Shown here: one piece after another, positions 1 through 64,000 of the stretch
How positions within the stretch are numbered: position 1 is the first letter of the stretch
Layout of the letters: the number at the start of each line of letters is the position of its first letter
Position numbers and translations under genes: made by a program
The notes under the pieces: generated by a model
What the model saw: the letters and a program-made list of their open reading frames with translations, nothing else
Told to the model about the DNA's origin: nothing
Database searches by the model: none
Assembly: GCA_002878315.1 (NCBI GenBank)
Contig: PNIW01000006.1
Location: forward strand, 1-64,000
Direction: 5' to 3'
Origin: Mesoaciditoga sp.
Lineage (GTDB): Bacteria; Thermotogota; Thermotogae; Mesoaciditogales; Mesoaciditogaceae
Length of the DNA stretch: 64,000 nucleotides

Positions 1-5
1 CCCAT
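1..5 (-). CDS. Start of a leftward gene that leaves the window
   Basis: On the minus strand an ATG at 5-3 sits seven bases after a strong GGAGG (plus-strand CCTCC at 11-15). Only the first codon and two more bases are inside the window, so the product cannot be read. A consensus promoter (47-75) and LacI-type operator sequence (21-44) lie directly upstream, so it is probably a sugar-regulated gene or a LacI-family regulator. That is inference from the control region only. Confidence 0.5.
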
Positions 6-20
6 TTTTACCTCCGCAAT

Positions 21-44
21 CGATACCGCAATCGTTTCCGAAAC
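21..44. promoter_or_regulatory. LacI-type operator cluster
   Basis: CGATACCGCAATCG (21-34) matches 12 of 14 bases of the operator before the arabinose regulator gene (CGATACCGTTATCG, 26379-26392). It adjoins a second imperfect palindrome, GTTTCCGAAAC (34-44). Both lie between the -10 box and the ribosome binding site of the leftward gene. The similarity suggests the same or a closely related LacI-family protein acts at both places. Confidence 0.55.
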
Positions 45-46
45 AA

Positions 47-75
47 TTTATACAATTAATGTTAAAATTTGTCAA
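47..75 (-). promoter_or_regulatory. Sigma70-type promoter of the left-edge gene
   Basis: On the minus strand TTGACA (plus 70-75) and TATAAA (plus 47-52) are separated by exactly 17 bases. The expected start of transcription is near position 40, beside the operator-like palindromes, so a repressor bound there would block initiation. Confidence 0.75.
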
Positions 76-235
76 ATCTGCTTTAGAACTATTTAAACAG
101 TTTAGAGACGATTTTGGGTGAAAAATAAATATTTAAATCAAAAAATCTAAAAATATCAATGATTATCATCAAATATCTATGATAAATTCAAAATGCTATA
201 GATAGATTCAAAGATTTTAATTTTCGATCTTTATG

Positions 236-244
236 TGTTATAAT
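236..244 (+). promoter_or_regulatory. Extended -10 promoter of the rpsF operon
   Basis: TG-T-TATAAT at 236-244 is a consensus extended -10 element. No convincing -35 hexamer is visible, which is usual for extended -10 promoters. Transcription would start near 251, giving a leader of about 46 bases before rpsF. Confidence 0.6.
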
Positions 245-250
245 GATTGT

Positions 251-290
251 ACCCGCCCTAAAGAATAGGGCCAAAATTGTCCATGGGAGG
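251..290 (+). promoter_or_regulatory. Short structured leader before rpsF
   Basis: The leader begins with a CCCG stretch followed by a hairpin, CCCTA (256-260) and TAGGG (266-270) with loop AAGAA. The CCC at 252-254 could also pair with the GGG of the rpsF ribosome binding site (285-287). Leaders that bind the S6:S18 complex are known before rpsF and carry a CCG beside a small hairpin; this could be a minimal version, but that is inference. Confidence 0.35.
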
Positions 291-296
291 TAATTT

Positions 297-710
297 ATGA
301 GGATTTACGAAACTCTTTTCATCATCGATCCCACTCTTGAAGAAGAGGCAAGAAACAAACTTGTCGATCGCGTTAAAAACCAGATCGAAGAGAAGATGGG
401 GGGAAAGATAAGAAAGATAGACAGATGGGGAGTGAGGCAGTTAGCCTTCAAGGTTCAAAAGTTTAACGAGGGCGATTACACTATCATTCTTTTCGATGCG
501 GATCCTTCAAAGATCAAATCTCTCGAAGAACTTTACAGGGTTGTACCTGAAATATTCAGACATCTTATCTTAAGAAGAGAAGATCTCGAGAAGCATCCGT
601 TAATTGAAAAGCAGGAAAAGGAAGAAAAGACAGATGAAGTCATACCTGAGCAAAAAGAAGAGACGGCCCAAGTCACTGTTTCGGAACAAAATGAGGGAGA
701 AAATTCGTGA
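297..710 (+). CDS. rpsF: Small ribosomal subunit protein S6
   Basis: Protein S6 of the 30S platform, which binds 16S rRNA together with S18. The first 95 residues show the S6 ferredoxin-like fold (start MRIYETLFII, then the conserved WGVRQLAF stretch near residue 44). The last 40 residues are a Glu/Lys-rich tail, so at 137 residues the protein is longer than the compact forms of about 95. The ATG follows GGGAGG by six bases. It is first in an rpsF-ssb-rpsR operon, and its stop overlaps the ssb start codon (GTGA). Confidence 0.97.
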   Translation: MRIYETLFIIDPTLEEEARNKLVDRVKNQIEEKMGGKIRKIDRWGVRQLAFKVQKFNEGDYTIILFDADPSKIKSLEELYRVVPEIFRHLILRREDLEKHPLIEKQEKEEKTDEVIPEQKEETAQVTVSEQNEGENS

Positions 711-1120
711 ATTATAACAAAGTAATTCTTGTTGGAAGAATAACTCAAGATCCACAATTGAGAACAGGTATGAATGGTAATGTTGTTACTTTCAATCTTG
801 CTGTAAATAGGAATTATTCCAAAGAAGACAAACAGGCAGATTTTTTCAGAATAGTGTGCTTTGGGAAAAATGCCGAGTTTGTCGCTTCATATTTAAGAAA
901 AGGTCGTCTGATTTTGATAGATGGAAGTTTGCGAAATAATTCCTGGACGGACAGAGATGGAAAGCAACGCGTCACCACAGAAATAATAGCAAATAAAGTT
1001 CAACCGCTTGATAAAAAAGAGAGCGGAGAAGAAATCAGCGATTCATCCAGTGAGGAAATTCCTCCATCTTTTGATAACGATATTCCGTCAGAAGATGAGG
1101 ACAATGATGTACCATTTTAA
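707..1120 (+). CDS. ssb: Single-stranded DNA-binding protein
   Basis: SSB coats single-stranded DNA in replication and repair. Residues 1 to about 105 form the OB fold (NKVILVGRITQDPQLR near the start, then the FFRIVCFGKNAE stretch). A Ser/Asp/Glu-rich linker follows, and the protein ends in the acidic tip DNDVPF that recruits partner proteins. The GTG start at 707 overlaps the rpsF stop by four bases, so translation is probably coupled. Placement between rpsF and rpsR is the common bacterial order. Length (137) is normal. Confidence 0.96.
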   Translation: MNYNKVILVGRITQDPQLRTGMNGNVVTFNLAVNRNYSKEDKQADFFRIVCFGKNAEFVASYLRKGRLILIDGSLRNNSWTDRDGKQRVTTEIIANKVQPLDKKESGEEISDSSSEEIPPSFDNDIPSEDEDNDVPF

Positions 1121-1144
1121 TTTCAAAATTGGAGGTTGATTTGA

Positions 1145-1399
1145 ATGGCTTACGATAAAGATAGCGGAAAAAAGGAAAAAGCAGGTTTTAAAAGAAAGGC
1201 AAGAAAATGCTATTTTTGTATGAATGACATAAATTACGTTGATTACAAAGATACAAGAACTTTGAAAAAATTTGTCAGTGACAAGGGGAAGATCTTGCCA
1301 AGAAGAATCACCGGTACCTGTGCAAAACACCAAAGAATGGTGGCTGAGGCCATAAAGCGCTCGAGAGAAGCGGCGCTCATTCCATACACGAAAGATTAA
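1145..1399 (+). CDS. rpsR: Small ribosomal subunit protein S18
   Basis: S18 of the 30S platform, partner of S6. At 84 residues it is typical. It keeps a zinc-ribbon Cys pattern: CYFC at residues 22-25 and CAKH at 59-62, the zinc-binding form of S18 found in some bacteria. A GGAGG lies 10 bases before the ATG. It is last in the operon, and the stop codon lies inside the 5' arm of the terminator hairpin. Confidence 0.97.
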
Positions 1400-1424
1400 A
1401 GAGGCCGCACGGCCTCTTTGTGTT
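1398..1424 (+). terminator. Intrinsic terminator after rpsR
   Basis: A perfect 10-bp stem, AAAGAGGCCG (1398-1407) and CGGCCTCTTT (1410-1419), encloses a two-base apex that would open to a four-base loop. A short T-rich tail follows. It overlaps the rpsR stop and would separate rpsF-ssb-rpsR from rplI or weaken read-through. Confidence 0.85.
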
Positions 1425-1444
1425 AAACGCAAGGTGGTGATAAA

Positions 1445-1888
1445 ATGAAAGTCTTACTTTTGCAGGATGTTAAAGCGCTCGGTAGAATGGGCGAGATAGT
1501 CGAAGTTAGCGATGGATACGCAAGAAATTATCTTCTCCCGCGCAAATTGGCAACTTTGGCAAATGAGAAGGTTATCGAGCAGGTTAACAAGGAAAAAAAG
1601 GCTGAAGAGTTGAGAAAGAAAAAGGCCATGGAAGAGGCTTCAAAAAAAATATCCGAACTCATGAAGACCACAATCGTTGTAAAGGCCAAAGCAGGTGAAG
1701 GCAATAAACTTTATGGATCTGTAACGTCTTCAGAAATAGCCGAAAAACTTTCAGAATATTTTGGAGAGCCTTTTGACAAGAAGAATATAGAGTTAGAGCC
1801 AATAAAGGAACTTGGGCTTTACGAAGCCAAGGTCAAGTTTGGAAATGGTCTCTCTGGAAAAGTAAAAATCAGGGTTGAAAAAAGTTGA
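1445..1888 (+). CDS. rplI: Large ribosomal subunit protein L9
   Basis: L9 binds 23S rRNA at the base of the L1 stalk. The N-terminal domain (MKVLLLQDVKALGRMGEIVE, then GYARNYLLPRKLA) is diagnostic. A Lys/Glu-rich connecting helix spans about residues 45-75 and a C-terminal domain ends near residue 147, the usual length. An AAGGTGGTGA ribosome binding site precedes the ATG. The stop overlaps the TTG start of the next gene by four bases. Confidence 0.97.
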   Translation: MKVLLLQDVKALGRMGEIVEVSDGYARNYLLPRKLATLANEKVIEQVNKEKKAEELRKKKAMEEASKKISELMKTTIVVKAKAGEGNKLYGSVTSSEIAEKLSEYFGEPFDKKNIELEPIKELGLYEAKVKFGNGLSGKVKIRVEKS

Positions 1889-2733
1889 ATATAATAATGT
1901 ATTCCAAGGCACTTTATTCTACATGGATGTACTACTCGCCAGACAGAATGCTTATAGATTGCGGAGAGGGCGCGAGTACTTATTTAGGAAATAAGTCTTT
2001 TGCAGTCCAAAGAGTTTTTTTGACGCACGGTCATGCGGATCACATAGCAGGGCTGTGGGGACTTGTGAATACGAGAAACAACGCGATGGGAGACAAAGAA
2101 AAATCACTTGAGATATATTACCCAAAGGGAAGCAAGTCGGTAGAAGAGTTTCTCGATTTCATTTTAAAAGTCAACAGCGATTTAAAATATGCACTTATCA
2201 TAAAGTCGCTCGATGTGGGAGAAGAGGTAATTCTTCACAGAACCGGTGGAGTCAAAAGAGTCATAAGGCCATTCAGAACTCATCATACGGTTAACGAGAT
2301 CAGTTTTGGTTACAATATATACGAAAGGCGAAAACGTTTGAAAGAAAGATACAGAAATTTGAGTCAGAATGAGATACTCGATCTTGTCAAAAAGTACGGA
2401 AGAGAAGAGATAACCGTGGATTACGAGCAAAAAATACTTACTATAAGTGGAGATTCAACACCGATAGCGGTCAAAGATGCTTACGAGACCGATTTGCTTA
2501 TTCATGAATCGACCTTTTTAAACGGAGATGATAGAAAGGGAAATAATCATTCTTCAATACGAGAGGTTCTCGCTCTGGCCAAAGAAGCGAAGGTTAAATC
2601 CGTGATACTCTATCACATTTCGACAAGATACGAAAGAAATATAAAGCGTTATGTAAACAAAGCGATAGAAGAGATCGGAGTTGATTTTCCGGTAATGTAT
2701 GTTCATCCTTCAAAGATTTTCACTATGAAATGA
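1885..2733 (+). CDS. rnz: Ribonuclease Z (tRNA 3' endonuclease)
   Basis: Metallo-beta-lactamase-fold nuclease that trims the 3' end of tRNA precursors. The zinc motif THGHADH lies at residues 47-53. A later SGDST (metal-bridging Asp), an NNHSS His and an ILYHISTRY segment near the C-terminus complete the site. The N-terminus (MNIIMYSKAL) aligns, from memory, with the T. maritima enzyme, which supports the TTG start at 1885; that enzyme is known for cutting after an encoded CCA. The gene is translationally coupled to rplI. Confidence 0.9.
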   Translation: MNIIMYSKALYSTWMYYSPDRMLIDCGEGASTYLGNKSFAVQRVFLTHGHADHIAGLWGLVNTRNNAMGDKEKSLEIYYPKGSKSVEEFLDFILKVNSDLKYALIIKSLDVGEEVILHRTGGVKRVIRPFRTHHTVNEISFGYNIYERRKRLKERYRNLSQNEILDLVKKYGREEITVDYEQKILTISGDSTPIAVKDAYETDLLIHESTFLNGDDRKGNNHSSIREVLALAKEAKVKSVILYHISTRYERNIKRYVNKAIEEIGVDFPVMYVHPSKIFTMK

Positions 2734-2737
2734 AAGG

Positions 2738-3184
2738 ATGATGAATATGGTTCTTGTATTCTGGATATTTTTAGGGGCTTTAATGTGCGCTACAGAAATT
2801 TTCATTCCCACTTTCTTTCTATTCTGGTTCGGACTGGGGGCTTTTGCGGCCGCCATTACTTCTCTATTTGCCGATCTTATAATCCAAATAGTCGTTTTTA
2901 TAGCCGTTTCAGCGGTTCTTGTAATATTTACCCGTCCGATAGCGCTTAAAATCCTCCAAAGAAAGGATTCTCCAAGACAGATAAGCATAGATGAGATAAT
3001 AGGAAAAAGGGCCCTCGTCATAGAACCAATCGATGTTGAAAAGAATACGGGAAAGGTTAAGATAAATGGAGATGTATGGAGGGCAATCACAGTTGACAAT
3101 TCAAAGGTTATGATAAATGATTATGTTGTAATATTAAGGGTTGAGGGGACCAAATTAGTAGTCAGAAGGGAGGAACAAAAATGA
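2738..3184 (+). CDS. NfeD-family membrane protein (short form)
   Basis: A 148-residue protein with two or three hydrophobic segments in residues 4-67 and a soluble beta-rich (OB-like) domain from about 85 to 145, the architecture of short NfeD proteins. These proteins work with SPFH/stomatin proteins in membrane microdomain organisation. The stomatin-type gene directly follows and overlaps it by four bases, which is the classic pairing. The ATG follows a weak GAAAGGATG context; ATGATGAATATG offers three nearby starts. Confidence 0.85.
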   Translation: MMNMVLVFWIFLGALMCATEIFIPTFFLFWFGLGAFAAAITSLFADLIIQIVVFIAVSAVLVIFTRPIALKILQRKDSPRQISIDEIIGKRALVIEPIDVEKNTGKVKINGDVWRAITVDNSKVMINDYVVILRVEGTKLVVRREEQK

Positions 3185-4110
3185 TACTCGGTATAATTAT
3201 AGGAGTTATTATAGCGGCCTTCCTCATAATCGTTGCCATAACGGGTATAAAAATAGTCAGACCATTTCAAAGAGGCTTGATCGAACGGCTTGGAAAATTT
3301 TCGAGAGAGGCTCAGGCTGGACTGCATCTTATAATCCCATTCTTCGAAAAGATGACAAAAATAGACATGAGAGAGCATTTCATAAATGTGCCTCCACAGG
3401 AAGTTATAACCCGCGATAATGTTGTTGTATCCGTTGACGCTGTTATTTATTATCAGGTCTCCGACGCATTCAAAGTCAATTACAATGTTAAGGCTTTTGA
3501 ACCTGCAGCAACTATGCTTGCACAGACGAACCTTAGAAATGTCATAGGAGAACTCGAACTTGATCAGACACTGACTTCCCGTGAAATGATAAATGCGAAA
3601 TTGAGAGACACACTCGATGAAGCGACGGACAAATGGGGAGTAAGAATAACAAGAGTTGAGATAAAGAAAATAGATCCTCCAAAAGACATAACGGAGGCAA
3701 TGAGCCAGCAGATGAAGGCGGAGAGGACAAAGAGAGCTGCCATTCTCGAGGCCGAAGGTATAAAGCAGTCACAGATTCTTCAGGCCGAAGGTCAGAAGCA
3801 ATCACAGATTTTGAAAGCCGAAGGAGATGCAACGGCAATCCAAAGAATAGCCGACGCACAAAAATATAAGTTCCAGACGGAGGCAGAAGGCCAGGCGGCA
3901 GCCATAAAGATCGTGTTTGATGCCATTCATTCCGGCAATCCGACACCTGATCTTATAACAATAAGATATCTCGAAGCACTTCAGCAGATCGCAAATGGAC
4001 AGGCTACAAAGATCTTTTTACCATTTGAAACTTCCGGAGTCCTTTCAAGTCTCGGTGCTATGGCAGAAGTATTTAAGAGTACGCCCAAGGAGGGAAGTAG
4101 CCAGATTTGA
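3181..4110 (+). CDS. SPFH-domain (stomatin/slipin-type) membrane protein
   Basis: A single N-terminal membrane anchor (residues 1-25) is followed by an SPFH domain: the RPFQRGLIERLGKF entry, the PPQEVITRDNV segment and the LRNVIGELELDQ segment. A charged coiled-coil tail carries two near-identical AEGxKQSQIL units. Proteins of this group form oligomers at the membrane and steady partner proteins or proteases. It overlaps nfeD by four bases upstream and the next membrane gene by four bases downstream, so all are co-translated. Exact role unknown. Confidence 0.9.
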   Translation: MILGIIIGVIIAAFLIIVAITGIKIVRPFQRGLIERLGKFSREAQAGLHLIIPFFEKMTKIDMREHFINVPPQEVITRDNVVVSVDAVIYYQVSDAFKVNYNVKAFEPAATMLAQTNLRNVIGELELDQTLTSREMINAKLRDTLDEATDKWGVRITRVEIKKIDPPKDITEAMSQQMKAERTKRAAILEAEGIKQSQILQAEGQKQSQILKAEGDATAIQRIADAQKYKFQTEAEGQAAAIKIVFDAIHSGNPTPDLITIRYLEALQQIANGQATKIFLPFETSGVLSSLGAMAEVFKSTPKEGSSQI

Positions 4111-4667
4111 ATCTTGTAACCTTATGGGTAAATGCCATTGAAGTTGCACTTATAACCGTTGGAGGGTTCTTACTTGCGTTCTGGTATGTAAGAAATAGAA
4201 TAATAGAAAAAAAGCAACTTGGCACCTCTTTTGTCAAATACTTTCAGGGGCTTTTTCCCGTCGGCGTGATGTTTTTCGGAATTTACGTCATTCTTTCTTT
4301 CAATCACGCGATAGGATCGTTGATCATGGTGCTTGCGACATTTTTTTATATAGTATCGAGTGTGACATATACCGTAGACAAATACGATAGCGTTCACCGT
4401 GCAACGATCCTGTCCCTCGGGTATACGCGTCAGGAATATGCGATAAGATATCTTTTCAAAAGTTCTTTAAGCACATGGATAATAGCGACTCTGAATTTTT
4501 TTGTCGCGCAATTTGTAGCCCTTGTATTCATACAAATCGTAGCAAATTACAAAGTAAGCTCCTTCGAAAATGATTTACTTTATGCCTCTCTTGTGCTGAT
4601 GCTGGGAGGCTTCCTTATTTCAATATTCAAAAGTTCAGATATCCTGGAGGTAAAAAGGAAAGAATGA
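4107..4667 (+). CDS. Membrane protein of unknown function
   Basis: I do not recognise a family. The 186-residue protein has about five hydrophobic segments (residues 5-27, 45-68, 70-90, 118-145 and 160-178) and a charged C-terminus. A stretch near residue 100 (LGYTRQEYAIRYLF) faintly recalls the EAA loop of ABC permeases, but there is no other support. The TTG start overlaps the stop of the SPFH gene (TTGA) and its stop overlaps the next start, which places it in the NfeD-stomatin operon and hints at a membrane role there. Confidence 0.7.
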   Translation: MNLVTLWVNAIEVALITVGGFLLAFWYVRNRIIEKKQLGTSFVKYFQGLFPVGVMFFGIYVILSFNHAIGSLIMVLATFFYIVSSVTYTVDKYDSVHRATILSLGYTRQEYAIRYLFKSSLSTWIIATLNFFVAQFVALVFIQIVANYKVSSFENDLLYASLVLMLGGFLISIFKSSDILEVKRKE

Positions 4668-5296
4668 AGAGGTATTTTTTCATCCTTTTGATATTTGGGC
4701 AGATGGCCTTTGCTCTGCCAGTATCGATGACGATTTCGAATCAGGAGATCTCGGCCGGATTCGTGGCCACACCGATCGAGATCAATATAGGATATCCGCA
4801 ATCTTCAATCTCTTTTCAAAAATTTGCAGGCATGAATATAATTGCAGCGGAACCGCTTTTTAATCCTTATATAGATCTCAACATTTACAATTACAGATTT
4901 CTTTCCTTTTTTGCCGGTACGAACTTCGAATTTGGCACTCTCCCGCAGGCTTTCAAAAGCGAAAAGATAGAGGAATATGGCAGAATCTTTTTGGATCTTT
5001 CGGCTTCTGCCAGTTTAAAAAATTTGTATTTCCTTCTCAGTTATGAAAGACTTGTCTCGAGTGTGGATTTGAATATTCTGAATAATATTTTCTTTATTGC
5101 ACCGCCCAATCCTTACTATCCGCCAAATGTACTTTACCTTTACACATCTTACGACTTTGACTGGTTTGAAAAAGAGAATGTCATTTTTCGCATCTTCGGG
5201 AACGTTAATCTCAATTTCTCAGATGGTTTTATCTTTTCAACACCCTCGATCGAGGTAGGGCTCAAAATTCTTACCAACACTTCTATCCTTAACTGA
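4664..5296 (+). CDS. Exported protein, possible outer-sheath beta-barrel
   Basis: It has a clear signal peptide (MKRYFFILLIFGQMAFA, cut near residue 18). The mature part is rich in aromatic residues and alternating hydrophobic residues with many Asn/Ser turns, the look of an outer-membrane beta-structure. No family is recognised. At 210 residues it is similar in style to the exported protein at 7650-8159. It is last in the NfeD-stomatin operon, with start overlapping the previous stop. It converges on the minus-strand PyrE-like gene with only seven bases between. Confidence 0.65.
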   Translation: MKRYFFILLIFGQMAFALPVSMTISNQEISAGFVATPIEINIGYPQSSISFQKFAGMNIIAAEPLFNPYIDLNIYNYRFLSFFAGTNFEFGTLPQAFKSEKIEEYGRIFLDLSASASLKNLYFLLSYERLVSSVDLNILNNIFFIAPPNPYYPPNVLYLYTSYDFDWFEKENVIFRIFGNVNLNFSDGFIFSTPSIEVGLKILTNTSILN

Positions 5297-5303
5297 TGAA
5301 GGC

Positions 5304-5879
5304 TCAGTGTTCTTTATCGCAAAGATTCTTATAACTTTCTAAAGGTATACCCGCATTGCATAGAGGACACTCTTCGGGCTTATAAATTTGAGCCTGAATA
5401 TTCAAAAGAGACACTACCTGCAATCCTTCTATTTTATCCAGATGGCCGATCTTTACGATGGACGCAATACCTATGGCTGAACTATCAAAATCATCAAGCG
5501 CTTTTAAGATATCATGAATGATCTTACCATCTCTTACAACGTCTTCGACTATAAGAATATTTTTAAACATTTTCGGATTCATGCAATGCGTGAAAGAAAG
5601 ATGGCCGCCATCTTCCTCAAGGTAAATAAATGGAATATCCATATTTCTTGCCATTTCGTATCCTATTATCATTCCATTTCTTGTTGCGGATATAACGCAA
5701 TCCGGCGCAAATCTCTGCGATCTTAAAGCAAGCTCAGTGCCTATCTCCTTTACTCTCCATGTGTACTGAAGAATTTTCCCGCATTCAACATAGGTATCTG
5801 AATGTTCATGCGACCTCAATTCAAAATGTCCTTTAAAGATGGCATTTGATTCGGTTAAAATGGCTTTCACGTCTATCAA
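5304..5879 (-). CDS. PyrE-like phosphoribosyltransferase (Thermus type, altered PRPP site)
   Basis: A type I phosphoribosyltransferase of the Thermus-type orotate phosphoribosyltransferase group, recognised by GHFELRSHEHSDTY (17-30), the VEDVV strand (111-115) and the C-terminal CPLCNAGIPLES (171-182). The PRPP loop normally reads close to EDVVTTGGS but here is EDVVRDGKI. The PAxGG-type loop is ATRNGM (65-70), and the segment that usually carries catalytic basic residues is EEDGGHLSFTHC. It may have lost or changed activity. It lies 14 bases after cinA. Family certain, substrate uncertain. Confidence 0.7.
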   Translation of the reverse strand: MIDVKAILTESNAIFKGHFELRSHEHSDTYVECGKILQYTWRVKEIGTELALRSQRFAPDCVISATRNGMIIGYEMARNMDIPFIYLEEDGGHLSFTHCMNPKMFKNILIVEDVVRDGKIIHDILKALDDFDSSAIGIASIVKIGHLDKIEGLQVVSLLNIQAQIYKPEECPLCNAGIPLESYKNLCDKEH

Positions 5880-5893
5880 AATAATCGCCCCTT

Positions 5894-7105
5894 TCAGTTG
5901 CGCGATATGATGTTTATGACAGCCTCTAAAGCGTCATTGGTTGCAGCGCGTCTTACATCATCCCGGCTTCCTCCATATATTTTCTTCCAATTTCTTTTAG
6001 AATTTTTTGACGAAAATCCAAACCACACCGTTCCGATTGGCTGATTTTCAACTGTCGACGGACCTGCAACTCCGGTTGTTGCAATGCCTATGTCTGTACC
6101 AAAAAGGCGCCTTACGCCGTCCGCCATTTCAGATACGCATTCTTCGGATATAACACCCTTTTCTTTTATGGTTTTTTCGCTGACGCCAAGTACTTTTATT
6201 TTGGATTCAGAAGCGTACGCAACCACTCCACCCGCAAAAACAGATGAAACGCCTGAGACATTCACAAGTCTGTCTGAGATCATGCCACCCGTCACGGATT
6301 CGGCAACGGAGATCGTCATATTTCTTTCGCTTAAAATTCTGTAAACGACATGCTCCAAACTTTCATCCGATCCGATGACCTCTTTTGGGAACCTTTCGAG
6401 TACACGCTTTTTTAGATCTTCGAGCATTTTGATCGATTCATTTTCGTCCTTTCCTTTCGCCGTCATAGAAATTTCTATCCATCCCTTTTTCAAAAAGGTC
6501 GAGATCGTTGGGTTTGAAGAGCGTGCCAAATCATGAATTCTGTCTTCAACTTCTGATTCTCTCATTCCAACGATCTTTATGACATCATTTTTTGTGTATC
6601 CACTTCCAAATTTTTTCAAAAAATCTTCAAGGCCATTTCTTATTATCGATCTTATCTCATCTGGAGGCCCCGGAAGGAGAATAAGGTATTTTTCATTGGC
6701 CTTGATTATTATGCCGGGGGCAACGCCTGCCGTATTTTCGATCATGGACGATCCGCGTGGAACAGAGGCAAAAGATTGGGCTATCCTCTCGGGCACCTTC
6801 TGGTTCAAAAGGTATTCATAGAGTTTTTGATCTATCTCGAGTGGAATACCGGTTGCAATGGACGCGGCCTGTTTTGATAGATCGCTTCCTGTTCCACCAA
6901 GACCTCCCGTCGATAAAACGATCTCAGCCCTTTGAAGGGCTTCTTTGTAAGACTGCGCTATCCTTTCAACATTATCCCCAACAGTTGTGTATCTGTATAT
7001 GTCTATTCCGCATCTTGCAAGCAACTCGCAAAGGATTTTAGCATCCTCATTGCAGTTTTTCCCAAGTAGAAGTTCTGTTCCAGTCGATACTATCTCGGCT
7101 TTCAT
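5894..7105 (-). CDS. cinA: CinA family nicotinamide-nucleotide amidase
   Basis: Two domains: an N-terminal MoaB/MogA-like domain (start MKAEIVSTGTELLLGKNCNE, then LSTGGLGGTGSD near 65-76) and a C-terminal PncC deamidase domain (VAESVTGG near 267 and ATTGVAGP near 342). PncC domains deamidate nicotinamide mononucleotide for NAD salvage; the N-domain can act as an ADP-ribose pyrophosphatase. The 403-residue length is normal. The ATG overlaps the stop of the Nudix gene, which often shares an ADP-ribose substrate. Confidence 0.93.
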   Translation of the reverse strand: MKAEIVSTGTELLLGKNCNEDAKILCELLARCGIDIYRYTTVGDNVERIAQSYKEALQRAEIVLSTGGLGGTGSDLSKQAASIATGIPLEIDQKLYEYLLNQKVPERIAQSFASVPRGSSMIENTAGVAPGIIIKANEKYLILLPGPPDEIRSIIRNGLEDFLKKFGSGYTKNDVIKIVGMRESEVEDRIHDLARSSNPTISTFLKKGWIEISMTAKGKDENESIKMLEDLKKRVLERFPKEVIGSDESLEHVVYRILSERNMTISVAESVTGGMISDRLVNVSGVSSVFAGGVVAYASESKIKVLGVSEKTIKEKGVISEECVSEMADGVRRLFGTDIGIATTGVAGPSTVENQPIGTVWFGFSSKNSKRNWKKIYGGSRDDVRRAATNDALEAVINIISRN

Positions 7106-7638
7106 AAAAGGCCCATTCCCTTCGCCCTGAAAAAAGCCGCTATGGTCTTAGAATCGGTGATTTCATTTTTCATTATCATTTCTTCAACCTCTTCTACTTT
7201 GAAATACTTTATTTCAATGAATTCGTCTTCATCAAGATGCTTATTACCATTCGAAATCCCAGAGGCAAAGTAAAGATGTATCTTCTCATCTGAAAAACCG
7301 GGCGTTGTGTATATATAGCCTAATTTTTGCCATTTTAAGGCACTAATACCGGTTTCCTCAAGAAGTTCCCTTTTTGCGCATTCAAAAGGGTCCTCATCTT
7401 TATCGAGTTTTCCTGCGGGTATTTCCCATAGAATTTCTCTTATCGGATATCTAAACTGCCTTTCAAGCACTATTCGTCCATCGTCTAAAAGTACAATCAC
7501 CGCAGACGCTCCGGGATGTCTTACGACCTCTCTGAAAGATTTATGACCATTTGGCAGTTCGACTTCATCGACGTAAAGTTTGAGAATCTTTCCCTCAAAT
7601 TTTTTTGAAGAATTCAAAACTTTTTCAGATAAATTCAT
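7102..7638 (-). CDS. Nudix hydrolase, ADP-ribose pyrophosphatase type
   Basis: It cleaves ADP-ribose or related nucleoside diphosphates. The Nudix box is complete: GKLDKDEDPFECAKRELLEE followed by TGI, with the REXXEEXG metal site. The context (ERQFRYP, WEIPAGK, YTTPGFSDE) is that of ADP-ribose pyrophosphatases. I chose the ATG at 7638 because AGGAGGA lies six bases upstream, whereas a start further up would run into the previous gene. It lies 11 bases after the exported-protein gene and overlaps cinA by four. Confidence 0.88.
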   Translation of the reverse strand: MNLSEKVLNSSKKFEGKILKLYVDEVELPNGHKSFREVVRHPGASAVIVLLDDGRIVLERQFRYPIREILWEIPAGKLDKDEDPFECAKRELLEETGISALKWQKLGYIYTTPGFSDEKIHLYFASGISNGNKHLDEDEFIEIKYFKVEEVEEMIMKNEITDSKTIAAFFRAKGMGLL

Positions 7639-7649
7639 GCTGTCCTCCT

Positions 7650-8159
7650 TTAGAAAGGTTCTATCAGACAAAGAGAAAAGTAAGGGGTGCTCTTATCAAA
7701 GAATATGTTGGCTATTAAATAATCAACGAAATGATACTGACCGCTGGAAAAAAAGTACCACACGTTGAAAGCGTATCTGAAATTACTCGCATTGATATCG
7801 CGCATGACAGAAGCGCCAAATCTCCAGGGTCCAAAGTAATACTGGCCATAGAGACCAGCAGAAACGGTTGCCTGATTTGTTATGACGGCGCCAAGGACAG
7901 GACCTATTCTGAAGCCCTCATTGAGATTATTTCTTCCGAGTATAGGTATGTATGCCTTCACATCGTAAAGGATCGACTGAGAGGTGGAAGCCGGAGTAAA
8001 GATGTTAAGACTCAACTCATCGTTGAAATGGTTCATTGCCCCAAGATTTATGACCCAGTTTCTCGAAGGATCGTATCCTATACCGAAGATATAATTCATG
8101 GCATAAGCGGAAAGCGGTATGGAGAGGACAAAAAAGATTATAAAAACATTTCTTGACAT
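7650..8159 (-). CDS. Exported protein, possible outer-sheath protein
   Basis: A signal peptide (MSRNVFIIFFVLSIPLSAYA) is followed by about 150 residues rich in Gly, Asn, Tyr and Phe in alternating patterns, as in small outer-membrane beta-barrels. No family recognised. I prefer the ATG at 8159, which has AAGGTG six bases upstream, over the ATG at 8177, which has no ribosome binding site. It is first in the minus-strand operon with the Nudix gene, cinA and the PyrE-like gene. Confidence 0.65.
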   Translation of the reverse strand: MSRNVFIIFFVLSIPLSAYAMNYIFGIGYDPSRNWVINLGAMNHFNDELSLNIFTPASTSQSILYDVKAYIPILGRNNLNEGFRIGPVLGAVITNQATVSAGLYGQYYFGPWRFGASVMRDINASNFRYAFNVWYFFSSGQYHFVDYLIANIFFDKSTPYFSLCLIEPF

Positions 8160-8203
8160 ATTCTTCACCTTCTTCATGGTAAAATTTCAAGTAGTCAATA
8201 ACT

Positions 8204-8212
8204 ATTTTATCA
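8204..8212 (-). promoter_or_regulatory. Possible extended -10 promoter of the minus-strand operon
   Basis: On the minus strand TG-A-TAAAAT, read from 8212 down to 8204, forms an extended -10 element about 45 bases before the ATG at 8159. No good -35 is seen. It lies in the 77-base divergent gap to murJ. Confidence 0.3.
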
Positions 8213-8236
8213 TTTAACTCTTAACTGGAGATGAAG

Positions 8237-9790
8237 ATGAGTCTCAAGCGTAGAATTGGTTCTTTGATCCATTCAAGGCAAAATATGTCCCAGGCAATAC
8301 TTTTGATAACCATCCTGACACTCGTCTCGAAGACCATGGGCTTTGTAAGAGACATATTTATAGCGTATTTTTTTGGAACGGGAAGTGTCATGGATGCCTA
8401 TCTTGCATCTCAGAGCCCCCTTGGCCTTATAAATGGGATAATAACAGGAACGATCGTAGCGGCCTTCATTCCGCTCTTTGTAAGGGTTATAAAGAGCAAA
8501 AATGAAGAAGAAGCCAAACATTTTTCGGCCACGATCTTTTACTCAACAACGTTAATGCTTGCCGCGGCTGTTGTTCTTATTGCCATCTTCGCACCTGAAG
8601 TAACACATCTGTTCTTTCCGGGTTTTGGAAAGGCAGATCATGATATGACCGTCAACTTCATAAGATGGATGAGTTTTGCTACCGTAATCGGTGCCATGCT
8701 AAGTTTTGTCAACGGGCTTTTACAAAGCGAGAAAAAATTTCTCGCATATCCCCTTGTTGGACTCAGTTTTGATTTTATAGTCATAGGAACACTTTTTGCA
8801 ACAAAGCACCTCGGAGCGGTTTCTCTCGCTCTCGCATGGACACTGCCACCGACCTTTATCTTCATCGTCCTCGGTTTTGCAGAAAGGAAATATCTCAATC
8901 CATTTAAGATAAAAAGAAAGATCCCGGAGACAAGAGATCTCTATAAGATGATATGGCCCCTGTTTTTCTCAAGCGCTTTGGGAATGTTAAACACAATAGT
9001 GGACAGAACATTTGCATCCACACTCGAGTCAGGCGCTATAAGTTCTCTTTCTTACGCAAATAGAATAACAAGCGCGGCCAATGGGGTACTTGGCACTCCC
9101 GTAACACAGGTTACATACCCTTCCGTCGCATCGAGGGCCGCCGAAAACGACATAAGAGGACTCACGATAACAACCAAAAGGGCTATGAAATTGCTTGCCT
9201 TCTTTTTGATTCCTGTCACATTTGCACTCTTCCCTCTTGCCAAACAGGTAATAACTCTTATCTTCCAGCATGGAAATTTCACGGTCGAATCAACGATGTT
9301 GACCTATCCGCCTCTTATCGCATTTTCTCTTTCTCTTTTTACATCTTCGCTTGGAGCGGTCCTTGTGCAGATCTACTATTCTTTTAAAAATACCAGAACT
9401 CCGATGATCTTTGGAATGATAGGGCTTGGGATAAACATAGGACTTAACTTTCTCTTTATATCACATCTCAAACAAACAGGACTTGCGCTATCGACTTCGA
9501 TATCTTCGATATATTTTGTGATCGTAATGCTAATTTCACTAAGAGTAAAATTCAAAGTTTGGTTTTTCGACCTTTATTACTTCATAAAAGTCATAATTGC
9601 CTCGATATTAATGGACGCCGTTATATATCTTATTCTTTTCTTGTTGAGAGGAAAAATAAGGGACTTTGCGGCTATTTTTGCCGGAATAGCAGTCTACTTT
9701 TTGATTTCATGGTTGATCAAAACGCTACCAAATCGTTTCTGGAGATTCCTTAAGTTCAAAAAATCTCCGGAAGAAAATGAAAAATTATGA
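8237..9790 (+). CDS. murJ: Lipid II flippase MurJ
   Basis: It moves lipid II across the cytoplasmic membrane for peptidoglycan synthesis. The sequence has about 14 hydrophobic helices and the conserved MurJ opening (ILTLVSKTMGFVRDIFIAYF, then GSVMDAYLAS, and the FIPLF stretch). The ATG at 8237 has CTGGAG six bases upstream; the ATG at 8231 touches the binding site and is less likely. Length about 517 residues is normal. Its end overlaps the convergent methylase gene by six bases. Confidence 0.95.
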   Translation: MSLKRRIGSLIHSRQNMSQAILLITILTLVSKTMGFVRDIFIAYFFGTGSVMDAYLASQSPLGLINGIITGTIVAAFIPLFVRVIKSKNEEEAKHFSATIFYSTTLMLAAAVVLIAIFAPEVTHLFFPGFGKADHDMTVNFIRWMSFATVIGAMLSFVNGLLQSEKKFLAYPLVGLSFDFIVIGTLFATKHLGAVSLALAWTLPPTFIFIVLGFAERKYLNPFKIKRKIPETRDLYKMIWPLFFSSALGMLNTIVDRTFASTLESGAISSLSYANRITSAANGVLGTPVTQVTYPSVASRAAENDIRGLTITTKRAMKLLAFFLIPVTFALFPLAKQVITLIFQHGNFTVESTMLTYPPLIAFSLSLFTSSLGAVLVQIYYSFKNTRTPMIFGMIGLGINIGLNFLFISHLKQTGLALSTSISSIYFVIVMLISLRVKFKVWFFDLYYFIKVIIASILMDAVIYLILFLLRGKIRDFAAIFAGIAVYFLISWLIKTLPNRFWRFLKFKKSPEENEKL

Positions 9791-10585
9791 AAAATTCCTT
9801 ATGACAACCTCTTCAATCGCACCGCGGCCGTCACTTTTTGAATTTATTCGCCTCGTCGCCTTTACAAAACGAATATCGTATCCTTTGTAAAGCGATCTTA
9901 TGAAATCCGTGTTTGAATTGCTTAACATCACAAAAGCACCTATCCTGTCTAATTCTCTAAAGAATTCTGAAAGCCTTATTTGATCTCTTTCAACAAAAGT
10001 TCCGGAATACGATGTAAAATTTGAAGTCTTTGAAAGAGGATGGTACGGAGGATCCATGTAGATAAAATCCCCTGCTTTCGCATATTGAAGCGCTATTGTG
10101 AAATCTCCAGAGATGATTTTCGCATTTTTAAGTGCAAGACTTACACATCTTATATTCTCTTCATCGAAGAGACGCACATTCTTGTTCCTTCCAAACGGAA
10201 CGTTGAATACCCCTTTTTTATTCGTTCTCCAAAGCCCGTTGTACGAGGTTTTGTTAAGATAAAGAAAGCGAGAGGCGCGCTCTAACGAACTCAACTTCGA
10301 AGGATCGAGATCACGCATTTTGTAGTAATAATCACTTTGGTTTTTGTGAACCTTTAAACTTTCTATGAGATTTTCAACCTCATCTCTTACGGTAATATAA
10401 AAATTTATAAGTTCGGTATTTAAATCTATCAATACGGCATCTGCGGGCAAAAGATGAAAAAACAGCGCCCCTCCACCTACAAAAGGCTCTATATACGTTG
10501 AAAATTTTGCCGGCAAAAGTTTGTCAAGTTGATCGAGTAACTGAGTTTTCCCTCCAGCCCATTTGATCGGCGATCTCAATTTCAA
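9785..10585 (-). CDS. Dam-type adenine-specific DNA methyltransferase
   Basis: Alpha-class N6-adenine methyltransferase of the Dam/DpnM type, expected to methylate A in GATC or a related site. Motifs in order are the SAM-proximal IKWAGGK at the N-terminus, FVGGGALFF (motif I) and DPPY (motif IV). I prefer the TTG at 10585, with an AGGGGG binding site nine bases upstream and a TATACT -10 box at 10613-10608. An in-frame TTG at 10621 lies upstream of that box. No endonuclease gene is adjacent, so it is an orphan methylase here. Confidence 0.88.
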   Translation of the reverse strand: MKLRSPIKWAGGKTQLLDQLDKLLPAKFSTYIEPFVGGGALFFHLLPADAVLIDLNTELINFYITVRDEVENLIESLKVHKNQSDYYYKMRDLDPSKLSSLERASRFLYLNKTSYNGLWRTNKKGVFNVPFGRNKNVRLFDEENIRCVSLALKNAKIISGDFTIALQYAKAGDFIYMDPPYHPLSKTSNFTSYSGTFVERDQIRLSEFFRELDRIGAFVMLSNSNTDFIRSLYKGYDIRFVKATRRINSKSDGRGAIEEVVIRNFS

Positions 10586-10607
10586 TTTCGAACACCCCCT
10601 TTTTTTA

Positions 10608-10613
10608 AGTATA
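10608..10613 (-). promoter_or_regulatory. Possible -10 box of the methylase gene
   Basis: Minus-strand TATACT (plus AGTATA) lies about 23 bases before the proposed TTG start. The -35 region (AATATT at a 17-base spacing) is weak. The site is back to back with the rightward promoter at 10626-10654, so the two promoters overlap face to face in a very short region. Confidence 0.35.
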
Positions 10614-10625
10614 CCAGACAAGGTA

Positions 10626-10654
10626 TTGACAATATTGGACCTTTATTGTATACT
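10626..10654 (+). promoter_or_regulatory. Consensus sigma70 promoter of the DUF981-like gene
   Basis: TTGACA (10626-10631) and TATACT (10649-10654) are 17 bases apart. A small inverted repeat, AAGTGA and TCACTT, follows in the 5' leader just before the AAGGAGG ribosome binding site. Confidence 0.85.
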
Positions 10655-10688
10655 TTTAAGTGAAAAAAATCACTTTAAGGAGGTATAT

Positions 10689-11261
10689 ATGTTTATAGAT
10701 TACGTGACGATTCAACTTATAGCAGCGGCATCTGGCTTACTTTTTGCTGGTATTTATATACTGAAATATAGAAGTGGAAAATCTAATTCTTCATGGATTT
10801 ACGGATTCTGGATGATAGGATTTATCCTGCTTGTAACCGGCCTTGATATGATCTTCACATGGCCTTTGCCCGGATCTTACAATATAATCTTTGGAGAACC
10901 TTCTGTATGGTTTGGAGCGCTTCTCATATCTATAGGCGTGGCAATAAAAAGCAATTCGGATCTTCTTCCCTTAGCACTTCTGTCTTCTGCGGGCGGTCTG
11001 ATAAATATCGTTATATCCGTCGACATATTGATCTACAGTATGACACAAAGTCCAATTATAGCCTTTGGAGGATTTATAACATCTGGACTTGGTGCGTTAA
11101 TGGCGCCATTGGGGCTTAAATCTAAAAGTATCAGATGGATCATATTCATATTACTTGTCCTCTCAGCCATTGCCTTTGCTGTAACAGGATACGGAGCCTA
11201 TTACCAACATGCCTCCGATTTTGCACATTACCTTCCTCCAACGATGAAAGGTACCAAATGA
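10689..11261 (+). CDS. DUF981-like integral membrane protein
   Basis: A 190-residue protein with about six or seven hydrophobic segments. The start (MFIDYVTIQLIAAASGLLFA) and the central MIFTWPLPGSYNIIFGEPSV segment match, from memory, the DUF981 family, found in archaea and some bacteria and without a known function. AAGGAGG lies six bases before the ATG. It appears monocistronic with its own consensus promoter, which suggests good expression. Confidence 0.75.
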   Translation: MFIDYVTIQLIAAASGLLFAGIYILKYRSGKSNSSWIYGFWMIGFILLVTGLDMIFTWPLPGSYNIIFGEPSVWFGALLISIGVAIKSNSDLLPLALLSSAGGLINIVISVDILIYSMTQSPIIAFGGFITSGLGALMAPLGLKSKSIRWIIFILLVLSAIAFAVTGYGAYYQHASDFAHYLPPTMKGTK

Positions 11262-11263
11262 TG

Positions 11264-11272
11264 TGCTAAAAT
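11264..11272 (+). promoter_or_regulatory. Possible extended -10 promoter of the SDR gene
   Basis: TG-C-TAAAAT at 11264-11272 is an extended -10 match 27 bases before the SDR start codon. No clear -35 is visible. Confidence 0.35.
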
Positions 11273-11298
11273 TGTACAAAAAAGTGGAGAGGTGAATT

Positions 11299-12072
11299 AT
11301 GGATTTAGGGCTAAGCGGAAAGGTGGCATTCGTTGGAGGAGGATCAAAAGGAATAGGAAGGGCAGTGGCCGAAGAATTTGCTCGAGAGGGTGCTGTAGTT
11401 CATATTGTCTCGCGCCACAATGCCGAGGAGGTTGCAAAAGAAATCTCGTCTAGATATAGCTCGAAGGTTAAAGGCCACACTGGGGATCTTTCGATCGGAG
11501 AAGATATAAAACGTATCCATAAAGAGATTGGAAATGTGGATATACTCTTTATAAACACGGGTGGACCGAAACCGGGGGATCTCGAAGATCTTACGGACGA
11601 GGACTGGCATAAAGCGTACGATCTTACGATGATGAGCGCGGTAAGATTGATAAATGCGTTTTTGCCCGGAATGATCTCCAGAGGATGGGGGCGCGTTATC
11701 GCATCGACCTCTGTCTCTGTTTATGAGCCTATTCCGCGCCTTCTACTCTCAAATTCGATAAGGATGGCCGTCGTAGGTCTGATAAGAAGTCTCTCGTCAG
11801 AGCACGCCGCGAAAGGCATCACATTCAACTGCATAGCGCCAGGGTATACGCTTACAGAAAGAATAAAAACGCTTTTTGAGGATACGGCCAAAAAGAAAGG
11901 GATAACCTTTGAAGAGGCGAGCAAAGATATAGCCGAAAAGACAGATATAAAAAGGCTTGCAAAGCCGGAAGAGATAGCGGCAATAGTTGCCTTTCTCGCA
12001 TCCGATCGCGCCTCCTATATAACTGGCACCACGATAAGGGTTGATGGAGGTTACGTTGCCTCAACCTTGTGA
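11299..12072 (+). CDS. Short-chain dehydrogenase/reductase-like protein with degenerate active site
   Basis: Rossmann-fold SDR of 257 residues. The N-terminal nucleotide motif is GGGSKGIGRAVAEEFA (13-28) and the NxGG-type element is NTGGPKPGD. The usual YxxxK catalytic pair is missing: the aligned stretch reads SNSIR (about residues 153-157), placing Ser and Arg at the Tyr and Lys positions. This matches a FabG-like SDR subgroup known to lack the standard tetrad. It is therefore a doubtful ketoacyl-ACP reductase despite lying near the fab operon. GGAGAGGTGA precedes the ATG. Confidence 0.8.
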   Translation: MDLGLSGKVAFVGGGSKGIGRAVAEEFAREGAVVHIVSRHNAEEVAKEISSRYSSKVKGHTGDLSIGEDIKRIHKEIGNVDILFINTGGPKPGDLEDLTDEDWHKAYDLTMMSAVRLINAFLPGMISRGWGRVIASTSVSVYEPIPRLLLSNSIRMAVVGLIRSLSSEHAAKGITFNCIAPGYTLTERIKTLFEDTAKKKGITFEEASKDIAEKTDIKRLAKPEEIAAIVAFLASDRASYITGTTIRVDGGYVASTL

Positions 12073-12482
12073 ATTTCAAAAAAGATTCCGATACCATCTA
12101 ATTCCTCTCTAAGAGGGGAGTTTTCTCTTATTACAATGACGCCATCCTGCGTTCTTTTAATGAGATTTAACAAAGCATCAACGAATTTTTGAGAAACGAT
12201 CTCTACGTATCCTATCTCGTCTATGAAAAGCACCTTACCTGTGGTATCGACGGTATTGAGAAGCATTGCAAGATCGTCGAGAGTTTCTTTTATTCCAACC
12301 ATCTTTCCATCTCTAAAGGCTATTTTGTATCTTGGTCCATTCATAAACTCGAGGTAGAGTGAATTTTTGGAATCATCAAAATAAGATCTGAAGCCTATGA
12401 TCTCCCTTTGAGAGAGATTGATAACATAATTTGCCAGCGTACTTTTTCCGCTTCCTATTTTTCCAGTTATCTTTAATATCAT
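12051..12482 (-). CDS. THEP1-like nucleoside-triphosphatase
   Basis: A small P-loop NTPase: Walker A GKIGSGKST at residues 7-15 and a Walker B-like FIDEIGYVE near residue 90, the signature of the THEP1/NTPase-1 family of nucleoside triphosphatases and kinases. At 143 residues it is shorter than the usual 170-190. The ATG at 12482 has GGAGG seven bases upstream; a longer reading frame upstream lacks such a site. Its end overlaps the convergent SDR gene by 22 bases. Cellular role unknown. Confidence 0.75.
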   Translation of the reverse strand: MILKITGKIGSGKSTLANYVINLSQREIIGFRSYFDDSKNSLYLEFMNGPRYKIAFRDGKMVGIKETLDDLAMLLNTVDTTGKVLFIDEIGYVEIVSQKFVDALLNLIKRTQDGVIVIRENSPLREELDGIGIFFEIHKVEAT

Positions 12483-12587
12483 TTCACCCTCCAAAATTTG
12501 GATATCGATGCATCTTAACAATTCAAAATTTAGACGATTATATATTACCATTTTTTCTAAAGTGCCTAAAAATATGGAAAAATGATC

Positions 12588-12604
12588 TTGGCACGAATAT
12601 TGCT
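12588..12604 (+). promoter_or_regulatory. Sigma54-like promoter before the fab operon
   Basis: TTGGCACGAATATTGCT matches the sigma54 -24/-12 consensus (TGGCAC-N5-TTGC), with GG and GC exactly ten bases apart. The predicted transcript would start about 26 bases before the fabF ATG. I see no good sigma70 promoter in the 157-base gap. Whether this organism has sigma54 cannot be judged from the window, so the match may be accidental. Confidence 0.4.
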
Positions 12605-12639
12605 AATAAATTTTTGGATTAAGAAAGGAGAATTCAAGA

Positions 12640-13869
12640 ATGAGAAGAGTTGTTGTCACCGGTATGGGAATAATAGCCGCAAGCGGAAATGGAAAAGAAG
12701 AATTCTTCAATGGAATGCTTTCCGGAAAGAGCTTTGTCGGAAGGATAAGTAGTTTTGATCCGTCAGAATTCAAGTCTCAGGTCGCCGCCGAAATCAAAAA
12801 TTTTGATCCTGCAAAATACATGGAACCAAAGGAAGTAAGGCATCATGATAGGTATACCCAACTTGGCCTTGCGGCCGCAAAGGAAGCCGTTGAAGATGCC
12901 GGACTTTCAAAAGCACTTCTTGAAAAGGCTGGAGTTATAGTAGCCTCTGGAATTGGCGGCATAAAATCTTTAGAAACGGAACTCGAAGTGATGATTTCAA
13001 AGGGACCTTCGAGAGTAAGTCCTTTTCTTGTTCCGATGATGATCGCAGACACGCTCTCCGGAACGATTGCAACGGAATACGGAGCAAAGGGCCCAAATTT
13101 TGGTACGGTTAGCGCGTGCGCATCGGGTGCTCATGCAATCGCCGTGGCCTATGACATGATAAAACACGGAATTGTCGATACGATAATAACTGGAGGTTCC
13201 GAGGCTGCAATATGCAGAATATCGATAGCGGGCTTTGGAAATATGAAAGCACTTTCAACAAGAAATAACGATCCCGAACATGCTTCGAGACCTTTTGATA
13301 GAGAAAGAGACGGCTTCGTAATGGGAGAAGGAGCCGGAATAATGGTTCTTGAATCTTTGGAATCGGCGCAAAAACGCGGAGCAAAGATTTACGCCGAAAT
13401 TAAGGGATACGGTATGAGCGACGATGCTTATCACATGGTCCAGCCAGATCCTGAAGGTTCTGGTGCTTACGCAGCCATGAAGATGGCAATAGAAAGTTCA
13501 AAAGTCAAGATAGAAGACATCAATTACGTCAATGCCCATGCTACTTCAACACCGGTTGGAGATGTGGCGGAGGCAAACGCGATAAAGCGCATCTTTGGAG
13601 GGTACTCGGACAAGATCTTTGTCAGTTCCAATAAAGGCGCGATAGGCCATACTCTTGGGGCAGCCGGAGCGATAGAGTTCATAGCGTCTGTACTCGGAAT
13701 GAAAGAATCTGTTATCTTTCCAACCGTGAATCTCGAAGATCTCGATCCCCAGATAACCTTAAATTGCGTGCCGGGCAAGCCTTTAAACGTGAAGATCAAG
13801 AATTTTATCTCCAATTCCTTTGGTTTTGGTGGACATAACGTATCTTTGATTGCGGGAGAGGTTGAATGA
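12640..13869 (+). CDS. fabF: 3-oxoacyl-ACP synthase II
   Basis: The condensing enzyme that elongates acyl-ACP with malonyl-ACP. The catalytic Cys is in SACASGAHAI, and the two His are in NAHATSTPVGD and NKGAIGHTLGAAGA. The start (MRRVVVTGMGIIAASGNG) and the 409-residue length are typical of KAS II. An AAAGGAG site lies ten bases before the ATG. It is the first gene of a seven-gene fatty-acid operon and overlaps the next gene by four bases. Confidence 0.96.
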   Translation: MRRVVVTGMGIIAASGNGKEEFFNGMLSGKSFVGRISSFDPSEFKSQVAAEIKNFDPAKYMEPKEVRHHDRYTQLGLAAAKEAVEDAGLSKALLEKAGVIVASGIGGIKSLETELEVMISKGPSRVSPFLVPMMIADTLSGTIATEYGAKGPNFGTVSACASGAHAIAVAYDMIKHGIVDTIITGGSEAAICRISIAGFGNMKALSTRNNDPEHASRPFDRERDGFVMGEGAGIMVLESLESAQKRGAKIYAEIKGYGMSDDAYHMVQPDPEGSGAYAAMKMAIESSKVKIEDINYVNAHATSTPVGDVAEANAIKRIFGGYSDKIFVSSNKGAIGHTLGAAGAIEFIASVLGMKESVIFPTVNLEDLDPQITLNCVPGKPLNVKIKNFISNSFGFGGHNVSLIAGEVE

Positions 13870-14612
13870 AGATACTTGTTGACGATTCTGTTGATGTGGA
13901 AGGTATTGAAAAGATACCATTGTACATAGACTGGAAGGGAAGAAAGATAAGAGTTTCAGACATAGATCGCCCTTCTTATTTCGCGCTTAACAAAAAAAGC
14001 GTGATAAGTCTTCCGACGTACGATGAAATCAACAGAATCGTCTCAAGGTATATCCCTGTTACGGTACTTTTGCCTTCAAGATCCTTTAGCTTTTTGAAGG
14101 ATGAACTGAACTTTTTATCCTCCCTTTCCGAAGGTATAACTTTAATAGAAGAAAGAATGGATTCAGTTGCGCTTTCCCTTTTTCTAAACAGCGGAAAGCC
14201 GCTGAGTGAAGATAAAAAATTTGCACAGAGGGCGACTACTTATTTGTTGTTTTCAGATCTTTCATTTTTGAGAAAAAATGATGTCATCTCCGAAAAGAAA
14301 GAATCAGTCATTCTTACAAAGATGATAAATGTCGTCAAATTGGGATTTGGAAGAACGATCGTAAAAAGCATGTGGAGTCTAAAAAGCGCCGTTTCTATGA
14401 TAATGACAGATATAAAGGGAACTCCGTCGATGATTGCCTTCAGGTACAGTGGCAAGAAAAAGATCGTGGATTCAATAGTAAAAGAATTTTCGGAGAAATT
14501 CAATTCAAATATCTCAACAGGCTGGATGAATCCAGTACTGGCTTCACTTTACGGCCATGATACTCTTACAATAACCGTGATTTTGGAGGACAACAATGGA
14601 CAAAATAACTGA
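13866..14612 (+). CDS. Divergent DegV-like (fatty-acid-binding fold) protein
   Basis: I read this 248-residue protein as a diverged DegV/FakB-type protein. The opening MKILVDDSVDVEGIEKIPLY fits the DegV start. The SLPTYDEIN segment (about 49-57) fits the TSQPS region, and FSDLSFLRKNDVIS (near 130) fits the usual DLEYLKKGGRIS element, with the glycines lost. The C-terminal half ends in a PVLASLYGHDTLTITVI stretch like DegV PVIGTHxGPGxLG. DegV proteins bind fatty acids. Its place between fabF and fabZ, with overlaps on both sides, suggests a role in fatty-acid handling. Homology is by eye only. Confidence 0.6.
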   Translation: MKILVDDSVDVEGIEKIPLYIDWKGRKIRVSDIDRPSYFALNKKSVISLPTYDEINRIVSRYIPVTVLLPSRSFSFLKDELNFLSSLSEGITLIEERMDSVALSLFLNSGKPLSEDKKFAQRATTYLLFSDLSFLRKNDVISEKKESVILTKMINVVKLGFGRTIVKSMWSLKSAVSMIMTDIKGTPSMIAFRYSGKKKIVDSIVKEFSEKFNSNISTGWMNPVLASLYGHDTLTITVILEDNNGQNN

Positions 14613-14997
14613 TATTCTTCCACACCGCTACCCATTTTTGATGGTAGACGGGATTATTTCAAAGAGTGAAAAAGAGATCGTTGCATTCAAAAATGTCAGT
14701 TACAATGAACCACAGTTTCAAGGCCATTTTCCGGATAATCCGATCATGCCCGGAGTTCTAATACTTGAAGGTATGGCACAAACTGCCGGACTTATAACTT
14801 TGGTACCGGGGAAGACCCCGCTCTTTGTGGGGGCTGACAAGGTCAGGTTCAGAAGACCTGTAAGGCCTGGAGATAGACTGGTTTATGAAGTTAAAATAGT
14901 TGGCGAACATCTTGGAATGATAAGCGCAGAAGGTGTTGCAAAGGTCGATGATAAGATCTGCGCAACAGCGACTTTACTTTTAGGGATGGAAAAATGA
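14596..14997 (+). CDS. fabZ: 3-hydroxyacyl-ACP dehydratase
   Basis: Hot-dog-fold dehydratase that converts 3-hydroxyacyl-ACP to enoyl-ACP. The catalytic His lies in HRYPFLMVDGI (residues 10-20) and in HFPDNPIMPG. The catalytic Glu lies in LILEGMAQTAG. At 133 residues it is slightly short but complete. It overlaps the DegV-like gene by 17 bases and its stop overlaps the fabH start (ATGA). Confidence 0.96.
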   Translation: MDKITDILPHRYPFLMVDGIISKSEKEIVAFKNVSYNEPQFQGHFPDNPIMPGVLILEGMAQTAGLITLVPGKTPLFVGADKVRFRRPVRPGDRLVYEVKIVGEHLGMISAEGVAKVDDKICATATLLLGMEK

Positions 14998-15908
14998 TCT
15001 TTTCAAAGATTCTTGGCGTTGGAGGATATCTTCCGCAAACTGTGGTAGAAAATGAAGAAATAGAGAAACTTTTAGGGGTAAATGACTGGATCTTTGAAAG
15101 AACAGGCATAAAAAGAAGACATATAACGGATGAGAGTGCCGTTGAAATGGCAGTAAAGGCTTTAAAGGATGCCTTTAAAAATGCCGACTCTGAAGATTTT
15201 GAGTATCTTATAGTCGCATCGAATACGCCGGACACGCTTATCCCCGGCATGTCAGGCCAGATCCAGAGGTTCTTTGACAGAAAAATAGGTGGAATAGACA
15301 TTCAGGCTGGATGTTCTGGATTCATCCAGGCGATGGAAATAGCTGATTCCATGATAAGATCCGGAAGTTTTTCAAAAATAGCCATAGTTGGCACGGAAAG
15401 ACTGTCAAGGATTATAGATTTCAAGGACAAATCTGTCGGTCCACTCTTTGGAGATGGAGCTGGCGCCGTGATAATGGGAAGATCCGATAAACCAGGAATA
15501 ATCGCAAATTATTCCAGAGTTCAGGGAGAAGGATACGAATCTATAGTTCAACAGTACGGCAAAAATTTAGAAATGGATGGCAAGGCTGTTTTCAGATTCG
15601 CAATTGATGCGATAGTCGAGGCAATAAACATGGTTTTACAAAAAGCAAATATGAACGTAGAGGATATAGACCTTTTTGTGCCTCACCAATCGAATTTGAG
15701 AATAATTTCAAAGGTTGCCGAAAAACTTCAAATACCTATAGAAAAATTTCAGATTTCAATAGAAGATCACGCAAATACGGCTGCTGCATCCGTGCCCCTG
15801 GCAATAAAAGATGCCATGGATTCCGGCAAAATAAAAGAATCAAGCGTTGTTTTGACGGTAGGCTATGGTGCAGGACTTGGAATAGCTTCAAATATATTTA
15901 AATTATGA
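14994..15908 (+). CDS. fabH: 3-oxoacyl-ACP synthase III
   Basis: It starts fatty-acid synthesis by condensing an acyl-CoA with malonyl-ACP. The active-site Cys107 sits in IQAGCSGF, the His in FVPHQSN and the Asn in HANTAAAS, so the Cys-His-Asn triad is intact. 304 residues is slightly shorter than the usual 310-330. Start codon overlaps the fabZ stop by four bases; fabK follows after 15 bases with its own AGGAGG. Confidence 0.95.
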   Translation: MIFSKILGVGGYLPQTVVENEEIEKLLGVNDWIFERTGIKRRHITDESAVEMAVKALKDAFKNADSEDFEYLIVASNTPDTLIPGMSGQIQRFFDRKIGGIDIQAGCSGFIQAMEIADSMIRSGSFSKIAIVGTERLSRIIDFKDKSVGPLFGDGAGAVIMGRSDKPGIIANYSRVQGEGYESIVQQYGKNLEMDGKAVFRFAIDAIVEAINMVLQKANMNVEDIDLFVPHQSNLRIISKVAEKLQIPIEKFQISIEDHANTAAASVPLAIKDAMDSGKIKESSVVLTVGYGAGLGIASNIFKL

Positions 15909-15923
15909 ACAGGAGGTAAGTAG

Positions 15924-16871
15924 ATGTTTTCGAGAGTGTGCGAGATATTAGGCATAGAATATCCGATAATTCAGGGAGGAATGGCCCAGGTGGCCACCGC
16001 CAAACTCGCCGCTGCCGTCTCTGAAGCGGGAGGGTTTGGAATAATAGCGGCTGGTGGAAGAGATCCTGAATGGTTGAGAAGTGAAATAAGAAGGGCAAAA
16101 GAACTTACAAATAAGCCCTTTGGGGTTAACGTTATAGTCTACGAAAAGATGGCGGATGATCTTGTGAACGTTATCATCGAAGAAGGCGTAACGGCCGTAA
16201 CTTTTGGTGCGGGTAATCCATCAAAGTACATTGAACCTCTAAAATCTCATGGGATAAAGGTCATACCCGTTGTGGCATCGGAGGCTTTTGCCAAAAGGCT
16301 CGAATCCTACGGTGTTGATATGGTAATAGCAGAAGGGATGGAATCGGGCGGCCATATTGGAGAGGTAACAACAATGGTGCTTGTGCCGGCAGTTGTTGAG
16401 GCCGTCGAGATCCCCGTTATAGCGGCGGGGGGGATTGCGCGTGGAAGCCAGATAGCCGCTGCCTTTGCGCTCGGTGCCGAAGGCGTTCAGATTGGAACGA
16501 GATTCGTCGCAACACAGGAATGCGAAGTCCATATAAATTACAAAGAAAAAATTCTCAAAGCCTCAACGCGCGACACGCTTGTAACGGGAAGAGTTACGGG
16601 TCATCCGGTAAGGGCATTGAGAAATCCACTTACGAATGCGCTTTTGAAGATAGACGAAAGGGGCGGAAGGCCGGAAGAGATTGAACAACTCGGAAGAGGC
16701 GCTCTGAGAGCCGCCGTTAACGGTGATTTAGACAAAGGCTCATTCATGGCCGGTCAGTCTGCAGGACTTGTAGACGATATTCCAACTGTTAAAGAACTCA
16801 TGAAAAAATTGTGGGATGAAACACTTGAAACAATAGATGCTTTTCGTTCTATAGATGTGGAGGTGAAATGA
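15924..16871 (+). CDS. fabK: Enoyl-ACP reductase II (FMN type)
   Basis: FMN-dependent TIM-barrel enoyl-ACP reductase, replacing FabI. Typical features are YPIIQGGMAQVATAKLAAAV at the N-terminus, the AEGMESGGHIG glycine/His stretch, IAAGGIARG, and ALGAEGVQIGTRF before the phosphate-binding region. GRVTGHPVRALRNPLT is characteristic of FabK rather than nitronate monooxygenases. 315 residues. The stop overlaps the fabD start (ATGATGA). Position in the fab operon confirms the role. Confidence 0.94.
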   Translation: MFSRVCEILGIEYPIIQGGMAQVATAKLAAAVSEAGGFGIIAAGGRDPEWLRSEIRRAKELTNKPFGVNVIVYEKMADDLVNVIIEEGVTAVTFGAGNPSKYIEPLKSHGIKVIPVVASEAFAKRLESYGVDMVIAEGMESGGHIGEVTTMVLVPAVVEAVEIPVIAAGGIARGSQIAAAFALGAEGVQIGTRFVATQECEVHINYKEKILKASTRDTLVTGRVTGHPVRALRNPLTNALLKIDERGGRPEEIEQLGRGALRAAVNGDLDKGSFMAGQSAGLVDDIPTVKELMKKLWDETLETIDAFRSIDVEVK

Positions 16872-17806
16872 TGAACGCTTTGATCTTTCCAGGACAGGGA
16901 TCACAAAAATTGAATATGATGAAAGATTTCTACGATGAATATCCTCAGGCAAGGGAAGTTATGAATAGGGCATGCGACGTGCTCGGATTCGATTTAAAAG
17001 GCCTTATTTTTGGAAATGATGAGCATGAACTCACAAAGACCTACAACGCCCAGCCCGCGCTTCTTACAACCTCGATGATGGTCTTCGAAGTTATAAAATC
17101 GAAGGGCATAAATTTTAACGTTGTCGCAGGACATAGCCTCGGAGAATATTCGGCACTTGTGGCGGCCGGAGTACTTTCTTTCGAAGATGCGCTGAGGGCC
17201 GTGAGATTGCGCGGTGAATTGATGGAAAACGCTGTACCGAGCGGAGCGGGATCGATGATGGCAATTCTTGGACTTTCTCCGGAGAAGATCGAGGAGATAG
17301 TTAGCAATCTGAGTGGCGTCTATATAGCAAATTATAATTCACCGCTACAAACCGTTGTAAGCGGCGAAGTAACTGCCCTCTTGAGTGCCGTTGATATTTT
17401 CAAAAATGCCGGTGCAAAACGTGTCGTTCAGCTCAACGTCTCGGGACCATTCCATTCACCGCTAATGGCACCTGCAAAGGAAAAACTTTCTGAATTCATA
17501 AACAAAATTGAATTTAGAAGGCCGAATGTACCAGTTGTATTCAATGTTACAGGCAAGGTTGCCGGTACCCTTGAAGAGATGAGGATGAATTTGATAAATC
17601 AACTCACGTCGCCTGTTAGGTGGACAGAAAGCGTAAAAACAATGGATGAGATGTGCGTGAACAAATACATAGAGGTTGGATCTGGAAATGTGCTTTGCGG
17701 CCTCGTAAAGAAAATAGTCAACGCAGAAGTTTACTCAACAGATTCAATCGATGAACTGGATAAACTGGAAGGAGTGGTAAAGAATGCCGAAATTGCAGAG
17801 TTCTGA
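16868..17806 (+). CDS. fabD: Malonyl-CoA:ACP transacylase
   Basis: It transfers malonyl groups from CoA to ACP. The nucleophile Ser is in GHSLGEYSAL, the QGSQ oxyanion element is at the N-terminus (IFPGQGSQ), and the catalytic His is in GPFHSPLM. 312 residues is the usual length. It overlaps fabK by four bases and acpP by 23 bases, so the three are translated together. Confidence 0.96.
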   Translation: MMNALIFPGQGSQKLNMMKDFYDEYPQAREVMNRACDVLGFDLKGLIFGNDEHELTKTYNAQPALLTTSMMVFEVIKSKGINFNVVAGHSLGEYSALVAAGVLSFEDALRAVRLRGELMENAVPSGAGSMMAILGLSPEKIEEIVSNLSGVYIANYNSPLQTVVSGEVTALLSAVDIFKNAGAKRVVQLNVSGPFHSPLMAPAKEKLSEFINKIEFRRPNVPVVFNVTGKVAGTLEEMRMNLINQLTSPVRWTESVKTMDEMCVNKYIEVGSGNVLCGLVKKIVNAEVYSTDSIDELDKLEGVVKNAEIAEF

Positions 17807-18032
17807 AGTTTTGGACGAGGTGAAAAAAGCCATAGCGAATCATCTCGGAGTAAGTCTTGATTCAATAAAGGAGAATTCCAAACTCGTAGACGATCTGGGA
17901 GCAGATTCACTTGACCTCGTTGAATTGACGATGGATCTGGAAGAGAAATTTGGAATAAAGATTCCCGACGAAGATATTTCCAAATTGACAGATGTAAAGA
18001 GCGTCGTTGATTACATCGTTTCAAAGCAATAA
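17784..18032 (+). CDS. acpP: Acyl carrier protein
   Basis: An 82-residue acidic protein carrying the phosphopantetheine attachment site GADSLDLVELTM (Ser in DSL). The N-terminus is a little longer than in E. coli ACP. It begins inside the end of fabD (23-base overlap; GGAGTGG binding site nine bases upstream of the ATG) and is the last gene of the fab operon, followed by a strong terminator. No fabG gene lies in the operon. Confidence 0.95.
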   Translation: MPKLQSSEVLDEVKKAIANHLGVSLDSIKENSKLVDDLGADSLDLVELTMDLEEKFGIKIPDEDISKLTDVKSVVDYIVSKQ

Positions 18033-18052
18033 GCAAGATCAATATTTAACGC

Positions 18053-18085
18053 AAGACTTCGTGTTTTTCACGAAGTCTTTCTAAT
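18053..18085 (+). terminator. Intrinsic terminator of the fab operon
   Basis: An 11-bp perfect stem, AAGACTTCGTG (18053-18063) and CACGAAGTCTT (18069-18079), with a TTTTT loop and a TCTAATTT tail, 20 bases after the acpP stop. Confidence 0.9.
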
Positions 18086-18136
18086 TTACAAGAAAAGTAG
18101 TATCATTGATATGACAGAATTGAAAGAAGGCCCTAA

Positions 18137-18763
18137 ATGGATCATTACGTAATAACCATAAGTCATATGATAGGATGCGGTGGGGCCGAAGTTGGAGAGA
18201 AACTCTCAAAAGCCCTGTCCATACCTTTTGTTGACAGAGAGATTTTGAAAAAAGTCGCAGATTATCTTAATATCTCGGAATCAGACCTTAAAGAAAGAGA
18301 AGAAAAATTGGTTTCTTTTTGGGAACAGTTCTTCATATCCGGACCAATGGGGACTCTGACTGTAACGGGCGGTCAAAAATACCTTCCAAGCGATAGGGAA
18401 CTATTTGATCTCGAATCTAAATTCATAAAAGAAATAGCGCAAAAAGGGTCTGCCATCTTTCTTGGTAGGGGTGCTATTTACATATTGCGTGACTTTCCGA
18501 AAAAATTTAGCATCTTTGTTTATGCAGATATGGAAGACAGAATAAAAAGGGTCTGCCAACTTTACAGCATCTCAAGAAAAGAAGCCATCGATATGATAAA
18601 CCAGAATGATCGTGACAGAGAGAGTTACATGAAGACCTTCGTAAAAATTCCGTGGCTTGATCTTAGAACTTACGATCTTTGCATAAACACATCCAGTGTC
18701 GGTTTTGACAATGCTGTCAAATATGTGATCGATGGAATGAATCACAAATTTAAAGAAAAATAA
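18137..18763 (+). CDS. Cytidylate kinase-like family protein
   Basis: A 208-residue P-loop-like protein of the cytidylate kinase-like family (AAA_26 type). Signs are the ISHMIGCGGAEVGEKLSKAL nucleotide-binding start, in which the usual GSGGSEI-type loop is GCGGAEV, then PFVDREILKKVA, FLGRGAIYILRDFP near residue 114, and a RDRESYM stretch. The family resembles Cmk, but its substrate is unproven. It stands alone between two hairpin terminators. An AAGAAGG site lies nine bases before the ATG. Confidence 0.82.
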   Translation: MDHYVITISHMIGCGGAEVGEKLSKALSIPFVDREILKKVADYLNISESDLKEREEKLVSFWEQFFISGPMGTLTVTGGQKYLPSDRELFDLESKFIKEIAQKGSAIFLGRGAIYILRDFPKKFSIFVYADMEDRIKRVCQLYSISRKEAIDMINQNDRDRESYMKTFVKIPWLDLRTYDLCINTSSVGFDNAVKYVIDGMNHKFKEK

Positions 18764-18764
18764 A

Positions 18765-18786
18765 AAGAGAGCTTTTACGCTCTCTT
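18765..18786. terminator. Bidirectional terminator between convergent genes
   Basis: An 8-bp stem, AAGAGAGC (18765-18772) and GCTCTCTT (18779-18786), with loop TTTTAC. It has A-rich sequence before and T-rich sequence after, so it can serve both the kinase-like gene and the minus-strand arabinose operon, whose last stop codon overlaps it. Confidence 0.85.
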
Positions 18787-20326
18787 ATTCTTGATCAAAA
18801 ATGGATGAAGACTTTTCCATTATTTTTTTAGTGCTTTCATAAAGTTCCTTGTATATCTCATAATATTTCCCGTAAACTTCCATATTCTTTTCTTCAGGTT
18901 CTATTTCCTTTCGGAATTTTACCCACTCTTTTATTCTTTCAGGCTTATCTATTACCTTCGTTCCGAGTCCTGCGAGGAAGGCATCTCCAAATGGGGCCTC
19001 CACATCATTTGCAAGTCTTTTCATAGAAAAGCCCGTAACATCCGCAAAGATCTTAATCCAGTATTCAGATTTTGCAACGCCTCCGACGATCCAGCAATCA
19101 TGATTCAATTTTATTCCGGATTTTATGGCAACTTCCATGTTATGTTTTAGAGAATATGCTGCCGCCTCCAACATAGCCTTATAAACATGTGATCTTGTGT
19201 GGTACAAACTTAACCCAAATACAATGCCTCTTGCGTCCGGATCCCATATTGGCGATCTTTCTCCCATAAAGTATGGTAACACGATCACGCCATCGCTTCC
19301 TGCTGGAATATTTTTTGTCTCTAATTCGAGCAAAGTGTAAGATGGAATGCCTGTCTTTTCGCTTACCTCTTTTTCGTACTTTCCAAAATTGTCTCTAAAC
19401 CATCTTGCAAGTTCGCCGGAAGTCGCTCCTCCACCGAAAGTGTAGATCAATTTATCATCATAAACAACGTAAGGATAACTCACAAGTTCCGGAGTTAGAT
19501 ACTTTCCATCGTGGACAGTTCCCCAGCACATCGAGGTTCCTGCCATCGCTACATGTTCTCCTTCGAATAAAGCGCCCGCGCTTAACTGTGCAACCGGCGC
19601 ATCTATTCCTCCAGCAATAACTGGCGTTCCCTCCATCAAGCCTGTCAAATCGGCGTATTGTTTGTTCAAATATCCCATTACATCGGAAGATTTGAAAATT
19701 CTCTGGGGCAATTTTTGTATATCTATGCCGAGAATCTTGCCCATCTCTTCTGACCATGTCTTCTTTCGTATATCAAAAATTCCTCCGATATTTCCGGCAG
19801 AAGTGTAATCAGTCCCGAGAGTTGAGGTCATTTGGTATATCACAAAATCCTTTGGCGTTACAAACTGGTATGTTCTTTTCCAAACATCAGGAAGGTTGTC
19901 TCTTATCCACATTATCTTCGTAAATCCAAAGTAAGAATCAACATAATTTCCTGTTATCCCAAAGATTTTATCTTTTGGTACATTATCTTTAACCCACTTT
20001 GTCTCCTTTTTTGCACGCCTGTCCATCCATATAAGACATGGATAAAGAGGCTCGACGTTTTTGTCTACGGGTATTCCAGAGCCACCGTAAAGGCCACTTA
20101 TGGCGATCCCGGCTACCTCTTTTGGAGAAATATTTGCCTTAGAAAATGATTCTTTTACCGTTTCTATAACTGCCTTTACCCACACACCGGGCCATTGTTC
20201 GGCCCATGACGGGCGCGGGGTTATAACTTTGTATTCTCGAAAACTTTCTGATATCAACTTTCCCTTTTCATCAACGACTATTGTCTTGGTTCCCTGAGTT
20301 CCTATGTCCGTTCCCATTAAATACAT
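18785..20326 (-). CDS. FGGY-family pentulose kinase, probable L-ribulokinase
   Basis: Sugar kinase of the FGGY family: ATP/sugar motif MGTDIGTQGTKTIVVD at the N-terminus, WMDRRA near residue 105, and the adenosine-binding GGATSGELARWF and GGVAKSEYW regions. By sequence it could be called a xylulokinase. Because it follows araD and araA in one operon, L-ribulose is the more likely substrate. The ATG at 20326 lies six bases after AGAGGTGA; a GTG at 20335 lies within that binding site and is rejected. 513 residues. Last gene of the operon. Confidence 0.85.
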   Translation of the reverse strand: MYLMGTDIGTQGTKTIVVDEKGKLISESFREYKVITPRPSWAEQWPGVWVKAVIETVKESFSKANISPKEVAGIAISGLYGGSGIPVDKNVEPLYPCLIWMDRRAKKETKWVKDNVPKDKIFGITGNYVDSYFGFTKIMWIRDNLPDVWKRTYQFVTPKDFVIYQMTSTLGTDYTSAGNIGGIFDIRKKTWSEEMGKILGIDIQKLPQRIFKSSDVMGYLNKQYADLTGLMEGTPVIAGGIDAPVAQLSAGALFEGEHVAMAGTSMCWGTVHDGKYLTPELVSYPYVVYDDKLIYTFGGGATSGELARWFRDNFGKYEKEVSEKTGIPSYTLLELETKNIPAGSDGVIVLPYFMGERSPIWDPDARGIVFGLSLYHTRSHVYKAMLEAAAYSLKHNMEVAIKSGIKLNHDCWIVGGVAKSEYWIKIFADVTGFSMKRLANDVEAPFGDAFLAGLGTKVIDKPERIKEWVKFRKEIEPEEKNMEVYGKYYEIYKELYESTKKIMEKSSSIFDQE

Positions 20327-20331
20327 TATCT

Positions 20332-20970
20332 TCACCTCTGTCCGTAATGTGTTTGGTGATAATCGTAAAGCCTCTGAACTTCTTTATTATCTAAAGGCTC
20401 GGGCTTTCCCATTGTCCTTGCAAAATACGCGGTCTTTGCAACTTCTTCCAAGAAGATAGCCTCTCGTAGAGTACTTTTGAGATCTCTTCCAAAGACAAGC
20501 ACACCATGCTTTGCAAGCAAGACGGCTCCCGCTTTATTTGCCACCTTTAAAGCTGCCTTTCCTATAGCCTCAGATCCGACCGGTGCGTATTCTGAAACTG
20601 GAATCTCGATTCCGAAAACATCGGCATGGGCTGTGCTGTAGACCGGCAAAGGTTCATTTAAAATCGCAAACGCAGACGCGTATGGAGAGTGAGTATGAAT
20701 TATGCAGCCGATATCTGGCCTGTTTTTGTAAATGTAAAGATGGGTTGCAGTATCAACAGATGGCTTTAACTTCCCATCTATAATTTTTCCATCTAAATCG
20801 ACGACAATGAAATCTTCCGGCCTTAACTCATCGTAAGGAACACCAGATGGTTTTATGACGACATGATCTCCGATTCTTACACTTATGTTTCCGCTTGTGT
20901 ACATCACAAGGCCGTAATTTTCAAGATTGATGTGAGCACTGTGAAGCATTCTTTTGATATCTTCGTACAT
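20332..20970 (-). CDS. araD: L-ribulose-5-phosphate 4-epimerase
   Basis: Class II aldolase-fold zinc enzyme that converts L-ribulose-5-P to D-xylulose-5-P. Visible motifs: TSGNISVR (25-32), KPSGVPYDEL, the zinc-site IHTHSPYASAF (about 91-101) and the later His in LLAKHGVLVFG. The C-terminal HYGQ sequence is typical of AraD. 212 residues. A GAGGTGAT site precedes the ATG. The araD stop lies within the binding site of the downstream kinase gene. Confidence 0.92.
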   Translation of the reverse strand: MYEDIKRMLHSAHINLENYGLVMYTSGNISVRIGDHVVIKPSGVPYDELRPEDFIVVDLDGKIIDGKLKPSVDTATHLYIYKNRPDIGCIIHTHSPYASAFAILNEPLPVYSTAHADVFGIEIPVSEYAPVGSEAIGKAALKVANKAGAVLLAKHGVLVFGRDLKSTLREAIFLEEVAKTAYFARTMGKPEPLDNKEVQRLYDYHQTHYGQR

Positions 20971-20991
20971 TTAATCACCTCTATCAATATT

Positions 20992-22269
20992 TTACCGCAC
21001 CATAACATCAAATCCGATATCCTCTGCCAACCTCAAAATCGTATATCTTTTTCTGATCTCTTTGGCATTTTTGATCGTTTCATCTAAATCCATACTAATA
21101 TTAATATCTTGTAAAGTTGTAGGGGCACCGACTGATTTTAATAAATTTTTTATCTGGTAAGATTCGGGGACATTTTCATAAACCCATTTTTTCAAATAAT
21201 CCCAGTTTGCGATTATGTTTTTTTGCCTTTTCTCTCTTTCGTACTTATTAAAATAAAATTCTCCAATCTCTTCAAAGATCTCATCTGAGATCGGTCCGTA
21301 AACATGTTTTATCCTTTCTAAGTATTCCTGACGTGATTCAAATTTTGCTTTAGCGATCATCTTTTGAACCTCATTACGATCCAATGAAAAGACCTTATGG
21401 TAAATCTCGGTAGCGATTACCTCCGCAACGCCAACAGAACTTCCGTGAAAGGGTGGAATTTGTCCGTTCATAAGGGCCTTTATTTCGATGTAGTGAGCGA
21501 TGTGATGCTCCGCTCCAGATGCCGGTCTTGAATTGCCGACTTTCAGCATGGCTATTCCGGAAAGTACAAGCGCATTCATAACATTTTTGACAGCCGATTT
21601 GTCTCTTGACTTGATCTTGTCAACATTCTGAACACATCTTTCGATGGAATTTCTGACTATATTTGCGATATCTTCCGAAAAGTTTTCTCCGTTCACTACA
21701 CTGCTTACCATCCAGTCCGCAAGGGAGGTATACTTCCCGATGATATCTCCAAAACCAGAAGTTATCATATCGTAAGGCGCGCAAGATAGCACATTGAGAT
21801 CTCCAATTACAAACTGCGGATAAACAGCGTTGTATGTCCGCTTGAATCCATTCACAATCAAAGGAGAAACTGACGATGTGTACCCATCCATCGATGGAGC
21901 CGTCGCGACGATTCCGTAAGGTATCTTCGTTTTGAAACTTACAAATCTTGTCAGATCATTTATCGTGCCCGACCCGATGGCACACAAGAACTCGCTTTGA
22001 GAGTCCATTCTTAAAATTATCTCGCCGAGCGATCTTTCATCCGGAATAAGATGAAACTTATCGAATTTGCAAAGCGTGACATCAAAATCTTTCAAATATT
22101 CTATAACTTCTTTTCCTGCGGCCTTGTAAGTATTTTGATCGCAGACGACGGTTACATTTTTCCTTACGCCTAAATCTTTAAGGACGTAAGGCACATCTTT
22201 CAAAATATTTTCATCAATTAAAATATATTTTATCGGACTTATTGAAATTCCTTCGAATAATTCCGACAC
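20992..22269 (-). CDS. araM: Glycerol-1-phosphate dehydrogenase (AraM/EgsA family)
   Basis: NAD(P)-dependent dehydrogenase that reduces dihydroxyacetone phosphate to sn-glycerol-1-phosphate. Features: AIGSGTINDLTRFVS, APSMDGYTSSVSPL, the metal-site GAEHHIAHYIE and PPFHGSSVGVAE. The length of 425 fits the AraM group, often found in arabinose operons. The start is awkward: the only in-frame candidate is a GTG at 22269 that touches an AAGGAG sequence, and an in-frame stop lies just upstream. A rarer codon about ten residues further in cannot be excluded. Confidence 0.88.
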   Translation of the reverse strand: MSELFEGISISPIKYILIDENILKDVPYVLKDLGVRKNVTVVCDQNTYKAAGKEVIEYLKDFDVTLCKFDKFHLIPDERSLGEIILRMDSQSEFLCAIGSGTINDLTRFVSFKTKIPYGIVATAPSMDGYTSSVSPLIVNGFKRTYNAVYPQFVIGDLNVLSCAPYDMITSGFGDIIGKYTSLADWMVSSVVNGENFSEDIANIVRNSIERCVQNVDKIKSRDKSAVKNVMNALVLSGIAMLKVGNSRPASGAEHHIAHYIEIKALMNGQIPPFHGSSVGVAEVIATEIYHKVFSLDRNEVQKMIAKAKFESRQEYLERIKHVYGPISDEIFEEIGEFYFNKYEREKRQKNIIANWDYLKKWVYENVPESYQIKNLLKSVGAPTTLQDINISMDLDETIKNAKEIRKRYTILRLAEDIGFDVMVR

Positions 22270-22272
22270 TCC

Positions 22273-22380
22273 TTATACAACTCCCTTTTTCAGCAGAATA
22301 TTCGCGTACAGTGCCCTTTCTCCACTTGCAACAATTGCATAACTCTTGGCTGCCACATCATAAAATTCAAGTCTCGGCAT
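22273..22380 (-). CDS. Small ORF in the arabinose operon (35 residues)
   Basis: In the gap between abfA and araM the minus strand has an ATG-to-TAA frame of 35 codons (MPRLEFYDVAAKSYAIVASG and 15 more residues, ending LLKKGVV). It stops four bases before the araM start. There is no strong ribosome binding site (AAAGAAA only). No family recognised; it may be a small protein, a remnant of a longer gene, or chance. Confidence 0.3.
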   Translation of the reverse strand: MPRLEFYDVAAKSYAIVASGERALYANILLKKGVV

Positions 22381-22419
22381 TTTCTTTATTCTGAATGATC
22401 AGACGCTACCGGCAATAAA

Positions 22420-25355
<2,936 letters not shown>

Positions 25356-25376
25356 GTTTATCACTCCAATCTATTT

Positions 25377-26363
25377 TTAAGCACTTTCTCTGATTATTAG
25401 ATCTGAATGGAGCACAACTTCATCTTTGTTTTGTTCATTTGAATCGAAAAGCATCTTAAATGCGATCTCGCCTATTTCGAATTTTTTCATTCTCATCGTC
25501 GTTAGAGATGGACATATAAACGAAGAATAAGAAATATCATCGTACCCTATAACTTTAACCTCTTCCGGAACCTTTATTTTCAATTCTTTTAGAGCTTTTA
25601 TAACTCCCAAAGCCATTAAATCATTGTAAACGAAGATACCATCAAATTCCGTATGACTTGCAACTAAGTCCATAACAGAGTTATATCCACCTTCTATCTC
25701 TATCCCGCCGGTCTTTATAAGAGCATCTTCTACCTGAATACCATTCTTCTGAAGGGCTTTCTTGTAACCCTGACACCTTTCTATTGACGCCGTGTTGTAA
25801 GACTGGGCTCCAACAAAAGCTATTTTCTTGCATCCTTGCTTTATCAAATACTCGGTTGCAATGTTTCCACCTCTTATTCCGTCATCATAAACCATGGGAA
25901 CTTCCAATCCTTCGACATGCCTTCCCATTATTGCGAACGGAATTTCGTATTTCTTAAGATTTAAAATATCATCATATCTTTCCTGGACAGGAGAGATTAA
26001 AAGACCATCAACGCGCCTTTCGATAAGCATTTTTATTCCTTCTGCTTCAGTTTCATAATTTCTGGCAGTATTTGCGAGAATAACATGATATCCATACGCC
26101 TTTGCGGTGGCCTCAACACCTTTTAAAACCTCGGCCCAAAAAGGGTTTGCGTTGTCTTCGATCACAACTCCGACAATGTAACTCTTTTGTCTCTTAAGTG
26201 AAAGTGCAGATTTGTTTGAAACATATCCTAACTTTTTTGCCGCCTCAAGTACCTTTTTCTTTGTTTCCTCATTTATGTCTGGTTTGTCATTTAAAGCGCG
26301 AGAAACTGTATTGACGGAAACACCGGCAATCCTTGCTATGTCTTTAACAGTAACGTAACTCAT
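25377..26363 (-). CDS. LacI-family regulator of the arabinose operon
   Basis: N-terminal helix-turn-helix (VTVKDIARIAGVSVNTVSRA, residues 4-23) with a hinge helix, followed by a periplasmic-binding-protein-like effector domain (GVVIEDNANPFWAEVLKGVE near 65). It is first in the operon with araA, abfA, araM, araD and the FGGY kinase, so arabinose or a derivative is the likely effector. The ATG at 26363 has GGAGG seven bases upstream; the GTG at 26369 abuts the binding site. Operator sequence lies just upstream, which implies autoregulation. Confidence 0.88.
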   Translation of the reverse strand: MSYVTVKDIARIAGVSVNTVSRALNDKPDINEETKKKVLEAAKKLGYVSNKSALSLKRQKSYIVGVVIEDNANPFWAEVLKGVEATAKAYGYHVILANTARNYETEAEGIKMLIERRVDGLLISPVQERYDDILNLKKYEIPFAIMGRHVEGLEVPMVYDDGIRGGNIATEYLIKQGCKKIAFVGAQSYNTASIERCQGYKKALQKNGIQVEDALIKTGGIEIEGGYNSVMDLVASHTEFDGIFVYNDLMALGVIKALKELKIKVPEEVKVIGYDDISYSSFICPSLTTMRMKKFEIGEIAFKMLFDSNEQNKDEVVLHSDLIIRESA

Positions 26364-26378
26364 TATCACCCTCCTAAT

Positions 26379-26398
26379 CGATACCGTTATCGATACCG
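26379..26398. promoter_or_regulatory. Operator of the arabinose regulator
   Basis: CGATACCGTTATCG (26379-26392) is a near-palindrome (CGATA...TATCG), and the motif CGATACCG repeats immediately at 26391-26398. It lies between the regulator's ribosome binding site and a weak minus-strand promoter (TATAAA at plus 26406-26411, TTCGTA 16 bases upstream). A very similar site occurs at 21-34. Confidence 0.65.
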
Positions 26399-26761
26399 AA
26401 AATATTTTATAATATCAAATTAAAATATACGAATTTCTTTTCTGGCAATTTTTGGCTATTTTGGGTTATTTTAGACATTTATAGTTGAAAAATTTTAGAT
26501 ATCATATAATATTGAAAATTATCGACAAATTAATAGTTCAAGGATGTATTAATGTCATTACATAAGAAAATAAGTTTATTTTTACAACAAATCGAGGGAA
26601 TTTTTCACTTCAGAATAATAATTTTGATGAATTTATAACCATTTGTCCACTTTGTTACACGAAATTCGCTTTTAATGGCAGAAAAACTACATTTCGGTTA
26701 GATATGAAGATGTAAAACCTTAAAATAGGCAAAAATAGATTATAATTACCGATAATCGCGT
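26399..26761. other. AT-rich divergent intergenic region
   Basis: About 360 bases between the arabinose regulator and the murQ promoter. Apart from the weak leftward promoter at its left end I see no gene, repeat family or hairpin in it. There are scattered TATAAT-like words and a short run of TTTTGG/ATTTT units near 26450-26475, which in DNA this AT-rich mean little. Confidence 0.6.
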
Positions 26762-26790
26762 TTGATGCTGTATGTAAACATATATATAAT
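26762..26790 (+). promoter_or_regulatory. Sigma70 promoter of the muropeptide operon
   Basis: TTGATG (26762-26767) and TATAAT (26785-26790) are 17 bases apart. The start of transcription would be near 26797, directly before the palindrome at 26799-26814. Confidence 0.8.
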
Positions 26791-26798
26791 TTATGCAT

Positions 26799-26814
26799 AG
26801 TTGTATATATAACT
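26799..26814. promoter_or_regulatory. Candidate GntR/HutC-type operator
   Basis: AGTTGTATATATAACT is palindromic in 14 of 16 positions and sits at the expected transcription start. HutC-type GntR regulators commonly bind TTGTATATACAA-like sites, and such a regulator is encoded in the same operon (34797-35531). The pairing is inferred from position and sequence type. Confidence 0.45.
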
Positions 26815-26833
26815 TTCAGGGGAGGTATATAAA

Positions 26834-27742
26834 TTGCCTAAATTTGAAGAAATCGAAGCACTCGAAACAGAACAGTCAAATCCGAGAACCTTAGAAATTG
26901 ATACATTAAACTCCTTTGAGATCGCAAAGATTATGAACAACGAAGATAAAATGGTGGCATTGGCTGTAGAAAAAGCCGTCTTTCCAATATCACAACTCGC
27001 GGAAAAAATATCCGATGCCATAAAAAATGGTGGTAGGTGTGTATATGTCGGGGCTGGAACCTCCGGGCGTGTTGCGATGATAGACGCGGTCGAGACGGTA
27101 CCAACTTTCAATTTGCCATTTGGAACATTTATAACTATTTTAGCCGGGGGGCCCGAGGCGATGATAAGATCGCTCGAAAATGTTGAGGATGATCGGGAGG
27201 GTGGTGAGAAAGAGATTTTGAAGAACAACGTTTCTTCTAAAGATGTCGTAATCGGTATTTCGGCAAGCGGAAGAACACCCTTTGTTATGGGTGCAATTGA
27301 GAAGGCAAAACAACTTGGGGCATTAACTGGATCTATATCCAACGTTCACAATGCTAAATTGTCTTCTATGGTTGATATACCTATAGAAGTCATAACCGGT
27401 CCTGAAGTTGTAACGGGATCAACAAGGCTAAAGGCCGGGACGGCACAAAAAATGGTTTTGAATATGCTAAGCACAATTTCGATGATAAAACTCGGCAAAG
27501 TTTACAAAAATTTGATGGTTGATGTTACTCCAATAAACGAAAAATTAATCATAAGGGCTATAAACATAATCGTCAGTGCAACGGGCGTTTCCAGATCAAA
27601 GGCCGAAGAATTGTTGAAAATGTCTGGAATGAGGCCAAAAGTAGCCATAATAATGGCTTTAACAAATTCGTCTGTAAAAGAGGCAGAAGAATTACTCGAA
27701 AAGAGTGGTGGAAGCGTGAGAATGGCGATAAACAAAGTTTAG
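26834..27742 (+). CDS. murQ: N-acetylmuramic acid 6-phosphate etherase
   Basis: Cleaves the lactyl ether of MurNAc-6-P to give GlcNAc-6-P and D-lactate in cell-wall recycling. SIS-fold motifs: VYVGAGTSGRVAMIDAVE (residues 62-79), ILAGGPEAM, and IGISASGRTPFV. The start (LETEQSNPRT) is typical of MurQ. Length 302 is normal. The TTG start lies nine bases after GGGGAGG. First gene of a long muropeptide operon. Confidence 0.95.
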   Translation: MPKFEEIEALETEQSNPRTLEIDTLNSFEIAKIMNNEDKMVALAVEKAVFPISQLAEKISDAIKNGGRCVYVGAGTSGRVAMIDAVETVPTFNLPFGTFITILAGGPEAMIRSLENVEDDREGGEKEILKNNVSSKDVVIGISASGRTPFVMGAIEKAKQLGALTGSISNVHNAKLSSMVDIPIEVITGPEVVTGSTRLKAGTAQKMVLNMLSTISMIKLGKVYKNLMVDVTPINEKLIIRAINIIVSATGVSRSKAEELLKMSGMRPKVAIIMALTNSSVKEAEELLEKSGGSVRMAINKV

Positions 27743-27778
27743 TTGTTTTATCATCATTTCGGATTGGAGGGGATGAAA

Positions 27779-27946
27779 GTGAATAAGAAATTTTTGGTAA
27801 TCCTTTTCGATCTTTTGATCGGCGATGAAAGATACAGAAAGGGCATCGATGAGGGAAAAAGTGGCGCTGAATTATCAAGTTTGTGGATCGATGAAACTAA
27901 AGCCTTCAAAGATATATCTTCGAAATATCTCATTTATGGAAGGTGA
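27779..27946 (+). pseudogene. C-terminal remnant of NamZ (exo-beta-N-acetylmuramidase, DUF1343)
   Basis: Only about 55 codons remain. The sequence FDLLIGDERYRKGIDEGKSG, then AFKDISSKYLIYGR, fits the extreme C-terminus of DUF1343/NamZ proteins (FDxLxGD..R..I..GKS, ending KYLLY), which are about 370-400 residues long. The N-terminal catalytic part is absent; the 36 bases upstream after murQ hold none of it. A good GGAGG eight bases before a GTG at 27779, or just before an ATG at 27773, could still allow translation of the stub. NamZ belongs with MurQ and NagZ in muropeptide operons, so the site fits. Confidence 0.6.
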
Positions 27947-27949
27947 TGT

Positions 27950-29272
27950 ATGGAATTTTTAAGCGTGATCTTGCCAGAAGAGATAAAGCGCGAAGAAAGT
28001 TCGGGAAATTTTGGTGTTGCCAAAAAGATCATAGAAGAAAGGCTTTCTAAAAAATTGCCTTCGCTTTTGAGAAAAAGACTCGAATATGAACTTGAAAGGA
28101 TAAAGCGAATTGTCAAGAATTATCCTTACGATGAGGAAACAGCGAGGTCTGTCTTTGAAAAATCCATAAAGGATGGATCCCAGAATGAATTTGATCTCCT
28201 TCTTCAAAACGGAATGTTAGATTACATCTTAATCGAAAAAAAGATGTTTTTTGAGAAGAGATTCATACAAAATCTTGCATTCAAAGACGAATCTTACGCT
28301 AAAAGGTATAAAAATGCCAGAGAAAATGTAAGAGAACTTGTCAACAAAAGAATTCTCGAGATCTTAGATGGAGATGTACCTAAAAGTTACAGGGTAAGTG
28401 CAGAAATATCGCTGACTTTAAAAAGAGACTTCGATGCAAAGTCTTTAAGGTGCTGGCTTCCTTTTCCAAAAAGTGGGTATCCTGTCAGCAATGTACGTTT
28501 AATCCAGTGTAATCACGAATATAAGATCTCTTCGAATTCAAAAAGTGTAACTTTGTACATGGAAGACAGGCCAAAAGCAGGTGTAAATTTCACGGTTAGG
28601 TTTGAATATACCATCGAAGAAGAGATTTCATTTGTAGATCCGTCAAAGGTCTTAAACTCGCGCATTTCGAAATACATCAAAGAGGTACCTCCGCACATTG
28701 TCTTCAGTCCTTACGTTAAAAATATAATTTCTGAAATAACAGGTAAAGAAGAAAATCCATATCTCAAGGCAAAAAAAATATATGAATGGATAACTGAAAA
28801 TATAAAATACTCTTACATGCACGCTTATTCAACCTATGACGTTTCTCTTGTGGATTTCGCCTTATCGAATCTAAAGGGAGACTGCGGCGTTCAGGCATTG
28901 ACCTTTATAACGATGTGCAGAAGTTGTGGCATACCTGCAAGATGGGAGTCGGGATGGTTTATAAACCCGATAGATGCGGGGCCTCATGATTGGGCACGTT
29001 TTTATGTCAAACCTTATGGATGGCTTCCTGTTGATCCGTCATTCGGAGGATCGAGAAAAGGTAAATTAAGAGATTTTTATTTTGGGAATCTGGACGCTTT
29101 TAGGATGATTGCAAATGAAGATTTCATGGTTGATTTTGATCCACCAAAAAAATTTGTGAGATCGGATCCTTACGATAATCAAGAAGGGGAGGTAGAAACA
29201 GAAAAAGAAAATATCTACTACGATGATTTTGAAACAAAGATAAATGTCATTTCTTTTCAAAAATCTAATTAA
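27950..29272 (+). CDS. Cytoplasmic transglutaminase-like protein
   Basis: A 440-residue protein with no signal peptide. Residues 1 to about 150 are charged and helical, about 150-225 form a beta-rich domain, and a transglutaminase-like papain-fold core follows. The catalytic triad is visible: Cys in KGDCGVQALTF, His in GPHDWARFY, Asp in LPVDPSFGG. Such proteins usually cut or join peptide bonds. Here it lies in the muropeptide operon, four bases after the namZ remnant, so a peptide substrate from cell wall is plausible but unproven. Confidence 0.82.
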   Translation: MEFLSVILPEEIKREESSGNFGVAKKIIEERLSKKLPSLLRKRLEYELERIKRIVKNYPYDEETARSVFEKSIKDGSQNEFDLLLQNGMLDYILIEKKMFFEKRFIQNLAFKDESYAKRYKNARENVRELVNKRILEILDGDVPKSYRVSAEISLTLKRDFDAKSLRCWLPFPKSGYPVSNVRLIQCNHEYKISSNSKSVTLYMEDRPKAGVNFTVRFEYTIEEEISFVDPSKVLNSRISKYIKEVPPHIVFSPYVKNIISEITGKEENPYLKAKKIYEWITENIKYSYMHAYSTYDVSLVDFALSNLKGDCGVQALTFITMCRSCGIPARWESGWFINPIDAGPHDWARFYVKPYGWLPVDPSFGGSRKGKLRDFYFGNLDAFRMIANEDFMVDFDPPKKFVRSDPYDNQEGEVETEKENIYYDDFETKINVISFQKSN

Positions 29273-29283
29273 GGAGGATAAAG

Positions 29284-30984
29284 ATGAAAAAAGCATCTGT
29301 GTTTCTCGCTTTAACAGTATTACTGGCATTTTCGATCTTCGCCTCAGAATGGATGTTAAATCAGACGATGGGCGGGATCATGCCAACCAACAGCGATTAC
29401 AAGTATGGTGGGACTGTTGTCGTTGTTAATTCTGGATTGCAAACCCCATTTAGCATCAATCCGTTGTCTCCGCAGGCGCAATTACCAATTGTTCCAGAGA
29501 TCTACGAATCTCTGTTCTATGTCAACACAATAAGTGGAGAGATAACACCACTTTTGGGTGTCAATTACAAGTGGGAAGATAACAATTTGAAACTCATCGT
29601 TAAAGTGAGAAATGGCGTCAAGTGGTCAGATGGAACGCCATTCACTTCGAATGATGTGGCCTTTACATTTAATCTTGTCAAAAAATATCCGTCTTTCGAT
29701 GTAAGTGGCATATGGAAAAATTCAGGACTTCAAAGTGTTGAAGCATCCGGTGATACTGTTATATTTAATTTTTCAAAACAGAATACTCCGCTGTTTGTAA
29801 ATATAGCCAGTCAGTACATAGTGCCAGAGCATATATGGGCAGATATAAAGGACCCGACAACCTTTACGAATACAATCAATCCCGTTGGAACAGGTCCATT
29901 TTTGTTTAAAAGTTATTCTCCGGAAAACCAGACAACTATAATAGTCAAAAATCCAAATTACTGGATGAAGGGCAGACCTTACGTCGATCAAGTTGAGATA
30001 CAAAATGTTAATTCAAACAACACAACCCTTCTTATGATGTTAAAGCACGAAGCAGACTGGGGATCATCATATTTTCCAGATATAATGAACATATGGGTAA
30101 ATAAAGATCCTCAGATAAACAAAATTTACTGGCCTGTCAATAATTTCAATGCGCTTTACCTTAATACGCAGAAATCACCATTTGACAATCCGATCTTCAG
30201 AAAAGCCATTTCAATCGCAATAGACAAAAATGATCTCGAACAGAAGGCATACTTCGGAATAGGCGGCGTTGCCAATCCCACAGGTATTGTTCCGGCCCAA
30301 ATTGGAGAATGGTTAGATCCAACTCTGGCCCCTCTCGCTTCCGAATTAAACACTTACAATCCACAAAAGGCTCAGGAATTGCTTGCCTCGATAGGATTTA
30401 AAAAGAATTCCGCTGGCCAGTTAACAGATCCAAATGGAAAAACATTGCCAACATTCAAAATTCTTGTTGGTGCCGGCTGGACTGATTTCATAACGCAAGC
30501 ACAGATAATCTCAGAAAATCTTTCGAAATTAGGAATAAGCACGATCATCGATCAGGCTCCGTGGTCTGCATATATCTCGTCTTTGATGAGTGGCACGTAT
30601 GATATGGCGATATGCTGGGGAATTTCCGGTCCGACTCCATATTACGTGTATTACCAGAGGCTAAATCCCGCGTTTTCGGCCTCAAAGATCGGCGAATCGG
30701 CCCTTTCAGATTACTCAAGGTACACAAATCCTCTGATAACCAGTGCGCTCGAAGTTTATGCAAGCACAAGCGATATTAGACTTCAAAAGCAGGCCATGTA
30801 CACGATCGAGAGGATAGTTCTCGATGATGTGCCATTTATTCCACTTACAAATAGAACGAACTTTTCAAACTTCAGCGCTGCAAAATTCGTGGGATGGCCT
30901 TCAGATTCGGATCCTTACTGCGCTGGCGGTGCAACGAACGGACAGGGTGGAGAGATCATACTTTTAAATATTCATCTAAAATAG
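29284..30984 (+). CDS. ABC transporter substrate-binding protein, family 5
   Basis: Extracellular solute-binding protein of the oligopeptide/dipeptide (family 5) type. A signal peptide ends near residue 20 (MKKASVFLALTVLLAFSIFA, then SE). Family features include PEIYESLFYVN, VRNGVKWSDGTPFTSNDVAF, NPVGTGPFLFKSY and FRKAISIAIDKN. 566 residues. No permease or ATPase genes are nearby. The recycling context suggests it captures muropeptides or cell-wall peptides. AAGGAGG lies seven bases before the ATG. A hairpin follows the gene. Confidence 0.9.
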   Translation: MKKASVFLALTVLLAFSIFASEWMLNQTMGGIMPTNSDYKYGGTVVVVNSGLQTPFSINPLSPQAQLPIVPEIYESLFYVNTISGEITPLLGVNYKWEDNNLKLIVKVRNGVKWSDGTPFTSNDVAFTFNLVKKYPSFDVSGIWKNSGLQSVEASGDTVIFNFSKQNTPLFVNIASQYIVPEHIWADIKDPTTFTNTINPVGTGPFLFKSYSPENQTTIIVKNPNYWMKGRPYVDQVEIQNVNSNNTTLLMMLKHEADWGSSYFPDIMNIWVNKDPQINKIYWPVNNFNALYLNTQKSPFDNPIFRKAISIAIDKNDLEQKAYFGIGGVANPTGIVPAQIGEWLDPTLAPLASELNTYNPQKAQELLASIGFKKNSAGQLTDPNGKTLPTFKILVGAGWTDFITQAQIISENLSKLGISTIIDQAPWSAYISSLMSGTYDMAICWGISGPTPYYVYYQRLNPAFSASKIGESALSDYSRYTNPLITSALEVYASTSDIRLQKQAMYTIERIVLDDVPFIPLTNRTNFSNFSAAKFVGWPSDSDPYCAGGATNGQGGEIILLNIHLK

Positions 30985-31012
30985 ATATGGGGGGATAACC
31001 CCCATATCTTTA
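30983..31012 (+). terminator. Hairpin between the binding-protein gene and nagZ
   Basis: An 11-bp stem, AGATATGGGGG (30983-30993) and CCCCCATATCT (30999-31009), with a five-base loop and a short T run. It is probably a partial terminator or 3' stabiliser that lets the binding protein be made in excess over the downstream enzymes. Confidence 0.75.
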
Positions 31013-31027
31013 AAAAAGAGGTGCGAT

Positions 31028-32611
31028 ATGTCGGAGAGAGTAGAAAATCTTTTGAAATCCATGAGTAATGAGGAAAAAATAGGACAGATAATGATTTGCG
31101 GATTTGATGGCACGACGCCTTCTTCAAATGTGCAAAAACTTATAAAAAATTACCATCTTGGGAATATCATTCTATTCAAGAGAAATATAGAAAATCCCAA
31201 TCAAGTTAAACAATTAACGTCGGAATTGCAAAAACTTTCGAAGATTCCACTAACAATAGCAGTCGATCAGGAAGGAGGAATAGTTACACGTCTGACAGAG
31301 CCTTTTACGGTCTTCCCAGGAAATATGGCAACATCAGCAACTAACGATCCGAATAACGCATATTTGACCGGCCTTGTGATGGCAAAAGAGATGCGCGCGG
31401 TCGGAATCAACTGGAACCTTGCACCGGTTGTTGATGTGAATGATCTACCTCAAAATCCCGGCATAGGTGTCAGAAGTTATTCGGACGATCCGAGAGTCGT
31501 TGCAAAATATGCTTCCGAATTCGTAAGGGGACTTCACGACGGTCGTGTTGCTGGATGCGCAAAACACTTCCCTGGAAAAGGGCACAGTGCAAAAGACGCG
31601 CATTTTGAAATGCCCATTGTGAATAGAGAATTAGACGATCTTATAAGGATAGAACTTTATCCATTCAAAGAATTAGTAAGAGATGGCATCGATTCGGTAA
31701 TGCCGTCTCATGTTTATTATCCGGCACTTTGCGAAAGCGAAAATTTACCGGCCACATTGTCTCACTCTGTGATGACAGATCTTCTAAAAAATCAGATGGC
31801 TTTTGATGGTGTAACGGTAACGGACGATCTTGAAATGGGAGGAATAACGGCAAATCTTGAACCTTCTGAAGCGGCATGGAGATCTTTGATGGCTGGTGCG
31901 GATATGTTAATGGTCTGTCATACATTCGAAAAACAGATAGGAACATTCGAGACTTTGATCCAGATGGTTAAATTCGGCGATATTCCAATAGACAGACTTA
32001 ACGATGCGGTCAGACGTGTACTGACTATGAAGGAAAATCTTGGCCTTTTAGATGGAAGGATCGTGATCGATTCAGAAATAGGATCTAAAGAAAATTTAGA
32101 TATTGCATACAGTATAGCGAAAAGATCCATAACTCTTGTGAGAAATACGGATAATTTGATCGAAAAAATACCAAATTCAAAGGTGTTTTTGATCTTTCCA
32201 AAGGACCTCGCTCTTACAAAAGTCGAAGAGAAGGCCGGAGGGATCTCCGAAATAGAAAGGACATTCAGAGAAGAAGGAAAGAATGTCGAAAGCATTTACG
32301 TTTCTTCCAAACCGGATGATACTGAAATAGAAAGGGTGATAAAAAGCCTTAAAGGTTTTGACGGTATCGTTATCATCGGTACGTTAAATGCCCACTTAAT
32401 AGAAGAGTGGAAGAAGATGATAAATGCCGTCACCAATGTACGAAATGACAATGTTCTTATCCTTGCCCTTAGAAATCCATACGATTGCGTTATGGATGGT
32501 GTCAGAAATTCGGTTGCACTTTACAGTTATTCAAAGATTTCTCAAAAGGCTTTCGCCGAGATGGTTTTAAACGGAGAAAGATTTACAGGAAAGGCTCCGG
32601 TGAAATTATGA
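31028..32611 (+). CDS. nagZ: Beta-N-acetylglucosaminidase (GH3)
   Basis: It removes GlcNAc from GlcNAc-MurNAc muropeptides. The GH3 N-domain carries the substrate-binding KHFPGKG element, the catalytic Asp-His loop (KDAHFEMP, where DSH is more usual) and the nucleophile Asp in VTDDLEMGG. A second, C-terminal GH3 domain extends to 527 residues, as in the long NagZ of Bacillus. No signal peptide, so cytoplasmic. An AAAGAGGTG site precedes the ATG. The stop overlaps the next start codon (ATGA). Confidence 0.92.
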   Translation: MSERVENLLKSMSNEEKIGQIMICGFDGTTPSSNVQKLIKNYHLGNIILFKRNIENPNQVKQLTSELQKLSKIPLTIAVDQEGGIVTRLTEPFTVFPGNMATSATNDPNNAYLTGLVMAKEMRAVGINWNLAPVVDVNDLPQNPGIGVRSYSDDPRVVAKYASEFVRGLHDGRVAGCAKHFPGKGHSAKDAHFEMPIVNRELDDLIRIELYPFKELVRDGIDSVMPSHVYYPALCESENLPATLSHSVMTDLLKNQMAFDGVTVTDDLEMGGITANLEPSEAAWRSLMAGADMLMVCHTFEKQIGTFETLIQMVKFGDIPIDRLNDAVRRVLTMKENLGLLDGRIVIDSEIGSKENLDIAYSIAKRSITLVRNTDNLIEKIPNSKVFLIFPKDLALTKVEEKAGGISEIERTFREEGKNVESIYVSSKPDDTEIERVIKSLKGFDGIVIIGTLNAHLIEEWKKMINAVTNVRNDNVLILALRNPYDCVMDGVRNSVALYSYSKISQKAFAEMVLNGERFTGKAPVKL

Positions 32612-33657
32612 AAAGACTCGACGAAATCTTTGACGAAGCTATAAAAAACGGCACATTTCCTGGAGGAGTTTTACTTGTAGGAGATCACGAAAAGGTAATA
32701 TTTGAAAAAGCTTACGGCACTTTATCCAAAGATTCAAAAGAGAGAGTTTCAAATGATACAATTTATGATCTTGCGTCTATGACAAAAGTTGTCGCAACAA
32801 CGCCTGCCATAATGAAGTTAATTGAGGATGGAAATTTGCGCCTTTACGATCCGGTGAGTTTGTTTCTCGACGAATTTAAAACTGAAGAAAAAAGAGAAAT
32901 AAGGATTTTTCATCTTCTCACTCATACCTCAGGGCTTCCGTCTTATTCTGAAGGATGGAAATACGCCAAGGGAAAAGATTTGATGAAGGTAATAAATTCT
33001 ACAACACTTATAAATCCAGTCGGTGCAAAGTATCTTTACTCGTGTCTTAATTTCATAACTTTGATGGAAGTAGTCGAAAAGATAAGCGGGAGAAGATTCG
33101 ACGAATTTACAAAGTCAGAGATTTTTATTCCGCTCGGGATGGTTTATACGGCTTTCAAACCGCCAAAAAAATGGAAGATGGCGCCGACATCTGAAAGAGA
33201 GGGCAGAATTTTGTGTGGGGATGTCGATGATGAACTTGCCTATTATCTTGGCGGCGTGAGCGGCAATGCGGGGTTGTTTTCAAATGTATCGGATCTTTAC
33301 AATTACGCAAAAATGTATCTTAATCATGGCATGCACGGTGATCAAAAAATCTTTTCGAAAGAAACGATAGATGCTTTCACATGTGAGGCCTTCAATGATG
33401 ACCAAAATCGAAGGGCTTTAGGATGGGACATGAAGGGGTTGGCATGTTCTTGTGGCGATCTGATGACAGAATATGCCTTTGGCCATACAGGCTTTACCGG
33501 CACATCTATATGGATAGATCCGCAGATAGATATAACGGTAATTCTACTCACGAACAGGGTTAATATCTCAAGAAGAGAAAATCAGGAAAAAATAATAAGA
33601 TTTAGGCCATTACTTCACAATTACATCGTTGCAAACAGGAGGTTTTTGGGTGAATGA
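32608..33657 (+). CDS. Class C beta-lactamase-like serine hydrolase, AmiE-like
   Basis: Serine hydrolase with the beta-lactamase/penicillin-binding fold: nucleophile motif SMTK at residues 57-60, a YSC in place of the usual YxN near 144-146, and an HTG motif in GHTGFTG. No signal peptide. In the Bacillus subtilis muropeptide operon the homologous gene next to nagZ encodes AmiE, an amidase that removes the peptide from MurNAc; the same role is likely here. The ATG overlaps the nagZ stop. 349 residues. Confidence 0.8.
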   Translation: MKRLDEIFDEAIKNGTFPGGVLLVGDHEKVIFEKAYGTLSKDSKERVSNDTIYDLASMTKVVATTPAIMKLIEDGNLRLYDPVSLFLDEFKTEEKREIRIFHLLTHTSGLPSYSEGWKYAKGKDLMKVINSTTLINPVGAKYLYSCLNFITLMEVVEKISGRRFDEFTKSEIFIPLGMVYTAFKPPKKWKMAPTSEREGRILCGDVDDELAYYLGGVSGNAGLFSNVSDLYNYAKMYLNHGMHGDQKIFSKETIDAFTCEAFNDDQNRRALGWDMKGLACSCGDLMTEYAFGHTGFTGTSIWIDPQIDITVILLTNRVNISRRENQEKIIRFRPLLHNYIVANRRFLGE

Positions 33658-34786
33658 AATAGACAGACTTGTGGAAACATTAAAAAAACCAGAAAGAAAA
33701 ATTCTCGGAATGATGTCAGGCACATCGGCAGATGGAGTTGATCTGGTCCTGACGACAGTCGGTGGATGCGGCAAAATGACAAAATGTGTCGTACAAAGAG
33801 CCGAACACTTTGATTATCCCGATGATCTGAGAGCAGAAATTATTGACTCCATGAAAGCAAATGTTTTAATGAGAGATGTGTGTGTACTTGATTTCAAACT
33901 TGGAGAATTTTTCGGTGATTGTGCAAAAAAATTTCTGGGAAATGAAAAAATCGATCTAATAGCAAGTCATGGTCAGACTGTTTTTCACAATCCTCCAAGT
34001 AGATCGGCATATCCATGCACACTCCAGATCGGAGATGGTGACATAATAGCAATGAGAACTGGCGTTATAACTATTTCTGATTTCAGAATAAAAGATGTTG
34101 AAGCCGGAGGAGAAGGAGCACCCTTAGTTCCCCACGCCGATTATATACTTTATTCAAGCGAAAATGAATCTGTATCTCTCAACAATTTAGGCGGCATCTC
34201 AAATCTTACATACATTCCAAAGAATGCCGATGAAGAGGACATTTTAGCCTTCGATACGGGGCCAGCCAATGCCCTGATAGATTTGGTTGTGAGAAAGTAT
34301 TTCGGACAATCGTATGATAAAGATGGCACCTTATCATCTAAAGGAAAGGTAAATGCATCGTTGTTAAAATTTCTTAAGTCCAAAGAATCAGATTATCTTT
34401 TAAAAGTGCCTCCAAAATCGACGGGAAAGGAAGTATATAATGAAGATTACCTTCCCGAACTTTCTCTCGATCCTTCCGATATTTTGAGAACGGTTGTCGA
34501 ATTCACGGCCTGGAGCATATACGAATCTTACAAAATGTACGTGATACCTCACGGCCTTGATAAAGTTATCTTGACCGGCGGTGGATGTATGAATAAAACG
34601 CTTGTAGAATCTTTAAGAAGATATTTTGGAAAGATACCCATTGAAGTAGCGGTCGACTGGCAATGGAGAGAGGCAAAGGCCTTTGCAGTTTTGGCAAATG
34701 AACTGTGTTGTGGCAGATCTGCGAATAATCCGAAGGTTACGGGCGCAAAGTCAAGAGTTTTGCTTGGCAAAATTTCATTACCATGA
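33650..34786 (+). CDS. anmK: Anhydro-N-acetylmuramic acid kinase
   Basis: Hydrolyses and phosphorylates 1,6-anhydroMurNAc to MurNAc-6-P, the MurQ substrate. Signature elements are LGMMSGTSADGVDLVL near residue 19, IASHGQTVFHNPP, and LNNLGGISNLTYI with FDTGPANALID. The GTG at 33650 has AGGAGG seven bases upstream. It overlaps the previous gene by eight bases. 378 residues is normal. Its presence implies that anhydro-muropeptides from lytic transglycosylases feed this pathway. Confidence 0.94.
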   Translation: MNEIDRLVETLKKPERKILGMMSGTSADGVDLVLTTVGGCGKMTKCVVQRAEHFDYPDDLRAEIIDSMKANVLMRDVCVLDFKLGEFFGDCAKKFLGNEKIDLIASHGQTVFHNPPSRSAYPCTLQIGDGDIIAMRTGVITISDFRIKDVEAGGEGAPLVPHADYILYSSENESVSLNNLGGISNLTYIPKNADEEDILAFDTGPANALIDLVVRKYFGQSYDKDGTLSSKGKVNASLLKFLKSKESDYLLKVPPKSTGKEVYNEDYLPELSLDPSDILRTVVEFTAWSIYESYKMYVIPHGLDKVILTGGGCMNKTLVESLRRYFGKIPIEVAVDWQWREAKAFAVLANELCCGRSANNPKVTGAKSRVLLGKISLP

Positions 34787-34796
34787 AGGTGGTAAG

Positions 34797-35531
34797 ATGA
34801 AAATTGACAGAAAGGATCCGACTCCTATTTACCATCAAATATACATGGATTTAAAGAAAAAAATAGAAAAAGAGTTTAAACCCGGAGAATCCCTTCCTCC
34901 GGAAGAAGAACTTGCAAGAATTTATGGCGTGAGTAGACTTACAGTCAGACAGTCCTTAAAAAATCTCATGGAAGACGGAATAATAGAGAAGCAAAGGGGA
35001 AGAAGATCAAAGATAGTGGAAGGAAAGAATATACAAAATCTTTCGGAATTGCGTGGATTTACACAGGAGGCTCTATTGCTCGGTCACACCCCATCTTCTA
35101 TGGTCATTTCAAATAAACTTGTAAATGCTCCTGAAAATATAGCAGAAAAATTTAGAATTCAACCAAACACAAAGGTTATATTTCTAAACAGATTGAGAAT
35201 GCTCGATGGAATTCCTTATGCAATAGAGTTTACCTACGTGAATATCTCGGTTGATTTCAAACTGTTGGATATTCTCGATATAGACATGTCCAAATCTTCC
35301 CTTTACACTTTTTTCAGAGAAAATGTCGGCTTAAAACTCGAATATGCCGACGAGACAATAGAAGTAGTTCAGGCCGGAAGTGAAAATGCAAAATTACTCG
35401 GAATTCAAAATGGAAGTTGTATCCTTTTAAGGAATAGATATACATACACCTCCAAAGGCGATTGCATAGAATACGTCCAATCGTATTACAGGGGAGACAA
35501 ATACAAATTCACGGTAAGGATTAGGGCTTAA
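34797..35531 (+). CDS. GntR/HutC-family regulator (UTRA domain)
   Basis: N-terminal winged helix: PIYHQIYMDLKKKIE, then LPPEEELARIYGVSRLTVRQ (residues 33-52). A C-terminal UTRA ligand domain (about 85-244) is typical of HutC-type regulators such as NagR, which respond to amino sugar phosphates. Gene position suggests it controls this operon, probably sensing GlcNAc-6-P or MurNAc-6-P (inference). An AAGGTGG site lies between the anmK stop and the ATG at 34797. 244 residues. Confidence 0.88.
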   Translation: MKIDRKDPTPIYHQIYMDLKKKIEKEFKPGESLPPEEELARIYGVSRLTVRQSLKNLMEDGIIEKQRGRRSKIVEGKNIQNLSELRGFTQEALLLGHTPSSMVISNKLVNAPENIAEKFRIQPNTKVIFLNRLRMLDGIPYAIEFTYVNISVDFKLLDILDIDMSKSSLYTFFRENVGLKLEYADETIEVVQAGSENAKLLGIQNGSCILLRNRYTYTSKGDCIEYVQSYYRGDKYKFTVRIRA

Positions 35532-35542
35532 GGAGATGGAAA

Positions 35543-36436
35543 ATGATAGCAATAGGAATAGATGGCGGAGGATCAAAAACAGAATTTTGCCTGTACGACG
35601 GAAAGGTTATAAGGTCTATCCTGATAGAAGAACCTTCGAATTATCACCTTGTTGGTGTGGAAAAGGTGAAAGAGATTATATCGCGTGGAATAAAACAAGT
35701 ATCGGAGGGATATACCTTTGACGTTGTTGGCGCGGGATTGAGCGGCGTGGACAGAGAGGCAGACAAAAAACAGATAGAGAAAATTTTCAAAGAGATAGGC
35801 ATAAAAAATTTCTTCATTCAAAATGATGGCATTGCGGCCTTGTGGGGCGCCACAGGAGGAACAGGCATACTTCTAATAGCCGGAACCGGATCGATAGTTA
35901 TTTCAAGAAATGAAAAAGGAGAGATAAACAGGGCCGGAGGATGGGGATATGCCTTTGATGAGTATTGCGGAGGATATTGGTTTGTCACTCGTGCGATAAA
36001 ATCTCTCTTGGATTACAGAGACAGAGGAATACACATTCCATTTGGAGAAGAGTTGACTAAATTTTTTGGATTTGAAAGAGTTGAGGATCTTATATATCTT
36101 TATTACTCCGGAATTTTTGACAAATCAAAGATATCTTCGGCCGTCGGAATTGTTTTTGAAGCGGCAAAAAGAGGGGAAGAATTACCTCTTTTGATAATGA
36201 AAGAAGGCCTCGAGAATGCAATGCGCATGATCGGAACGGTCAAAAAGCGCGGAGGCTTCGAAGAGGATTTCGTCTTTTCTTACACTGGAGGTCTTTTCAA
36301 ATCCGAATACTTTCTCAAAAGGTTCAAAAGAGTTTTTGAGGTGTACTTCCCAGAGGCGATATTTTTAAGTCCTCAAAATGGCCCCGCGGTAGGAGCAGCT
36401 ATGATGGCGATCCATGAAATGGAGAGAATGAAATGA
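35543..36436 (+). CDS. N-acetylglucosamine kinase (BadF/BcrA-type ATPase family)
   Basis: ASKHA-fold kinase of the BadF/BadG/BcrA/BcrD family, whose sugar-kinase members phosphorylate GlcNAc. Phosphate-1 motif IGIDGGGSKTEF (residues 4-15), then VVGAGLSGVDR, and the ILLIAGTGSIVIS phosphate-2 loop with GGWGYAFDEYCGG. 297 residues. In this operon it would phosphorylate GlcNAc freed by NagZ. AAGGAG precedes the ATG and its stop overlaps the next start (ATGA). Confidence 0.87.
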   Translation: MIAIGIDGGGSKTEFCLYDGKVIRSILIEEPSNYHLVGVEKVKEIISRGIKQVSEGYTFDVVGAGLSGVDREADKKQIEKIFKEIGIKNFFIQNDGIAALWGATGGTGILLIAGTGSIVISRNEKGEINRAGGWGYAFDEYCGGYWFVTRAIKSLLDYRDRGIHIPFGEELTKFFGFERVEDLIYLYYSGIFDKSKISSAVGIVFEAAKRGEELPLLIMKEGLENAMRMIGTVKKRGGFEEDFVFSYTGGLFKSEYFLKRFKRVFEVYFPEAIFLSPQNGPAVGAAMMAIHEMERMK

Positions 36437-37425
36437 ATGAAAATGAATTTTTTGAAAAGATAGGTTCTCTGCTCGATAAAAGGCTATGCATTTACGGATT
36501 TAAAATAATTTACGAAGACAAAAAACCCAGGATAATCGGCTTCATAGACACAAAAGATTCGATGAAACTTTTAACCGAGAAATTCAAGGATACAAACTTC
36601 GATCTTACAATCCTCGAAGAGACTGTTCCGCTCCAGATAAGGTACGGAATTGTAAAGATCCCGGTAACTGATATGAGACGAGATCCTCGTTTCAGAAGCG
36701 AAAGAATCCACCAGTTGATCTTCGGAGAGATTGTAAAGATTTTAAGGTTTGAGAATGAATATATTCTCGTAAAGGATGTAAGAACGGACTACACAGGATA
36801 TATAAAGAGTTCTCACATTGATCTCATCTCTCACGACCAGATCGAAAAGATGAAAAATGAATTCGAAGAAGGTATCGTGAGTGAAAGATTTGCACCGGTG
36901 AAGTTCGGTGATAATGAATTTTTTGTGCCATTTGGATCGAAAATTCCAGGACGCAAAACCGGCAACAGATGGAAAGGGATGATCGGAGATCGAAGGATTG
37001 AATGTCAGTTGGCAGATGTAAAGATCCAAAGATCTTTTAAAGACATTGAAGAAAAGTGGAACTTATTTTTAGGAACTCCATATCTGTGGGGCGGCACCTC
37101 TTCCTATGGTTATGACTGCTCTGGATATGTTGGAAGGCTTTACGATTACGCATGTATAAAGATTCCACGCGATGCCGATCTTCAACAAAAATTTTCTGCC
37201 GAAATAGAAGAGAAAGATTTGAAATTCGGCGATCTGATCTTCTTTCCGGGTCATGTCGGAATGTATGTGGAAGATGGGAAGATGGTCCATGCGAATCTAA
37301 CTCAAGGTGGCGTCGGGATTTCACGCATAATAAATCCTTCTAACGATTACGAAGAAGATTTGAGAAAGAGCATTTTAAAATTTGGAAGGGTGCATTCTAT
37401 AAATATTAAAGAATTTGACTTTTGA
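36433..37425 (+). CDS. NlpC/P60 cysteine peptidase with SH3 domains (YkfC-like)
   Basis: 330 residues without a signal peptide. An SH3-like region (about 70-140, with RYGIVKIPVTDMRRDP) precedes a C-terminal NlpC/P60 domain: catalytic Cys in YGYDCSGYVGRLYDY, first His in PGHVGMYVEDG, and a third polar residue in MVHANL. Cytoplasmic members such as YkfC cleave L-Ala-gamma-D-Glu from the diamino acid in free cell-wall peptides. Placement at the end of the muropeptide operon fits that job. No terminator seen after it. Confidence 0.87.
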   Translation: MNENEFFEKIGSLLDKRLCIYGFKIIYEDKKPRIIGFIDTKDSMKLLTEKFKDTNFDLTILEETVPLQIRYGIVKIPVTDMRRDPRFRSERIHQLIFGEIVKILRFENEYILVKDVRTDYTGYIKSSHIDLISHDQIEKMKNEFEEGIVSERFAPVKFGDNEFFVPFGSKIPGRKTGNRWKGMIGDRRIECQLADVKIQRSFKDIEEKWNLFLGTPYLWGGTSSYGYDCSGYVGRLYDYACIKIPRDADLQQKFSAEIEEKDLKFGDLIFFPGHVGMYVEDGKMVHANLTQGGVGISRIINPSNDYEEDLRKSILKFGRVHSINIKEFDF

Positions 37426-37449
37426 AATAAAAATTTTTTATGGTACAAT
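37422..37449 (+). promoter_or_regulatory. Promoter of the rplU operon
   Basis: TTGAAA (37422-37427) and an extended -10, TGG-TACAAT (TACAAT 37444-37449), are separated by 16 bases. The -35 overlaps the nlpC stop codon region. Start of transcription near 37456. Confidence 0.75.
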
Positions 37450-37461
37450 ACCTTAGACACA

Positions 37462-37512
37462 TGATCCGGGTATCAAGATGGTAAATCCACACCTTGGATC
37501 AGTGATTTTTTT
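37462..37512 (+). promoter_or_regulatory. Structured leader before rplU
   Basis: TGATCC (37462-37467) can pair with GGATCA (37496-37501) around a 28-base loop. A run of seven Ts follows at 37505-37511. The arrangement resembles a ribosomal-protein leader or attenuator and could correspond to the L21 leader type known in other bacteria; I cannot fold it reliably by eye. Confidence 0.4.
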
Positions 37513-37532
37513 GAGAAAAGGAGGTGCGCTAC

Positions 37533-37847
37533 ATGTACGCCATACTCGAAATAGGGGGGAAGCAGTACAAAATCTCGGAGGGAGAGGCTTTCAAGACTGA
37601 ACTCGTCAAGAATGCCAAAGAGGGAGAACAAATAGTCATAGATAAAGTCCTTGCTGTAAAGAATGATAAAGATTTAAAGATTGGCTCTCCTTACCTTGAA
37701 GGCGCGAAGGTCACCGCTACACTTGTCGAAAATGGCAGGTACAAAAAAGTTATAACTGTCAAATTCAGAAGAAGAAAAGGCTATCGAAGAGTCAAAAACC
37801 ACAGACAATGGTATTCTCTGTTAAAAGTTGAAAAGATTGAAGCATGA
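37533..37847 (+). CDS. rplU: Large ribosomal subunit protein L21
   Basis: 50S protein of 104 residues: start MYAILEIGGKQYKISEGEAF and the basic C-terminal FRRRKGYRRVKNHRQWYSLL stretch are diagnostic. The ATG at 37533 lies after AGGAGGTG; a GTG at 37524 is inside that site. It is followed with overlap by the L27-processing protease gene and rpmA, the conserved rplU-prp-rpmA order. Confidence 0.97.
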   Translation: MYAILEIGGKQYKISEGEAFKTELVKNAKEGEQIVIDKVLAVKNDKDLKIGSPYLEGAKVTATLVENGRYKKVITVKFRRRKGYRRVKNHRQWYSLLKVEKIEA

Positions 37848-38164
37848 CACGATGTGAGTTTTTTTTGAATGAAGGTATCTTTGAGGGTTTCAAAATAACT
37901 GGACATGTCGGAATAGATGTAAAGGGAAAGGATATAGTTTGTGCGGCGATAAGTGCTCTTTCTCAATCAACGTTGATAGGATTAAAAGAGGTAATGCATC
38001 TTAATGTTCATTACGAATTGAAAGACGGTCTTTTGGAATGCCACCTTAGAGAAAAAAACGAATGCGCGCACACGATGCTAAAAACTCTTTACGAGACTTT
38101 GTTTCAGTTATCAAAGCAATACCCTAAAAATGTATCTGTTCGAGAAACGGAGGTAAAGAAATGA
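37844..38164 (+). CDS. prp: Ribosomal-processing cysteine protease Prp
   Basis: A 106-residue protease that removes the N-terminal extension of L27. The catalytic His and Cys are in [20 protein letters not shown] (residues 20-39), the family signature. It lies between rplU and rpmA with four-base overlaps at both ends. The L27 encoded next carries the expected N-terminal extension, so enzyme and substrate are co-expressed. Confidence 0.93.
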
Positions 38165-38433
38165 AAATAGAGATTCAACTCTTTGCCACGAAAAGTACCG
38201 GTGTTGGTAAAAATGGAAGGGACAGCAATCCAAAATACCTCGGTACAAAGGTCGGAGATGGCCAGATAGTAAAAAGCGGAAATATACTTGTAAGGCAGCG
38301 TGGAACAAGAATATGGCCGGGTGAAAATGTTGGCCTTGGAAAAGATTTCACCCTTTTCGCCCTTAAAGATGGCAAAGTCAAATTCGAAGTCCGCAATGGA
38401 AGGAAATACGCAAAGGTGGAGGTTAATCAGTGA
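38161..38433 (+). CDS. rpmA: Large ribosomal subunit protein L27 (with cleavable N-terminus)
   Basis: 50S protein whose N-terminus reaches the peptidyl-transferase centre. The 90-residue precursor begins [14 protein letters not shown]; the IQLFA resembles the LQFFA cleavage motif of Firmicutes L27, which Prp cuts after the second aromatic residue region. The body ([19 protein letters not shown], then [19 protein letters not shown]) is typical. Overlaps prp and the ECF gene by four bases each. Confidence 0.96.
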
Positions 38434-39011
38434 GCAAGGCAAAGCAAATATCGATCATAGGGATTTTCTCGGCCCTTGCAACTCTTTTGATGCTTCTCGA
38501 AATTCCGATGCCACAACTTGTTGGATTCAAATATGATGGAAGCGAGATAGCCACCTTGATGGTCGGGTTTATGATTGGACCGTGGGCCGGCATTTTGACC
38601 GAGATAATCAAAGATTTGCTTTACTTTGCGATAAGAGGAACCGATATCGTTGGTATATTGATGAATCTTGCCGCTGGAACCATCTTTGTGGGAGCAGCAT
38701 CCTGGATATATAAATTGCACAAAACAAAGATGAGAGCGGTTTTTTCGATGATCGTTGCAAGTATCGCAACAACTGCCGGAATGGCGGGATTAAATCTTCT
38801 CGTTTATCCACCGTATCTGCACGTTTCGTATATCTTCATATTGAAAGATTATCTCTGGATAATAGTGTTGTTTAACCTTGTTAAGACCGGTATAGACAGC
38901 ACAGTTGTCTTCTTGGTGTACAAAAAGATTTCCACATTTTTCAAAGTTGAAAATTGGGAAGGTAAAAAAATTGTGGAGGGAAAATATGAGTCAAAAAACT
39001 TACCTCGCTAA
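38430..39011 (+). CDS. ECF transporter S component, RibU-like
   Basis: Membrane substrate-binding component of an energy-coupling-factor vitamin transporter. It has five or six hydrophobic segments in 193 residues, and the [20 protein letters not shown] stretch (41-60) is like the KYDPSDIPALIAGFxFGP motif of riboflavin carrier RibU. No FMN riboswitch is seen because it sits inside the ribosomal operon. Energising EcfA/EcfT genes are not in the window. It overlaps rpmA by four bases and rplM by 26. Confidence 0.82.
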
Positions 39012-39426
39012 GCCAGGAGAAGTTGAGAAAAAATGGTATGTCATTGACGCTGCCGGAAAACCGGTAGGACGTCTTGCCGTCGATATATCAAGAATTTTAA
39101 TGGGAAAAAACAAGGTAACATATACTCCTCACGTAGACAACGGGGATTTCGTGATCGTTATAAATGCAGATAAAGTAGTGCTGACCGGAAACAAACTTGA
39201 CGATAAGGTCTACAGACGCCATTCGGGATATCCCGGCAGACTAAAGGAAATAAAGGCAAGGGATATGCTTGCAAGTCACCCAGAAAGAGTGATAGAAATA
39301 ACGGTCAAGGGTATGATGCCAAAGAATGTTCTTGGAAGACATATGCTGAAAAAATTAAAAGTCTACAGTGGATCCGAACATCCTCATATGGCTCAAAAAC
39401 CTCAACCTTTGTCCATCAATCTATGA
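38986..39426 (+). CDS. rplM: Large ribosomal subunit protein L13
   Basis: Early-assembly 50S protein, 146 residues: [20 protein letters not shown] near residue 15, [19 protein letters not shown], and [20 protein letters not shown] near the C-terminus. The ATG at 38986 follows GGAGGG; it begins inside the end of the ECF gene (26-base overlap). rpsI follows after 17 bases, the standard rplM-rpsI pair. Confidence 0.97.
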
Positions 39427-39443
39427 AAGGAAGAGTGAATTAA

Positions 39444-39854
39444 ATGGCCTCTACGTCTAACGTTGTTTTTTACGGGACCGGAAGAAGGAAAACGGCCGTC
39501 GCAAGGGTTTATTTAAAGCCCGGGAGCGGAAAAATAATTATAAATGAAAAAGAGTACCCATCTTTTAAAGATTATCTGAAAAGTGAGGTGCTCGAGATCA
39601 TAACGAATTTGCCTTTCACGGTTACTAACACGGTCAATCAGTTTGACATATTCTGCAGGGTAAATGGCGGAGGTCTCGAAGGGCAGGCCGGAGCATTGCA
39701 GCTCGGAATAGCAAGGGCCCTTTTGAATTTCAACGAAAATTTAAGAGCCCCGCTGCGTGCAAATAATCTACTGACAAGAGATCCCCGAATGGTCGAAAGA
39801 AAGAAATACGGAAAGAAAAAGGCAAGAAAGAGTCCACAGTATTCAAAACGCTGA
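39444..39854 (+). CDS. rpsI: Small ribosomal subunit protein S9
   Basis: 30S head protein with the C-terminal tail that contacts P-site t[15 protein letters not shown] at the end. The N-terminal region has [20 protein letters not shown], and the middle [20 protein letters not shown]. 136 residues. Directly followed by dnaG with a three-base gap. Confidence 0.97.
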
Positions 39855-39857
39855 TTC

Positions 39858-41549
39858 GTGAAAGGTTTAGAGGAATTCAAATCGCAGTGCGACATAGTAA
39901 AAGTTGTGTCGCACTATGTTGTGCTTGAAAAAGCGGGATCAAATTACAGAGGATTGTGCCCATTTCACGAAGAAAAAACTCCTTCATTTTATGTCAACGC
40001 AGAAAAGGGCTTTTTTCACTGCTTTGGCTGTGGTGCAAGCGGTGATGTCATAGAATTCGTAAAAAAGATTGAAAGCCTTTCATTTGTTGAAGCCGTTCAA
40101 AAAGTTGCCGATCTTTGCGGGATAGAACCTCCGCTCACCGGCAAAGATGATGAATTTTCAAAATACGTCAAATTCACACAGGCCCTCTCTAAAGGTTACA
40201 TTGAAATTCTCTTTTCTCCTGTTGGCAAAAATGCCCTTTCCTATCTTTTGAATGAAAGAAAGATGTCGTTGGAAGATTTGAGAGAATTTGAAATAGGATA
40301 TGCCCCTCAAAATTCGACGGTGGCCATTTCTGCTGCGAAAAAAACCGGATTTGAGGAACAAAAATTATTTTCTTATGGTTTCTTGTCTCGAGGAAAGAAT
40401 GGATCAACGTATGAATTTTTCAGAGACAGGATAATCTTTCCGATTAAAAATTCAAATGGCAGGATAATAGCCTTTGGTGGAAGGGCGATAGGGAATGTGG
40501 AGCCTAAATACCTGAATTCTTCAGAGAACAAGTACTTTTCCAAATCAAAGGTGCTTTACCTTTTCGACAGGGCCAAAGAAAATATAAAAAATTTTGATTT
40601 TGCCATAATTTGTGAGGGATATATGGATGCAATAGCCTTTCACAGAAATGGATTCGTCAATTCAGTTGCGGTTTTAGGTGTAAATCTCACCGAAAATCAC
40701 ATAGAAAGTATAAAGAATTTCACGAAAAACTTGCTGTTAGTCCTCGACAGCGATAGGGCCGGAGTAAACGCGATGGAGAAACTTTCAAAAACTCTCTCAA
40801 AGTACGATTTAAACGTTAAGGTCCTTACCTTCACAGATGCAAAAGACCCCGATGAATATTTCAGAATTCACAATCGAAATGATTTCAAAGAGACTCTTGC
40901 AGGTGCCCTTGATTACTGGGAATTTTACGTTAGAAGTATAATAGGGAATACGGTTGATCTTCCAAAGGCCGTCAAAAAGTTTGTAGATGCGACCAGATGG
41001 ATAGAATCTCCGATTCTTAAAACTACTTTGTCGAGAATAGCTGCCAAAACGCTTATGATAGATGAGAAAGAAATGATGTACGAGATGAAGACTATGCATT
41101 CGAACAATTTGGCACCTGAGAAAGTCAAAATAGAGCAAATGAGTTTTGAAGATTCTATCGTGTATCTGCTTTTTACCGGAGATGAGATACGATCTCATTT
41201 GATCTCTGAAATAGAAGATGCTTATCTTTCTGGCTTCACCAAGAAGATCATTAATCTGGTCAAAGCGGGTCACACTTCTCCGCAGGAAATAATAAAAATG
41301 CTCGACGAAAATGAAAGTAAAAAGTTTTTCAAGATCATAACGTACGATCCGAAGATCCAAAATATGGATGACGCTTTAAAGATGATAATTATGAGGTTAA
41401 GGGAAAGAAAGATAAAATCCGAAATTGCAAAACTGGAAAGTGAGATGAAAAAAACGGAAGATTCTCAAAAGAAGAAAATTTTACAAAATAAAATGCTTTC
41501 TCTTTACGCTGTTTTAAAAGGAAAGCGAGGTGATATCGATGGCCGATAG
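39858..41549 (+). CDS. dnaG: DNA primase
   Basis: Synthesises RNA primers at the replication fork. The zinc-binding domain has Cys34, His37, Cys55 and Cys58 (CPFH and CFGC). The catalytic core has [20 protein letters not shown] and FGGRAIG, and the Toprim motifs [10 protein letters not shown] and LVLDSDRAG. The C-terminal helicase-binding part is short and Lys/Glu-rich. 563 residues, close to T. maritima primase. GTG start without a clear binding site, three bases after rpsI, so translation is probably coupled. It overlaps rpoD by 11 bases. Confidence 0.95.
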
Positions 41550-42711
41550 CAATGCAGTAATAACAAAGAGAAAAATAGAGGCTTTGATCCAAAAAGGCAA
41601 GAAAAACGGTTATGTAACGTACTCCGATATAGACAGCGCCATCCCGAATGACGAGGAATTAGATTCGAATCTGCTTGAACAGATATACGAAATGCTCGAA
41701 AAGGAAAATATCGAGATTCATGATGATGGTGAAGATGTCTCTGACGAAGGCGAAACCTACATAGACACGGAAAGTTCTGAAGTCAAAAAATATCTTACGT
41801 ATCTCGATGGCCAGCAACCTTCTGTTTACGACAACGCCAATCTGAAAGATCCTGTCAAACTTTATCTCAAAGAGATAGGAAAGATACCTCTCCTTTCTCC
41901 AAGTGAGGAAAGAAAACTTGCCAGAAAAGCGGCCGCCGGGGACGAAAAAGCGAAGCAAAAATTAGCGGTTGCAAATTTGAGATTGGTCGTTAGCATAGCT
42001 AAAAAGTATATGGGACGCGGTCTGTCATTTCTTGATCTGATACAGGAAGGTAATATAGGCCTTTTAAGGGCTGTAGACAAATTCGACTGGAAGAAGGGAT
42101 ACAAATTTTCAACCTATGCTACGTGGTGGATAAGACAGGCAATCACGCGTGCAATAGCAGATCAGGCGAGAACGATAAGGGTACCTGTACACATGGTTGA
42201 GACGATAAATAAGATGAACAAGGTCATAAGGAATTACATGCAGGAATACGGCACATATCCAACTATAGATGATCTGGCACGCGAAATGGGAAAACCGAAG
42301 GAGAAGATAAATGAAATTTTGAAGGCCGCAAGAGAAACGATCTCCCTTGAGTCAACGGTTGGAAATGACGACGAATCAACAGTTGGAGATTTCGTAGAAG
42401 ATCCAAATGTTCTATCTCCAGAAGATGCGGCAGCCCAGATGATACTTCACGAACAGATCGATAAGGTTCTCAACACGCTTAGTCCTCGAGAGGCTATGGT
42501 ACTTAAAATGAGATATGGTCTTATAGATGGGAAAGCAAAGACACTTGAAGAAGTTGGTCAATATTTCAACGTCACAAGGGAAAGAATAAGACAGATAGAG
42601 GTAAAGGCTTTAAGAAAATTAAGACATCCAAGTAGGAGCAAGCATTTGAAAGTTTTCATGGGTCTCGACGATGATCAATCTGAAGTAACACAGAGCACGC
42701 AGGAAAAATAA
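41539..42711 (+). CDS. rpoD: RNA polymerase primary sigma factor (sigma70/sigmaA)
   Basis: Housekeeping sigma factor. Region 1.1 is an acidic N-terminus of about 85 residues. Region 1.2/2 follows ([20 protein letters not shown], then [19 protein letters not shown] and [20 protein letters not shown]). Region 3 is present, and region 4 has [20 protein letters not shown]. 390 residues. The ATG at 41539 follows AGGTGA; a GTG at 41530 is less well placed. Pairing with dnaG is the common macromolecular-synthesis arrangement. A strong terminator follows. Confidence 0.97.
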
Positions 42712-42740
42712 AAAGGTGGATTTCATCCACCTTTTTATTA
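42710..42740. terminator. Intrinsic terminator between rpoD and the convergent gene
   Basis: A 12-bp stem, AAAAAGGTGGAT (42710-42721) and ATCCACCTTTTT (42725-42736), with loop TTC. A tract on one side and T tract on the other make it effective in both directions, serving rpoD and the minus-strand operon that ends at 42738. Confidence 0.92.
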
Positions 42741-43808
42741 TCCCAATTTGATCGAACTGTAATCTCCTATTATGAAATTGTGCACCTTGGGTTTTTTGTC
42801 TATACTCGATACATTCGCGTTCTTTCCTATGATACTCGCATCTATCCTTACGCCCAAATTCCTTACCACGGCATTTTCGAGAAGAATGGAATTTTCCACT
42901 TCGGCATTTTCTATTATCACATTTTTGCCTATAGAAGTGTAAGGGCCTATATAGGAATTTATTATCGTCGAATTCCGATCTATTGAAACTGGGCCGCGAA
43001 TCACGGAATTCACTATTTCAACGCCTTCTTCTATCAATATATGACCTTCTATTTTCGTGCTTCCGTTTATTATTCCCATCTTCTTAGAATGTTTTACATT
43101 TTCAAGGATCCTTCTATTTGCCTCGAGAAGATCTTCCGGACGACCTGTATCCTTCCACCATCCGTATATTATATGTCCTTGAACTTTGTAATTATGTTCT
43201 ATAAGATACTGAATAGCATCGGTGATTTCGTATTCTCCTCTCCACGATGGTTTTATATTGGTTATGCCATCGAAGATCGAAGAATCGAATATGTAGACCC
43301 CTATTATGGCAAGGTTAGACGGAGGATTTTGAGGCTTTTCAACAACTTTTGAGATCGTATTTCCATTTACGACGGCAACACCGAATCGTGAAGGATCATC
43401 AACGGGGGTGAGAAGGATCGAAGCGTTCAACTTTTCCCTTTCAAAATCTTTAACAAAGGTTACAAGATTTTCCTGAATAAGATTGTCTCCAAGATACATC
43501 AAAAAAGGCTCTCCATCAAGAAAATCCTTGGCCGTGCTAACGGCATGAGCAAGACCTTTGGGATCTGCCTGAATTATGTATGAAAGTTTTATACCAAAAT
43601 CAGAGCCATCTCCGAGAGTTTCCTGAAATGCCTGAATATTTTCGGTGTTGACTATCATTCCTATCTCATTTATACCCGCTTCTTTTATCTTTTCTATGCT
43701 GTAGAGAATGACAGGTTTGTTTGCAACGGGTATAAGTTGCTTTGCACTTGTAAATGTGAGAGGACGCAAACGCGTCCCCTTTCCGGCACACAATATTATC
43801 GCTTTCAT
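42738..43808 (-). CDS. Sugar nucleotidyltransferase, long glucose-1-phosphate thymidylyltransferase type
   Basis: Makes NDP-sugars from sugar-1-phosphates. The N-terminal nucleotidyltransferase signature MKAIILCAGKGTRLRPLTF is followed by LIPVANKPVILYSIEKIKEA and the MYLGDN element. From about residue 245 the hexapeptide-repeat left-handed beta-helix characteristic of the long (RmlA-long) form runs to the end at 356. dTDP-glucose synthesis is likely, but UDP or other substrates are possible. It overlaps the flavoprotein gene by four bases and is last in the operon. Confidence 0.88.
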   Translation of the reverse strand: MKAIILCAGKGTRLRPLTFTSAKQLIPVANKPVILYSIEKIKEAGINEIGMIVNTENIQAFQETLGDGSDFGIKLSYIIQADPKGLAHAVSTAKDFLDGEPFLMYLGDNLIQENLVTFVKDFEREKLNASILLTPVDDPSRFGVAVVNGNTISKVVEKPQNPPSNLAIIGVYIFDSSIFDGITNIKPSWRGEYEITDAIQYLIEHNYKVQGHIIYGWWKDTGRPEDLLEANRRILENVKHSKKMGIINGSTKIEGHILIEEGVEIVNSVIRGPVSIDRNSTIINSYIGPYTSIGKNVIIENAEVENSILLENAVVRNLGVRIDASIIGKNANVSSIDKKPKVHNFIIGDYSSIKLG

Positions 43809-45157
43809 TTCTCTTTACAATTCAATTTTGCGTACACGTCAAGCGCTGCCGTTATCACAGGATAAACGACCGGAGAAGCCGTTACAAGAGGATGTGTCCC
43901 TATTTGCAAAGATGCTATGTCGGCAACGGTCATTCCACCCTGAATTGCCGTACCCACAATGTTTATCATCTCGCCGATTGATTTTCCGCCCATCATCTGG
44001 CATCCTATCAAAACGCCACTGCTCTTTGAAAAGATCAATTTTACCTTTACTTTACTTGTATCGGGCAAAGTCGCTGGATGTCTGTCCACAGAATTGGCAA
44101 TTCCTATTTCCACATCAAAACCACCATTTTTAGCATCCGTTTCATCAAGACCTGACGCCGCAAAGATGACTCCTCCCACCGATATCGAAAAAATGTTTAA
44201 ATCTCCCTTTACCTGACGTATCAATTTGAGATTGTAAAGGTTAGCAGCAGCGATTCTTGCATCAAATGCCGCAACAGAGGCAAGCATTAACCTGTTTGCG
44301 CGCCTTGTGAAGAAATCTTTGTGCTCGGCACAATCTCCGATCGCAAAAACGTCCATTTCACTTGTTCTCATGTACTCGTCTGTCCAGATTCCTCCACTTA
44401 TTCCAATAGAAAGACCAGCCTCTTTGGCAAGGGTATTCTCTGCCCTGTATCCTATTGAAAGGATGACAACATCTGCATCCACGCGCTCTCCGGATTCCAA
44501 AAGCACACCTTCAACCTCTCCGTGACCCAAAATTTCTTTTACCTTGCTCGAAGTCTTTATTTTTATGCCTTCATCCTCCATTATTTTTCTTGCTTCTTCG
44601 GAAAATTCTGGATCAAAGGCGACAGGAAGAACTCTATCGAGCGCTTCTATTATCGTTACATCTTTTTTTGCCCTTCTCAGTTCATCGCTTACTTCCATTC
44701 CTATGAATCCAGCACCGACTACTACCACTTTTTTTGAATTAGATAGCGCTTCTTTAAGAGCTTTTATTTGTTTTATATCTTTCGGGACTGTAAATACATT
44801 TTTGAGATCAACTCCAGGAATCTTCGGGACTATAGGCATAGATCCTGTCGCGAGGACAAGTTTATCGTATTCGAATTCCTTCCCGGAAGCCGTAAAAACC
44901 TTTTTGGCCTTCGGATCTATTTTAGTAACGATATCATTTAAAACTTCGGCTCCGGCACTTTCTATTCCCTTTGTCGACATGATGTCACTCTCAACTTTGT
45001 CTAACGTGCTTATAGTGTAGGGAATTCCACACGGCACAAGAGTGTCTTTCTCTTTCTTGATCATCACAATTTTTTTCTTCGGATAGATAGCCAAAGCGGT
45101 GGAAACAAAACCTATTCCGGCTGCTCCTCCTCCAACGACAACTACATCGTACTTCAT
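43805..45157 (-). CDS. FAD-dependent NADH oxidase / CoA-disulfide reductase family protein
   Basis: Flavoprotein of the pyridine nucleotide-disulfide reductase class with a single active Cys. FAD motif VVVVGGGAAGIGFVSTAL (5-22), Cys43 in VPCGIPYTIS, NAD motif VVVVGAGFIGMEVSDELRRA near 155, and FAIGDCAEH near 280. A C-terminal dimerisation domain contains GTHPLVTASPVVYP. Members reduce CoA disulfide, polysulfide, or O2 with NADH, useful for redox defence in an anaerobe. 450 residues. AAGGAGATG precedes the ATG. Confidence 0.87.
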   Translation of the reverse strand: MKYDVVVVGGGAAGIGFVSTALAIYPKKKIVMIKKEKDTLVPCGIPYTISTLDKVESDIMSTKGIESAGAEVLNDIVTKIDPKAKKVFTASGKEFEYDKLVLATGSMPIVPKIPGVDLKNVFTVPKDIKQIKALKEALSNSKKVVVVGAGFIGMEVSDELRRAKKDVTIIEALDRVLPVAFDPEFSEEARKIMEDEGIKIKTSSKVKEILGHGEVEGVLLESGERVDADVVILSIGYRAENTLAKEAGLSIGISGGIWTDEYMRTSEMDVFAIGDCAEHKDFFTRRANRLMLASVAAFDARIAAANLYNLKLIRQVKGDLNIFSISVGGVIFAASGLDETDAKNGGFDVEIGIANSVDRHPATLPDTSKVKVKLIFSKSSGVLIGCQMMGGKSIGEMINIVGTAIQGGMTVADIASLQIGTHPLVTASPVVYPVITAALDVYAKLNCKEK

Positions 45158-45173
45158 TTACAACATCTCCTTT

Positions 45174-46985
45174 TTACTTTAATATGGTAAGTAAAAACCC
45201 AATTATAATCAAGATTCCACCGATTATTACGATCTCCTTTAGAAAAGTGTAATGACTCTTCTCTATGACAACATTTGTTTGAGCCGTCATCGTCTGGCCA
45301 TAACTTTCAACTGTTGCAACGACCTTATAGACTCCATCCGGAAGTGTTTGACCATCTAAAGACTTACCGTCCCATGTAACGCTCGATACTCCGTATGGGG
45401 CATCATAATTTTTGTACCATACGAGTACATTTCCGGAATAAACGCTTATCTGGACATAGCCATTTCTGCTAAGATTAACGTAAAAGTTTGTGGTATCTTC
45501 AAACCAGTCCCCGTTCGGGCTAAATGGATTTGGCTGAGCTTTCAAAGAGATTTCGAGAGGCTTTAACGTCAGACTCGCATTCAAAGTCGTAGTCTGCTGA
45601 AAATTAAATGTCATCGTTGATCTGTAAGGCATATACTGGGGATTGGATATCTCTACTTCGTGTGATCCTACGGGCACAAAGACACCTTTATTTGGACTTT
45701 CTATTCTTCCGTAAGATTTCCCGTCTATTCTAACATCTATGGGATAAACATTTGAATTAACCATCAACATTCCTGCCTGAGAAAGGTTAACGGAAAGGAA
45801 GTTGTCTCCGGAAATGAGATTGTAATTCATGGTCTGGCTTATGTACCATTCCTTAGAAAATTTCAACTCATGATACCCAACAGGAATTCCCGTTATGTAA
45901 GCATACCCAAGGTAGCCTGTTCCTCCGGCGTAGACTCCATCTACGTATATTTGAACGTAAGGCTGGGAATAGACGTAAAGATTTCCAACAAGGGGTACAA
46001 GGTTAACGTTAAGGTAGGTCGTTTGATTTGGGTTGATAAGAACCATCGGATTGTAATAACTTTCGTAACCATTCAAAGTCACCGAAACACTGTGGTACCC
46101 ACTGCTTAGAGTAATATTTTGATTTCCACTTCCGACAAATTGACCATCAACATATACATTGGCAGACGAAGGATTGACACTTATCGAAAGAGTACCATTT
46201 ACTTGTTGCTGGATCGGGACAAGTGGAATGTTGATGTTTTTTTCCTCACCAATGCCTACGTATATCTCCCCATTCCACGGTTGGTATCCGTTCATCAAGA
46301 TCGAAAGGTTATGATAACCCGGTGCTACGTTAAAGGAAACAGGGCTATTTCCAGAATATTTTCCATCCAGAATTACCTGAGCCCCTGACGGTATCGTCTG
46401 AACATTCAGAATTGTATTTACACCGGCATTAAGATAAAAGTACGTCCACGCTGTCCATTTTTCGGGAGATATGATAATCGATTTGACGAATGCTTCCTTA
46501 AATTTAACAAATCCTTCCTTCTGGACGGTCTCAAATTGCAAGAAAGGATTCTTCTCCGATAAAGCCCCTCCAAGTTCTAAAGGCCGTGATGATAGAACAA
46601 ATTCCACCAGTTCTATGCCAGATCTTGTACCTGACACAGTCAGTGTATAAGAGGATACGGAAGGTATTTTATACGTTCCCGGCCTGAAGAAATTTTCTTT
46701 TTGATAGTAATTTGGGAAGATCTGCGTTACATTTCCATACTGTGGCATATCAAATATGTAAAGGTATCCTTCTTTCTTTAACTTTACAGTGAAAGAGATT
46801 TTTTCGCCCGGCTTGTACTCGCTTCCGGCCGGTTTGTTCATTGAAACGGTTATAACGTCATTTGGTTCTAATGTTATCAATTTTGCCGAAGCAAGAGATT
46901 CAACATCGGACGGTATTTTCGCCTCTGCTGCTATAATGATCCCCCCGATCAACAGCAGAAAAGTCAGTAAAAGTATTCTTCTCAT
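45174..46985 (-). CDS. PEGA-repeat surface protein with DUF4384-like and FlgD-like Ig domains
   Basis: 603 residues: signal peptide (MRRILLLTFLLLIGGIIIAA), a DUF4384-like domain (about 45-145, with YLYIFDMPQYGNVTQIFPNY), four PEGA-type repeats (about 195-475; each carries a VxVDGxxxG turn and a PxGYHxL-type strand), a FlgD-like Ig domain (PNPFSPNGD, then WDGKSLDGQTLPDGVYKV) and a C-terminal membrane helix (residues 582-602). It is probably anchored with its repeats outside the cytoplasmic membrane. It follows apgM by 22 bases with its own GGAGG. Function unknown. Confidence 0.8.
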   Translation of the reverse strand: MRRILLLTFLLLIGGIIIAAEAKIPSDVESLASAKLITLEPNDVITVSMNKPAGSEYKPGEKISFTVKLKKEGYLYIFDMPQYGNVTQIFPNYYQKENFFRPGTYKIPSVSSYTLTVSGTRSGIELVEFVLSSRPLELGGALSEKNPFLQFETVQKEGFVKFKEAFVKSIIISPEKWTAWTYFYLNAGVNTILNVQTIPSGAQVILDGKYSGNSPVSFNVAPGYHNLSILMNGYQPWNGEIYVGIGEEKNINIPLVPIQQQVNGTLSISVNPSSANVYVDGQFVGSGNQNITLSSGYHSVSVTLNGYESYYNPMVLINPNQTTYLNVNLVPLVGNLYVYSQPYVQIYVDGVYAGGTGYLGYAYITGIPVGYHELKFSKEWYISQTMNYNLISGDNFLSVNLSQAGMLMVNSNVYPIDVRIDGKSYGRIESPNKGVFVPVGSHEVEISNPQYMPYRSTMTFNFQQTTTLNASLTLKPLEISLKAQPNPFSPNGDWFEDTTNFYVNLSRNGYVQISVYSGNVLVWYKNYDAPYGVSSVTWDGKSLDGQTLPDGVYKVVATVESYGQTMTAQTNVVIEKSHYTFLKEIVIIGGILIIIGFLLTILK

Positions 46986-47007
46986 GGATACCTCCTTTTT
47001 TTACATA

Positions 47008-48231
47008 TCACGCTCCGTATTTCTCAAGTCTCATGGCATTGGCCATGAGCAAAGTCATGATATGCTTCGCCTCTATGGTACCAAGAGAACCATGCGCACA
47101 TGATTTTTCATCGAATTTATCGGCAAGACCATATCTTGAATATTTTGAATGGATAAGCAATGGCACCGGATGCCAGCTATGACCTCCGACAAGCGAGGGA
47201 GTCGAGTGATCTCCAGTTATCGCTATAACATCAGGTTTGAGCGACATAATTTGCGGTATGGCTCTGTCGACTATTTCTATAACATCTACCTTTGCAAGGA
47301 AATTTCCATCTTCTCCGTAAGAATCGGTATGCTTTACGTGGAAATAAAAGAAATCGTACTTACTGTAATTTTCTTTAAGAACCTTTATTTCCGCTTTTAA
47401 ACTGCTTTCTTCATCATCTACATGCGGCACATCGAGCACATCCATTCCAACCAATTTTGCAAGCCCTCTGTACATTGGATAAGTCGCTATGGCCGCGCTT
47501 CTCAATTTGTAAACTTCGGGAAATTTAGGCAACACCGGATGCTTTGAAAAACCTCTTACAAGACATCCCGTTATCTTTCCGTTATTTTTCAACAATTCTG
47601 CAACTTGTCTTATAAATTTATTTACGATATCGGCCGTCTTGCTGGCTCGCGGATCTGTAGCGACGGCGTAGACCATCTTTTCTCCATCTTTTTGAGGATC
47701 GGCATCTGTAAGTTCATCTGACAGTCCTTCACCGGTTAACTTCAAAACGAATCTGTGCTCGACGCCAGGGTAGACATGTACTTTTACGCCATCTATTTCC
47801 TTTATATTCGCATTTATCTTTTCGCACGCTTTTACATTCTCTTCGGTTGCCGGCCTTCCGGCCCTTCTATCCACAACGATATCGCCTTTAAAGGTTGCAA
47901 AATTTCCTCTTGCCACAACATCCCTTTCAGACACATCGATGCCTATTCCGAGTGCTTCAAGAATACCTCTTCCTATTTGATATTTCACCGGATCATATCC
48001 GAATAATCCGAGATGGCCAGGGCCACTTCCGGGAGTTATTCCGGGCAGAACAGGAACGCTTAGGCCAAGATCTGAAGACTTTGCGAGCAAATCTAAATTT
48101 GGTTTGTTTGCGCCTTCCAATTCTGTCATTCCGCCAAAATTTGGAGCACCACCGAGTCCATCCATGACAAGAAGAATTATTTTTGTGTTATTCTTCACAA
48201 CCAATTTGCTAACAAACTCTTGAATATCCAT
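47008..48231 (-). CDS. apgM: 2,3-bisphosphoglycerate-independent phosphoglycerate mutase, archaeal type
   Basis: Interconverts 3- and 2-phosphoglycerate in glycolysis. Alkaline-phosphatase-superfamily metal site: LVMDGLGG near residue 22, the phosphorylated Ser in the PGITPGSGPGHLGLFGYDP segment, and metal ligands in HVKHTDSYGEDGN and AITGDHSTPS near the C-terminus. 407 residues, the ApgM rather than GpmI architecture. GGAGG lies seven bases before the ATG. First in an operon with the PEGA protein, the flavoprotein and the nucleotidyltransferase. Confidence 0.93.
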   Translation of the reverse strand: MDIQEFVSKLVVKNNTKIILLVMDGLGGAPNFGGMTELEGANKPNLDLLAKSSDLGLSVPVLPGITPGSGPGHLGLFGYDPVKYQIGRGILEALGIGIDVSERDVVARGNFATFKGDIVVDRRAGRPATEENVKACEKINANIKEIDGVKVHVYPGVEHRFVLKLTGEGLSDELTDADPQKDGEKMVYAVATDPRASKTADIVNKFIRQVAELLKNNGKITGCLVRGFSKHPVLPKFPEVYKLRSAAIATYPMYRGLAKLVGMDVLDVPHVDDEESSLKAEIKVLKENYSKYDFFYFHVKHTDSYGEDGNFLAKVDVIEIVDRAIPQIMSLKPDVIAITGDHSTPSLVGGHSWHPVPLLIHSKYSRYGLADKFDEKSCAHGSLGTIEAKHIMTLLMANAMRLEKYGA

Positions 48232-48266
48232 CTCCGGACCTCCACGATTTTTTAAATTCTCAGTTT

Positions 48267-48275
48267 ATTATATCA
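48267..48275 (-). promoter_or_regulatory. Extended -10 promoter of apgM
   Basis: Minus-strand TG-A-TATAAT (plus 48275 down to 48267), 36 bases before the apgM ATG. It lies just past the end of the sugar permease gene, so apgM can be transcribed independently of the transporter operon. Confidence 0.55.
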
Positions 48276-48279
48276 CATT

Positions 48280-49161
48280 TCAACCTTTGACAGCGCTGGA
48301 TGTGGAGGTCTCAACGAAGTATCTCTGGAATGATAGAAATATTATTATCATAGGAATAGTCATAAGTAAAGAGGCGGCCATCATCAGTTGCCAGAATGTG
48401 TAATAAGAGGTCCTAAAGTAATTGAGACCCATCGCAAGGGTAAACATATCTTTGTTGGATGTCACGATCAAAGGCCAGAAGAAATCATTCCATGTACCCA
48501 TAAAGGTATATATTGCAAGCGTTGCGAAAGCGGGAAGAGCAACGGGAGAATCTATCTGCCAGAATCTTCTAAAAATTCCTGCACCATCGACCTTTGCAGC
48601 CTCATCAAGTTCATCCGGTATAGACATGTAAAACTGTCTCATAAGAAAAAGTCCTGTCACAGATGCAACTTTCGGAAAAATAAGACCAGCATAGGTATTC
48701 ACGAGATTGAAATTGACAAGCAGATTGTAGACAGGTATTATGGTAACGGGAAATGGTACCATAAGAGTTCCAAGGAGCAAAGTGAAGATGTAATTCCGGC
48801 CCGGAAATCTTAACTTTGCAAAGGCATATCCTGCCATCGCATCTAAGATCAAATTCCCCAGCGTTACGAATCCTGCGTATATTATCGTGTTCAAAATCCA
48901 TCTTGCATAAGGAGTTACGGTAAAGACCTGTCCGTAATTTGAAATGGTCGCAGGAGCGCCGAAAACTTCGGGCGGAATTTTGAAGATATTTATTTCCGGA
49001 GGCCACTGCATTATGTTAACACCGGTAGGCTTTCCGTCAAGCATGTAGTTCATTGGCGCTATGGAGACAAGAAGTGCCCATATAAAAGGTGTAAGGGATA
49101 TTATCGCGTAAATTATCAAAACGATGTAAGAAATCTTTCTCGCAATTTCCCATTTTCTCAT
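48280..49161 (-). CDS. Sugar ABC transporter permease (MalG-like)
   Basis: Inner-membrane permease of the carbohydrate uptake transporter-1 class, 293 residues with six hydrophobic helices. The EAA loop reads DELDEAAKVDGAGIFRRFWQ. It ends the alpha-glucan operon after regulator, glucosidase, binding protein and first permease. No ATPase gene lies in the operon, so a shared ATPase of the MsmK/MalK type elsewhere is expected. An ATG with GAGGTGG upstream; eight bases after the first permease. Confidence 0.9.
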   Translation of the reverse strand: MRKWEIARKISYIVLIIYAIISLTPFIWALLVSIAPMNYMLDGKPTGVNIMQWPPEINIFKIPPEVFGAPATISNYGQVFTVTPYARWILNTIIYAGFVTLGNLILDAMAGYAFAKLRFPGRNYIFTLLLGTLMVPFPVTIIPVYNLLVNFNLVNTYAGLIFPKVASVTGLFLMRQFYMSIPDELDEAAKVDGAGIFRRFWQIDSPVALPAFATLAIYTFMGTWNDFFWPLIVTSNKDMFTLAMGLNYFRTSYYTFWQLMMAASLLMTIPMIIIFLSFQRYFVETSTSSAVKG

Positions 49162-49169
49162 GTTCCACC

Positions 49170-50324
49170 TCAGAAATAACTTTCTTCTTTAATAACTTTT
49201 CTTTGAATCAAGGTCAGCGCCATTATGAATGCAAGGAAGAATACCGCTATGGCCGACGCGTATCCCATCTGGTTGTAATTGAAGGCGTTGACGTATATGT
49301 ACATTGCCGTTGTGTAATTTTGTTGATTTTGAATGAGAAAATATATCTGATCGAAGACCTGAAGAGTACCAATAAGTCCAAGTGTTACAACATAAGAAAT
49401 CTGAGGTTTCACAAGCGGTATTATTATCTTCCAAAATCTTGTCCATCCCGTTGCTCCATCAAGTTCAGAGGCTTCTATAAGATCTTTTGGAATATTTTGA
49501 AGGCCGGCAAGAAAAACTATCATGAAATATCCCGCCGTCGTCCATATATTCATAGCCATCACTGCAGGCAAAGCGGTTGATGTGTTTGAAAGCCAATCAA
49601 CTGGAGGAATCCCTATGAATCCCAAAAATCTATTTATTATTCCAGGCTTTGCATAAAGCAACATGAATAACATTGAAATCGCGGCAGATGATGTTATAGA
49701 CGGAATGTAAAAACTTAACTTGAAAAACTTTATACCCTTTATCTTTTGATTTGCAGCCACTGCAAGTAAAAGCGCTATGAAAGTTTGAATGGGGGTGACT
49801 ATTATGGAGAAAAAGATTGAATTCCATAAGGTCTTCCAGAAGAGGGGATCATTCATCATCTGGTAAAAATTCTTCAATCCCACCCATGTAGGTGTGTACC
49901 CAGAAAACATTCCTTTGTATTTTGACATGTACTCGGACATGAATTGAGATCCACTCATTCTTTTATTCGTTTTTAAATTGACAAAATCTTCCATCAGTCT
50001 CTTCGAATCAAAGTACTTTTCAATGATTGCTCTTTGATCTTTGTCGAGTTTTATTCCCAACTGGGTTTGTATGAAATCGGCCGGATCAAACTGGGAAAGT
50101 AAATCTTTTGTGTTGAGATCTTTCATGCTGAAGATAAGCAAATATTGTTCCAATTGATCTTGAAGGTTGAACGTATTCTTATACTCCATCTGGCGCAATG
50201 GATTGTAATTTGTGAAACTGTAATAAATAGAAGCAAATATAGGATATATAACGAAGACTCCCACTACGATTATTATTGGCAATATGAAAAGATAACCAGC
50301 GAACCATTCTCTTATTTTCTTCAA
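49170..50324 (-). CDS. Sugar ABC transporter permease (MalF/UgpA-like)
   Basis: Partner permease of the same transporter, 384 residues. After the first helix (FAGYLFILPIIIVVGVFVIY) comes an enlarged soluble insertion (about residues 40-150), larger than in most UgpA-like permeases and reminiscent of the MalF periplasmic loop. The membrane core contains an EAA loop, PKDLIEASELDGATGWTRFW. The TTG start follows GGGGTGATAAT. A hairpin separates it from the upstream binding-protein gene. Confidence 0.9.
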   Translation of the reverse strand: MKKIREWFAGYLFILPIIIVVGVFVIYPIFASIYYSFTNYNPLRQMEYKNTFNLQDQLEQYLLIFSMKDLNTKDLLSQFDPADFIQTQLGIKLDKDQRAIIEKYFDSKRLMEDFVNLKTNKRMSGSQFMSEYMSKYKGMFSGYTPTWVGLKNFYQMMNDPLFWKTLWNSIFFSIIVTPIQTFIALLLAVAANQKIKGIKFFKLSFYIPSITSSAAISMLFMLLYAKPGIINRFLGFIGIPPVDWLSNTSTALPAVMAMNIWTTAGYFMIVFLAGLQNIPKDLIEASELDGATGWTRFWKIIIPLVKPQISYVVTLGLIGTLQVFDQIYFLIQNQQNYTTAMYIYVNAFNYNQMGYASAIAVFFLAFIMALTLIQRKVIKEESYF

Positions 50325-50339
50325 ATTATCACCCCAAAA

Positions 50340-50363
50340 ATCGGGGAGGTTGTCCTCCCCGAT
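50340..50363 (-). terminator. Hairpin between the binding-protein and permease genes
   Basis: A perfect 10-bp GC-rich stem, ATCGGGGAGG (50340-50349) and CCTCCCCGAT (50354-50363), followed on the minus strand by TTTTT. It is a likely attenuator that raises binding-protein mRNA over permease mRNA, matching the hairpin at 30983-31009. Confidence 0.85.
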
Positions 50364-50364
50364 C

Positions 50365-51600
50365 TTATTGTTGAGAAGCCCAGTTATTCCAATTTTGTGT
50401 TATATAATCCACCGCCTGTTCCACCGTTACTTTATTCTGCCATATGTTGTAAAGTTCGCTGTTTATGTTATCTAACAACTTCGAAGAATTCCCATTTGAA
50501 GTTGGTATAAACCATCCATGACCGTAACCTACCTGTTCGACGAAGACTTTGTCGGCAGGATTTTCAAAGACATTTTCTGACTTTTGAATTGAAAATCTTG
50601 TTGGGATAACCCCAAGTTTTTCGGTGAAAATCTTCATTCCATCCGTAAGAAGAAATTCCATGGCTTTCCATGCGGCATCTTTGTCAGGCGTGCTTCTCGA
50701 CATGGCATAGCAAACGGTGTATATCATCGTTGCACGGGTCTTTTCCATGGGCATTACGGTCATTCCAAAGTTTATCTGCGGATAGGTCTCTTTAAGGAAT
50801 GAATATGCCCATGGTCCTTCCATTATCATGGCAACTTTTCCGCGTCCAAAAGCGTCTCCATTCCATCCGGCACCTACATCTGAAGGTTGAATAGCGACAT
50901 GATATTTGTTATGAAGATCAAAGTAAAATTGTATTGCTTGAATAGCCTGTGGGGTATTAAGTTCAGGTTGCATTTGAGAATTGACAACCTCTCCACCATT
51001 TTGGAATATAAAAGGCATTACACGGTCAAGAGCATTCGGGCTTAAAGAAAGAGCATAAATGCCATCCTGAGGATGGTTTAATTTTTCCGCAGCGCTAAGT
51101 AGATCTTGCCATGTCCAGTTATTGGTCGGATAAGGTACATTGTATTTATCGAAGATATCTTTGTTGTAGAAAAGGGCCAAAGTGGAGAAATCTTTCGGAA
51201 ATCCGTATATGTGCCCATCGTATTCAAAAGGCTGAAGCAGAGAGGTTGCAAAATCGGAGACAGGGAAATTGTACTTTTTCACAAAATAATCGAGTGGATA
51301 CACGGCACCAGATCTTATGAACTGCTGGGCGTACGATGAATCGAGGTAGAAAATGTCCGGTGCTGTGCCTGCGGAAAGTTCGCTCGTCAATTTGACAAGA
51401 TAATTGCCAGGTATTGGCTGGTATTTCAATTCTATCTGACCTGCATATCTTTGATTGAATGCTTTAACAACGCTTTCCATTGCCTGTTGCTCAACAGGAG
51501 AAGAAACCCATCCACCAAGAGTTACGACCGTCACCGCAAAGAGTCCGATAGAAAGCATCGAAATCATTCCGATGACCAGAAGAAAAACTCTGCTTTTCAT
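50365..51600 (-). CDS. Sugar ABC transporter substrate-binding protein, family 1
   Basis: Extracellular carbohydrate-binding protein, 411 residues. A signal peptide starts MKSRVFLLVIGMISMLSIGL and ends near residue 22. Family features: LTSELSAGTAPDIFYLDSSY, KDFSTLALFYNKDIF and GRGKVAMIMEGPWAYSF. The ATG at 51600 is set by AGGAGGG and overlaps the glucosidase stop (TAATG). The neighbouring debranching-type enzyme suggests malto- or other alpha-gluco-oligosaccharides as ligand. Confidence 0.9.
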   Translation of the reverse strand: MKSRVFLLVIGMISMLSIGLFAVTVVTLGGWVSSPVEQQAMESVVKAFNQRYAGQIELKYQPIPGNYLVKLTSELSAGTAPDIFYLDSSYAQQFIRSGAVYPLDYFVKKYNFPVSDFATSLLQPFEYDGHIYGFPKDFSTLALFYNKDIFDKYNVPYPTNNWTWQDLLSAAEKLNHPQDGIYALSLSPNALDRVMPFIFQNGGEVVNSQMQPELNTPQAIQAIQFYFDLHNKYHVAIQPSDVGAGWNGDAFGRGKVAMIMEGPWAYSFLKETYPQINFGMTVMPMEKTRATMIYTVCYAMSRSTPDKDAAWKAMEFLLTDGMKIFTEKLGVIPTRFSIQKSENVFENPADKVFVEQVGYGHGWFIPTSNGNSSKLLDNINSELYNIWQNKVTVEQAVDYITQNWNNWASQQ

Positions 51601-53366
51601 TAAAATCCCTCCTTTAAAATTTTTGATATTACAAACTCGGCTCCCACAGACCAGAGCTGAGGTGAACATGCAACCGGATAAGGGACTATATATTCATTTC
51701 CACCAAACAATTCTGGCAATCTCCAGTTGAAATAACGGGCTGCCTTAAAAAGAGATCTCGATAACTTTAGGGATTCTTTTTTGAAACCTCTTTCATACAT
51801 TCCAAGCGCTATTATCGATGTATCATGAGGCCATACAGATCCATTATGATAGGCAATTGGATTGTATGCCTTCATCTTTGAGGACATCGTTCTTATGCCC
51901 CATCCTGTAAACATATCAGGCTCCATAAGTCTTTTCGTCACAAGGTATGCCCTTTCGTCATCGATAATTCCACTTATGAGGCAATGACCGGGATTTGAAG
52001 TTATAGAATCGACCTGTTCTCCATTACCGTCTATAGCGAGGGCGAAAAACTTCTCTTTTTCCATCCAAAAATCCTCGTTAAAGTTCTTCTTTAAAGTGAC
52101 AGCCTTCTCAAAAAAATGTTTTGATAATTCTCCGGTGTAGAAACTTGAAAGGGTCATATAGGCCTCGTAAAGGTATGCCTGGACCTCTACGAGTTTGACA
52201 GGCGGTGTGGCCATTTTGCCATTCGAAAAGACCACAGAATCTCCTGAATCTTTCCATCCTTGATTGGAAAGTCCTTGGGGAGATTTAGATCTGTAATACA
52301 AATAACCATGTGAATCAACGTTTTCATCTAAATATTTTGCGGCCAGATCTATCGATTCTTTTAATTCATCAAAGATCCTTCCGTACATTCTCTGGTACCT
52401 TCCAACGGCCATCAAAAAGAGCGGCGTTGCATCTATGCTTCCGTAATATGCAGAAAATGGTACCTTTCCTGACAAAGCGTATTCTCCGACCCTTATTTCG
52501 TGGACTATCTTACCGGGCATTGCATCCTTTTCGTCGTCTCTTTTTCGAGACTGCGTTAAGGACAGGACCTTCAGAATATCGTGGGAAAGTTCGGGAAAAA
52601 TATCCATCGTCTGGATTGCAAAGATAATAGAATCCCTTCCGAAAACAGTCGCAAACCATGGAAGTCCGGCGGCCGGGAAATAACCATATTTAGTATCTAT
52701 TAAAAGCATTTTCACGTCTTCAACGGCATGTTTTATCATCGTAGAGCCTTTTTTGTTGAGATCAAATTTTATCTTTTTGGGCTCAACCGAAAAAAGTTCT
52801 GTGCCGTAAGTTTTCTTTTTGAACTTTACGTAGGGAAATATATCGAAGGAAATTTCAACGTGATCTTTGGCGTGGATCTTCACTTTCTCCGAATTTTTTC
52901 TCTTTACGATAACCTTGTGTTCTAAATACTCGCTTTTGTACGTTGTAATTTCTTCTCCGGCTTTTCTTTCAATTTTGACCTCTCTCTTTTCAGCTTTATC
53001 AGATCTTATTTCGAATATATCGTTGAAAGTGTAATCGATTACATTTCTAACAAATAAAGAGATTTCGGCATTTGAATAATTAAAGAAATCATAACTTACG
53101 CTCAATTTTTGGCCATCAACCCTGTATTTAACCTTCAAAAGCAGATCCTTGTCATGAAAACTCGAAGGAGACTTTGAAATAAACCAAAAAAAGATAGAAT
53201 CATTTTTATACTCTCCAAGACTTAGAAAATCGAAATTTTGCGAAATCTCCGGGACAAATTTACCTATTATTCTTGTGTCCATATAATAAAGTCCTGCTGC
53301 CTTTCCATCGATAAAGCCTTTATCTCCTATTAAAACCATTAAATTGCCGGATTTTAAAGTGTACAC
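51600..53366 (-). CDS. Amylo-alpha-1,6-glucosidase / glycogen-debranching-type glucosidase
   Basis: About 588 residues: an N-terminal beta-sandwich domain (1-220) and a C-terminal (alpha/alpha)6 barrel with GLPWFATVFGRDSIIFAIQ, AYYGSIDATPLFLMAVG and NPIAYHNGSVWPHDTSIIAL, typical of bacterial GDE-type glucosidases. No signal peptide, so it acts on imported sugars. I chose the GTG at 53366, with GGGAG seven bases upstream, directly after the regulator stop; an upstream frame would overlap the regulator. The gene contains a perfect copy of the operator at 53030-53043. Confidence 0.85.
   Translation of the reverse strand: MYTLKSGNLMVLIGDKGFIDGKAAGLYYMDTRIIGKFVPEISQNFDFLSLGEYKNDSIFFWFISKSPSSFHDKDLLLKVKYRVDGQKLSVSYDFFNYSNAEISLFVRNVIDYTFNDIFEIRSDKAEKREVKIERKAGEEITTYKSEYLEHKVIVKRKNSEKVKIHAKDHVEISFDIFPYVKFKKKTYGTELFSVEPKKIKFDLNKKGSTMIKHAVEDVKMLLIDTKYGYFPAAGLPWFATVFGRDSIIFAIQTMDIFPELSHDILKVLSLTQSRKRDDEKDAMPGKIVHEIRVGEYALSGKVPFSAYYGSIDATPLFLMAVGRYQRMYGRIFDELKESIDLAAKYLDENVDSHGYLYYRSKSPQGLSNQGWKDSGDSVVFSNGKMATPPVKLVEVQAYLYEAYMTLSSFYTGELSKHFFEKAVTLKKNFNEDFWMEKEKFFALAIDGNGEQVDSITSNPGHCLISGIIDDERAYLVTKRLMEPDMFTGWGIRTMSSKMKAYNPIAYHNGSVWPHDTSIIALGMYERGFKKESLKLSRSLFKAARYFNWRLPELFGGNEYIVPYPVACSPQLWSVGAEFVISKILKEGF
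53030..53043. promoter_or_regulatory. Intragenic copy of the LacI operator
   Basis: TGTAATCGATTACA, a perfect 14-bp palindrome, lies within the glucosidase gene. It is identical, with one further matching base, to the operator at the regulator promoter 1359 bases upstream. Auxiliary operators inside the first genes of an operon support DNA looping by tetrameric LacI-type repressors. Confidence 0.65.
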
Positions 53367-53370
53367 ACGA

Positions 53371-54372
53371 TCACTCCCTAATCGTTGAATTTCTCCTGAC
53401 AAGAAAAACATCAAGTACCTTTGATTCCACGTGTTTGCCATTGAGCATATCTATAAGAATCATTGCTGCATGCTTTCCAACTTCGTTTATAGGCTGCCTC
53501 ACAGTCGTAAGAGAGGGATTTACCATCGCTGACAGAGGCACATCATCAAATCCTACAATCGGTATATCCTTTCCGACCCTTAATCCTGCTTCCTCAATGG
53601 CAGCCATAGCGCCTGTTGCCATAAAATCACCAGACACAAAGATTCCATCGAAGGAAAGATCTTTTAAGGCTTTTTGGGTAAGAATATATCCATTCTCTCT
53701 GTCTGAGTTTTTTTCAACGTATCTCACGAGACGTTCATCATATTCTATGCCTTTCTCTTTGTGAGCCCTTATATACCCAGATAGTCTATATCTTGTAGCG
53801 GCATGGCCTTTCGGACCATTTATAAATAAAATTCTTTTGCATCCAACTTCAAAAAGATGTTCTGTTGCTATAAATCCACCTTTTTCATTGTCAGTATCAA
53901 CATATTCATAAGTCCCGACATTATTCGGTCTTCCTATAACAACAAATGGTATTCCGAATTTTTTCAAAGCAAAGATCCTTTCATCTCCGTCCATCACATC
54001 GAAAAGTATTAATCCATCGGCAAGTCCTTTGGCGGCTATTTCAAGGTAAGAATCTGTCTTGCCTTTCTTTTCGGTCGATATAACGAGATGATAATCAAGA
54101 TCTGAAAGCACAGCACTCATTCCATGAATGAATTCAACAAAATACGGAAAAGATATGAAATAATCGAGATCGTGGGATATAACTATGCCTATTCCATTAC
54201 TCGAATTTGTTCTAAGACTCTTGGCAGAATGGTTGGGAAAGTAATTCAATCTTTCTATAGTTTCAATAACACGCTTTTCCGTTTCAGGATCAACATTTCC
54301 AAGATGGTTTATCACTCTTGAAACGGTTGCGACAGAAACATTTGCAGCCCTTGCAACATCTTTTATCGTCAT
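53371..54372 (-). CDS. LacI-family regulator of the alpha-glucan operon
   Basis: 333 residues. Helix-turn-helix MTIKDVARAANVSVATVSRV at the start, hinge helix to about residue 60, then the ligand domain (GIGIVISHDLDYFISFPYFV near 62). It leads an operon with glucosidase, binding protein and two permeases. A gluco-oligosaccharide effector is inferred. GAGGTG lies six bases before the ATG. The promoter-operator arrangement shows autoregulation. Confidence 0.92.
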   Translation of the reverse strand: MTIKDVARAANVSVATVSRVINHLGNVDPETEKRVIETIERLNYFPNHSAKSLRTNSSNGIGIVISHDLDYFISFPYFVEFIHGMSAVLSDLDYHLVISTEKKGKTDSYLEIAAKGLADGLILFDVMDGDERIFALKKFGIPFVVIGRPNNVGTYEYVDTDNEKGGFIATEHLFEVGCKRILFINGPKGHAATRYRLSGYIRAHKEKGIEYDERLVRYVEKNSDRENGYILTQKALKDLSFDGIFVSGDFMATGAMAAIEEAGLRVGKDIPIVGFDDVPLSAMVNPSLTTVRQPINEVGKHAAMILIDMLNGKHVESKVLDVFLVRRNSTIRE

Positions 54373-54387
54373 TCAAAACACCTCTTC

Positions 54388-54403
54388 ATGTAATCGATTA
54401 CAT
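54388..54403. promoter_or_regulatory. Primary operator of the alpha-glucan operon
   Basis: ATGTAATCGATTACAT is a perfect 16-bp palindrome. It begins inside the -10 box of the minus-strand promoter and covers the expected transcription start, a classic repressor position. Confidence 0.85.
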
Positions 54404-54430
54404 TATACTCATACTAAAAGCACTTTTCAA
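54402..54430 (-). promoter_or_regulatory. Consensus promoter of the alpha-glucan operon
   Basis: Minus-strand TTGAAA (plus 54425-54430) and TATAAT (plus 54402-54407) are 17 bases apart. This is among the best sigma70 matches in the window. Confidence 0.85.
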
Positions 54431-54602
54431 ATCCTTTTATAAACGAATTTCGGAATTTTTCGGTGAAAAAACCCATTTTAAAGTAGATTAATTTTATAAT
54501 CCTCGAAATATCTTTTCATAAGTCTTTAAAGATTCGTTGTTCTTATCAAACCGATCAAAAAATTGAAACAAGAAATTTTTTGATATGCAAAAGATTTAAA
54601 AG

Positions 54603-54611
54603 TGGTAAAAT
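54603..54611 (+). promoter_or_regulatory. Extended -10 promoter of the aminotransferase operon
   Basis: TG-G-TAAAAT (TG at 54603-54604, TAAAAT at 54606-54611) lies 36 bases before the start codon. A TTGATA at 54580-54585 is 20 bases away, too far for a good -35. The rest of the 275-base divergent gap holds only the leftward promoter and operator. Confidence 0.5.
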
Positions 54612-54647
54612 TTATTTAGTGTGATATGCAAAGAGGAGGAGATCGTC

Positions 54648-55793
54648 ATGATAAAGAAATTAAGAATAATGACTCCAGGACCCACGCCAGTACCGGTAGA
54701 CGTTTTGCTTGAAGGGGCACGTGAAACTCTTTATCACAGAAATCCTGAATTTTTAAAGATGTTGGAAACAGCCTCAAATGATCTAAAAAACATTTTTAGA
54801 ACCAATGGACATGTTTTTATTCTTGCCTCTTCAGGAACCGGATCCATGGAGGCGGCGGTGGCAAATACTGTAAATCCGGGGGATAAGGTTATAACAGTAG
54901 TAGGCGGTAAATTCGGTGAGAGATGGGCAGATCTTTGCAAGGCGTACAATGCAAATATGATCGAGTTAGACATTGAATGGGGAGATTACGTAAGACCAGA
55001 ACAGATCGAGAAATTGTTGAAAGAAAACCCAGACGTAAAGGTCGTCTTTACCACCTTAAGCGAGACATCAACTGGCGTTGTTAACGATATAAAGTCCATA
55101 GCCGAGATCGTCAAAAAAACCAATGCCCTTCTTGTGGTTGACGCGGTAAGCGGTATTCTCGCAGAGCCTCTTGAAACCGATCTATGGGGCGTAGATATCG
55201 TTGTTGCAGGATCTCAAAAGGCTTTCATGATGCCTCCTGGACTTGCATTTGTCGCGGTATCAGGAGAAAAGGCGTGGAAAAGAATTGAAGAGGTTAAGTC
55301 TCCAAGATATTATTTCGATCTGAGGGCGTACAAAAAATCCTATACAGATACTCCTTACACGGGAGCGGTAAATCTCGTTTACCAGTTGAACAAGGGCCTT
55401 GAAATGATAAAGTCCGAAGGAATTGAAAATGTATGGGCAAGGCATGCTATCTTTGGAAATGCCGTCAGAAAAGGTGTAAAAGCTTTGGGACTCGAACTTT
55501 TTGCAAAGAAGCCCGGAAATGTAGTAACAGCCGTTAAGGTGCCGGAAGGCGTCGATGGATCGAAATTTTTAAAATTCTGCCGCGAAGAATACGGCATGGT
55601 CTTTTCAGAAGGGCAATCCCAGTTAAAGGGAAAGATCTTCAGAGTCTCAAATCTTGGCTATGTTGATAAACTGGACATAATATCGGCAGTTGCAACAATA
55701 GAGATGGCAATGAACAAATTTGGAAAGAAGGTACCGATGGGAGCAGGCGTGAAGGCTGCAGAAGAAGTTCTTTTGGGAGATGAGAGAGAATGA
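54648..55793 (+). CDS. Class V aminotransferase (serine/alanine-glyoxylate type)
   Basis: PLP enzyme of 381 residues: TPGPTPVPVDVL near the start, SGTGSMEAAVANTV (PLP phosphate site), VVDAVSGILAEP with the PLP-ring Asp, and the Schiff-base Lys in GSQKAFMMPPG. The family covers serine-pyruvate, alanine-glyoxylate and phosphoserine/aspartate activities. The SerA-like gene that follows supports serine synthesis, while the downstream ureide-type enzymes would fit glyoxylate or ureidoglycine transamination. The ATG at 54648 follows AGGAGGAG. First gene of the operon. Confidence 0.9.
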   Translation: MIKKLRIMTPGPTPVPVDVLLEGARETLYHRNPEFLKMLETASNDLKNIFRTNGHVFILASSGTGSMEAAVANTVNPGDKVITVVGGKFGERWADLCKAYNANMIELDIEWGDYVRPEQIEKLLKENPDVKVVFTTLSETSTGVVNDIKSIAEIVKKTNALLVVDAVSGILAEPLETDLWGVDIVVAGSQKAFMMPPGLAFVAVSGEKAWKRIEEVKSPRYYFDLRAYKKSYTDTPYTGAVNLVYQLNKGLEMIKSEGIENVWARHAIFGNAVRKGVKALGLELFAKKPGNVVTAVKVPEGVDGSKFLKFCREEYGMVFSEGQSQLKGKIFRVSNLGYVDKLDIISAVATIEMAMNKFGKKVPMGAGVKAAEEVLLGDERE

Positions 55794-56707
55794 AGTTTAA
55801 AGTTTTGGTTAACGATCCGCTCGCGCCGGACGCGATAAGGATTTTAAAGAACGCGAATTTGGAAGTGGAAGAAAGAGAGTATTCAAAAGAAGATTTACCA
55901 AAACATATTGGTGAATACGACGGGATAATAGTTAGAAGTGCTACAAAGGTTACGAAAGAGGTTATAGAGGCTGGCAAAAAATTAAAGGTCATAGGACGCG
56001 CCGGAGTTGGTCTTGATAACATAGATCTCAATGCGGCCAAAGCGCACAACATACCGGTTTTAAGCACTCCAACCGCAAATGCCATAAGCGTTGCAGAACT
56101 CGTTTTCGGATTTATGATTTCGGTCTCGCGCCATATTGTAACGGGAACTACAACCTTAAGAGATGGAAAGTGGGAAAAGAAAACTCTCGAAGGAGTCGAA
56201 CTGTACGGCAAAACTCTTGGAATAATAGGTTTTGGAAATATAGGGGCAGAGGTTGCGAAAAGAGCCTTTGCATTTGGGATGAAGGTCATAACCTATGATG
56301 TAATTCAAAACAAGCGCGGCCTTGACGTTGAATTTGTTCCTTTAAATGATCTCCTTAAAAATTCAGATTACATAACAGTTCATCTGCCACTTTTAGATTC
56401 AACAAAGCATGTAATATCTGACGAACAATTTTCTATGATGAAAAGATCTGCGATCTTTGTTCATGCGGCCCGCGGTGGGATAGTCGATGACAGAGCGCTT
56501 TTGAACGCTCTAAAGACCGGCAAAATCGCAGGCGCGGCCCTTGATGTTTTTGAATCCGAACCATTGGACGAGATAGGCCGTCAGATCGTATCAATGCCTA
56601 ATGTCGTTGCGACGCCACATCTTGGAGCCTCAACAATAGAGGCACAGGGTCGAGTGGGACGCGAAATAGCGGAAAAAATCGTCGATTTCTTCAAGGGAGT
56701 GAAATAA
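55790..56707 (+). CDS. serA: D-2-hydroxyacid dehydrogenase, SerA-like phosphoglycerate dehydrogenase
   Basis: NAD-dependent dehydrogenase of 305 residues: VIGRAGVGLDNIDL near residue 66, NAD motif LGIIGFGNIGAEVAKRAF near 143, the substrate Arg in VHAARGGIVDDRALL, the Glu in VFESEPLD and the catalytic His in ATPHLGAST. It lacks the C-terminal ACT domain of longer SerA proteins. 3-Phosphoglycerate is the default substrate; hydroxypyruvate or glyoxylate are alternatives. Overlaps the aminotransferase by four bases. Confidence 0.88.
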   Translation: MKFKVLVNDPLAPDAIRILKNANLEVEEREYSKEDLPKHIGEYDGIIVRSATKVTKEVIEAGKKLKVIGRAGVGLDNIDLNAAKAHNIPVLSTPTANAISVAELVFGFMISVSRHIVTGTTTLRDGKWEKKTLEGVELYGKTLGIIGFGNIGAEVAKRAFAFGMKVITYDVIQNKRGLDVEFVPLNDLLKNSDYITVHLPLLDSTKHVISDEQFSMMKRSAIFVHAARGGIVDDRALLNALKTGKIAGAALDVFESEPLDEIGRQIVSMPNVVATPHLGASTIEAQGRVGREIAEKIVDFFKGVK

Positions 56708-57907
56708 ATGGCATCTCCACAGGATATACTGAAAAAGGCATATGAGTATGAAAAAGATGTCGCGCAATTTTTGAGAGACATAGTCGCCATTCCAAGTTAT
56801 TCCGGCCAGGAAAAGGCCGTTGTTGACAGAATCGCGGCAGAGATGAAAAAAGTAGGCTTTGACGAGATCAAAATAGATGGTCTTGGAAATATCTTTGGAA
56901 GAATTGGAAATGGAAAAAAGAAGATCGCGATGGATGCGCATGTCGATGTTGTCGGAGTCGGAGATCCAACTCAGTGGAAACATGACCCATTTAAGGGTAA
57001 AGTGGAAAACGGTATAATCTACGGAAGGGGTGCCGGAGATCAAAAAGCCGGCATGGCCTCCATGGTGTACGCCGGCAAGATAATAAAAGATCTTCACCTT
57101 GAGGGTGATTACACTCTCTACGTTGTCGGATCTGTGATGGAAGAGGAATGCGATGGATTGTGCTGGCAGTACATAGTTAAAGAGGATAAATTTATTCCAG
57201 ATTACGTTGTGATAACAGAGCCTACAAATCTCAATATTTACAGGGGACACAGGGGAAGAATAGAGGTCGAGATCCGGACAAAGGGAAAATCTGCCCATGC
57301 GGCAATGCCTGAACGCGGCGAAAATGCAATTTACAAAATGGCAAGGATAATTTTGGGAATTGAAAAGTTGAACGAGAGACTCAAATCCGATTCTTTCCTC
57401 GGCAAAGGGACAGTTGTTGTATCTCAGATCTTTTTCAAATCTCCTTCTGAAAATGCAGTTGCCGATGAATGTACAATCCATATAGATAGAAGACTCACGG
57501 CAGGAGAGACGAAGGAAAGTGCAATAGAAGAGTTCAAAAAAGTCATAAAGGAAGCAGGAGTTGAGGCCGAAATAATCGAGTTAACCTATCATGGAAAGGC
57601 CTACACGGGTAAGGAATATTCTTCAGAAAAATATTTCAGAACATGGGTTATGGATGAAAATTCCGAAATAGTTCAGGCTGCCGTCAAGTCTTACAGAGAC
57701 CTTTTTGGTTCTGAACCCAAGGTAGACAAATGGAATTTTTCAACCAACGGAGTTGCAACGGCCGGCCTTTTCAAAATACCAACCGTAGGATTTGGACCTG
57801 CCAACGAGATATATGCCCATGGCGTTGACGATCAGGCACCAATTGATCATCTTGTAAAAGCGGCTGCTTTTTATGCATATTTACCTCAAAAAATAGTGAA
57901 GGAGTGA
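56708..57907 (+). CDS. ygeY: YgeY-family M20 metallohydrolase
   Basis: A peptidase-M20-fold hydrolase of 399 residues. Metal-site motifs: DAHVDVVGVGDPTQW near 78, GRGAGDQKAGMAS near 108, the Glu pair in VMEEECDGLCW, VITEPTNL, and the final His in YAHGVDDQAPIDHL. The pattern is that of YgeY, historically called selenium-metabolism hydrolase and lately linked to anaerobic purine breakdown in gut bacteria. It starts directly after the serA stop with no gap, so expression is coupled. Confidence 0.87.
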   Translation: MASPQDILKKAYEYEKDVAQFLRDIVAIPSYSGQEKAVVDRIAAEMKKVGFDEIKIDGLGNIFGRIGNGKKKIAMDAHVDVVGVGDPTQWKHDPFKGKVENGIIYGRGAGDQKAGMASMVYAGKIIKDLHLEGDYTLYVVGSVMEEECDGLCWQYIVKEDKFIPDYVVITEPTNLNIYRGHRGRIEVEIRTKGKSAHAAMPERGENAIYKMARIILGIEKLNERLKSDSFLGKGTVVVSQIFFKSPSENAVADECTIHIDRRLTAGETKESAIEEFKKVIKEAGVEAEIIELTYHGKAYTGKEYSSEKYFRTWVMDENSEIVQAAVKSYRDLFGSEPKVDKWNFSTNGVATAGLFKIPTVGFGPANEIYAHGVDDQAPIDHLVKAAAFYAYLPQKIVKE

Positions 57908-57911
57908 TAAA

Positions 57912-58901
57912 ATGGGTACTTTGTTGCGCGGAAGGCATTTCATCACAACGCAGGATTTTACAAAGGAAGAAATCGATCTGATGTTAGAAACTTCCTTTGA
58001 TTTGAAAAGGAGGTTTGCGAGGGACGAGTTAACACCATGGCTGCTTTATAAAACTGTCTTCATGATCTTTTACGATGAATCTACAAGAACGAGAAACTCG
58101 ATAGAGGCAGGCATAACCCAGTTAGGAGGCCATGCACATTACCTTGTGCCTGAAATGATGCAGGCCGATACAGCCAAGGTTTTGAGCAGATTCGGTCATG
58201 CGATAGCGGTAAGGCACTGCGCGTTTGGACAGGGAAATAAATTTTTGAGAGATCTTGCCGCCAACTCTAATGTTCCTGTTTTAAACCTTCAGGATGATGT
58301 CTACCATCCAATGCAGGTTTTGGCCGATTTAATGACCATTCAGGAAAGGTTTGGAAAGAACCTGAAAGGCCTTAAGGTTGGCATAAGTTGGGCATACGCA
58401 GAAAGCCATCTTAAGCCACTGTCAGTCCCTCAATCCCAGATATTGCTCTTTGCAAGGTATGGAATGGATATAACTCTGGCCTATCCAGAAGGATTTGATC
58501 TAATGCCCGACATAGTCAAACAAGCCAAACTCAATGCCGAAGCCGGTGAGGGTAAATTGACGATAACTCATAATATGGATGAGGCATTCAAAGACGCAGA
58601 CGTAGTCATTCCAAAATCATGGGGTGGATTTTACACGATACCCAATCCTTTGGAGGCAGACAAATACAAAGATAAAATATGGGCCGAGGCCGCAAAGCAT
58701 AAAGACTGGATATGCGATGAAAAAAGAATGAGCCTTACAAAGAAACATTCAGTATACATGCACGCTCTTCCGGCAGATCGTGGAAAGGAAGTTGTTGATT
58801 CCGTCATAGATGGTCCGCATTCAATAGTTTGGGACGAAGCCGAAAACAGACTCCACACCGCAAAGGCCGTTATGGCACTGACAATGGGAGGAAGGCCTTG
58901 A
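57912..58901 (+). CDS. ygeW: Knotted carbamoyltransferase YgeW
   Basis: Trans-carbamoylase-fold protein of 329 residues. The carbamoyl-phosphate loop is ESTRTRNSIEAGITQLGGHA, followed by AVRHCAFGQGNKFLRDLA (altered HPxQ region) and the dock-like MHALPADRGKEVVDSV. These are features of YgeW, whose natural substrate has long been unclear but is proposed to be a ureido compound. AAGGAGTGATAA precedes the ATG; it overlaps the next gene by four bases. It is not the arginine-pathway enzyme by context. Confidence 0.88.
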   Translation: MGTLLRGRHFITTQDFTKEEIDLMLETSFDLKRRFARDELTPWLLYKTVFMIFYDESTRTRNSIEAGITQLGGHAHYLVPEMMQADTAKVLSRFGHAIAVRHCAFGQGNKFLRDLAANSNVPVLNLQDDVYHPMQVLADLMTIQERFGKNLKGLKVGISWAYAESHLKPLSVPQSQILLFARYGMDITLAYPEGFDLMPDIVKQAKLNAEAGEGKLTITHNMDEAFKDADVVIPKSWGGFYTIPNPLEADKYKDKIWAEAAKHKDWICDEKRMSLTKKHSVYMHALPADRGKEVVDSVIDGPHSIVWDEAENRLHTAKAVMALTMGGRP

Positions 58902-60259
58902 ATGATTTAGGAATAATAGGCGGAAAGATTTTTGACGGTGCCAGATCATATATTGCGAATATTTACATCAGAGATGGTTGCATAACAGCGATCACCTCTG
59001 ATTATCTTGAATCAAAAGAAAACTACCCTGCCGTTGGCAAGTACGTCATGCCCGGTCTTATAGATCCGCATGTGCATTTTTCGCTTTCTCTGGGTAAATA
59101 CAGATCGGCAGATGATTTTGAATCGGGATCTATAAGTGCCGCATTTGGAGGGATTACGACTTACATAGATTTTTTGGATCCTGTAACTCACGAAGATGAG
59201 ATAGATGAAAAATTTTTAAAAAGATTAGAAGAGGCAAAAAACTCTCACATAGACTATTCATTCCACATGACAATAGCCCATCCGGACATCGATCCTGTTA
59301 TCCTTGCAAAGCGAACGCTTGCTCTTGGTATAAATAGTATAAAAACCTTTACGACCTACAGCACTTCAAATCGTATGACAGACAATGGATATATTTTAGA
59401 TCTGCTATCGATAACGAAAAAATATGGAATAATCGAAACCTTTCACGCCGAAGACGATGCAATAATACTTCACAGATCAAAGATGAAAAAGAAGCAGTTA
59501 CCCCAAGATCTGCCATTTTTACATCCTTACGAATCTGAGATGTCGGCTGCCATGAGTATAGCGGCAATGGCAAAAATGACAAACGGCCAGGCATATATTG
59601 TTCATAATTCAAGTGGAATCTCAGTCAAAATGATAAAGAAATTAGATGCTTCCGCAAATTTGAGGCTCGAAACGTGTCCTCAATATATCTGCTTAAATGA
59701 TGATTTATATGAAAGAGACGATGCATACCTTTACACTTTAGTGCCTCCTTTAAGATCACGTTTAGAATCAGTCTATCTGCACAAAGCGTTTAAAGACGGA
59801 TCGATCTCGACTGTCGGAACAGATCACTGTCCGTTCAAAAAAGCCGAAAAGTTTGAAAATAGATTTAATTACGACTCTATGCCAAATGGGATCGGTGGAG
59901 TTGAAACTTCTTTCGTTTTGCTCTACAACATGGATCGCTCGGAAAAAAATGTCAATACCCTCGTGAATATGCAGAGTGTCAATGTTGCCGAAACATTTGG
60001 CCTTAAGAACAAGGGAAAAATCGCCATAGGCGCCGATGCAGACATAGCGATCTTCGATCCGTCTGTTAAATGGACCATCAGTATATCAAATCTGCACACG
60101 AAAGCGGACTATACGCCATATGAAGGAACAGATGTGATCGGCAAATTCATTTCTGTCATATCAAGAGGAAGATTCGTCATTAAAGACGGAGAGTTTGTTG
60201 GAAAAAGGCTAAAGGGGAAGTTTGTAAAAAGGAGGAAGGTCTTTTGGCCTACACGATAG
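58898..60259 (+). CDS. Hydantoinase/dihydropyrimidinase-like amidohydrolase
   Basis: Cyclic amidohydrolase of the TIM-barrel metal-dependent class, about 453 residues. Ligands: MPGLIDPHVHF, the carbamylated Lys in IKTFTTYS, HAEDD, YIVHNSS, and the Asp in VGTDHCPFKK. It opens cyclic ureides such as hydantoins or dihydropyrimidines. The TTG start overlaps the ygeW stop (TTGA), with GGAGGAAGG upstream. An equivalent gene (hyuA) accompanies ygeW and ygeY in E. coli. Overlaps ssnA by 16 bases. Confidence 0.87.
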   Translation: MNDLGIIGGKIFDGARSYIANIYIRDGCITAITSDYLESKENYPAVGKYVMPGLIDPHVHFSLSLGKYRSADDFESGSISAAFGGITTYIDFLDPVTHEDEIDEKFLKRLEEAKNSHIDYSFHMTIAHPDIDPVILAKRTLALGINSIKTFTTYSTSNRMTDNGYILDLLSITKKYGIIETFHAEDDAIILHRSKMKKKQLPQDLPFLHPYESEMSAAMSIAAMAKMTNGQAYIVHNSSGISVKMIKKLDASANLRLETCPQYICLNDDLYERDDAYLYTLVPPLRSRLESVYLHKAFKDGSISTVGTDHCPFKKAEKFENRFNYDSMPNGIGGVETSFVLLYNMDRSEKNVNTLVNMQSVNVAETFGLKNKGKIAIGADADIAIFDPSVKWTISISNLHTKADYTPYEGTDVIGKFISVISRGRFVIKDGEFVGKRLKGKFVKRRKVFWPTR

Positions 60260-61530
60260 GAAATGCCATAATTTATACAGGAGATGAAATTATAGAAGAT
60301 GGTTACATCTCCTTTGATGATCGCGTAATCTCGACAGGTAAGATGGATGATTTGAAATCAAAGGTCAATTACGATGCTCACGGAATGCTTTTAATGCCAG
60401 CATGGGTAAATGCGCACACGCATATTTATTCGGCTCTCGCACGGGGAATGAATATTTATTTCAATCCAAAAACATTTACCCAGATACTCGATCAATTATG
60501 GTGGAAACTCGATAGAAATTTGGGCCAGGCCGAAATAGAGGCAAGTGCTTACGCGGCAGCAGCCGATCTTATTCATTCCGGTGTATCGACGATCTTCGAC
60601 CATCATTCAAGTCAGAATTTCATCAAAGGATCTTTGGCAATTTTAAAGAAAGTAATTGTGGATACGGCCGGAATGAGAGGAATTTTTTGTCACGAAACAA
60701 GCGACAGAGATGGAACACAGATCGAATCTATAGAAGAAAATATTGATTTTTACAAATTGAACAGATCCGGAACAGTCGCCGGCATGATGGGATTGCACGC
60801 TTCATTTACCTTAAGTGATACTACCCTAAGAGAGGTTTCAAAAGTATGCGATGGAAAGATACCAATCCACATACATGTTGCGGAAGGAATAGAAGATGAA
60901 GTGTATTCAATAAACGATTACGGTTTGCGAGTAATCGAAAGGCTTGACAAACATGGACTAACCATTCCAAATTCCATCTACGCTCATTGTATACATGTCG
61001 ACGAATCAGAGGCAGAAATGATAGGTAAAAGCAAGGGGTTTATAGCAAACGCAACTCAATCTAATATGAACAACGCCGTTGGTATAGCAGACATAGGAAT
61101 GCTAAGTAAACGCGCAAAGGTAGTTATCGGTGATGATGGATTTGGCTTTTCTCCGCCATTTGATTTGAGAATAACACCTCTCGGTCAAAAGATCGCAAAA
61201 AATTCTCCTACCGCATTTTCGACTTCCGATTTGAAATCCTTAATAGACAATACGTTTGAACTCGCATCAAATCATCTTAACTTAAAATTTGGAAAAATAA
61301 AGACCGAATATGTGGCCGATCTTATGGTAATAGATTACAGATCTCCAACGCCTGTAAGCAAAGAGAATTTCTGGGATCATATATTTTTTGGAATTGGCTC
61401 ACCGGTAAGATCTCTTTTTATAAACGGCAAGCCTGTAATGATAGACGGAGAAATAAAAACATTCGATGAAGATGAGGTAAAAAAAGAGTCTAGAAGAATA
61501 GCCCGGATTTTGTGGAACAAAGTAAAGTAA
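60244..61530 (+). CDS. ssnA: SsnA-type aminohydrolase
   Basis: Amidohydrolase-superfamily deaminase of 428 residues. Metal ligands and active-site groups: NAHTHIYSALARGM near residue 57, IHIHVAEG, IYAHCIHVD and VIGDDGFGFSPPF. The long ALARGM stretch and the GDDG in place of the usual SDG identify the SsnA group. The substrate is unproven; a guanine- or purine-related ring is often suggested. TTG start with AGGAGGAAGG upstream. Co-occurs with hydantoinase, YgeW and YgeY. Confidence 0.86.
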   Translation: MAYTIGNAIIYTGDEIIEDGYISFDDRVISTGKMDDLKSKVNYDAHGMLLMPAWVNAHTHIYSALARGMNIYFNPKTFTQILDQLWWKLDRNLGQAEIEASAYAAAADLIHSGVSTIFDHHSSQNFIKGSLAILKKVIVDTAGMRGIFCHETSDRDGTQIESIEENIDFYKLNRSGTVAGMMGLHASFTLSDTTLREVSKVCDGKIPIHIHVAEGIEDEVYSINDYGLRVIERLDKHGLTIPNSIYAHCIHVDESEAEMIGKSKGFIANATQSNMNNAVGIADIGMLSKRAKVVIGDDGFGFSPPFDLRITPLGQKIAKNSPTAFSTSDLKSLIDNTFELASNHLNLKFGKIKTEYVADLMVIDYRSPTPVSKENFWDHIFFGIGSPVRSLFINGKPVMIDGEIKTFDEDEVKKESRRIARILWNKVK

Positions 61531-61542
61531 GGGGGGAAAAAG

Positions 61543-62622
61543 ATGGATTTCTCTACCGAAATAGCAGGACTTCACCTCGAAAATCCTTTGATGCCGGCGG
61601 CAGGGCCGCTGACTGGTGATGATAAAAAAATGAAATACATTGCCTCTCTCGGAGTAGGCGCAATGGTGACAAAAACGATTTCTACCGAGGCGGCAAAGGT
61701 TCCAAGACCATGTATCGTCGCAACAAAAGATTATGTTGTAAACGCAGAGTTGTGGTCCGAATACGGGCCGGATAAGTGGATAGAGGAATTCTTGCCGGGA
61801 ATCCAGTCTTTAAAGATTCCAAAGATCATAAGCATAGGATATTCAAAATCACAGATAGAATATCTTGTACCGCGTTTAAAGGATTTTGGAGATGCATTCG
61901 AAATCTCGACCCATTACACGGGAAAAGATATTGCACCGATAATCGAGATCGCAAAAAGCGCGATAAGATTATCCAAAAAACCCATATTCATGAAGGTCAG
62001 TCCACACATGCCCGATCCCGTTGAATTCGCGCAAAAAATGAAGGAGGCCGGTATTGCCGGCATAGTCGCGGTTAACTCTTTCGGACCCGTTTATTACGTT
62101 GATCCGAAATTCGGCCATCCGACTCTCGGATCCGAGAACAGATATGGATGGATCTCTGGGCCGATAATAAAGCCCATCGCGCTTTCAATAGTCTTAAGGA
62201 TAAAGCAGAACGTGGATATACCTGTCATTGGGGTGGGAGGGATAAGAACTGCAGACGATCTCGTTGATTTCCTTGAGGTGGGAGCATCAGCCGTTGGAAT
62301 GCTTTCATCTGCTTTGATATACGGCAAAGAACAATACAAAAGGATCGTCGGTGGCCTCGAGATGGCTTTGAAAAAGCGTGGATATTCATCCGTAAAAGAC
62401 GCGATAGCGAGCAAAATTGAAAAAAGATCTCCCGAATTCACGGTAAGAAATCCTCAAATAGATGCCAAAAAATGCACACTTTGTAAAATGTGCGAATATG
62501 TATGCCCTTACTTTGCCATAACCGTAACAGATCATGTTGAGGTTGACAAAAATGCGTGTTTTGGATGCGGCCTGTGTCAGACAAGATGTCCGGTTGATGC
62601 AATAAGCGGCGTGCTTGAATAA
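61543..62622 (+). CDS. Dihydroorotate/dihydropyrimidine dehydrogenase-like protein with 2x[4Fe-4S]
   Basis: 359 residues: an FMN-binding TIM barrel (residues 1-285; LENPLMPAAGPLTGD, VTKTISTEAAKVPRPC, VNSFGPVYY, GVGGIRTADDLVDFLEVGA) and a C-terminal ferredoxin domain with two CxxCxxCxxxCP clusters (CTLCKMCEYVCP, CFGCGLCQTRCP). The NLSCPH-type catalytic loop of dihydropyrimidine dehydrogenases is reduced to STHYTG. It may do the redox job done elsewhere by the N-terminal part of YgfK. GGGGGG-type binding site; last gene of the operon. Confidence 0.85.
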   Translation: MDFSTEIAGLHLENPLMPAAGPLTGDDKKMKYIASLGVGAMVTKTISTEAAKVPRPCIVATKDYVVNAELWSEYGPDKWIEEFLPGIQSLKIPKIISIGYSKSQIEYLVPRLKDFGDAFEISTHYTGKDIAPIIEIAKSAIRLSKKPIFMKVSPHMPDPVEFAQKMKEAGIAGIVAVNSFGPVYYVDPKFGHPTLGSENRYGWISGPIIKPIALSIVLRIKQNVDIPVIGVGGIRTADDLVDFLEVGASAVGMLSSALIYGKEQYKRIVGGLEMALKKRGYSSVKDAIASKIEKRSPEFTVRNPQIDAKKCTLCKMCEYVCPYFAITVTDHVEVDKNACFGCGLCQTRCPVDAISGVLE

Positions 62623-62643
62623 CTTTGCAGTATTATAACAATG

Positions 62644-62675
62644 ATTCCGGCTCAATTGCCGGAATTTATTTTTAT
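62644..62675 (+). terminator. Intrinsic terminator of the YgeY-YgeW operon
   Basis: An 8-bp stem, ATTCCGGC (62644-62651) and GCCGGAAT (62658-62665), with loop TCAATT and a TTTATTTTTAT tail. Confidence 0.9.
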
Positions 62676-62790
62676 GCCAGATAAATAAAGACAGATTTTG
62701 AATATCCATGTAATTTTATGAAATAACAAGATTATTTAATTTATTGTTTATTTTCGACTATATTTGGTAAAAAAACCTGATATTTAGCGT

Positions 62791-62819
62791 TTGATTAGGA
62801 TGGCAAATTATAATATAAT
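62791..62819 (+). promoter_or_regulatory. Consensus promoter of the last LacI gene
   Basis: TTGATT (62791-62796) and TATAAT (62814-62819) are 17 bases apart. The TTG at 62791 could be misread as a start codon in frame with the regulator, but it is the -35 box. Confidence 0.8.
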
Positions 62820-62821
62820 TT

Positions 62822-62837
62822 TTGAAAACGTTTGCAA
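62822..62837. promoter_or_regulatory. Operator of the last LacI gene
   Basis: TTGAAAACGTTTGCAA is palindromic in 14 of 16 positions with an ACGT centre, the classic LacI/GalR-family form. It starts three bases after the -10 box and ends just before the AAGGTG ribosome binding site. Confidence 0.75.
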
Positions 62838-62847
62838 GGTGAAAAGA

Positions 62848-63861
62848 ATGGTAAGCGGAAAGAGCATAAAAGATGTTGCAAAGGTGGCAGGCGTTTCAAT
62901 TTCAACAGTATCAAGGGTTTTAAATGAATCACAAAACGTGAGCGCAGAACTAAAGCAAAAGGTCTTGGATGCCGTCCAAAACCTTGGATATCGTTCAAAT
63001 ACAATTGCTCGTGCCCTAAAGGGTATGCCTACAAAGACCTTAGGGCTTTTGATACCAACAATTGAAAATCCTTTCTTCCCTTCAATGGTAAGAGGCGTTC
63101 AAGACGAGGCGCACCGGAACGGATATTCAGTCTTTCTTTGCAACACCGATGGATCTCGAATTATAGAGGAAACACAATTTAAATTATTGCTTGATAAAAA
63201 AGTCGACGGTATAATACTTGTTGCCTCCAAGTACACAACAAGATATTTAAAAAATGGAATGGAATTTCCGATCGTCATGATCGATAGGTACGTTAATTCA
63301 CCGAATTTCTCCTATGTGACCGTTGATCATACCATTGGAATAAGGCTTGCAATCGAACATCTCTACTCTCTCGGCCACAGAAAAATAGCATTTCTCGGAT
63401 CAAAACTGCTTTCATCCGGAGCAAGAGAACGTTTTCAATCATATAAAAGATACATCGAAGAATTCAAAATGAAATTCGACGATTCACTCATAATTCTGGG
63501 AGAATACACTTATGAAAGTGGCATAAAAATGGTTGAAGAGTTGATGAAAAGAAAAGTAAAGTTCGATTCAATTTTATGCGGAAATGATCTCATAGCATTC
63601 GGTGTTATCGAGGGATTAAAAAAATATGGAATAAAGGTTCCAAAAGATGTTTCTGTTGTTGGATACGATGATATAACTTTTTCTTCTTACCATAATCCTA
63701 AATTGACAACGATACGCCAGCCAACTTACGAAGTTGGACAGATGGCCACAAGAATAGTCATAGACATGATCTCAGGCGTAGATAGAAGAGTCAAACATAT
63801 AAAGATAGAACCTTCCCTTGTAATCAGAGAAACAACACGCAAAAGAGGAAGTGAAATTTAA
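62848..63861 (+). CDS. LacI-family regulator upstream of a sugar ABC transporter
   Basis: 337 residues: helix-turn-helix [20 protein letters not shown] near the start, hinge, then ligand domain ([20 protein letters not shown] near 62; [18 protein letters not shown] near 275). The ATG at 62848 has AAGGTG six bases upstream and lies downstream of promoter and operator; an in-frame TTG at 62791 is rejected. It overlaps the ABC ATPase gene by one base (TAATG), so it probably controls a ribose/galactose/xylose-type transporter. Confidence 0.92.
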
Positions 63862-64000
63862 TGGAAATACTAAGAGTAGAAAACATAAAAAAGAGTTTTT
63901 CCGGAGTTAGCGTCTTGAAAAATATAAATTTATCCATAAAGTCTGGAGAATTACACGCAATCGTCGGAGAAAATGGGGCTGGCAAATCAACTTTGATGAA
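63861..64000 (+). CDS. Sugar ABC transporter ATPase, N-terminal fragment
   Basis: The first 46 codons before the window ends. [20 protein letters not shown] is followed by [20 protein letters not shown], with a Walker A motif GENGAGKST. This start is typical of RbsA/XylG/MglA-type ATPases with two fused nucleotide-binding domains, though that cannot be confirmed here. The one-base overlap with the LacI gene shows an operon. Confidence 0.9.

Follow-up and report, generated by a model that had tools for sequence, protein, structure and literature searches.

The chemistry of reductive (anaerobic) urate degradation is known from enzymes of E. coli and C. difficile, whose gene clusters encode XdhD, YgfK or UacX, SsnA, HyuA, YgeW or UacY, YgeY and YgeX, with UacX replacing YgfK in C. 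difficile (PMC12507026). The route runs from urate through yanthine, UMH (ureidomethyl-hydantoin) and DUPA to diaminopropionate. Thermotogota are not among the phyla listed for SsnA in that work (PMC12507026). Barba et al. (2013; PMC4016543) had earlier named a family of DHOD-like dehydrogenases, X1, that has these neighbours too, its gene occurring with hyuA, ygeW, ygeY, ssnA and xdhABC; the main text of that paper mentions no Thermotogota and describes no lyase replacement.

Here we describe an operon that resembles both systems in a hot-spring bacterium, a Mesoaciditogales species near Athalassotoga saccharophila. The window, by which we mean the whole stretch of 64,000 nucleotides analysed, belongs to a draft genome of 126 contigs that is about 84% complete. 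A. saccharophila NAS-01, in which gene 4 of the operon has a counterpart at 98% identity (tblastn, gap included), is a thermoacidophilic anaerobe cultured at 55°C. Like the E. coli and C. difficile clusters, the operon encodes YgeY, a SsnA-like protein, a hydantoinase, a carbamoyltransferase and a UacX-type short reductase, and an XdhD-type molybdenum (Mo) enzyme is also present, but elsewhere in the genome. It differs from those clusters in that YgeX and YgfK are absent, a threonine-synthase-like (ThrC-like) PLP enzyme and a second PLP protein, PLP463, accompany the module, and the carbamoyltransferase comes from a sister clade of YgeW. The operon is probably a variant of a known pathway together with an ordinary serine pair.

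Architecture of the seven-gene operon

Seven intact open reading frames lie on the plus strand, and every junction is an overlap or gap of at most 16 bases (from gene 1 to gene 7: overlap of 4, gap of 0, gap of 4, overlap of 4, overlap of 16, gap of 12). Directly 5′ of gene 1 is the sequence TTAAAA..GTGGTAAAATTTAT, which is common to four Athalassotoga-type species while the distal upstream DNA diverges among them; the GTGGTAAAATTTAT portion (plus strand, approximately positions 54,601 to 54,616) is an extended −10-like promoter motif. A promoter consensus scan performed no better than shuffled sequence (21 found vs 23.5 expected). Downstream of gene 7, an intrinsic terminator with a 9-pair stem and a T-rich tail is found at 62,643 to 62,666 on the plus strand. 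Comparison with A. saccharophila gave rough dN/dS values of 0.002 to 0.14, indicating purifying selection on all seven genes. We conclude that the seven genes form a real operon under selection; the tight operon first proposed from the sequence alone is borne out by the spacing, the conserved promoter motif and the one good terminator.

An Rfam search around the operon returned zero matches up to E = 1, riboswitches included, and the same search of six related loci returned only tRNAs. The operon is flanked by LacI-family regulators (family assigned by eye from sequence).

Genes 3 to 7 and their partners elsewhere in the genome

Gene 3 (56,708 to 57,907, plus strand, as are all the genes) encodes YgeY, an M20 hydrolase, with a score of 585 bits against NF009555 (cut-off 321). 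Gene 5 (58,898 to 60,259), which starts with TTG at 58,898 in a TTGA overlap with gene 4, encodes a hydantoinase/dihydropyrimidinase-family amidohydrolase, assigned to the HyuA role from its conserved position and a match to TIGR02033 that lies below the cut-off (318 vs 393 bits). Gene 6 (60,244 to 61,530, TTG start at 60,244) encodes a SsnA-like amidohydrolase that scores 387 bits against NF005540, under the cut-off of 444; the best model outside the SsnA family reaches 144 bits, and copies in 9 of 103 Thermotogota genomes pass the SsnA cut-off.

Gene 4 (57,912 to 58,901) had been called YgeW on first reading. Its placement on the YgeW side holds, since in a 43-row tree its clade is the sister of knotted YgeW (98/93 support) and lies away from ornithine carbamoyltransferase (OTC), but it is not YgeW proper, scoring 197 bits against an NCBIfam YgeW cut-off of 453. 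Gene 4 shares with knotted YgeW (PDB 3q98) a PKSW/PKNW motif and a KPLSVPQ segment that is not found in ArgI, and differs in being about 60 residues shorter. The tree rules out the identification of gene 4 as OTC; a separate OTC-like paralogue is found on another contig (C36) of the same genome.

In transcarbamylases, the 80s loop, with its HGE motif, binds carbamoyl phosphate. The copy of gene 4 in the window carries a 21-bp in-frame deletion that removes seven residues of this loop, AHHGETP, while HGE is kept in knotted YgeW and in all other homologues that we read. One explanation, compatible with our preferred reading, is that the pathway is broken or degenerating in this strain. We regard this as possible though doubtful, because all frames are intact, the rest of the gene 4 protein is 100% identical to that of A. 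saccharophila although synonymous divergence is about 0.5 per site, and an assembly error is possible in a fragmented draft genome. The seven residues were either lost very recently or dropped through an error in the assembly.

Gene 7 (61,543 to 62,622), which adjoins the SsnA gene, encodes a predicted UacX-like reductase with a DHOD-fold FMN domain (PF01180, 112 bits) and a C-terminal two-cluster (2[4Fe-4S]) ferredoxin domain; a domain search found no NAD(P)H/FAD domain. Its structure model, which has a pLDDT of 75 and is poor in the C-terminal domain, matches DPD and DHOD-B. The DHOD fold of the original annotation was correct, and gene 7 is not a short form of YgfK. UacX of C. difficile has an architecture of the kind found in gene 7 (PMC12507026). 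Over its full length gene 7 is closer to PreA (E = 5e-36), but an N-terminal pocket motif, AAGP...KT...RPC[IM]...N.E..S.E, is common to gene 7 and the N-terminus of YgfK (profile match 97%, E = 4e-11) and missing in PreA.

The block formed by genes 3 to 7 (hereafter the module) is conserved in Mesoaciditogaceae, Kosmotogaceae and Thermosipho-type MAGs, and partly in Clostridium and other phyla. Relatives carry a one-piece cluster, YgeY-carbamoyltransferase-hydantoinase-SsnA-DHOD-ThrC-like-Mo-hydroxylase, and in Kosmotogaceae and non-Athalassotoga Mesoaciditogaceae the block is followed by ThrC-like, FeS1, MocA, FAD1, FAD2, FeS2 and XdhD. In Athalassotoga, this second half of the cluster is found on other contigs or at other positions. 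In the window's genome, ThrC-like, FeS1, MocA and FAD1 are on contig C80, and FAD2, FeS2 and XdhD are on contig C52, the XdhD being 75% identical to the cluster copy of a relative. Contig C120 encodes PLP463, a second Mo subunit and two deaminases, one for adenine and one for 8-oxoguanine, the latter scoring over its cut-off; a carbamate kinase is encoded on contig C89. In Clostridia loci, FeS1 and FAD1 lie beside a Mo subunit of the C120 type and FeS2 and FAD2 beside XdhD, a pairing that suggests two separate Mo enzymes. Glu606 of XdhD was uninformative as a marker because a Glu aligns there in every copy, including the C120 enzyme. The absence of XdhD noted in the sequence-only reading thus applies to the operon but not to the genome, and the compact thermophile version of the pathway that it proposed is rejected, because relatives have a single longer cluster and the missing half has been relocated in Athalassotoga.

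To survey the phylum, we searched 103 Thermotogota genomes with presence thresholds set by hand from score gaps (for the carbamoyltransferase, at least 60% identity). The carbamoyltransferase was found in 64 genomes, a strong SsnA in 63, ThrC-like in 66 and PLP463 in 65, and these are largely the same genomes. The carbamoyltransferase and SsnA were both present in 61 genomes and both absent from 37 (p = 5e-22); the corresponding counts were 63 and 36 for the carbamoyltransferase and ThrC-like (p = 4e-23) and 64 and 36 for PLP463 and ThrC-like (p = 3e-24; all Fisher tests, ignoring kinship). Neither YgeX nor YgfK exceeded its curated cut-off in any of the 103 genomes, which confirms throughout the set the lack of YgeX and full-length YgfK first seen in the operon.

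We considered the possibility that the module acts not on urate-derived yanthine but on some other hydantoin or cyclic ureide, such as a derivative of a pyrimidine or of a modified base. The scores of genes 4, 5 and 6 below the YgeW, dihydropyrimidinase and SsnA cut-offs, which with the lost HGE loop count against a urate pathway, are consistent with this idea, as are the closeness of gene 7 to DHOD-B and PreA and its X1-type context, which others have tied to pyrimidine as well as purine catabolism. Such a substrate is nevertheless improbable given that the module is associated in genomes with two Mo-hydroxylases and with deaminases for adenine and 8-oxoguanine, that its partners are of the SsnA and YgeY types, and that gene 7 has a pocket motif in common with YgfK that is absent in PreA. 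The link of these genes to anaerobic purine or urate breakdown in thermophilic Thermotogota, already drawn on first reading, is supported.

The aminotransferase-SerA pair

Gene 1 (54,648 to 55,793) encodes a class V aminotransferase of 381 amino acids, which we assign to a Thermotogota serine-pathway type from NCBIfam matches, distribution and tree; its best NCBIfam model is BhcA, at 335 bits (cut-off 650). Gene 2 (55,790 to 56,707) encodes a SerA-like D-2-hydroxyacid dehydrogenase of 305 amino acids without the C-terminal regulatory domain, matching positions 1 to 303 of the 525 in the PGDH model (360 bits). The aminotransferase was found in 99 of the 103 Thermotogota genomes, with or without the module, and SerA adjoins it at the same place in all 12 further loci that we read (in one of these the aminotransferase was unlabelled by the ORF caller and was placed there by the phylum search). 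Module-less genomes with the adjacent pair include G036, G062, G067 and G090. Canonical SerC was found in none of the 103 genomes, so the pair is probably needed for serine. The pair is near-universal, adjacent and independent of the module.

The aminotransferase tree tracks species and families. Module-linked copies do not form one clade and require at least four changes on the tree; within Mesoaciditogaceae, the aminotransferases of G013 to G015, which are unlinked, group with those of G011, G012 and G016, which are linked. The first reading had allowed for a chance join of genes 1 and 2 with the module, an explanation that is weakened because 14 of 64 genomes, from three families, have the aminotransferase no more than 10 kb from the gene 4 carbamoyltransferase; such recurrence implies that the neighbourhood is not pure chance.

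This recurrent linkage, together with the spacing of zero to 4 bases and the shared promoter in Athalassotoga, could also mean that all seven genes serve one pathway, with genes 1 and 2 acting on what the module produces, for instance converting pyruvate to alanine or using an amino or oxo acid that stems from diaminopropionate, and replacing YgeX. We think this unlikely, since the pair is adjacent in module-less genomes too, the aminotransferase is almost universal, unlinked relatives nest among the linked copies, and the pair is probably required for serine where SerC is missing. Genes 1 and 2 are orthologues of an adjacent, vertically inherited Thermotogota SerA/class V aminotransferase pair, from which they differ in being joined to a purine module. 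Their most likely function is serine synthesis, the joining being positional, and the data lend no support to a biochemical role in the module. The handling of glyoxylate or hydroxypyruvate initially proposed for these genes is likewise unsupported for a vertically inherited pair that occurs with or without the module; the alternative raised at the same time, that they only make serine, is better supported, though the linkage does recur.

Predicted pathway and a candidate replacement for YgeX

Taken together, it is likely that genes 3 to 7 are part of reductive urate degradation in a variant found in Thermotogota and Clostridia, and that genes 1 and 2 are a serine pair sharing the promoter by position. 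Gene content, synteny, co-occurrence, tree placements and absences were observed; from these we infer every reaction and the operation of the pathway in this strain. Purines would be converted to urate by adenine deaminase, xanthine dehydrogenase and 8-oxoguanine deaminase (C120) with FeS1 and FAD1 (C80), and urate would be reduced to yanthine by XdhD with FAD2 and FeS2 (C52). Gene 7, as a ferredoxin-fed FMN enzyme, would then dearomatise yanthine, after which SsnA (gene 6) would open the pyrimidine ring and the hydantoinase (gene 5) the second ring. One ureido group would be removed as carbamoyl phosphate by the carbamoyltransferase (gene 4), possibly yielding ATP via carbamate kinase (C89), and the other by YgeY (gene 3), leaving 2,3-diaminopropionate. 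From this, the ThrC-like PLP enzyme (C80) would release pyruvate and ammonia in place of YgeX. The gene order YgeY-carbamoyltransferase-hydantoinase-SsnA-UacX would be the reverse of this predicted reaction order. Serine would be made by genes 1 and 2, with the class V aminotransferase replacing SerC alongside SerA.

The ThrC-like enzyme forms a clade apart from true threonine synthase (SH-aLRT 98). In threonine synthase, the arginine of the NPYR/NPNR motif binds the substrate phosphate; in all 23 ThrC-like sequences this arginine is replaced by Leu (NP(Y/H)L), and EGQK has become (E/D)GKK. A real threonine synthase is unlikely, given that a normal ThrC is encoded on contig C20 and that most module-less genomes are without the ThrC-like gene. 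Among 245 Clostridia sampled, 18 had a strong SsnA. In the Clostridia SsnA regions that we read, YgeX was found in four and ThrC-like in six (one of them from a genome reached separately), and both in none; one Clostridia locus (L034) had YgeX and a PLP463 relative, with no ThrC-like gene in the region viewed, and several regions, each read over at most 20 kb, had neither YgeX nor ThrC-like. This pattern, together with the co-occurrence of ThrC-like with the module, indicates that ThrC-like probably replaces YgeX as the diaminopropionate lyase, an assignment by association. We see an even chance that Thermotogota and some Clostridia use a second form of the urate pathway, in which the ThrC-like lyase displaces YgeX and works with the CysK-like PLP463; the two might divide the D/L substrate range between them, or the pathway might yield an end product that is not pyruvate.

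As far as the literature shows, the breadth of the module in Thermotogota and the candidate replacement for YgeX are new. Members of the ThrC-like clade are probably annotated as threonine synthase, since they pass the general model TIGR00260 (216 bits for the copy in this genome and 218 for that of a relative; cut-off 167). The findings would carry the anaerobic urate pathway, itself newly described, into a phylum that is largely thermophilic, in about 60% of its genomes sampled, and provide specific candidate enzymes, including heat-stable ones, for a purine reductase driven by ferredoxin and for the lyase that is missing.

Carbamoyltransferase loop and rates within the operon

The 80s loop of the operon's carbamoyltransferase (window 57912-58901) is without AHHGETP, a 21-bp in-frame deletion between Q84 and the following ADTAK that was found in no other homologue read and reflects either a recent loss or an assembly error. 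As a separate observation, YgeY in a Bipolaricaulota locus (L014:7083-11378) is adjoined by three divergent carbamoyltransferase paralogues. The hydantoinase and SsnA genes (window 58898-61530) gave dN/dS values of 0.11-0.14 (rough estimates against Athalassotoga saccharophila), and their proteins evolved several-fold faster than those of the remaining operon genes.

Flanking regulators

LacI-family regulators, assigned to the family by eye, lie on both sides of the operon (window 53371-54372, minus strand; 62791-63861, plus strand); none was seen upstream of the operon in two close species (L004, L005).

PLP463 and an apparent purine operon

PLP463, a CysK-like PLP protein, was met repeatedly in urate clusters of Clostridia, and 64 of the 103 Thermotogota genomes carry both its gene and the ThrC-like one. 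In one Clostridiales genome (G106), a class V aminotransferase (L305:14393), differing from operon gene 1 (35% to it), stands beside the ThrC-like, PLP463 and XdhC-family genes of the urate cluster. In the window's own draft genome, PLP463 (G000:C120:42524-43912, or L110:6525-7913, minus strand in L110) apparently shares a single operon in L110 (G000:C120:36000-55999) with adenine deaminase, a Mo-hydroxylase subunit and 8-oxoguanine deaminase; this operon would channel purines towards urate.
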